Shown piece by piece: positions 1-25,484 of a stretch of 25,484 nucleotides of DNA; the first letter of the stretch is position 1; the number at the start of each line of letters is the position of its first letter. Origin of the DNA: a virus. The stretch covers positions 1 through 25,484 of the IMG/VR virus record IMGVR_UViG_3300032954_000064; one strand, given 5' to 3'. The notes beneath the pieces are model-generated. The model was not told where the DNA came from, did not search any database, and saw only the letters and a list, made by a program, of their open reading frames with translations. The position numbers and the translations under genes are program-made.

Positions 1-1734
1 ACGTCGTTGACTGGATTGACCACCCCGCTCTCCACCAGCCAAGGTGGGACCGGAGCGACGAGCCTGGCTGGTCTAGCGACGAGCGGGGCGAATAGCAACA
101 TCACGTCCCTCACTCAAGCCCTGACCTCGAACTTCTTCCAGAATGCCGGGGCCAACGTCAACCGACTAAACGACCGCGTGTTTGTCGGCGGGGCTACGGC
201 GGCCAGCGGGACAGCCGGCGTTTCCCCTGAGGACTGGCTTTCCACCTTCCAGATCGCTCAGGGTCTTGGCTTTGGAGACGACGATTATTCCCAGCTTAAC
301 GTCCTGAATAACTCCAACTCGAACAGCCTGCAAGGCATCGTAGCTGGAACCCAGACGTTGAACTCCAGCATGACGCGCGATTACACCGCCATGCAAGGAT
401 TTTGCATCAATAACTCAGCCTCCTACGCTACCCGTTGCTGGGGCTTGTATGGTGAAGGCGACCAAATGTCGTCCGCCACCGGGGCCACGTACGGGGCAGA
501 GCTGGATGTGCGAGCAGCTACGCAGTCGGTCACAATCGACCCCTACACCGTACAGGTGAACCAGACCGTGGCCGCCCAATTGGCTTCGGGTTCAGGGTAC
601 GGGTCGTCACAATACAATACCTCTGCTGCCATCAATATTCAAAACAACGACTCTGACTTCAACGCTGGTATTGTGTTCGGGTCGAACGCTTTGGCCGGCG
701 ACACCGGCACATCAGGGGCGGCCAACGCCATCGAGCTCGGTTACGGCCAGGGCATCCAATGGTTCGGCTCTTCTGGGGTGGGCACCAGTCGAATTGATGC
801 CTTTGATCTCACATCGGCAACCGCCATGGGGTTGAATTTTAACCCGAACGTCATCGACTTTGAGAACAGTAACGGCAACCCAAGTTTTCAGATCAATAAC
901 CGACCGAGCGGCGTTGACTACCTCGTGGCAGAGGGGAGCACCTCTGGCAACCCTGTCACTCTTTTCCCGGGCGGCAGCGACACGAACATCGGCCTTACGA
1001 TCTCAACTGCTGGATCTGGGGTCGTTACCGTCGCGGCGCCGACCACCATCACTGGTGCCTTGACTGCTACAGGCCAAGTCACCGGCATCGGCCTGATCGG
1101 AGTTCAGATCTTCACTTCAAGTGGTACATACACCCCCGCGGCCGGGACCCAGTCAGAGATCGTCGAAGTCGTCGGCGACGGTGGCGGCGGCGGCGGTTGT
1201 GCGGCGACGTCCTCGAGCCAAGTTTGCAGTGCTGGCGGCGGTAGCTCCGGGGCATACGCCAAGGTGTTTTTCAGCTCGGCGGCGACAGAGGCCGTAACTA
1301 TCAACAACACGGGTGCCGGCGGCGCGGCCGGGAACAACAGCGGCACCTCCGGGGGCACGACGTCATTTGGGTCGCTAGTTTCGTGTCCTGGGGGCGTGTA
1401 CGGAAATGGTGGGACAACCACATCCACTGCTGCTTCCAGCCTCACCGGGACGGCCTACGGCAACAGCCTCTGCACCATTTCAGGGGGCACGACGATTAAT
1501 TCGATGGAGGGGCGAATGGCCGCCGCGAGCATCACTGTACTCGGCAGCCATCTAGCGGGCGTGGGGGGAAGCTCACCACTTGGTGCCGGTGGAAACCAAA
1601 GCTTTTCGTCAGCCGGAAACACCGCGACCGGCTATGGGTCGGGTGGTAGCGGGGGCGATTTGGGGACGTCGTCTTCGGCCGTAGCTGGCGGCAACCCAAG
1701 CGGCGGCGAAGTCATCGTCTACGAATACAACTGA
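1..1734 (+). CDS. Tail-fibre-like protein with glycine-rich C-terminal module (5' end outside window)
   Basis: The frame is open from base 1, so the gene almost certainly begins upstream; the TTG at position 7 is not a credible start. The visible 577 codons are rich in Gly, Ser, Thr, Ala and Asn. They begin with a TPLSTSQGGTGATS stretch that resembles the proline/SQGGTGAT motifs common in phage tail fibres. From about base 1100 the product becomes a glycine-rich module (FTSSGTYTPAAGT, then GDGGGGGG and many GG/AGG turns) ending in VIVYEYN. The same module, ending VIIYEYA, closes the protein encoded at 2287-3525. The likely role is a distal tail fibre or appendage that contacts the host surface. 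Receptor and exact position in the virion cannot be read from sequence. The family-level call is an inference from composition and motifs. Confidence 0.72.
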   Translation, partial: TSLTGLTTPLSTSQGGTGATSLAGLATSGANSNITSLTQALTSNFFQNAGANVNRLNDRVFVGGATAASGTAGVSPEDWLSTFQIAQGLGFGDDDYSQLNVLNNSNSNSLQGIVAGTQTLNSSMTRDYTAMQGFCINNSASYATRCWGLYGEGDQMSSATGATYGAELDVRAATQSVTIDPYTVQVNQTVAAQLASGSGYGSSQYNTSAAINIQNNDSDFNAGIVFGSNALAGDTGTSGAANAIELGYGQGIQWFGSSGVGTSRIDAFDLTSATAMGLNFNPNVIDFENSNGNPSFQINNRPSGVDYLVAEGSTSGNPVTLFPGGSDTNIGLTISTAGSGVVTVAAPTTITGALTATGQVTGIGLIGVQIFTSSGTYTPAAGTQSEIVEVVGDGGGGGGCAATSSSQVCSAGGGSSGAYAKVFFSSAATEAVTINNTGAGGAAGNNSGTSGGTTSFGSLVSCPGGVYGNGGTTTSTAASSLTGTAYGNSLCTISGGTTINSMEGRMAAASITVLGSHLAGVGGSSPLGAGGNQSFSSAGNTATGYGSGGSGGDLGTSSSAVAGGNPSGGEVIVYEYN

Positions 1735-1746
1735 GGACGTCATCCT

Positions 1747-2274
1747 GTGACCAACAACATCCTCTTCGCCAACAACGCAACCTCAACCCTAGCGGCCCCG
1801 ATCACGGCGGCCGCTACCACCGCCAGCTTGGCCCCCGGAACGGGGGCCTTGTTCCCGCAGATCACTGGCGATCAGTTCTTCCTGCTGACCTTCCTCGATG
1901 CTCTCACCCAAACCGTTCGCGAGATCGTCCAGGTAACTGGCTTGAGCGGTGACACCATCACCGCAATGGTACGGGGCCAAGAGGGGACGACGCCGACTGC
2001 CTATCTGCTTGGTGACTACGCTCAGGTCCTGATCACGGCCGGGGCGTTGAACACCCTCGTCGACGACGCCAATGCTGCCTACCAGGGCAGCTTCGCGTTT
2101 AGCGCCCTGCCCAGCCCCGCCGCTCTCAACCCTGGCACCCAAGCCTTCTGCACCAACGGTCGCAATACCGGCGAGGCAGCCAACGACGGCACCGGCTGCC
2201 CGGTGTTTGTGAAGGCCGTCAGCAGCACCAACACTTGGTGCGCCGTGTGGTCGGGCATGGCCGTCACCATCTAA
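1747..2274 (+). CDS. Small tail/appendage protein carrying the shared N-terminal module
   Basis: A GTG start 12 nt after the previous stop is preceded by GAGGAC. The 175-residue product begins FANNATSTLAAPITAAATT and continues with GTGALFP, VRGQEGTTPTAYLLGDYAQ and LITAGALNTLVDDAN. This layout matches the first about 100 residues of the next protein (2287-3525) and a module I recall at the N terminus of many phage tail proteins. Such a module probably attaches the protein to the tail or to another fibre subunit. The rest (about residues 115-175) is unlike the neighbour and ends in a Cys-containing segment (FCTNGR, TGCPVFV, WCAVWSG) that looks like a small beta domain. The function is not certain. 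Confidence 0.7.
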   Translation: MTNNILFANNATSTLAAPITAAATTASLAPGTGALFPQITGDQFFLLTFLDALTQTVREIVQVTGLSGDTITAMVRGQEGTTPTAYLLGDYAQVLITAGALNTLVDDANAAYQGSFAFSALPSPAALNPGTQAFCTNGRNTGEAANDGTGCPVFVKAVSSTNTWCAVWSGMAVTI

Positions 2275-2286
2275 GGAGCGTCCCCT

Positions 2287-3525
2287 ATGATCCTGCTCTC
2301 TGCCAACAACGCCAACACCACGCTGGCCGCCGGCATCAACACCAGCCAGACCACCATCCAGCTGGCCACCGGCACGGGCGCGTTGTTTCCCAACCCGGGG
2401 ACCAACGAGTATTTCCCCCTCACCCTCAACGACGCCGCCACGGGCCTCGTCTACGAGGTCTGCTGGTGCACAGCGCGCGCCACTGACAGCCTAACCGTTC
2501 TGCGCGGTCAGGAGGGCACGGCGGCCCGGACCTGGTTGCTGGGCGACTACGCCTACAACGCTAACACTGCCGGCAACATCCAGACCGGCCGCGCCTTCTC
2601 AGCCACCAACACGCCGACTCTGCCGTTTACCGTGCCCGCTGCCCACAATGGCGTGACGCAGATCTGCACCGGCACAGGGACGATTACTCTCCCCCCGACG
2701 TCCTCCATCCAGGACGGGTTTCTGTGCCCGATCCTGTGCGCCAGCAGCAGCGCCACGATTACCGTGAACACGAACAGCGCGTCGGTGGCCTTGCCCACTG
2801 GGGCGGTAATCGGCAGCTTCACCATCGGCGCTCTGGCTGGCCTAGCGACTTTGCAGTGGAGCGCGGCCGAGGCCGCTTGGTATCCTGTGAGCCTGTCAGC
2901 TGGAAAACTGCTGAACATTCAGCCATTTTCAGCTTCAGGGACATATAACTCGACGCCCGGGACGACCCGAATTCTCGTAAAGTTGAAGGGCGGGGGAGGT
3001 GCTGGGGCTGGAGCGCCGGCGTGTGGAGCAGGCCAAACTGCCGTCGGCTCTGGCGGTACGGAGGGAACCTATGGTGAGGGAGAGTTCACATCTGGGTTCC
3101 AAGGTGGTCTGGCCGTCACCGTCGGTGCGGGTGGGGCAGGCGCCAGCGGTGCTCGAGGCTCGGCGGGCGGCACCTCCTCGCTAGGGTCACTAATCAGTGC
3201 TCCAGGTGGTCCGCCAGGTCAGCTGGCGGGACCTGGTGCAGGGGATCAAAGCGCCGGGGGCCTAGCGGGTGCAATGGCGACCGGGGCCAACATAAACGAC
3301 GTGCCAGGGGCGCCTGGCGGCGTCTCATTTGCCATCGCCGGCTTTCCGGTCGCCTCAGCTGGCGCCGGGCCAGGTGGCGGCCCGGCGCCAGCCAACAGCA
3401 CGAATGGGATCGATGCCACCGGCCCCGGTGCTGGCGGCAGCGGCACAGCCCAAACCGCCAGTAGTCCAGCGTTGAAAGGTGGCGCAGGCGCCGCGGGCTA
3501 CGTCATCATCTACGAGTACGCCTAG
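2287..3525 (+). CDS. Tail-fibre-like protein, two-module chimera
   Basis: ATG start with AAGGAG about 9 nt upstream, 12 nt after the previous gene. The 412-residue product has three parts. Residues 1-100 repeat the module of the preceding protein (SANNANTTLAAGINTSQTT, GTGALFP, LRGQEGTAARTWLLGDYA). A middle part (about 110-210) contains TITLPPTSS and a short beta-rich segment. From about residue 215 there is a glycine-rich domain starting FSASGTYNSTPGTTRI and ending GYVIIYEYA, parallel to the C terminus of the first gene. The product therefore joins the N module of one neighbour to the C module of another. It is expected to be a virion appendage, probably involved in adsorption. Glycine-rich C-terminal domains of this kind can form polyglycine-helix tips in known phage adhesins, but whether this one does is inference. 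Confidence 0.74.
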   Translation: MILLSANNANTTLAAGINTSQTTIQLATGTGALFPNPGTNEYFPLTLNDAATGLVYEVCWCTARATDSLTVLRGQEGTAARTWLLGDYAYNANTAGNIQTGRAFSATNTPTLPFTVPAAHNGVTQICTGTGTITLPPTSSIQDGFLCPILCASSSATITVNTNSASVALPTGAVIGSFTIGALAGLATLQWSAAEAAWYPVSLSAGKLLNIQPFSASGTYNSTPGTTRILVKLKGGGGAGAGAPACGAGQTAVGSGGTEGTYGEGEFTSGFQGGLAVTVGAGGAGASGARGSAGGTSSLGSLISAPGGPPGQLAGPGAGDQSAGGLAGAMATGANINDVPGAPGGVSFAIAGFPVASAGAGPGGGPAPANSTNGIDATGPGAGGSGTAQTASSPALKGGAGAAGYVIIYEYA

Positions 3526-3554
3526 CCCATCGAGCATGGGGCGATGTACGCCCC
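3526..3554 (+). other. Short stem-loop after the fibre gene
   Basis: Just after the TAG stop, CCCAT-cgagc-ATGGG (3526-3540) and GGGGCG-atgta-CGCCCC (3538-3554) can form two mutually exclusive small hairpins. No U-run follows, so this is at best a weak terminator or an mRNA-end structure between the fibre genes and the membrane-protein gene at 3597. Confidence 0.3.
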
Positions 3555-3596
3555 GAAACGCTGTGACCCGCCCTCTTGACTTAAAGGACACCAGCC

Positions 3597-3926
3597 ATGT
3601 GGCGCCATTTTAATGAGATTATCGCCGTCCGATTGAGCGCCTGGTTCGCGACCATGGAATGCTTCTGGGCGTTCAACGCTCTGGCCCTGCTCCCGGTCTT
3701 CTGGCCGGCCTCGCTGCAGATCAACCAGTTCATCTCCTCGGGCTATCTCCAGCTCATCGCTCTCCCGCTCCTCGCCGTCGCTGGTGTGATCCTCGGCCGT
3801 ACCGCCGAGGCCCGGGCGCAGCAGGACCACCTCGCCATCATGGCCGAGGTCGAAACCCTCAAAGCCATGCAAGCTGAGCAGCACCAAATCCTGCAGCTGC
3901 TCAAAGAGCACTGGCGCCTCGCTTAA
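3597..3926 (+). CDS. Small membrane protein with C-terminal coiled coil
   Basis: ATG start preceded by AAAGGA. The 109-residue product has two hydrophobic segments, about residues 18-38 (WFATMECFWAFNALALLPVF) and 48-67 (LQLIALPLLAVAGVILG). They are followed by a charged, probably coiled-coil tail with AEARAQQDHLAIMAEVETLKAM and heptad-like spacing. The layout (two membrane segments, then a cytoplasmic helix) recalls the DUF1003-like protein encoded at 6539-6883, but sequence similarity is weak. It lies among fibre genes. Possible roles are a membrane protein of the infected cell (lysis or superinfection control), but no function can be assigned from motifs. Confidence 0.65.
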   Translation: MWRHFNEIIAVRLSAWFATMECFWAFNALALLPVFWPASLQINQFISSGYLQLIALPLLAVAGVILGRTAEARAQQDHLAIMAEVETLKAMQAEQHQILQLLKEHWRLA

Positions 3927-3944
3927 TGATAAGGAACTAACGAC

Positions 3945-4331
3945 ATGAGCGACTTCCCCAATCTTCAAAATCAGCCGGCCGGCGCCATCCCGGTTTACCT
4001 CGCGCAGGGTGGCGTGTCTGTTGGTTCGGGCAACCCGCTGCAGGTTTCCACTGCTGGTGGCGGCGTCGTTGGCACATCTCCTGCGAGTTTTCAGCAGACC
4101 ATGACCACTTCAGGCGTGGCGCTGACGAGCAATACATATGCAGTTGGGATTGTCATCAAGGCGCTTTCGACCAACACCGGAACTGTGTTTATCGGCGGCT
4201 CTGGTGTCACATCCTCGACCGGCTATCCCCTTCTTGCCGGCGAGGCTATCTCCTACTCGGTTAACAATTCCAATCTGGTTTACGCTGGCAGCACTGTGTC
4301 AGGCGATAAAGTTGCCGTGACGGGGAATTAA
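3945..4331 (+). CDS. Hypothetical small phage structural protein
   Basis: ATG start with AAGGAACT about 9 nt upstream, 18 nt after the previous stop. The 128-residue product is rich in Gly, Ser, Thr and Val with no membrane segment. It shows regular beta-strand-like stretches (TYAVGIVIKALSTNTGTVFIGGSGVTSSTGYPLLAGEAISY). The segment resembles small phage proteins that carry a beta-sandwich (head decoration or tail tip), which is only an impression from composition. It sits between two other presumed virion genes, 4 nt before the next start, so co-expression is likely. Confidence 0.6.
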   Translation: MSDFPNLQNQPAGAIPVYLAQGGVSVGSGNPLQVSTAGGGVVGTSPASFQQTMTTSGVALTSNTYAVGIVIKALSTNTGTVFIGGSGVTSSTGYPLLAGEAISYSVNNSNLVYAGSTVSGDKVAVTGN

Positions 4332-4335
4332 GACC

Positions 4336-5520
4336 ATGAAAAAATCACTTCTCGCGTTTCTGTTTGTGGTTTGCCAATCAATCCCTGCTATTGCCAGCCC
4401 GCCGCCGATCCCGCCTGGTCCTCCCGGCATCGCAGCCAACGGTGGCACCGGCAACAACATCACCCTGAACGGCACCACCAACATTACGGGCAGCGCCAGC
4501 AACGCCGTGACGCAGCCGCCTGTCGATAACACCACCCGGCTTGCCACAGACGCTTTTGTGCAATCCCTGTTCGCCGTCACGCGCTCGACTGTTTATCTCT
4601 CGGGTGTGACGGGCGGGACGATGAGCTTCGCCTCCATCGGCACAGGGGCGGCGTTCAGTTTCACCGCGACGGGCGGCGTCATCACGTCCATCAATTCCGT
4701 GTTTGCGGGCGGTTCCGGTTATAAAGTCGGGGACGTGCTGTATATCCCACGCGGCAATTACGATAACTACATCATGGTCACGGGCGTCTCTGGGACAGCG
4801 ATCACGTCGGTCCAAATCCTGAACGGCGGCACAGGCAATACGAGCGGCCTCGACGTCAGCGCGATGGCAGCGATCGAAGCGCCTATCATCTACAACGTGA
4901 GCGGAACGCTGACCTCAAACCTTACGGTCATCGCCTCTAATGGCGCAGTGCTGGGCTATTCAGGTATCTTCCTACTCATCAACAACACGACCGGCAACTA
5001 CACCGAGAGCGTCTGCATCAGCAATGGCTCTGACGCCTGCAATGGCAATGGCAGCGTGAATATCCCCCAGGGCAGCGGGAATAGCTGCGCCACTCTGACC
5101 TACACTGACGGCTCTACGCCTTGGCTGCTGGCCCCTACGGAGTGCGGCGCGGCGCAGTTTGCTACCACGAACGTAACTTCTGCTCTTTCGCTCAATAGCG
5201 TAAAAACCATGAGCGCTACCGCGCCGACCATATCAAGCGGATTTGGAACCGGAGATGCCATCACCCAGGCAAATGGGACGGTAGCATTCGCTGATACTGT
5301 TGGGTCGTCCCCTGGATCGACGGCCACATTTACGATGCCTGCGGCGACTAACGGCTGGGACTGCTCGGCATATGACCAAACCACAAATACAATCGATTTG
5401 GTCCAAAGCGGGCAAACGACGACCAGTATCACATTCAAGAGCTACTTGCGCACATCGGGAGCGGCTACAGCCCCGAGCGCGAATGATGTAATTCAGATCG
5501 GTCCATGCGTGGGGCACTGA
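4336..5520 (+). CDS. Secreted or signal-bearing tail-fibre-like protein
   Basis: ATG 4 nt after the previous stop; the upstream GGGGAATTAAGACC gives only a poor ribosome site, so translational coupling is likely. The 394-residue product starts with a classical signal-peptide pattern: MKKS, a hydrophobic core (LLAFLFVVCQSIPAI) and a possible AIA-S/P cleavage site near residue 21. The following region has GNNITLNGTTNITGSASNAVTQPPVDNTTRLATDAFVQ; the NTTRLATDAFVQ part is the kind of motif found just before the shaft of many phage tail fibres. The rest is beta-rich with Cys pairs (VCISNGSDACNG, SCATLTY, GWDCSAY, GPCVGH) that could form disulfides if exported. A signal peptide on a structural gene is unusual. 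Alternatives are a secreted phage protein or a lipoprotein-like surface factor. Confidence 0.68.
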   Translation: MKKSLLAFLFVVCQSIPAIASPPPIPPGPPGIAANGGTGNNITLNGTTNITGSASNAVTQPPVDNTTRLATDAFVQSLFAVTRSTVYLSGVTGGTMSFASIGTGAAFSFTATGGVITSINSVFAGGSGYKVGDVLYIPRGNYDNYIMVTGVSGTAITSVQILNGGTGNTSGLDVSAMAAIEAPIIYNVSGTLTSNLTVIASNGAVLGYSGIFLLINNTTGNYTESVCISNGSDACNGNGSVNIPQGSGNSCATLTYTDGSTPWLLAPTECGAAQFATTNVTSALSLNSVKTMSATAPTISSGFGTGDAITQANGTVAFADTVGSSPGSTATFTMPAATNGWDCSAYDQTTNTIDLVQSGQTTTSITFKSYLRTSGAATAPSANDVIQIGPCVGH

Positions 5521-5571
5521 AATTCAGGAACCTCTTGCCGAATTACACGCTATCCATGTAGGATTGCGCAC

Positions 5572-5805
5572 ATGAACGCCACAACCGGAACCGTAGTCGG
5601 GACATCTGGAGCCAGCACTATGCTGGCCACGGTGCTTGTCTGGCTGCTATCTCTGCGCGGCATAACCATTCCTGATGATGTTGCGCTTGCCATGACCGGC
5701 CTGTTCACCATGGCCGCGCATTTTCTCGTCGCGCACCATATTCAGAATACCGCCACTGGTGCAGGCGGTACGCCTTTAACCGCACCACAAGGAAATCAGT
5801 CATGA
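5572..5805 (+). CDS. Small two-helix membrane protein, candidate holin
   Basis: ATG start with AGGATTG upstream. The 77-residue protein has two likely transmembrane helices (about residues 14-28, STMLATVLVWLLSL, and 37-55, VALAMTGLFTMAAHFLVAH) joined by a short polar loop (RGITIPDD) and followed by a polar tail (GGTPLTAPQGNQS). Size and layout fit many class II-like holins, which form holes in the inner membrane at lysis. Many phages carry similar small proteins next to lysis genes, but the endolysin candidate lies 5.4 kb away, so holin is an inference and another small membrane role is possible. The stop overlaps the next start (ATGA). Confidence 0.6.
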   Translation: MNATTGTVVGTSGASTMLATVLVWLLSLRGITIPDDVALAMTGLFTMAAHFLVAHHIQNTATGAGGTPLTAPQGNQS

Positions 5806-6122
5806 CCGTCGAAACCACCACCGCCACCGTCGAGGGCATCGTCAACGAGATCGCCCCGGTCGCTGGAGCCGTCGCTACCGCCGTCGTGCCCGGCTCTGCT
5901 GCCGCCGTCGCCACCGCCGAGGGCGCGCTGACCGCTGCCGAGACCGTCGCCAATGCCGTCGAAGCCAATCTGCCGCACAACACTGCCCTGAACGACGTGG
6001 CGGCTGGTGTGTCTGCGCTCGCCAAAACCCCCATCGTGCAGTCCAATCCGACGGCTGCCGCGCACGTGTCGGCTCTCTCCGCTCTGCTCGCCGACGTCGT
6101 GGCGTTCTTCAAGAGCCTCTAA
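5802..6122 (+). CDS. Alanine-rich small protein of unknown function
   Basis: The ATG overlaps the previous stop in ATGA, and AAGGAAATC lies upstream. The 106-residue product is extremely rich in Ala, Val and Thr. It starts with TVETTTATVEGIVNEIAPVA and continues with an almost continuous Ala/Val hydrophobic region (GAVATAVVPGSAAAVATAEG). It ends LSALLADVVAFFKSL, which could be an amphipathic helix. No catalytic motif is visible. Low complexity makes homology unreliable. It may be a small membrane-interacting or virion protein. The gene is translationally linked to the candidate holin and precedes a structured spacer. Confidence 0.6.
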   Translation: MTVETTTATVEGIVNEIAPVAGAVATAVVPGSAAAVATAEGALTAAETVANAVEANLPHNTALNDVAAGVSALAKTPIVQSNPTAAAHVSALSALLADVVAFFKSL

Positions 6123-6128
6123 TCCGGG

Positions 6129-6195
6129 TTGCGGTTCCCGGAGGGCTGAAAAGCCCGCGGCGGCGATGCTGGTGTATCGCCGCCACAAACCGCAA
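6129..6195 (+). other. Possible three-way-junction RNA element
   Basis: The 105-nt gap between the genes at 5802 and 6228 holds three perfect stems. An outer 8-bp stem pairs TTGCGGTT (6129-6136) with AACCGCAA (6188-6195). An inner hairpin is GGGCT-GAAA-AGCCC (6143-6156) with a GAAA tetraloop of the GNRA class. A second inner hairpin is GGCGGCGAT-gctggtgt-ATCGCCGCC (6159-6184). Joining strands are 6, 2 and 3 nt, which makes a compact three-way junction. An alternative hairpin CCGGG/CCCGG (6124-6128/6137-6141) competes with the outer stem. The orientation could be either strand. I do not recognise it as a tRNA, ribozyme or known riboswitch. Confidence 0.4.
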
Positions 6196-6227
6196 AAAAC
6201 GATGCTATTTTATTCTGGGATGCCTCC

Positions 6228-6542
6228 ATGTCCGACGCCATCGACCTCCACGCTATCGTCAAGAAGCACGCCGAACGGCTTAACGATCACGAGGAGCGCC
6301 TGGATGATGCCGAGGAGCGGCTTGATGGGCATGACCGTATCCTGTCCGATCTTCGAAAAAACATGATTGAGAACGGACAGATTTTGGCGCGCGTGGAAGC
6401 AAACGGCGCTACTAAATCAGATATCAACGAGGTTCTGCGCGATGCGCTTAACGCTTCGCCGGGCTGGGTTATGGTGCTCTTAACCGCGCTGGTTGGCATT
6501 ACCATCGTCGCAGGCGCGGCTTCGTACTGGCACCACGGGTGA
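6228..6542 (+). CDS. Coiled-coil protein with C-terminal membrane anchor
   Basis: ATG start; the GGGATG about 8 nt upstream is only a modest ribosome site. Residues 1-50 are a charged helix with repeated heptad-like units (KKHAERLNDHEERLDDAEERLDG, then DRILSDLRKNM). The final part (about 80-101, WVMVLLTALVGITIVAGAA) is a single hydrophobic segment ending SYWHHG. This is the layout of small phage coiled-coil tail-anchored proteins of the XhlA type, which associate with lysis functions in some phages. The match is one of architecture, not sequence. The stop overlaps the GTG start of the next gene (GTGA), suggesting co-translation. Confidence 0.62.
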   Translation: MSDAIDLHAIVKKHAERLNDHEERLDDAEERLDGHDRILSDLRKNMIENGQILARVEANGATKSDINEVLRDALNASPGWVMVLLTALVGITIVAGAASYWHHG

Positions 6543-6883
6543 ACATACGCCGCGCCGGATATTGGCTCCTAGATGTCACACAGAGAAGCTGGACGGCGTT
6601 CTGGGGCACCTTGGCGGCTATCGGCGCATATGCCGCGTATAATTGCTTGGCGCATCACGCGTTTGATCCGTACCCCTTTATTTTCTTAACGCTCATCGTC
6701 ACTGTTCTAAGCTATCAGCAAAATATCATCGTTCTGACGATCCAGAAAGACGCAGCAATCGCGCAAGAACGGCAAGATCGGTACATGCTCAACATGCAGG
6801 AGGCGGTCTATGCGTTCATCCTCGAAAAAAACCCTGAACTGGCGCATCCGGCTGATCATACTGAGGCTGATGGCGTGGTGTAG
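6539..6883 (+). CDS. DUF1003-like membrane protein
   Basis: The GTG start overlaps the previous stop. The 114-residue protein has two hydrophobic segments (about 18-38, SWTAFWGTLAAIGAYAAYN; 46-62, PFIFLTLIVTVLSYQQN) followed by IQKDAAIAQERQDRYMLN. The motif FDPYPFIFLTLIVTVLS followed by QKDAAIAQERQDR resembles the DUF1003 membrane family, whose core has a PFilLNlvLS segment followed by a basic, Gln-rich stretch. The function of the family is not established. The tail (NPELAHPADHTEADGVV) is acidic. The gene closes the plus-strand string before a convergent minus-strand cassette. Confidence 0.6.
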   Translation: MNIRRAGYWLLDVTQRSWTAFWGTLAAIGAYAAYNCLAHHAFDPYPFIFLTLIVTVLSYQQNIIVLTIQKDAAIAQERQDRYMLNMQEAVYAFILEKNPELAHPADHTEADGVV

Positions 6884-6901
6884 TAGGATTTAGATCCCAA
6901 A

Positions 6902-7024
6902 ATGCGCCGGATCGTCATAGAGCGCGAAACCAAACTGACGCGGCTTAGCTTCGCGGCGCAGTTCAAGCCGCGCCAAGATGATCTCTGGGCGGCTTGGTTG
7001 GCGTTATGGTTTTGGTGGGTGTGA
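6902..7024 (+). CDS. Possible 40-codon small gene
   Basis: A 40-codon frame starts at ATG 6902 and ends at TGA 7022. The translation is MRRIVIERET-KLTRLSFAAQ-FKPRQDDLWA-AWLALWFWWV. The central TKLTRLSFAAQFKPRQDDLW segment looks like a phage small-protein motif I recall, and codons are GC-rich as in neighbours. The frame ends in a hydrophobic, Trp-rich tail. No clear Shine-Dalgarno is present, and the ORF may be a shadow of a minus-strand remnant ending ARLELRREAKPRQF-type codons. Support is therefore weak. The rest of the 150-nt gap to 7040 shows nothing else except the linker repeat. Confidence 0.35.
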   Translation: MRRIVIERETKLTRLSFAAQFKPRQDDLWAAWLALWFWWV

Positions 7025-7025
7025 G

Positions 7026-7041
7026 GGCAGTTGTTGGACTC
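7026..7041 (-). repeat. Linker repeat copy D (16 bp)
   Basis: Reads GAGTCCAACAACTGCC on the minus strand, directly at the stop codon of the 7040-7786 gene. Related copies lie at 7796-7811, 7924-7935, 9321-9336 and 9672-9684. Confidence 0.7.
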
Positions 7042-7786
7042 AGGCGACTAGCGGCCGGTTGAAGAAGGTTTGGCCGTCAAGCTCATGCCCCCCTTTGTCC
7101 GCTCCGCGACCGCCAACCTGTTTGAAATTGAACACGCGCCCAAGCTCGGCGGACTGGCGGCGTAGAGACCGCGCCCAATCCAAATCCATCGGCCTGGCGC
7201 GCTTTCCGCTCTCGCCACCCACAATGATCCAATCCGGCGCGTTCTTATCTAGGATCACCGGGCCAAGTAGAGGCTCGAAGCTGCCAAACGTGAACAGGGC
7301 GCCCAACTCATCACCAGCGGCTTTAAGTTTGAGCCGGTCACGGTCGTAGTCTCGTTGATCGCCAAAGGTGGCGCCGAGCGCGGCGTTGGGCGGCAACCCG
7401 CCGGCATCACGCGCCATCTCTATTGCATTGCCGATGCGCTTTGAAAGGTAGAGCATGACGAGGTTTTTGGATTGTCGCGCAAGGTCAAACGCTTCGCGGC
7501 GCACTGCCGGGTCGGCCTCGTTGTCCCAGATGTCGCCAAGGCTAAGCGAAAAGACAAACGCCTTTTTGCCTGCCTCGGCGGCGGTGCGATCCCATTTGCG
7601 AAGCTGCGCCCATGTGCTGGCCGATGTGCGGGATCGCTCCTGCCCAGCGCCCCACTTCACGCGGCCATACCGCGTATCCATCATGTCCTCGGCGTAGCAA
7701 TTCTCACAAGGGGCGCCGACTTTCGTGCAACCGATCCACGGATTGAACGTGTGATCCGTCCATTCGATTTTGCTGTTTTCGGCCAT
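7040..7786 (-). CDS. Phage Gp37/Gp68-family (DUF5131-like) protein
   Basis: I chose the ATG at 7786 because GGAG lies 9 nt upstream and the protein then begins MAENSKIEWTDHTFNPW, the usual opening of this family. The upstream in-frame extension to 7879 runs through palindromes and is not coding. The 248 residues include the hallmark IGCTKVGAPCENCYAEDM (Cys 20, 27, 30), a triad of cysteines that suggests a metal or iron-sulfur site. FSLSLGDIWD and FGSFEPLLGPV are further conserved-looking segments. Some authors place the family near radical-SAM enzymes, but its activity is not established. It is co-directional with, and downstream of, a cytosine methyltransferase gene, which suggests a role in DNA or nucleotide modification (inference). 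Confidence 0.82.
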   Translation of the reverse strand: MAENSKIEWTDHTFNPWIGCTKVGAPCENCYAEDMMDTRYGRVKWGAGQERSRTSASTWAQLRKWDRTAAEAGKKAFVFSLSLGDIWDNEADPAVRREAFDLARQSKNLVMLYLSKRIGNAIEMARDAGGLPPNAALGATFGDQRDYDRDRLKLKAAGDELGALFTFGSFEPLLGPVILDKNAPDWIIVGGESGKRARPMDLDWARSLRRQSAELGRVFNFKQVGGRGADKGGHELDGQTFFNRPLVA

Positions 7787-7795
7787 CTCGGCTCC

Positions 7796-7811
7796 GGCAG
7801 TTGGTGGACTC
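7796..7811 (-). repeat. Linker repeat copy C2 with RBS
   Basis: GAGTCCACCAACTGCC on the minus strand; followed by GGAG, the ribosome site of the gene starting at 7786. One mismatch to copy D. Confidence 0.7.
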
Positions 7812-7815
7812 ATGC

Positions 7816-7918
7816 AACCTGTAAGGATTTTTACAGGTTCAGTTTTGATGTTAACGAAACGCGATTCCGTTAACATCAACGGACTTTGTTGTTAACGGAT
7901 GAGCCTCAAGGGTCATCC
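7816..7918 (-). other. Three tandem palindromes between the methyltransferase and Gp37/Gp68-like genes
   Basis: Three successive inverted repeats fill the gap between 7787 and 7937. The first is AACCTGTAA (7816-7824) with TTACAGGTT (7831-7839), 9 bp perfect, 6-nt loop. The second is TTGATGTTAACG (7845-7856) with CGTTAACATCAA (7868-7879), 12 bp perfect, 11-nt loop. The third is GGATGA (7897-7902) with TCATCC (7913-7918) plus two further base pairs. GTTAACG occurs again at 7891-7897. On the minus-strand RNA these make tandem hairpins without U-runs. They may be operators, RNA-processing or stability elements rather than a strong terminator. Confidence 0.6.
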
Positions 7919-7923
7919 GGGGG

Positions 7924-7940
7924 GTTGTTGGACTCGGTTA
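7924..7940 (-). repeat. Linker repeat copy C1 with stop codon
   Basis: TAACCGAGTCCAACAAC on the minus strand, including the TAA stop of the methyltransferase. It matches the copy after the 9339-9662 gene (with one change) and lacks the TGCC end. Confidence 0.7.
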
Positions 7941-9293
7941 AAGAATACGATCGGCGGCAGCGATCCGATAGCCAATCCAACGGACAACGGGAACAGCAAA
8001 GGAATTGCCCAACGCCTTGTAGCGCGGCCCGTCAGCAGCCACGCCGCCCCGGTATGGGATGGCTGTATATCTCCGCGGAAACCCCTGGAGCGCCTCGCAT
8101 TCCTCGGGCGTGAGGCGTCGCACGGCAGAGCGAGCGGCCAGGTAATCTCGACTTGACCCGCCACCAGCCGCACAGAGCGCGCCGATAGAGTCGCCGTCAC
8201 CGTGCATTTCAGGCTGCGCGCCATCGTCGCGCCCGCGCAAGGCGAACGCCACCGCAGGAGCGTGCGCACCAGCCGCCAACGGATGGCACGGGCCGCCTAG
8301 CTTGGGGTTGCTGTAATTGGCCGCGCTGGTGATCTGCGTGGTATCAAACGCAACCGGCACCAGCGGCGTGCCGCGCCCCGTGCCGTCCTCGCTAGCGTCA
8401 AAACCCTCGCCGCTCTGGTTGTTGCCGCCATAGGCGACCGCCTGGACCGTCTGGCGCGCTTCAAGCGTGTAGGCCACGCCGTCGGTTCTCACTCCAACAC
8501 CGTCCGGGCCAGCAGCAGAGTTTTCACTCACAGCTCGCTCTTGAATGGCCGCAATCAACCCGCCATCCAGATCAAAATCCGTACCTAGCCCGCCACCGCC
8601 TGTAGGGCGGCTGCTAATTGTGGGGGCAACGTCTTTCCGCGCTTCTCGGCGCGGCGCAGGATCCCCGCGCAGGCTTTCGCGCTCAAGTAATATCGGGGCG
8701 CGATTTCTCCAGTCTCCAAAATCTGCGATAGCGAACACACGCTTGCGTCTTTGGGCCAGTCCGAAGAATTGCGCGTCCAAACAGCGCCACTCGACCATCC
8801 CTCCAGGCCCGATCGCACAACCGGAACTTCCCCACCCATTTGGTGGTACGTTGAATCCGCTCCCAACCATCTCGCCAACCACCGCAGCAAAGTCGCGTCC
8901 ATTGTTGCTGGAATAGAGGCCGGGGACGTTTTCGATGAGCAGGTATCGCAATCCGCAATGTTGTCGAGCATGTCCAACAAGTCGCATTGCGTCGAAAAAG
9001 AGGCCGCTTCGAGTTGTTGATCCATCAGCATTCTTCAAGCCCTTTCGCTTTCCGGCGATTGACAAGTCCTGGCACGGGAAGCCGCCAACAATCAGGTCAA
9101 TGCGGCCCAAAGAGGCGATCTGCGCCTCCGTGATTTTTGTGATGTCGCCAAGGTTCGGAACATCAGGATAATGATGCGCCAACACCGCCCTGGGGAATGG
9201 TTCGATTTCCGCCACGCCGACGCACTCCCAGCCGAGCGGAAGCCATGCAGCGCTTGCGGCCTCAATACCGCTGAATAGAGACAGGAAGCGCAT
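7938..9293 (-). CDS. C5-cytosine DNA methyltransferase
   Basis: The 451-residue protein transfers a methyl group from SAM to cytosine C5. All main motifs are visible: FSGIEAAS (motif I, residues 7-14), GGFPCQDLSIAGKRKG (motif IV, catalytic Cys74), ENVPG (motif VI, 121-125), QRRKRVF (motif VIII, 181-187) and GNSFAVPVVRWIG (motif X, 429-441). A long, Gly/Ala-rich segment (about 210-390) between motifs VIII and X would hold the target-recognition domain. The ATG overlaps a five-codon leader ORF through TAATG, and no separate ribosome site lies close to it, so translation is probably coupled. No restriction enzyme is adjacent, so it likely protects phage DNA from host restriction (inference). Target sequence cannot be read. 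Confidence 0.95.
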   Translation of the reverse strand: MRFLSLFSGIEAASAAWLPLGWECVGVAEIEPFPRAVLAHHYPDVPNLGDITKITEAQIASLGRIDLIVGGFPCQDLSIAGKRKGLKNADGSTTRSGLFFDAMRLVGHARQHCGLRYLLIENVPGLYSSNNGRDFAAVVGEMVGSGFNVPPNGWGSSGCAIGPGGMVEWRCLDAQFFGLAQRRKRVFAIADFGDWRNRAPILLERESLRGDPAPRREARKDVAPTISSRPTGGGGLGTDFDLDGGLIAAIQERAVSENSAAGPDGVGVRTDGVAYTLEARQTVQAVAYGGNNQSGEGFDASEDGTGRGTPLVPVAFDTTQITSAANYSNPKLGGPCHPLAAGAHAPAVAFALRGRDDGAQPEMHGDGDSIGALCAAGGGSSRDYLAARSAVRRLTPEECEALQGFPRRYTAIPYRGGVAADGPRYKALGNSFAVPVVRWIGYRIAAADRIL

Positions 9294-9310
9294 TAGCGGT
9301 TGGTTCCCAT
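9293..9310 (-). CDS. Five-codon leader ORF (MGTNR) coupled to the methyltransferase
   Basis: On the minus strand CCCGGAG is followed by ATG GGA ACC AAC CGC TAA, and the last two bases plus the next form TAATG, the methyltransferase start. MGTN is identical to the first four codons and ribosome site of the following upstream gene (9339-9662, MGTNYY). It therefore looks like a duplicated translation start used as a re-initiation leader. Too short to be a functional protein. Confidence 0.5.
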   Translation of the reverse strand: MGTNR

Positions 9311-9315
9311 TTCAT

Positions 9316-9341
9316 CTCCGGGCAGTTGTTGAACTCGGTTA
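9316..9341 (-). repeat. Linker repeat copy B with stop codon and RBS
   Basis: On the minus strand TAACCGAGTTCAACAACTGC is followed by CCGGAG, covering the stop of the 9339-9662 gene and the ribosome site of the MGTNR leader. Confidence 0.7.
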
Positions 9342-9662
9342 AGAAAATTCGTACGGGCAGAGATCATACGATCCCTTCCCTGGCGTAGTTTTGTCGTCGT
9401 AGCCTTCATGACGCCGCCATCCTTCGCGCCGCACGGTGATGACCAAAAGCATCTCTTCGGGTGTCACCTTGCGGCCATATTCGTCGCGGATTTCAGTTTT
9501 TGGCTGCGACCACGAATGGACCCAATCATCAAGCTCACGGCGCAATTCATCGACATGCAGAGAGAACGCCCAGCCCGAGCTGCTCTTGCCGATATGCACG
9601 GGCGCATCACTTCGACCGCAGCAATCGCAAACATTTTCGTGCAGGTAATAGTTGGTTCCCAT
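9339..9662 (-). CDS. Conserved small phage protein with N-terminal CxC-C motif
   Basis: I chose the ATG at 9662 because CCGGAG lies 6-11 nt upstream and the protein then begins MGTNYYLHENVCDCCGRSDA. The longer in-frame extension to 10256 is only the antisense of the 9766 gene and should be ignored. The 107 residues contain VCDCCGRSD (Cys 12, 14, 15), HIGKSSSGWAFSLHVDELRRELDDW, and end SYDLCPYEFS. I recall this as a small protein widespread in phages; the cysteines and HIGKSS may be part of a metal-binding fold. Its function is unknown. It is the first gene of the minus-strand cassette, downstream of the promoter at 9737-9709. Confidence 0.8.
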   Translation of the reverse strand: MGTNYYLHENVCDCCGRSDAPVHIGKSSSGWAFSLHVDELRRELDDWVHSWSQPKTEIRDEYGRKVTPEEMLLVITVRREGWRRHEGYDDKTTPGKGSYDLCPYEFS

Positions 9663-9671
9663 TTCGTCTCC

Positions 9672-9684
9672 GGCAGTTGGTGGA
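9672..9684 (-). repeat. Linker repeat copy A
   Basis: TCCACCAACTGCC on the minus strand followed by GGAG (9671-9668), ahead of the MGTNYY start. It is the copy just inside the promoter. Confidence 0.6.
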
Positions 9685-9708
9685 TGCCGGGAAAACCGGC
9701 GACGATCC

Positions 9709-9733
9709 CTTGTAATCTGCCGCTTGTAATCTG
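9709..9733 (-). repeat. Direct repeat CAGATTACAAG x2 (candidate operator)
   Basis: CTTGTAATCTG occurs at 9709-9719 and again at 9723-9733 (plus strand), 14 bp apart. It lies between divergent genes and overlaps the minus-strand promoter, the usual place for an operator. Half-sites separated by about 1.3 helical turns would be on different faces of the helix. Confidence 0.55.
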
Positions 9734-9737
9734 TCAA
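9709..9737 (-). promoter_or_regulatory. Sigma70-like promoter for the minus-strand cassette
   Basis: On the minus strand TTGACA (9737-9732) is separated by exactly 17 nt from TACAAG (9714-9709), a perfect -35 and a 4/6 -10. Transcription would start near 9702 and give a leader of about 40 nt before the ATG at 9662. The CAGATTACAAG repeat overlaps both boxes. Confidence 0.6.
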
Positions 9738-9765
9738 ACTCTGTGCCAAAAAACACGCAAATAAC

Positions 9766-10404
9766 ATGTGCGAGATTATGAAGCTAGGATACATGAGAGA
9801 GGCGGCAGGGTTGCCCGCCCGCAAGGCGCAGGAAGAGGCGCTGCGTTCGGCCGGCATCGAGAGCTTCGGGGAAGAGGCGCCGGTTTGGCTCGACCTAAAC
9901 CCCAAGCGCCGGAAGAAGGCGGCTGCTCCCGATCCCCTACCGGAGCTGGCCGAGGCATTGCGCGCCATGCGCCCGGGTGACGAGCTTGTGGTGGCAAACC
10001 CCGCCGTTCTTGGCGGCTCGCGCGGCGCGGTCTTTGAGGTGTTGCAGGCCATTGGGCGGCGCCAGGGGGCGGTGTTCGACGCCAGCACCGGCCAGACTAT
10101 CCCCTGGCACCCAGAGGCTCTGGCGCTGCTGGATTTCTGCGCCCGGGCCGAGACGCTGACCCGGAGTTTTGCGCTCACGAAGGCGCGCAAGCGGCGCGCA
10201 GAGCTTGGCCGTACCGGCGGACCTGCGGTGAAGCTCGACAAGGAGAAAGACCCCAAGGCTTACGCCGCCGCGCTAAAAATCTGGCTGAATCTCGATCTTA
10301 CCGGCAACCAAGCTGCCGCGAAGATCGGCGTCAGCGTCTCCACCTGCTACCGGTATCTGCCGAACCGGGAAGCGCCAATTTTTGGAAGGAAGTCAAAACC
10401 ATGA
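9766..10404 (+). CDS. Serine-recombinase/resolvase-like protein lacking catalytic residues
   Basis: The 212-residue protein has the resolvase layout: GYMREAAG at the N terminus (compare GYARVS in resolvases), a PGDELVVANPAVLGGSRG segment (compare LDRLGRD), helices with SFALTKARKRRAELGRTGGPAVKL, and a C-terminal HTH (GNQAAAKIGVSVSTCYRYLPN, 180-200). Read against gamma-delta resolvase, Arg8 is kept (R11 here), but Ser10 is Ala13 and Asp67, Arg68 and Arg71 appear as Ala, Val and Gly (residues 80, 81, 84). The enzyme should therefore not cut DNA; a DNA-binding regulator is more plausible. It is divergent to the minus-strand cassette. ATG 9766 or the in-frame ATG at 9778 (MKLGYM) could start it; neither has a strong ribosome site. 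Confidence 0.75.
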   Translation: MCEIMKLGYMREAAGLPARKAQEEALRSAGIESFGEEAPVWLDLNPKRRKKAAAPDPLPELAEALRAMRPGDELVVANPAVLGGSRGAVFEVLQAIGRRQGAVFDASTGQTIPWHPEALALLDFCARAETLTRSFALTKARKRRAELGRTGGPAVKLDKEKDPKAYAAALKIWLNLDLTGNQAAAKIGVSVSTCYRYLPNREAPIFGRKSKP

Positions 10405-10616
10405 GCAACACATTCACGGTTGATGAGACTGTAGCAATCATACGCAAGGCTCGGCTCGGAGCTTTGCGCAATGCGCTGAACCTGAGGGATCACGAGGATG
10501 TTCAGGCGCCCGTCGGGCACAGCGCGTGGGGCGAGGCGTATCAAGACGGATGGATTGCCGGCGCGCAAGCCTACAGAGACGCCATTCAAAAGCTGATAGA
10601 CGAGGCAAGCAAATGA
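10401..10616 (+). CDS. Hypothetical small phage protein (71 aa)
   Basis: The ATG overlaps the previous stop (ATGA) and GGAAGG lies about 11 nt upstream. The product is helical and mixed-charge (VDETVAIIRKARLGALRNAL, then AWGEAYQDGWIAGAQAYRDAIQKLIDEASK). No motif is recognised. The stop overlaps the next start in ATGA, so the four genes 9766-11172 are probably one translation-coupled unit. Confidence 0.6.
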   Translation: MSNTFTVDETVAIIRKARLGALRNALNLRDHEDVQAPVGHSAWGEAYQDGWIAGAQAYRDAIQKLIDEASK

Positions 10617-10936
10617 GCCGCAGAGACGGAACGCGAAACGGCTATATCGTCAATCCTCAGAGGTTCTTTGCCGTCCACGGTGAGCGCCTGATGAAGATCA
10701 AGCGCCCATGTATGTTTTGCGGGCTGCCGCAGGATGCCCACGAAATGCCTAAGCACCTCGATGGCGAGCACCCTGGCGCTTTCTACAGCGACAAGAAGGC
10801 GTATCGCGCCGAGTTACTAAGATGCGAGCCAATGCGGGAGGCGCGCGGAATCAAGACCCCGAAATGCCGTACTTGCGGCAAGCCGTTTGAAACACGCCAA
10901 CAGGTTGATGACCATGAAAGGATGGCCCACAAATGA
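10613..10936 (+). CDS. Small protein with two C2H2-type zinc-finger motifs
   Basis: I chose the ATG at 10613 because it overlaps the previous stop (ATGA); a longer frame from 10526 overlaps the preceding gene. Two zinc-binding sites are visible in 107 residues. The first is C33-x2-C36-x11-H48-x4-H53 (CMFCGLPQDAH, then KHLDGEH). The second is C85-x2-C88-x12-H101-x4-H106 (CRTCGKPF, then DDHERMAH). The spacing fits classical C2H2 fingers, uncommon in bacterial phages. Binding to DNA, RNA or protein is possible. The function remains unknown. Confidence 0.7.
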   Translation: MSRRDGTRNGYIVNPQRFFAVHGERLMKIKRPCMFCGLPQDAHEMPKHLDGEHPGAFYSDKKAYRAELLRCEPMREARGIKTPKCRTCGKPFETRQQVDDHERMAHK

Positions 10937-11172
10937 GCGCATCATGCCTAGAATGTGCCAAGGCCGAATGGCAACGCACCAAATCCGGCTCATTACACCC
11001 AAGCGGTGCCGGGCGGTGCCGGTGGCAATTCCGGTCTCCCGCAATACCCAAGGCGTTTTATTATTGGGGCGTCGAAAAGCGCGAGGCACCGTCGCCGCAT
11101 GGCGGACATATCAGCCGCAAGACCCCGCACACAGACTGCCCACTTTTCCACGCAAAGGAAGCCACCCCATGA
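10933..11172 (+). CDS. Small Cys-containing phage protein
   Basis: ATGA overlap with the previous gene; 79 residues. The N terminus SCLECAKAEWQRTKSGSLHPSGAGRCRW has a CxxC pair (Cys 5, 8) and a further Cys 29, a pattern I recall in small phage proteins. The C terminus has HTDCPLFHAKEATP (Cys 69). The four cysteines could hold one zinc. A longer frame from 10887 in another reading is a shadow. The stop overlaps the next start (ATGA). Confidence 0.62.
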   Translation: MSASCLECAKAEWQRTKSGSLHPSGAGRCRWQFRSPAIPKAFYYWGVEKREAPSPHGGHISRKTPHTDCPLFHAKEATP

Positions 11173-11654
11173 GCGCAGTTAACCTAACCCAAGTCAAAAC
11201 CCGCATTATCCAGCCGATGCTTAACCTGCTGCCGTCCGTGTGGAACAACCAGGCGGCGTGTAATCTTCTGGCGTATACGTTCTTGGCCGAGAGCGGCGGC
11301 GGGCAGTTTATCGCCCAGATCGGCGGCGGGCCGGCAATCGGCCCGTTCCAGATGGAGACTGCCACGCACGACGACTGCTGGACGAATTACTTGTCGTTCA
11401 ACCCTGAGCTGGCGCGTGTTGGGCGGTTGCTCGCTTGCGGCGGCGTGCCGAGCGCACCGCAGATGGCGGGGAATTGGAGCTATGCGGCGTTTATGGCGCG
11501 GGTGCGTTATATCCGTAGCCCCCTGGCGTTGCCTGCAGCTGGGGATGCGGTTGGCATTGTCACCGCATGGAAAAATATTTACAACACCGCAGGCGGCGCC
11601 GGGGTTATCGACGCCGCCCACATTGCGCTGGCCGAACAGGCTATCGCGGCTTAG
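11169..11654 (+). CDS. Putative lysozyme-like endolysin
   Basis: I chose the ATG at 11169, which overlaps the previous stop; a longer frame from 10887 runs through the preceding gene. The 161-residue protein contains LLAYTFLAESGGGQF (Glu41) and GPAIGPFQMETATHDD (about 54-70). The spacing of Glu-Ser and GPFQM resembles the catalytic region of lysozyme-like lytic enzymes (ES followed by GLxQI). The rest has AAFMARVRYIRSPLALP and AVGIVTAWKNIYNTAGGAG, the latter resembling a transglycosylase tail. It would cleave peptidoglycan at lysis. The 3' end overlaps a convergent minus-strand gene by 14 nt. I regard the activity as likely but unproven. Confidence 0.55.
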   Translation: MSAVNLTQVKTRIIQPMLNLLPSVWNNQAACNLLAYTFLAESGGGQFIAQIGGGPAIGPFQMETATHDDCWTNYLSFNPELARVGRLLACGGVPSAPQMAGNWSYAAFMARVRYIRSPLALPAAGDAVGIVTAWKNIYNTAGGAGVIDAAHIALAEQAIAA

Positions 11655-11796
11655 CCTGCACCTCAGCCAGATCCACAATCTCCGCGCTGCGTTTCTCGAC
11701 GCGGCGCGTATTTTTGTCCCGTATCTCGCGCAGGATCGTCTCGCGCTCGATCATGGGCAGCGCGGCGAGTTGGGCGAGGGTCATGTTGGGGTTCAT
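11641..11796 (-). CDS. Small hypothetical protein (51 aa), last gene of the eight-gene operon
   Basis: ATG at 11796 preceded by AAAGGAG, a near-ideal ribosome site at 8 nt; the start overlaps the previous stop (ATGA). The product MNPNMTLAQLAALPMIERET continues with ILREIRDKNTRRVEKRSAEI and VDLAEVQAKPR, a basic, helical and probably soluble protein. The last 14 nt overlap the end of the convergent endolysin gene. No function is recognised. Confidence 0.7.
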   Translation of the reverse strand: MNPNMTLAQLAALPMIERETILREIRDKNTRRVEKRSAEIVDLAEVQAKPR

Positions 11797-12104
11797 GGCT
11801 TCTCTCCTTTCGGCGATGTCTCGGCGTCGATCATGCGCTGGATGGATGCGTAAAGGTCGTCATCGTCCAGTTCATAGCGGTTTTGCCATTTTATTTCGGC
11901 CTGCAAAGCCGCCAACGCCTCCCTCAACGCCTCCACCCGCACCTCCTTGGCGATGCGGGCGGCTTCGGCGGCGATCATGCGTTTCAGGACGGGCCACAGA
12001 TAATCACAAATCAGGAAGTCCATGCTTCCCTCGTTGTTCTCCCAATGGTCGATTGCGGCAATGACCTCTTGTTGCAGCCGCGCTGCCGTTAATGCCTCAG
12101 TCAT
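11793..12104 (-). CDS. Hypothetical protein (103 aa)
   Basis: The ATG at 12104 overlaps the previous gene by 8 nt. The product is helical: MTEALTAARLQQEVIAAIDH, then FLICDYLWPVLKRMIAAEAARIAKE and an Ala/Glu-rich helix (REALAALQAEIKWQ), with an acidic stretch (ELDDDDLYASI). No conserved motif is known to me. It belongs to the minus-strand early-gene string. Confidence 0.6.
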   Translation of the reverse strand: MTEALTAARLQQEVIAAIDHWENNEGSMDFLICDYLWPVLKRMIAAEAARIAKEVRVEALREALAALQAEIKWQNRYELDDDDLYASIQRMIDAETSPKGEKP

Positions 12105-12888
12105 GACGGATCACCTTAAGCGGCTGGGCGGGGATGATGGTGAAGCCTGCGGCGTCGAGCGCGATCAGCAGTCCTTGCCGAAGACCTTTGTCATACGGAT
12201 CATCAGATTCATCCACGCTTCGCATCTGGTATTCACCTTCGCGGCGCAGGGAGTTTAGCGCTTGCTCGGCTTTCCTGGCCCGTTCCTTACAGTGGGCTAC
12301 GTCATCACCAAGGCGCCTCGTGGCATCAGCGACTTGCTCGGCAAACTGGGGCGCCAACAATTCGCGGGCGCGGCGGCCGAGTGCCGCAAGCTCTTGCTGC
12401 CAGACTTGTGCAGGGATCATGCCGATAGACGCCAGCAATTTTCGCCCCAACTCCTCATCAGTAGGCGCGGGGCTTCCACCCGCCGCAGGCTGCGAATCGT
12501 CAATAACGGGGCGGGTGTCGCGCCGGTTATCAGTGCCCTCTACCATCGGCGGGGAAGCGCCCGCCTGCCCTGATTCTTCGATTGCGCCGGGGAGGAGGTT
12601 AGTCAGAGGATGCCATCCGTGCGAACCGTCCTGGAACATAAGATACGCGCGGTTTCCATCAAGCTCCAGAATGACCGGAGGCCGAACATCATTAAAGAAC
12701 ATTCGATACCGCTTCCCAACCTCAAACGCTGGCTTCTCCTGTGCTGCGCTGCGCTTCTCCAACGCCTCAAGCTGCCGGTTCGCAGCGGCGGCGTAGAAGT
12801 GGGCGAAGAACACATAGCTGGCGTCGTTCGTTTTCACCCACGCTCTGTAAGCCGCCTCAATCGTCGCCTCGTCAAACTCGATCTTCAT
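12097..12888 (-). CDS. Hypothetical protein (263 aa) with possible SH3-like N-terminal half
   Basis: The ATG at 12888 overlaps the previous stop by ATGA, with AAGGAG upstream. Residues 1-50 are helical (FDEATIEAAYRAWVKTNDASYVFFAHFYAAA). About 55-95 is a beta-rich segment (FEVGKRYRMFFNDVRPPVILELDGNRAYLMF) like small barrel folds. A Pro/Gly linker (about 110-140) leads to a C-terminal helical part (AALGRRARELLAPQFAEQ, CKERARKAEQALNSLRREGEYQ). No catalytic motif is seen. A role in early host takeover is possible by position only. Confidence 0.6.
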   Translation of the reverse strand: MKIEFDEATIEAAYRAWVKTNDASYVFFAHFYAAAANRQLEALEKRSAAQEKPAFEVGKRYRMFFNDVRPPVILELDGNRAYLMFQDGSHGWHPLTNLLPGAIEESGQAGASPPMVEGTDNRRDTRPVIDDSQPAAGGSPAPTDEELGRKLLASIGMIPAQVWQQELAALGRRARELLAPQFAEQVADATRRLGDDVAHCKERARKAEQALNSLRREGEYQMRSVDESDDPYDKGLRQGLLIALDAAGFTIIPAQPLKVIRHD

Positions 12889-12998
12889 TTCTCGTCTCCT
12901 TTCGGTTCATCGCCAGGCGCCCATGCGGCGCGTTTCTTGGCGTGCATTTTATCGCGCAGCCGCTCGATCTCGTGGATCAGGGTGGTTATTTCGTCCAT
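12885..12998 (-). CDS. Very small basic coiled protein (37 aa)
   Basis: MDEITTLIHEIERLRDKMHA continues with KKRAAWAPGDEPKGDEK. The start overlaps the previous stop in TGATG and its own stop overlaps the next start in ATGA. A longer frame to 13253 is a shadow. The N-terminal half is an amphipathic helix, the C-terminal half is basic and polar. The tight overlaps on both sides are the main support for it being a gene. Confidence 0.55.
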   Translation of the reverse strand: MDEITTLIHEIERLRDKMHAKKRAAWAPGDEPKGDEK

Positions 12999-13228
12999 CA
13001 CAACACCACCACCACCACAACAACCATAACACACACCACCAATGCCGCCGCCACAAACCACCCGGCCATATCCAGCGCTGTCACAGTACGTCCGGCATAC
13101 ACGCCATACCGCGCGGCGGGAATGGACGCGGCGATGACGTGCAGCAGCCAGTCCAGCACCATGGGGATAGCGACCAGGATCGCGCCGGATACCAACGGAT
13201 GGGCGTCGAGGAATTGCCACCAGGTCAT
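12998..13228 (-). CDS. Small membrane protein with poly-valine tail
   Basis: The ATG at 13228 forms TAATG with the previous stop, with GGGAG upstream. The 76-residue product has one hydrophobic segment at residues 14-34 (SGAILVAIPMVLDWLLHVIAA) and a second at the C terminus (MAGWFVAAALVVCVMVVVVVVVL). The final valines come from a GTG microsatellite (about 13000-13046 on the plus strand, CACCACCACC). Two-helix size and position are compatible with a holin-like or superinfection-exclusion membrane protein. No family is recognised. Confidence 0.6.
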   Translation of the reverse strand: MTWWQFLDAHPLVSGAILVAIPMVLDWLLHVIAASIPAARYGVYAGRTVTALDMAGWFVAAALVVCVMVVVVVVVL

Positions 13229-13434
13229 TATACGTCTCCCAGCCCAGCAGCAACCCGCCGCAGTTTTACCCGTTCCGCAGCAGCGCGCATAAGCAGTTCC
13301 AGCGCCGCGCGCTCCATCGGACTGAAATCGTCCGGCGCGTGCATCTGAGCGATTGTCAGGTCACGCTCGAACGCTTCGGCGTCTTCCAGTGCCTCATCGG
13401 CATAGATTTCGGCGATCATGGCGGCAGCGGTCAC
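13228..13434 (-). CDS. Hypothetical protein (68 aa)
   Basis: GTG start at 13434 overlapping the previous stop (GTGA). The acidic, helical product (MTAAAMIAEIYADEALEDAEAFER, then MHAPDDFSPMERAALELLMRAAAERVKLRR) has no motif. The tight junctions with both neighbours support expression. Function unknown. Confidence 0.6.
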   Translation of the reverse strand: MTAAAMIAEIYADEALEDAEAFERDLTIAQMHAPDDFSPMERAALELLMRAAAERVKLRRVAAGLGDV

Positions 13435-13751
13435 AGCCCTAAGCTCCTATCCTTGCGTTCCTCGCGCGCCATGTCGGACCACGTATCCTCGGACTCGCAG
13501 ACGTATTCATGCTCGGCTTCGACCACACATTCAGCCACATCATCCACGCGCGGGATGCAGCAATCGTGCATAACATCCGTGACGGCCTGGAGCAGTGCTT
13601 CCTGTTTGTCGAAGGTATAGCGGAAGTTAAGCCGCCCAAGCTCGGTGTAAACCTGCTTCACGAACTCGGCGGCTTTCTCGTGGATAAGACCGAACGTCTC
13701 AATGTCGGCATCGCGTAGGCGTTCGGTGTTGGGTTTGCGGTAGGGGCGCAT
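13431..13751 (-). CDS. Hypothetical protein (106 aa)
   Basis: The ATG at 13751 overlaps the previous TAA (TAATG) and is preceded by AAGGAGG, a full Shine-Dalgarno. The product has polar helices (RLRDADIETFGLIHEKAAEFVKQVY) and several Cys/acidic residues (DVMHDCCIPRVDDVAECVVEAEHEYVCESED), which might bind a metal. No known family is recalled. Confidence 0.62.
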   Translation of the reverse strand: MRPYRKPNTERLRDADIETFGLIHEKAAEFVKQVYTELGRLNFRYTFDKQEALLQAVTDVMHDCCIPRVDDVAECVVEAEHEYVCESEDTWSDMAREERKDRSLGL

Positions 13752-14620
13752 TATTTAACCTCCTTCGGTTGACCGTCCGTACCAAGCTGATACCAAACAT
13801 TCGGCTTGATACCGTCGCGCCCAACGATCCCGGCCCATGCGTGGGTGATCTTGCCGTCGCTGTCTCGACGGACGAGGAACAGAGCGTTTCCATCGGTTCC
13901 CATGACCCGACCTTCAAAACCTGACGCCATGGCCGCGCCTTTGCGGCCAGTACTGCTGGCCGCGCCGTAGTCGCCAGTACTGCTGGCCGCGCCGTAGTCG
14001 CCAGTACTGCTGGCCGCGCCGTAGTCGCCAGTACTGCTGGCCGCGCCTTTGCGGCCAGTACTGCTGGCCGCGCCGTAGATTCCAGTACTGCTGGCCGCGC
14101 CGTAGTCGCCAGTACTGCTGGCCGCGCCGTAGATGCCAGTACTGCTGGCCGCGCCGTAGATGCCAGTACTGCTGGCCGCGCCTTGGTAGCCAGTACTGCT
14201 GGCCGCGCCGTAGTCGCCAGTACTGCTGGCCGCGCCGTAGTCGCCAGTACTGCGCTCTGTATTCTTAGGCTTAGCGTGGTCGAAAACCCACTTAACGGCG
14301 CGCTGGATCAGATCGTGCAGATGCAGCTCGACGCCGATTGCGATCTTCGCGGACGCGACCTTGCTATCGCCATGGTGGCGCGCGATCTGGCCGCTTTGCT
14401 TCACCTCAGCATAACGGCTGATGCCCGGCGCATAATATCCAAACACTTCCAGCGGATGGCCTTCGATAGCGTGAAAGCCATTCTGGCAGGCGACAATATC
14501 GCCGGATTGCTCGTAAGTCTTGCCGATCTCAAACTGGAAATCTAGGCATTTCCAATCCAGATCAAAGCCCTTGATCGAATTAATAGTCTCTTCGGTTGTC
14601 GTTTTGTTATCTTCGGTCAT
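13751..14620 (-). CDS. DUF7666-type phage protein with twelve 9-residue repeats
   Basis: The ATG at 14620 has GGTGAG about 9 nt upstream. Residues 1-120 (KGFDLDWKCLDFQFEIGKTYE, QNGFHAIEGHPLEVFGYYAPG, KIAIGVELHLHDLI) resemble the N-terminal region of a phage family I know as DUF7666. Residues about 124-231 are twelve 9-residue units, STG-xx-GAAS, in which the two variable residues are DY, IY, YQ or RK. The C terminus (GNALFLVRRDSDGKITHAWAGIVGRDGIKPNVWYQL) is conserved-looking. The repeats may form a beta-helix or solenoid. The function is unknown. It heads the eight-gene operon. Confidence 0.75.
   Translation of the reverse strand: MTEDNKTTTEETINSIKGFDLDWKCLDFQFEIGKTYEQSGDIVACQNGFHAIEGHPLEVFGYYAPGISRYAEVKQSGQIARHHGDSKVASAKIAIGVELHLHDLIQRAVKWVFDHAKPKNTERSTGDYGAASSTGDYGAASSTGYQGAASSTGIYGAASSTGIYGAASSTGDYGAASSTGIYGAASSTGRKGAASSTGDYGAASSTGDYGAASSTGDYGAASSTGRKGAAMASGFEGRVMGTDGNALFLVRRDSDGKITHAWAGIVGRDGIKPNVWYQLGTDGQPKEVK
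13928..14251 (-). repeat. Twelve tandem 27-bp coding repeats
   Basis: Twelve contiguous 27-bp units, each with an AGTACT core and an almost constant GGCGCGGCCAGC part on the minus strand, encode STGxxGAAS. Only about six to nine bases per unit vary. The number of units is likely variable by slippage or recombination. Twelve is my count from the translation (12 x 27 = 324 bp). Confidence 0.85.
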
Positions 14621-14724
14621 CGTCTCTCACCGTGGTTGATGCAACGAACATTATGCCAAACAAAAAACGATTGCAAGAGCGCAAATAGCATTGACGCAAT
14701 CTTTTGGCATGGTAGGATAAGAGC
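14621..14724. promoter_or_regulatory. Divergent regulatory region with two promoter candidates and operator-like palindromes
   Basis: For the minus operon, CATAAT (14655-14650) is a 5/6 -10 with a weak TTGCAA -35 about 15 nt upstream (minus strand). For the plus gene, TTGACG (14691-14696) is separated by 16 nt from TAGGAT (14713-14718); transcription would start near the ATG at 14725, so the mRNA may be leaderless. Inverted repeats in the region are TGCCAAA (14654-14660)/TTTGGCA (14703-14709), TTGC-N6-GCAA (14671-14684) and ATTG-acg-CAAT (14690-14700). This resembles a regulator-controlled switch. Confidence 0.5.
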
Positions 14725-14919
14725 ATGGACAATATCTTATCCCCATATGCACTACAGCAGCTCGCCAAGGATAACGGGCGTAAAATCGCAGAATGTTGCC
14801 ATGAGGCGGGCATTTCTTTCACCACTTTCTGGCGCTGGAAAGAGCGGGGCGCGAAAATCAGCCTCGAAAACTACCAGCGCTTGCTGGCCGCCGCCAGCCG
14901 GAAGATCGTTAAGGATTAA
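14725..14919 (+). CDS. Small HTH transcriptional regulator
   Basis: The 64-residue protein MDNILSPYALQQLAKDNGRK continues IAECCHEAGISFTTFWRWKERG, a helix-turn-helix pattern with recognition helix SFTTFWRWKE. It is followed by AKISLENYQRLLAAASRKIVKD. Size and position next to a divergent regulatory region suggest a repressor or Cro-like factor acting on the palindromes upstream. The ribosome site GGATAAG is modest and the transcript may be leaderless. Target sites are unknown. Confidence 0.7.
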   Translation: MDNILSPYALQQLAKDNGRKIAECCHEAGISFTTFWRWKERGAKISLENYQRLLAAASRKIVKD

Positions 14920-14931
14920 CAGGAGCAAAAC

Positions 14932-15216
14932 ATGGAAAAAATCAACGTAACCGAATTGACCAGCCACCTCATCACCAAGAAGCGCGACGATTTAAGCGTG
15001 CGCCAGCTCGCCGTGCTGATGGCGTGCAAGCTCGCCAAGCAGACCGTGCGCGGCCTGGCTGAGCGGCTTAACCTGCACAAGCCGGCGATCACCCGCGCGG
15101 CGGATAAGCTGGAGGAACTGGGCTTTATCGCCCGCGCCAAAGACCCAAATGACGGGCGCTCTGTGCTGCTGTCGATTACGGTGGCGGGGCGGAAGTTCAC
15201 GCAGAGCTTCATTTAA
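14932..15216 (+). CDS. MarR-like winged-helix regulator
   Basis: ATG 12 nt after the previous stop with CAGGAGC upstream. The 94-residue product has VRQLAVLMACKLAKQTVRGLAERLNLHKPAITRAADKLEELG, the helix-turn-helix of a MarR-type winged helix, then a short wing (ARAKDPNDGRSVLLSITVAGR). The pattern SVRQLAVLMA is common in phage regulators. It is probably a dimeric DNA-binding protein that controls the replication genes behind it or the divergent operon (inference). Confidence 0.75.
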   Translation: MEKINVTELTSHLITKKRDDLSVRQLAVLMACKLAKQTVRGLAERLNLHKPAITRAADKLEELGFIARAKDPNDGRSVLLSITVAGRKFTQSFI

Positions 15217-15277
15217 CACGCCATTCCCCCGGCCTTCGGCAAGCTGGATAAGGGTTAATGCCGATAGGAACAACATC

Positions 15278-15754
15278 ATGTCAAATCGTACGACTCTGGA
15301 CGAGCTGACCAAGATGGATTTGCAGCAGGTTGCTACCCTGCCGCTTATGCATCTGGCGATGCTCTTTGAAGACGTCGCGGACCTCGAAGCTGCGGCTAAG
15401 GCCCATAAGGGGCGACTGGAAGACGCTATGGCCCTGCGTTTCGCTGAGAAGGCGGCCGCCGAACGCAAGGCGAAGAACAAGGATACTGGCTCCGTCACCA
15501 TCAAGGAGGATGGTTTCTCCATCACCTGCGATCTGCCCAAGACCGTGGCCTGGGACGAGGCGGGGCTGGCGATGGTCGAGAATACGCTCAACGGCATGGG
15601 CGAGCCGGCCGACGAGTACGTCAAAGTTAAGCGTACCGTGTCGGAGAGTGCCTATAACAACTGGCCATCGTCGCTCAAGACGATGTTCCTGCCGTTCCGC
15701 ACCGTCGGCACGGGCAAACCGACTTACAAATTCGCCAAGAAGGGAGCCGAGTAA
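15278..15754 (+). CDS. Conserved phage protein preceding the Sak4-like gene
   Basis: I chose the ATG at 15278 because AGGAAC lies upstream and the protein then begins MSNRTTLDELTKMDLQQVATLPLMHLAML, a plausible start; the frame from 15149 is an extension. The 158 residues are helical early (LFEDVADLEAAAKAHKGRLEDAMALRFAEKAAAERKAK) and end with a beta-rich part (VTIKEDGFSITCDLPKTVAWDEAGLAMV). The segment YNNWPSSLKTMFLPFRTVGTGKPTYKF is conserved-looking. I recall homologues in phages next to a RecA-like ATPase, but no activity is known. The stop overlaps the next start (TAATG). Confidence 0.7.
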   Translation: MSNRTTLDELTKMDLQQVATLPLMHLAMLFEDVADLEAAAKAHKGRLEDAMALRFAEKAAAERKAKNKDTGSVTIKEDGFSITCDLPKTVAWDEAGLAMVENTLNGMGEPADEYVKVKRTVSESAYNNWPSSLKTMFLPFRTVGTGKPTYKFAKKGAE

Positions 15755-16542
15755 TGTCCGATACATTTACGCTGGACGATATCACCGAGAGCGATGCGGA
15801 TAAGCCGCTGCGCGGCATCATCTATGGGCCGCACGGCATGGGCAAGACCACCCTGGCCGCCGGCGCGCCGAGCCCGATCTTCCTCCCGACCGAGGACGGT
15901 TTGCGCTCGGTGAAGGCCAAATCCTTCCCGCGCATCCGCACTTACGCTCAGTTCATGTCGGCCATCGGCACCCTTTACGCCGAGGATCATAGCTTTGAAA
16001 CCGCCATCATCGACAGCATCGACTGGCTGGAGCCGATCGTGTGGAAAAGCGTGGCCGAGGCCAATGGCTGGAAGGACATCGAGCAGCCTGGTTACGGAAA
16101 AGGCTACATGGCGGCTCTGGATGCGTGGCGCGAGATCATCGAGGGGCTTAACGCGCTGCGCGACGAGCGGCGCATGAACATCCTGATGATCGCGCATTGC
16201 AACATCAAGCGGTTCGATGCGCCCGACACGGACCCGTATGACCGCTATATGGTCAAGCTGCACGAGAAGGCGTCGGCGCTCTTGCAGGAAAACGTGGATA
16301 GCGTGTTCTTCCTGAACCAGCGCGTCAGCGTCCGCAAGGCCGACGTTGGGTTCAAGAAGGAAGTTGCCCGCGGCATCGGGGCAGGTAGCCGGGTTCTCTA
16401 TACGGCCGAACGCCCCGCCTATGTGGCCAAGAACCGCGACAACATGCCGCATAGCATCGACCTGCCGGACGATCCCGCGCTTATGTGGCCGACCGTCGCC
16501 GCGCATATCCCCTACTTCAACATCCAGAACAAGGATCAGTAA
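15754..16542 (+). CDS. Sak4-like RecA-fold ATPase (AAA_24)
   Basis: TAATG overlap with the previous gene; 262 residues. GIIYGPHGMGKTTLAAGAPS is the Walker A loop (GPHGMGKT, 25-32). FETAIIDSIDWLEP is a Walker B-like strand, followed by a helix with KSVAEANGWKDI and LNILMIAHCNIKRFD-type sensor region. The protein is the size of single-domain RecA-like Sak4 proteins, which in known phages assist single-strand annealing or recombination with a partner SSB. The next gene is such a partner (DUF669). Role in phage recombination is therefore a well-supported inference. Confidence 0.85.
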   Translation: MSDTFTLDDITESDADKPLRGIIYGPHGMGKTTLAAGAPSPIFLPTEDGLRSVKAKSFPRIRTYAQFMSAIGTLYAEDHSFETAIIDSIDWLEPIVWKSVAEANGWKDIEQPGYGKGYMAALDAWREIIEGLNALRDERRMNILMIAHCNIKRFDAPDTDPYDRYMVKLHEKASALLQENVDSVFFLNQRVSVRKADVGFKKEVARGIGAGSRVLYTAERPAYVAKNRDNMPHSIDLPDDPALMWPTVAAHIPYFNIQNKDQ

Positions 16543-16544
16543 TC

Positions 16545-17078
16545 ATGGCCGCACTCAATTTCGACGCTTCTCAGGTCGAGCCGAACGCACCCATCGAGGT
16601 GCTGCCGCCCGGCGATTACATCGTGCAAATCGTGGGCAGCGAGATGAAGTCCACGAAGGACGAAACCGGCCAGATGCTCTGGCTGGAATACGACATCATC
16701 GACGGTGAGTTTGCTGGCCGCAAGCTATGGGATCGGCTGAACTTGGTTAACAAGAACGCCCAGGCGGTTGAGATCGCCCAGCGCACCCTTAGCGCCATCT
16801 GCCGCGCCGTCGGCAAGATGGCGGTCTCGGATAGCGAGGAGCTGCACTTCAAGCCGCTCATCGCCACCGTGAAGGTGCGTCCGGCCGGTCCTGACAAGAG
16901 CGGTACGCACCGCGAGGCGCAGAACGAGGTGAAGGGATACAAGCCGGTGAATGGTGGTGGTGTCCATGCCGCTACGCCTGTTCGTACCGCTCCGCAGGCC
17001 GCGCGCCCGGCTCAGGCCGCTGCGCCGGTTGCTGCCGCGCCGACAGTGGCAACGCCGCCCTGGAAGCAGCGCAAGTAA
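16545..17078 (+). CDS. DUF669-family protein (putative ssDNA-binding)
   Basis: I chose ATG 16545 (AAGGATC upstream) over the longer frame from 16485, which overlaps the previous gene. The N-terminal 130 residues have the DUF669 pattern GDYIVQIVGSEMKSTKDETG, LWLEYDIIDGEFAGRKLWDRLNLVNKNAQAVEIAQRTLSAICRAVG, EVKGYKPV. The C-terminal tail is low-complexity Ala/Pro (APQAARPAQAAAPVAAAP) ending PPWKQRK. DUF669 proteins are often located beside Sak4-like ATPases and may bind single-stranded DNA. The tail may contact partners, as SSB tails do, but it is basic rather than acidic. Confidence 0.8.
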   Translation: MAALNFDASQVEPNAPIEVLPPGDYIVQIVGSEMKSTKDETGQMLWLEYDIIDGEFAGRKLWDRLNLVNKNAQAVEIAQRTLSAICRAVGKMAVSDSEELHFKPLIATVKVRPAGPDKSGTHREAQNEVKGYKPVNGGGVHAATPVRTAPQAARPAQAAAPVAAAPTVATPPWKQRK

Positions 17079-17089
17079 GCAGTGCGTTG

Positions 17090-17112
17090 GGGCGGCGTTT
17101 ATGGCGCCGCCC
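17090..17112 (+). other. GC-rich stem-loop, weak terminator or attenuator
   Basis: GGGCGGCG (17090-17097) pairs perfectly with CGCCGCCC (17105-17112) around a 7-nt loop. No U-run follows, so it is at best a partial terminator between the DUF669 and helicase genes, or an mRNA-stability element. Confidence 0.45.
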
Positions 17113-17142
17113 TCTACATCACATTATGGAGGAGAATGTGAG

Positions 17143-18525
17143 ATGATTTCTGAGGATTATGCGGCATTCCTTGCCAGCAAAGCCCCCCGCCCGCAGGCTT
17201 GCGGTTTTGAGCCTGGACCAATGCACGAAGCGCTGTTTGACTATCAGCGCGACGTAGTTGCGTTTTGCCTGCGCCAAGGCCGCGCAGCACTATTTCTTGA
17301 CACGGGCATGGGCAAATCAATCTGCACGATTGAATGGTGCGAGCAAGCTGCGAAGGCCAGCAATGGGTATGCGCTTATTCTGACGCCGCTTGCCGTCGCC
17401 AAACAATTTGAGCGGGAGGCTAAGAAGTTCGGATATGAAGCGCGCGTTGTGCGGTCTAGCGAGGACGTTAAGCCAGGTATCAATATCTGCAACTATGACA
17501 GACTGGATTTGCTTGATCTATCTGTGTTTGGTGCTGTGGCGCTTGACGAGAGCAGCATACTGAAATCTTTTAACGGCAAAACGACACGCGCTCTTATCTC
17601 TGCCTTCGAGGATACGCCGTATAGGCTTTGTGCGACCGCCACGCCTGCGCCAAATGATCATATGGAGTTGGGCAATCACGCTGAGTTCTTGGGCATCATG
17701 AATAGCCAAGAAATGCTCGCCAGATGGTTTATCAATGATACCAGTACGGCAAGTCAGCAATGGCGGCTAAAGAAGTCTGCCGTTCATGACTTTTGGGATT
17801 GGGTAGCATCATGGGCTCGTTGTGCGGAAAGCCCGGCTGATCTCGGGTATGACGCCAGCCGATTTGTGTTACCGCCGCTGAATATCCACCGGCATCAAGC
17901 GTTCGGTGATATTCGCGCTCCGGCTGGGGCGCTGTTCATCGAGGACATGAGCGCCACCAATATACACGACGTGAAACGGCAGACTGCATCGGCGCGCGCT
18001 AAAGCCGTGGAAAGCCTCGTGATGGCTGAGTTTGAAGAGCCGTGGCTTATTTTCTGCGATACGGATTATGAAGCAGACGAATTGGCTCTGAGATTGTCAA
18101 GCGCCATTGAAATCCGTGGAGGCATGTCTGCTGAGAAAAAAGAAGCGGCAATTGAACAATTTATCGCCGGCAAAGAATGGCTTATCAGTAAGCCTGGGAT
18201 CGTCGGGGCTGGATTAAATTTCCAGCATTGCGCACGCATTGCATACGTTGGCCGCAACTTTTCATACGAAAGCTTCTACCAGTCCGTGCGCCGTTGCTGG
18301 CGTTTTGGACAGACCAGACCTGTTGACGTTCATCTCATTGTGGCCGAAGGCGAAGATCAGATCGGACGGGTTATTGACCAAAAATCCGAAGGGCATAAGA
18401 CTATGAAACGCGCCATGGCTGAGGCTATGAAGCGCGCGGCGTATGCTGGAGAGCAGAACGCCAAGATCAAGTACAATCCAACTCATATCGGAGAATTTCC
18501 AAAATGGCTGAAGTCCGTTGCTTGA
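17143..18525 (+). CDS. SNF2-like SF2 helicase
   Basis: I chose ATG 17143 because GGAGGAG lies 8 nt upstream; the frame from 16951 overlaps the DUF669 gene. The 460-residue protein has LFLDTGMGKS (motif I, 51-59), ALDESS (motif II, DESS instead of DEAH), ATATPAPND (motif III, 164-172), and RRCWRFGQTRPV (motif VI, about 383-394). Unlike long eukaryotic SNF2 proteins it is compact, like phage-encoded DNA-translocating helicases. It likely works with the methyltransferase and nuclease genes directly following, with which it overlaps (22 nt with the next). The process may be DNA replication, recombination or modification. Confidence 0.88.
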   Translation: MISEDYAAFLASKAPRPQACGFEPGPMHEALFDYQRDVVAFCLRQGRAALFLDTGMGKSICTIEWCEQAAKASNGYALILTPLAVAKQFEREAKKFGYEARVVRSSEDVKPGINICNYDRLDLLDLSVFGAVALDESSILKSFNGKTTRALISAFEDTPYRLCATATPAPNDHMELGNHAEFLGIMNSQEMLARWFINDTSTASQQWRLKKSAVHDFWDWVASWARCAESPADLGYDASRFVLPPLNIHRHQAFGDIRAPAGALFIEDMSATNIHDVKRQTASARAKAVESLVMAEFEEPWLIFCDTDYEADELALRLSSAIEIRGGMSAEKKEAAIEQFIAGKEWLISKPGIVGAGLNFQHCARIAYVGRNFSYESFYQSVRRCWRFGQTRPVDVHLIVAEGEDQIGRVIDQKSEGHKTMKRAMAEAMKRAAYAGEQNAKIKYNPTHIGEFPKWLKSVA

Positions 18526-19412
18526 ATGATGCTCACGGTTCTGACTGGTGCGCGATCAATGGGGATTGCATCGAAATCGCCCGTCAGATGCCGTCTGATA
18601 GCATTGATTTTTCAGTATATTCGCCACCTTTCGCAAGCATTTTTGTCTACTCCTCCTCAGAGTGCGATATGGGCAATTGCGCTGATGACGATGAATTCCG
18701 TCGCCATTATCAATTTCTAGTCAACGAGATGTTCCGTATCCATAAGCCTGGATGCCTTACGGCCGTGCATTGCTCCGATCTGCCCATGACCAAATGGAAA
18801 GATGGCGAGATCGGCTTGAAAGACTTCATGGGCGACATCGTGCGAGCTCACCAAGAAGCGGGATGGGTGCTGCATTCTCGCGTTTCGATCTGGCGCGATC
18901 CTGTGGTTGAGATGACGAGAACCAAAGCGTTGGGCCTGCTTTACAAGCAGGTCATCAAGGATAGCTCGCGAAGCCGCACTGGAATGCCCGACTATCTTTG
19001 CGTGTTCCGCAAGCCTGGCCAACGCGAAGAGCCGGTGGAGCACAACCGAGCGGATTTCCCCGTCGAACGCTGGCAAAAACTGGCATCTCCGGTCTGGATG
19101 GATATCAACCAGACACGTACGCTCAATTCATCCAGCGAGAGCGGGATTGCGCTGCCAAAAACCGGAGAGGAAGAGAAACATATCTGCCCTCTTCAACTCG
19201 ATGTGATCGAAAACGCCCTGTTTTTGTGGAGCAATCCGGGAGATGTGGTATTTTCGCCGTTCATGGGGATCGGCAGCGAAGGTGCCATGAGCGTCAAGCA
19301 CGGGCGTAAGTTCATTGGGACAGAACTAAAGAAGTCTTATTGGGAGCAGAGCGTTAAGCACCTGACGGCGTACAGCCAGAACGCGATTGATCTGTTTTCG
19401 GTGGCAGTGTGA
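18504..19412 (+). CDS. DNA amino-methyltransferase (N4-cytosine or N6-adenine type)
   Basis: ATG 18504 overlaps the helicase by 22 nt with GGAG upstream. The 302-residue product shows the catalytic SPPF at residues 40-43 and the SAM-binding FMGIGSEG near the C terminus (253-260), followed by KFIGTEL. Having the catalytic motif before the SAM motif is the beta-class order. SPPF is more common in N4-cytosine enzymes than DPPY, but N6-adenine cannot be excluded. Phage-encoded enzymes of this kind protect DNA from host restriction. Together with the C5 enzyme at 7938-9293 the phage would have two modification systems. Confidence 0.88.
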   Translation: MAEVRCLNDAHGSDWCAINGDCIEIARQMPSDSIDFSVYSPPFASIFVYSSSECDMGNCADDDEFRRHYQFLVNEMFRIHKPGCLTAVHCSDLPMTKWKDGEIGLKDFMGDIVRAHQEAGWVLHSRVSIWRDPVVEMTRTKALGLLYKQVIKDSSRSRTGMPDYLCVFRKPGQREEPVEHNRADFPVERWQKLASPVWMDINQTRTLNSSSESGIALPKTGEEEKHICPLQLDVIENALFLWSNPGDVVFSPFMGIGSEGAMSVKHGRKFIGTELKKSYWEQSVKHLTAYSQNAIDLFSVAV

Positions 19413-20161
19413 TGGTAAAGCTTCCAGACTTAACCAAAGACCCAACTCTTACAGCCGCCGAAGAGGCGGCCATCGAAGCGGCAAGCCGAGAAGAGCCTAG
19501 GGCCTATCTAGGCATGAGCTCCCTGGGCGATGAATGCGAACGTCGTCTGTGGTATAAATTCCACCGGCCCGCGCCACAGCGACACCCAGCCAAGACACTG
19601 TTTGCATTCGCAGACGGCCACCTAAGCGAAGATGTGATTATCGCTAGGTTGCGTCTGGTCAGTGGCGTCACTCTGCTGAACATTGACCCCGATACCGGAA
19701 AGCAGTTTGGCTTAAGCGATTTCGACGGCAAGCTGAAAGGTCATATGGACGGTGTTATTTTGGGTCTTTTGCAGGCCCCGTCGACATGGCATGTGTTCGA
19801 GGCCAAGTGTACCAACGAGAAAAGCTTTGCCAAATTGCTAAAGCTCAAGGAAGAGAAAGGCGAGAAAGAAGCCTTGCTCGCCTGGAACCCTGTTTACTGG
19901 TCACAAGCACAATTATACATGGGTTACGCCGATCTTACACGCCATTATACAGTCATTTGCACTCCTGGCGCTAGGGATTGGACTTCCGTTCGGACAGAGT
20001 TCAATCTCGAGGGTTTTATTCGCCTGAAAGAGAAAGCGCGCCGGATCATCGAAGCGCCGTACCCCCTGGCCAGGATCAGCAATGATCCCGCGTGGTACGT
20101 TTGTAAGTGGTGCGATCATCATGCCCAGTGCCACAAAAACGAAGGCGGTTCTGTTGCTTGA
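19412..20161 (+). CDS. PD-(D/E)XK nuclease with putative Fe-S cluster (Cas4/AddB-like)
   Basis: The ATG at 19412 (TGATG with the previous stop) is preferred to the in-frame GTG at 19409. The 249 residues contain GHMDGVI (D113), FEAKCTN (E130, K132) and YWSQAQLYM (Q165), the PD-(D/E)XK active site order. Cys42 plus C231-x2-C234-x5-C240 (CKWCDHHAQC) match the four-cysteine arrangement of Cas4 and AddB nucleases, which hold a 4Fe-4S cluster. It is probably an exonuclease or end-processing enzyme acting with the SNF2-like helicase in recombination. The last 80 nt overlap an in-frame extension of the HNH ORF that is not a true start. Confidence 0.85.
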   Translation: MVKLPDLTKDPTLTAAEEAAIEAASREEPRAYLGMSSLGDECERRLWYKFHRPAPQRHPAKTLFAFADGHLSEDVIIARLRLVSGVTLLNIDPDTGKQFGLSDFDGKLKGHMDGVILGLLQAPSTWHVFEAKCTNEKSFAKLLKLKEEKGEKEALLAWNPVYWSQAQLYMGYADLTRHYTVICTPGARDWTSVRTEFNLEGFIRLKEKARRIIEAPYPLARISNDPAWYVCKWCDHHAQCHKNEGGSVA

Positions 20162-20185
20162 TATCAATGTAATATCTGTTATAAA
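20158..20185 (+). promoter_or_regulatory. Candidate promoter of the HNH gene
   Basis: TTGATA (20158-20163) and TATAAA (20180-20185) are separated by 16 nt and match sigma70 boxes at 5/6 each. The predicted start, near 20192, falls at the base of the hairpin described at 20191-20224. The -35 overlaps the stop codon of the nuclease gene. Confidence 0.5.
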
Positions 20186-20190
20186 AGAAG

Positions 20191-20224
20191 GAGCCGGGGA
20201 GCGTTGGCGCGCTCAACCCGGCTC
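20191..20224 (+). other. Long 5'-leader hairpin
   Basis: GAGCCGGG (20191-20198) pairs with CCCGGCTC (20217-20224), and an inner GAGCG (20199-20203) pairs with CGCTC (20210-20214). The loop is TTGGCG and an AA bulge separates the two helices, so 13 base pairs are formed. On the minus strand a pyrimidine-rich tract (CTTCTTTTATAAC) follows, which could make it a bidirectional terminator. On the plus strand it would form the first nucleotides of the HNH transcript. Confidence 0.6.
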
Positions 20225-20252
20225 TAACCTAAACCGACTGGATGGAGTCGAT

Positions 20253-20921
20253 ATGGCTAAGCCTTATATCCCATATACCGGGCCAATTATCAATCGTGCC
20301 GAGGCAAAGGCGAAGGGGCTTAAGAGGTATTTCACGGGAAAGCCGTGCGGGCAAGGCCATATTGCTGAACGTATAGTATCCAACAGGGCGTGCGTTTCAT
20401 GCCCAAAAACGCCTCACAGGCCCGGATATCATGCTGAATGGCGCCTGAAAAACCCAGGTAAATCCGCGTCATACACCGCGAAATGGCGTGAAGATCACCC
20501 CTGGCATGGTGCGGAATATATGGCCGCACGCCGAGATGAGAACCGAAGCGAAATGCGCGCGAAAGAACGTGAAAGATATGCGCGACGGAAAGATCATTTT
20601 GCCGAAAAAGGCAGGGTATGGCGAAAAGCCAACAAAGCCCTTATCGCGCAATACGCCAGAAATAGGCGGGCCATGAAAAAGGCCGCAGAAGGAACCCATA
20701 CCGTTCTTGATGTAAAGAATATTTTTAGGAATCAGCGAGGAAAATGCGCGTGGTGCAGAAATTCAATTAAGAATGGATTTCATGCAGATCATATCGTTCC
20801 GCTTTTTTTAGGTGGATCGAACTGGCCTAAAAATATTCAGCTTCTTTGCAAAACCTGCAACCTAAAAAAGAGTTGTAAAGACCCGATTATTTGGTCGCAA
20901 GAACAGGGGCGCTTACTATGA
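20253..20921 (+). CDS. HNH endonuclease
   Basis: I chose ATG 20253 (GGAG about 9 nt upstream) because the protein then starts MAKPYIPYTGPIINRAEAKA; the in-frame extension from 20082 overlaps the nuclease gene. The 222-residue protein has an N-terminal zinc-like part (CGQGHIAERIVSNRACVSC), a long basic region with repeated Arg/Tyr units, and a C-terminal HNH site: CAWC (165-168), HADHIVPL (His180), KNIQLLC (Asn194) and CKTC (199-202). This layout is common in free-standing phage homing-type HNH enzymes. It has its own candidate promoter and leader hairpin. The stop overlaps the next start (ATGA). Confidence 0.85.
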   Translation: MAKPYIPYTGPIINRAEAKAKGLKRYFTGKPCGQGHIAERIVSNRACVSCPKTPHRPGYHAEWRLKNPGKSASYTAKWREDHPWHGAEYMAARRDENRSEMRAKERERYARRKDHFAEKGRVWRKANKALIAQYARNRRAMKKAAEGTHTVLDVKNIFRNQRGKCAWCRNSIKNGFHADHIVPLFLGGSNWPKNIQLLCKTCNLKKSCKDPIIWSQEQGRLL

Positions 20922-22516
20922 AATTTGAACTTCGTCCCTATCAGCAGGAAGCTGTGGATGCCATTTATTCACATTTTGAGACAAGCGCTGATAATGCGCT
21001 TGTCGTCATCCCGACTGCTGGCGGAAAGACGCCGGTACTCACGTCGTTCTTATCGGGAGCGATCGGGCAGTGGCCTGAGACCAGAGTGCTTTGCTTGGTG
21101 CATGTGAAGGAACTCCTCGAGCAGGCATTTTCGACACTTATCCGCCTATGGCAAAACGCTCCCGCGTCAATTTATTCTGCCGGCTTAAATTCTCGCAATC
21201 TAAATGGCCAGATTGTATTTGCGACAATCCAAAGCATTTTTAAGAAAGCCTATCAACTTCAGAATATTGATCTTGTCATCATCGATGAAGTTGATCTTGT
21301 CCCGCATGGCGATGAAGGCATGTATCGCAAGCTTCTGGCCGACCTTAAGTCGATCAATCCATACATTAAAGTTCTCGGGCTGACAGCGACACCGTGGAGG
21401 TTATCATCTGGATTAATCACAGAGGGTGACAATCCTTTGTTTAAGAGTATCTGCTATGAAGTCGAAATCGGAACCCTTTTAAAGGGCGGATATATTTGCC
21501 CTCCTATCGCTAAGACGATGGAGACACAGATTAATGTATCTGGGGTCAAGGTTCGCGGTGGTGAATTTATTGCTTCGGCGCTGGAAGAGGCCGCCGATAA
21601 GGCGGAAATTACCGAGGCTGCTGTGGATGAAATCATTGAACTAGGACGAAATCGACATTCATGGCTCGCATTCTGTGCCGGCGTCGATCATGCGCTTCAT
21701 GTTCGAGATTCCTTCAAGACTCGCGGCATCACCTGCGAGGCAATTACAGGAAAGACGCCAGCATCAGAGCGCGCATTATTCATTCGTGAGTATAAAGCTG
21801 GTCGCATTAAATGCCTGACAAACTGCGGAGTTCTGACTGTAGGTTTTGATTCGCCTGCAACTGATCTGCTGGCTATATTGAGGCCAACCAAATCCTCTCG
21901 CTTATGGCTTCAAATCCTAGGGCGAGGCTTTAGGTTGTCGCCTGGGACCGGAAAGAATAATTTTTTGGTTTTGGACTATACCTCCAATTCCAAAAACTTT
22001 GGACCGATTGACTTGTTGCGCCCGAAATCCAAGTCAAAATCAAAAAAATCAGATGAACCGGCCGAGGCGCCGAGCAAGGTTTGTCCAGAATGTGAAGCGG
22101 AAATGCTTATCGCTTCCAAAGAATGTTTGGCTTGTGGTTATGTGTTCCCTCCTTCTGCGGCGCAGATTACCCATACCGCCAGCGACGCGCCTCTTCTGGC
22201 GAGCCAGATTAAACCGGTGTGGCTTGATGTTTCCGCAGTGACCTATCAACGCCATGAAAAGGCAGGAAAACCGCCTTCCATGAGGGTTCTATATAGGTGC
22301 GGCATGATCTTTCATCAGACTTGGTGGTGTCCAGAGCATACCGGATTCGCTCGTCAGAAGTTCGTGCAGACATGGATAAGGCACGCGCCCGGCTCGACCA
22401 TACCTAAAACTGTGGAAGAAGCGCTGTCGCAAACGGAAATGCTTGCCAAGCCTAAATCTATATGCGTTCGTGCTTCCGGCAAATACACCGAGATCGTGAG
22501 CGCACGATTTGAATAG
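20918..22516 (+). CDS. DEAD/DEAH-type SF2 helicase with zinc ribbon
   Basis: I chose ATG 20918 (overlapping the HNH stop) over the frame from 20891. The 532 residues begin MKFELRPYQQEAVDAIYSHF (Q motif-like), then PTAGGKT (motif I, 32-38), IIDEVD (motif II, DEVD at 123-126), LTATP (motif III, 155-159) and QILGRGFR (motif VI). Behind the helicase core lies CPECEAEMLIASKECLACGY, a zinc ribbon, and a C-terminal extension with YRCGMIFHQTWWCPEH. It resembles phage DNA-repair or replication helicases. Codon use appears more AT-rich than in its neighbours, which may reflect a different origin. Confidence 0.88.
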   Translation: MKFELRPYQQEAVDAIYSHFETSADNALVVIPTAGGKTPVLTSFLSGAIGQWPETRVLCLVHVKELLEQAFSTLIRLWQNAPASIYSAGLNSRNLNGQIVFATIQSIFKKAYQLQNIDLVIIDEVDLVPHGDEGMYRKLLADLKSINPYIKVLGLTATPWRLSSGLITEGDNPLFKSICYEVEIGTLLKGGYICPPIAKTMETQINVSGVKVRGGEFIASALEEAADKAEITEAAVDEIIELGRNRHSWLAFCAGVDHALHVRDSFKTRGITCEAITGKTPASERALFIREYKAGRIKCLTNCGVLTVGFDSPATDLLAILRPTKSSRLWLQILGRGFRLSPGTGKNNFLVLDYTSNSKNFGPIDLLRPKSKSKSKKSDEPAEAPSKVCPECEAEMLIASKECLACGYVFPPSAAQITHTASDAPLLASQIKPVWLDVSAVTYQRHEKAGKPPSMRVLYRCGMIFHQTWWCPEHTGFARQKFVQTWIRHAPGSTIPKTVEEALSQTEMLAKPKSICVRASGKYTEIVSARFE

Positions 22517-22784
22517 CGTCAATTGGTTGCGCGCCGTGGACAAGATGTTCCCGGGTGCCGTAGGCTTTGAGAACGGAGTTCAGCTGATGATTGATCAAAC
22601 GCCCGACGAAACCCGCGCTATCCGGGAAGGGGCATCGCATAATGTCGGTGAATACCTGGAATCCATTGGCAAGACTGACCTTGCCACACTGACACAAGAA
22701 GAATGGTTTACGATGCTGGAGGTGGCGGTCACTGGTTATCAGGATTGCCTGGCGTGGATTGAGATGGGGGAGCCGCCTTTTTAG
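22509..22784 (+). CDS. Small conserved phage protein (91 aa)
   Basis: The TTG at 22509 overlaps the helicase stop by 8 nt; other possible starts are GTG 22536 and ATG 22545. MNSVNWLRAVDKMFPGAVGF leads to TPDETRAIREGASHNVGEYLES and TQEEWFTMLEVAVTGYQDCLAW. The last segment is a typical phage small-protein pattern (EWFTMLEVAVTGY). Helical and acidic; no enzyme motif. The name of the family is uncertain. Confidence 0.65.
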   Translation: MNSVNWLRAVDKMFPGAVGFENGVQLMIDQTPDETRAIREGASHNVGEYLESIGKTDLATLTQEEWFTMLEVAVTGYQDCLAWIEMGEPPF

Positions 22785-22796
22785 GCGGGATGAACC

Positions 22797-25064
22797 ATGA
22801 TGACCGACAAACCAACGTATCCATGGCGCCGGCCGGTCGTTCCCGCTGGCCTCGCCGAGGCGGCTATTGCCATCGGCCTGCCGGTATTTCCGTGCAAAGC
22901 CGATAAATCGCCCTTAACCCCACGCGGGTTTAAGGACGCCAGCGCCGATCCTGTCGCCATTCGCCGCATGTTCAGCGTCCCGGGCGCCAAGCTCATAGGT
23001 GCGCCCACCGGCACCGCCTCCGGTGTCGTGGTGGTGGATGTGGACATCAAGGATGGTGCCAGGGGCATGGAATGGCTCAACGCCAACCGCGAGCGCCTGC
23101 CGTTTACCAAGACGCACAAGACGCGCTCTGGCGGGTTGCACCTGTTGTTCACAGTGCCTGTTGGCGTGCATCTGCGCAACAGCGCCTCGCGCGTGGCGCC
23201 GGGCGTCGATGTCCGCGGCGAGGGCGGCTATATCATCGTGCCGCCATCTGATGGCTATCAGGTGGCAGACCCATGCGACCCGGCCGACATGCCGGACTGG
23301 CTGATCGCGGCTTGCACAGAGCAGCGCACTCCCGTAGCGCCAGCCGCGCCATATAAGCCGGTGCAGATCGAGGCCGATGGAACAGCATACGGGCGGGCGG
23401 CGCTGGAGGATGCCTGCGGCAATATCGCCAATGCCCCCGACGGCGCCAAGCATGAGATATTGAACCGGGAGGCATATGCCATAGGCGGCTTGGTGACGGC
23501 TGGCGAGATCCCCGACGGCACCGCTTGGGCGGGTTTGTCTGCTGCCTTATCCGCGCTCAGGCCGCGCTGCAGGGATTTCCGTGCCGCACACAAGACGCTG
23601 GAGCAGGCGTACCGCGATGGCAAAGGCCGCCCGCGCGAGGTTGAGCATACGGTGGTGGTGGTGGAGGAGGAAGAGGAAGGTCCACACCCAGCTCAAGCGT
23701 TGCTCGACAAGCTGGCCGGTAAGGTGGCTCAGAAACAGGCTAAGCCTCTAGCGGTATCGAACTCCCTTATGAATGTTGAGGGGGTCTTAAAGCTGATCGT
23801 GGACGAGGCTGTCCGTACCGCTATCCGACCGCAGCCATTCCTGGCTTTAGGCGCTGCCATATGCGCTGTGGGGGTTCTTGCCGGACGTAAATACCGGACC
23901 AACACGGACTTGAGGACCAACATATATGTCGCTGGCCTGGCTGAATCCGGCGGCGGCAAGGATCATGCCATCGAGGTAGTGCGGCGAGCCATCGACGTGG
24001 CGGACCTTGGGCATTATATGGGCGGCGAAAGCATAGCGTCAGGACGGGCGGTTCTATCCTCAGTCGAGGCGCACCCGGCTAGGCTTTTCCAGATCGACGA
24101 GCTTGGGTATTTCCTGTCAACCGTAACCGGACCAAAGGCGCCCTCACATAAGGCGGAAATCTGGTCCGAGCTTCTAAAGCTCTACAGCCGCGCCAAGGGC
24201 ATTTATCGTGGCACGGAATATGCCAACCGGAAAGAAAACCCGCGCATTGACATCAACCAGCCATGCGTTTGTTTCTACGGCACCAGCACGCCGGCGACGT
24301 TCTGGAAGGCGCTGGAAGGAGGTGCCCTGATTGACGGATCGCTGGCCCGTTTCCTGGTGTTCAGGGCCGAGAACGACAGGCCAGACCGCAATAAACAGGC
24401 GGGCATATTCAAGCCATCAGATGAGCTTCTAGAAGGATTGCGAACCATAGCGGGCGGCGTTGGAGAGCGTGTGCAAGGCGGCAATCTGCCGCAAGCGCAT
24501 GTGGCCAGGATGACCGCCACAGATGACGCAGAGGCGCATATCGTGACCATGACGCCGGGAGCCATCAAGCGCCGCGAGAAAAACCAGGATCTTGAAGATG
24601 AATGGGCCGAGAGCGTCATGGGTACGCCATTCGCATCCATTATCAACCGGCTATGTGAGAACGCGGAAAAGCTGGCGCTGGTTAGGGCTGTCAGCCGCAA
24701 GCCAGAACGACCGGAGATCACCGAACTTGATATGGCCTGGGGCTGGGATTTGTCGGCACATTGCGCTTCATCCTTGATGCGTGAAGGTGGCCATCATATT
24801 GCGGACACCGAATTTGAGAGCCGGTGCAACAAAGCTTTGGCAATCGTGCGCGCAGCCGGTTCTTGTACCGTCAGGGATTTGTTTAGGCGTGGGCTTAAGC
24901 TGCCAGCTAGAGAGACGAGAGACCTCCTGGACACTCTCGTTCAAGCCGGGATGCTTACGGTATCGCAGACCAAGCCGAACGGGGCGGGGCGACCCGCAAC
25001 CATTTACACAGCCGCCCAAGACCATGCCGAGACCGAATTGCGTCACGGTGACACAATTGATTAA
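22797..25064 (+). CDS. Primase-polymerase/ATPase fusion
   Basis: ATG 22797 (or 22800). The 755-residue protein has an N-terminal bifunctional primase-polymerase domain: LPVFPCKADKSPLTPRGF, VVVVDVDIKDG (catalytic DVD at 81-83), SGGLHLLF (His115) and PGVDVRGEGGYIIVPPS. A linker with a VVVV-EEEEEE run (GTG and GAG/GAA repeats near 23652-23679) joins it to an ATPase domain of the DUF3987 kind: AESGGGKDHAIE is the Walker A loop and LFQIDELGYF the Walker B. A C-terminal wHTH-like part (CTVRDLFRRGLKLPARETRDLLDTLVQAGML) may bind DNA. It is the likely replication initiator of the phage, with a presumed origin directly downstream. Confidence 0.9.
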   Translation: MMTDKPTYPWRRPVVPAGLAEAAIAIGLPVFPCKADKSPLTPRGFKDASADPVAIRRMFSVPGAKLIGAPTGTASGVVVVDVDIKDGARGMEWLNANRERLPFTKTHKTRSGGLHLLFTVPVGVHLRNSASRVAPGVDVRGEGGYIIVPPSDGYQVADPCDPADMPDWLIAACTEQRTPVAPAAPYKPVQIEADGTAYGRAALEDACGNIANAPDGAKHEILNREAYAIGGLVTAGEIPDGTAWAGLSAALSALRPRCRDFRAAHKTLEQAYRDGKGRPREVEHTVVVVEEEEEGPHPAQALLDKLAGKVAQKQAKPLAVSNSLMNVEGVLKLIVDEAVRTAIRPQPFLALGAAICAVGVLAGRKYRTNTDLRTNIYVAGLAESGGGKDHAIEVVRRAIDVADLGHYMGGESIASGRAVLSSVEAHPARLFQIDELGYFLSTVTGPKAPSHKAEIWSELLKLYSRAKGIYRGTEYANRKENPRIDINQPCVCFYGTSTPATFWKALEGGALIDGSLARFLVFRAENDRPDRNKQAGIFKPSDELLEGLRTIAGGVGERVQGGNLPQAHVARMTATDDAEAHIVTMTPGAIKRREKNQDLEDEWAESVMGTPFASIINRLCENAEKLALVRAVSRKPERPEITELDMAWGWDLSAHCASSLMREGGHHIADTEFESRCNKALAIVRAAGSCTVRDLFRRGLKLPARETRDLLDTLVQAGMLTVSQTKPNGAGRPATIYTAAQDHAETELRHGDTID

Positions 25065-25220
25065 CCTATTGAAAAATCACAATTCCCGTAATTCTGTCAT
25101 TGTGTCACGCGGGCGGGGGGTACGGGAAGGGGTGCGGGGTAGGTATAGGGGGAGGGTATCCCTATGACACAATGACACAATTAATATAATATATATATAT
25201 CAATACTTTACTTATAATAC
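25042..25220. other. Putative replication origin: inverted repeats, G-rich tract, AT-rich tract
   Basis: TGTCATTGTGTCA (25095-25107) is repeated perfectly in inverse as TGACACAATGACA (25165-25177). Between them is a G-rich stretch (about 25108-25158: runs GGG, GGGGGG, GGG, GGGG, GGGG, GGGGG, GGG) that meets the G-quadruplex pattern. Downstream lies an AT-rich stretch (about 25178-25220) with TATAAT at 25213-25218. GTCACgGTGAC (25042-25052) and TGACACAATT (25049-25058) overlap the primase 3' end. TGTCACCAA repeats at 25221 and 25242, 21 bp apart. Placement after the primase is typical for phage origins; an operator for rusA is the alternative. Confidence 0.45.
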
Positions 25221-25240
25221 TGTCACCAACCGGAGCTAAT

Positions 25241-25484
25241 ATGTCACCAAAACCAGAAAATACGACCTTTAACGTGCCTGGCATCATCAAGGGCAAAGGC
25301 CGCCCTCGTTTCGTGCGCTCGACCGGCCGGGCTTATACGCCCCAGGCGACGCTAGCGGGTGAGCAGTGGGTTAAGCATTGCGCGCTGCAGGCGGGTATCA
25401 AGCCGCTGGAAGGCGCGATCGCCCTGGAGATTGCCATGCACCTGCCGGTGCCAAGATCGTGGACCAGGAAGCGGCGCCAGGAGG
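25241..25484 (+). CDS. rusA: RusA-family Holliday-junction resolvase (3' end outside window)
   Basis: ATG 25241 with CGGAG upstream; 81 codons visible before the window ends. MSPKPENTTFNVPGIIKGKG continues RPRFVRSTGRAYTPQATLAGE, WVKHCALQAGIKPLEGAIALEIAMHLPVPRSW and TRKRR. This follows the RusA pattern: KGRPRF, YTP, and P-x-SW-x-KKR. RusA cuts Holliday junctions as a dimer; the family usually has about 120 residues, so the catalytic aspartates lie partly outside. It closes the replication-recombination module. Confidence 0.85.
   Translation, partial: MSPKPENTTFNVPGIIKGKGRPRFVRSTGRAYTPQATLAGEQWVKHCALQAGIKPLEGAIALEIAMHLPVPRSWTRKRRQE

Follow-up and report, generated by a model that had tools for sequence, protein, structure and literature searches.

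The locus directly past the primase gene, near the end of a 25,484-bp virus contig (an IMG/VR record, analysed over its whole length and called the window here), is very probably an iteron-type replication origin of a primase-carrying phage, at which the primase-helicase would bind the iterons through its winged helix. Comparison with relatives argues strongly for this assignment. The element comprises two tandem 8-bp units and, past a GC-rich spacer, two more in inverted orientation, together with an AT-rich flank and outlying copies of the units, and computation establishes its repeats, the conservation of its layout and position, the lineage-specific sequence of the repeated word, and the covariation of that word with the winged helix of the primase. 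The following features were assigned in the window:

22797..25064, plus strand: Prim-Pol (PF09250) and DUF3987 primase-helicase, 755 aa, the proposed initiator (from domain matches and relatives)
24810..25016, plus strand: codons of the C-terminal winged helix, residues ~672–740, the proposed iteron-reading domain (from AlphaFold, Foldseek, and the covariation peak)
25037–25044: weaker upstream iteron copy, left-oriented
25049..25057, plus strand: upstream iteron copy TGACACAAT, in right-arm orientation, within the 3′ end of the primase gene
25069..25074, plus strand: TTGAAA element ahead of the left arm, recurrent in relatives
25089..25107, plus strand: left inverted-repeat arm with tandem 8-bp iterons ATTCTGTC (25091–25098) and ATTGTGTC (25099–25106)
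25108..25164, no strand: GC-rich spacer of 57 nt, G-rich here, with seven G-runs; G4 motif in this lineage only
25165..25183, minus strand: right inverted-repeat arm with iterons GACACAAT (25166–25173) and GACACAAT (25174–25181)
25182..25220, no strand: AT-rich stretch, the proposed duplex-unwinding side; AT fraction 0.92 over 25 nt
25198..25210, plus strand: TATCAATACTTTA, an exact match to the IHF consensus (WATCAANNNNTTR), within the AT-rich flank
25217..25224, plus strand: distal iteron copy ATACTGTC, in left-arm orientation (from sequence; distal copies are enriched in relatives)
25238..25245, plus strand: distal iteron copy AATATGTC, 21 bp past the ATACTGTC copy, overlapping the rusA start codon (25241); a weaker match, under the threshold of the word scan

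The contig ends within rusA, and no annotated or known phage is similar to it at the nucleotide level. Upstream of the primase gene lies a phage replication and recombination cluster, which encodes a Sak4-like annealing protein, an SNF2-type helicase, a methylase, a Cas4-type exonuclease, an HNH nuclease, and a second helicase. In terms of the primase itself, PF09250 forms the N-terminal domain and a DUF3987 ATPase is also present (Pfam); the protein has no match in NCBIfam, and a sequence search for solved relatives returned none. The last 101 residues are modeled by AlphaFold as a winged helix (helices followed by two strands; core pLDDT ~90), and a Foldseek search with this C-terminal model returns mostly winged-helix proteins, with probability ~1.0 and E-values slightly above 0.001. 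In a full-length model of moderate confidence, the middle of the protein resembles MCM-type AAA+ ATPases and the N-terminus resembles the Prim-Pol domain of the plasmid pRN1.

The perfect 13-bp inverted pair named in the original prediction of an origin is present, with TGTCATTGTGTCA at 25095–25107 and its exact reverse complement at 25165–25177. It is far beyond chance: when up to two mismatches are allowed, the contig has three matches to the 13-mer, where 0.30 would be expected, and a count of three is reached in none of 100 shuffles. The complementarity of the arms extends to 19 nt, giving an arm score of 16.5 compared with a shuffle maximum of 9.0. The shorter sequence TGACACAA occurs five times in the contig, against 0.54 expected, and four of the five copies belong to the element. 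The lone copy, at 22690–22697, lies ~100 bp ahead of the primase start within the preceding DUF6511 gene, has a counterpart in the closest relative, and is possibly a chance occurrence or an autoregulatory site. Two further elements of the prediction also hold, namely a G-rich tract with seven G-runs of at least three between the repeats, within the 57-nt spacer, and AT-rich DNA followed by more TGACAC-type repeats (TGTCACCAA at 25221 and 25242). What it had missed are the tandem 8-bp units within the arms and the membership of the flanking TGACAC/TGTCAC copies in the same repeat family.

Protein-based searches gave more than 100 loci, some on virus contigs and others in bacterial genomes, the genome hits being mostly Acetobacteraceae (e.g. 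Roseomonas) and other Alphaproteobacteria; dereplication left 73 phage or prophage loci, with 36 well-resolved representatives. In the closest relative, L003, whose protein is 96% identical, the whole element is kept at 93% DNA identity, whereas other relatives share the layout and not the sequence. Conservation of the repeats, proposed earlier as a check, is thus borne out for the architecture, which is widespread, and confined to this one relative for the exact repeats. A 6-mer repeated identically at a spacing of 8 nt is present in 35 of the 73 dereplicated loci (48%), compared with 0.8% of 508 control windows from primase genes. Under a model of four units (two 8-mers in tandem, a spacer, and two further 8-mers inverted; maximum score 48), the 73 loci have a mean score of 37.1, compared with 28.0 in 730 shuffles and 29.9 in 509 coding controls, both with a maximum of 36; the window scores 45. 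The 99th percentile of the shuffles is exceeded in 56 of the 73 loci and that of the coding controls in 46, while 17 loci fall within the shuffle percentile and nothing convincing was seen at the locus in L011, L012, and L108. A cultured phage also carries the element: in Rhizobium phage RHph_TM3_3_14B, TTTGGAAT occurs twice per side right after the primase gene, for a four-unit score of 48/48 against a shuffle maximum of 33. Other rhizobial relatives have repeated words of their own in a different geometry, most of them within the shuffle range of the strict four-unit model, and the distant primases of Synechococcus phage Ssp-JY40, Pseudomonas phage 73, and Serratia phage Stoker have no clear downstream arms. 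In Pseudoalteromonas phage H40/1 (L114, NC_070823.1), 8-bp tandem repeats of the TAAGTAAT type followed by an AT run are found at ~2020–2060, ~250 bp ahead of the primase gene, and may represent an origin on the opposite side of the gene.

The 8-bp word is specific to the lineage: it is TTGTGTCA in the window and ATACGTCA, ACTCTTCA, ATAATTCA, ATCTTTCA, ATTCCTCA, ATAACCGA, ATTTTCCA, TTACGTCA, and others elsewhere. Its orientation within each arm is uniform across the well-resolved loci, with 83 left-oriented and no right-oriented copies in the left arm and none and 85, respectively, in the right arm. Extra copies are found upstream (30 right, 29 left) and distally (33 left, 7 right), against a word-scan background of 0.29 per 450 nt, and in the more complete relatives nearly every copy of the word in the record sits at the locus after the primase. 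Across the same well-resolved loci, the spacer has a high GC content (mean 0.64) and a median length of 62 nt, and the 30 nt following the element are on average AT-rich. The IHF consensus is matched exactly in 11 of the 73 loci, compared with 1.0% of shuffles, and at eight or more of its nine positions in 44, compared with ~15% of shuffles; TTGAAA precedes the left arm in 22 loci, compared with 4.9% of shuffles.

GC skew, another check proposed with the original prediction, gives a divided answer. The skew minimum of the window lies at ~15 kb, in a partial contig that ends at the locus, and among nine larger, more complete records the global cumulative minimum is no more than ~1.2 kb away from the element in three on the raw curve and in two after detrending.

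The similarity of the iteron words between loci follows the similarity of the winged helices. Over the 36 representative loci, iteron similarity correlates with winged-helix identity at r = 0.725 and with helicase identity at 0.542; with each controlled for the other, the partial correlation is 0.58 for the winged helix and 0.08 for the helicase, and none of 1000 permutations reaches 0.58. Along the primase, the raw correlation is 0.3–0.56 up to residue 665 and 0.70–0.75 over residues 641–725, and the partial correlation runs from –0.20 to 0.26 at residues 301–660 and reaches 0.59 and 0.58 over residues 661–720. Because the winged-helix codons adjoin the repeats, a shared recombination history could add to this covariation; the step at residue ~661 argues against simple physical linkage, which may nevertheless play a part, and the final segment of the primase, the closest to the repeats, has a partial correlation of 0.31. 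Relatives whose N-terminal halves do not align with that of the window (tblastn), all of them Prim-Pol by Pfam and some with an added PriCT_2 domain, bear the same kind of element, which points to the shared C-terminal part. Together, the conserved position and architecture, the lineage-specific repeats that track the winged helix, and their near-exclusive location strongly support the iteron-like origin that had been predicted.

The long complementary arms also allow a different reading, a stem-loop origin like that of the Sulfolobus plasmid pRN1, in which extrusion of a hairpin with a 19-bp stem and a 57-nt loop would matter rather than binding of individual iterons by the initiator. In pRN1, a stem-loop of ~100 bp, with a 21-nt stem and a 58-nt loop, is required intact at a position 54 bp past the Prim-Pol gene (PMC4234260). 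The window element does fold as single-stranded DNA (z = –3.74), and long complementary arms are seen in Loktanella phage pCB2051-A (41-nt arms, 93% complementary) and in L047 (77-nt arms). Comparison of the units, however, yields a mean likeness of 6.83 of 8 positions for same-arm neighbors, 6.81 for pairing partners, and 6.67 for non-partners, differences that are not significant. The equal likeness of same-arm neighbors and pairing partners favors protein-read iterons over a pairing constraint, and a pure hairpin constraint was rejected, as pairing partners show no excess similarity; moreover, neither the copies outside the hairpin nor the winged-helix covariation is accounted for by pairing alone. 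We therefore consider the stem-loop reading unlikely, although extrusion may contribute, given that the window hairpin can form and that a few relatives have far longer arms. In pCB2051-A (L149, NC_020853.1), the inverted repeat, with a 64-nt loop, lies just past the primase gene (3855–4000) and is followed by AT-rich DNA and then by a second long inverted repeat (4094–4227).

A transcript of the locus could likewise form a long hairpin, as a transcription terminator or structured RNA would, and an RNA role was among the alternatives first offered. With partner-specific pairing not favored over direct-repeat similarity, no terminator-like site found at the locus, and no Rfam match there, this reading finds no support, and we assign it the slightest probability of those considered.

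Involvement of a G-quadruplex, which the original prediction had made part of the origin, fares little better. In favor of a reading in which folding of the G-rich spacer strand is the functional trigger, the spacer of the window has seven G-runs and the highest G4Hunter score of the contig, contains one of its two G4-motif matches, and is kept G-rich in L003. Beyond these, the motif occurs among the well-resolved loci only in L072 and its near-copy L073. Its presence in no more than 2 of the 36 well-resolved representatives and its absence from relatives with the same layout led us to reject the G-quadruplex as a conserved feature and make a G-quadruplex-driven origin very improbable. The conserved property is a GC-rich spacer. 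The other G4 motif of the contig (1636–1665) lies within a coding region.

The location of the distal copies bears on a further alternative, that the repeats are an operator array, used by the winged helix of the primase or by some separate repressor to regulate the primase or the next gene, with no origin at the locus. Distal copies lie across the start codon of rusA, and promoter-like hexamers overlap the repeats. The next gene, however, differs among relatives (rusA, a RuvC-like gene, or small ORFs) while the element stays after the primase, which indicates that it belongs with the primase and not with rusA. Furthermore, most copies are downstream of the primase rather than at its promoter, and inverted arrays combined with a GC-rich spacer, an AT-rich flank, and an IHF-like site are typical of origins. 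An operator in place of an origin is for these reasons improbable; the two roles can coexist, and a secondary operator role over rusA may apply. Holliday-junction resolvase genes recur directly after the element, with RusA in the window (25241–25484), L003, and L008 and a RuvC-like protein (ILALDLGTTTGWAI) in L104.

In the iteron-origin reading, several copies of the primase would attach by their C-terminal winged helices to the tandem 8-bp iterons, and the bound sets, flanking the GC-rich spacer in opposite orientation, would place two opposed helicase rings. The AT-rich DNA alongside, probably bent by host IHF, would then melt, the DUF3987 ATPase would unwind outward, and the Prim-Pol domain would prime both strands, such that replication would start at this locus.

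The element has known precedents in the origins of pRN1 and of the SaPI and SCCmec elements; what is new is the detailed layout and the way the repeats covary with the winged helix of the primase, and a literature search on DUF3987 together with an origin of replication returned no description of the layout. The pRN1 and pRN2 origins resemble the window locus in lying directly past a gene for a Prim-Pol, helicase, and winged-helix protein, in a near-identical geometry (~20-nt stem and ~58-nt loop, compared with 19-nt arms and a 57-nt spacer), and in having a sequence less conserved than its surroundings (PMC4234260). They differ from it in being described as stem-loops that lack iterons; in the window, the arms consist of 8-bp iterons in tandem, further copies lie outside them, and the spacer is GC-rich. 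The pRN1 ATPase is an SF3 helicase; that of the window is assigned to DUF3987 by Pfam and resembles MCM-type AAA+ ATPases in the model of moderate confidence. ORF904 of pRN1 showed no specific binding to its own origin in vitro, which counts against the iteron-origin reading here, and the authors of that work proposed a similar origin for phage BIP-1 (NC_005809), with no iterons described (PMC4234260). In a scan of the two plasmid stems, imperfect repeats at a 9-bp spacing score 40 against a maximum of 37 for pRN1 and 37 against 33 for pRN2 in a small shuffle set, which is suggestive only. These repeats (TGTCC and GGAC; pRN1, L147 383–500; pRN2, L146 58–158) go unremarked in the available text on pRN1.

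In SaPI and SCCmec (Cch2), short iterons immediately past the gene of the initiator helicase are recognized by the C-terminal domain of that helicase, and two hexamers have been proposed (PMC7581432). The window and its relatives likewise have several direct repeats beside the initiator gene and an AT-rich stretch, the proposed unwinding side, beside the repeats, and the repeat word and the C-terminal domain vary together, as in an iteron origin of this type. Unlike the window, SaPI and SCCmec have the primase as a separate protein, and their iterons differ in sequence, number, and layout; in the window the arms are inverted around a GC-rich spacer. By analogy, the element can be said to join the geometry of pRN1 with a SaPI-like iteron logic. 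The alpha primase of phage P4 is of the TOPRIM type, whereas the window initiator has a Prim-Pol domain, PF09250. P4 alpha is a primase-helicase whose C-terminal winged helix binds repeats at the origin, as reviewed in the pRN1 paper (PMC4234260). The Prim-Pol of phage NrS-1 uses an 8-nt site, present once per strand in mid-genome and suggested as an origin, as the template for de novo priming by its N-terminal half (PMC7102993); the covariation seen here instead implicates duplex iterons and the winged helix at the C-terminus. For related primase families, too, a role of winged helices in recognizing the origin has been proposed (PMC5862659).

We entertain, tentatively and as rather less probable than not, a broader notion in which the pRN plasmids and the proteobacterial Prim-Pol phages share an origin design with inverted iteron arms around a loop, directly 3′ of the gene for the primase, helicase, and winged helix, the word and the winged helix forming a fast-evolving code that separates co-resident replicons. 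If the iteron reading is true, the stem-loop origin of pRN1 may itself be an iteron origin that has gone unrecognized, and the phages would offer a natural set of matched variants, in protein and DNA, from which to learn how origins are read by a winged helix. Few uncultured phages have a known origin, and for the large group of phages and prophages with Prim-Pol/DUF3987 primases the reading, if true, would supply a simple rule for finding it: to seek inverted tandem 8-bp words just past the stop codon of the primase gene.
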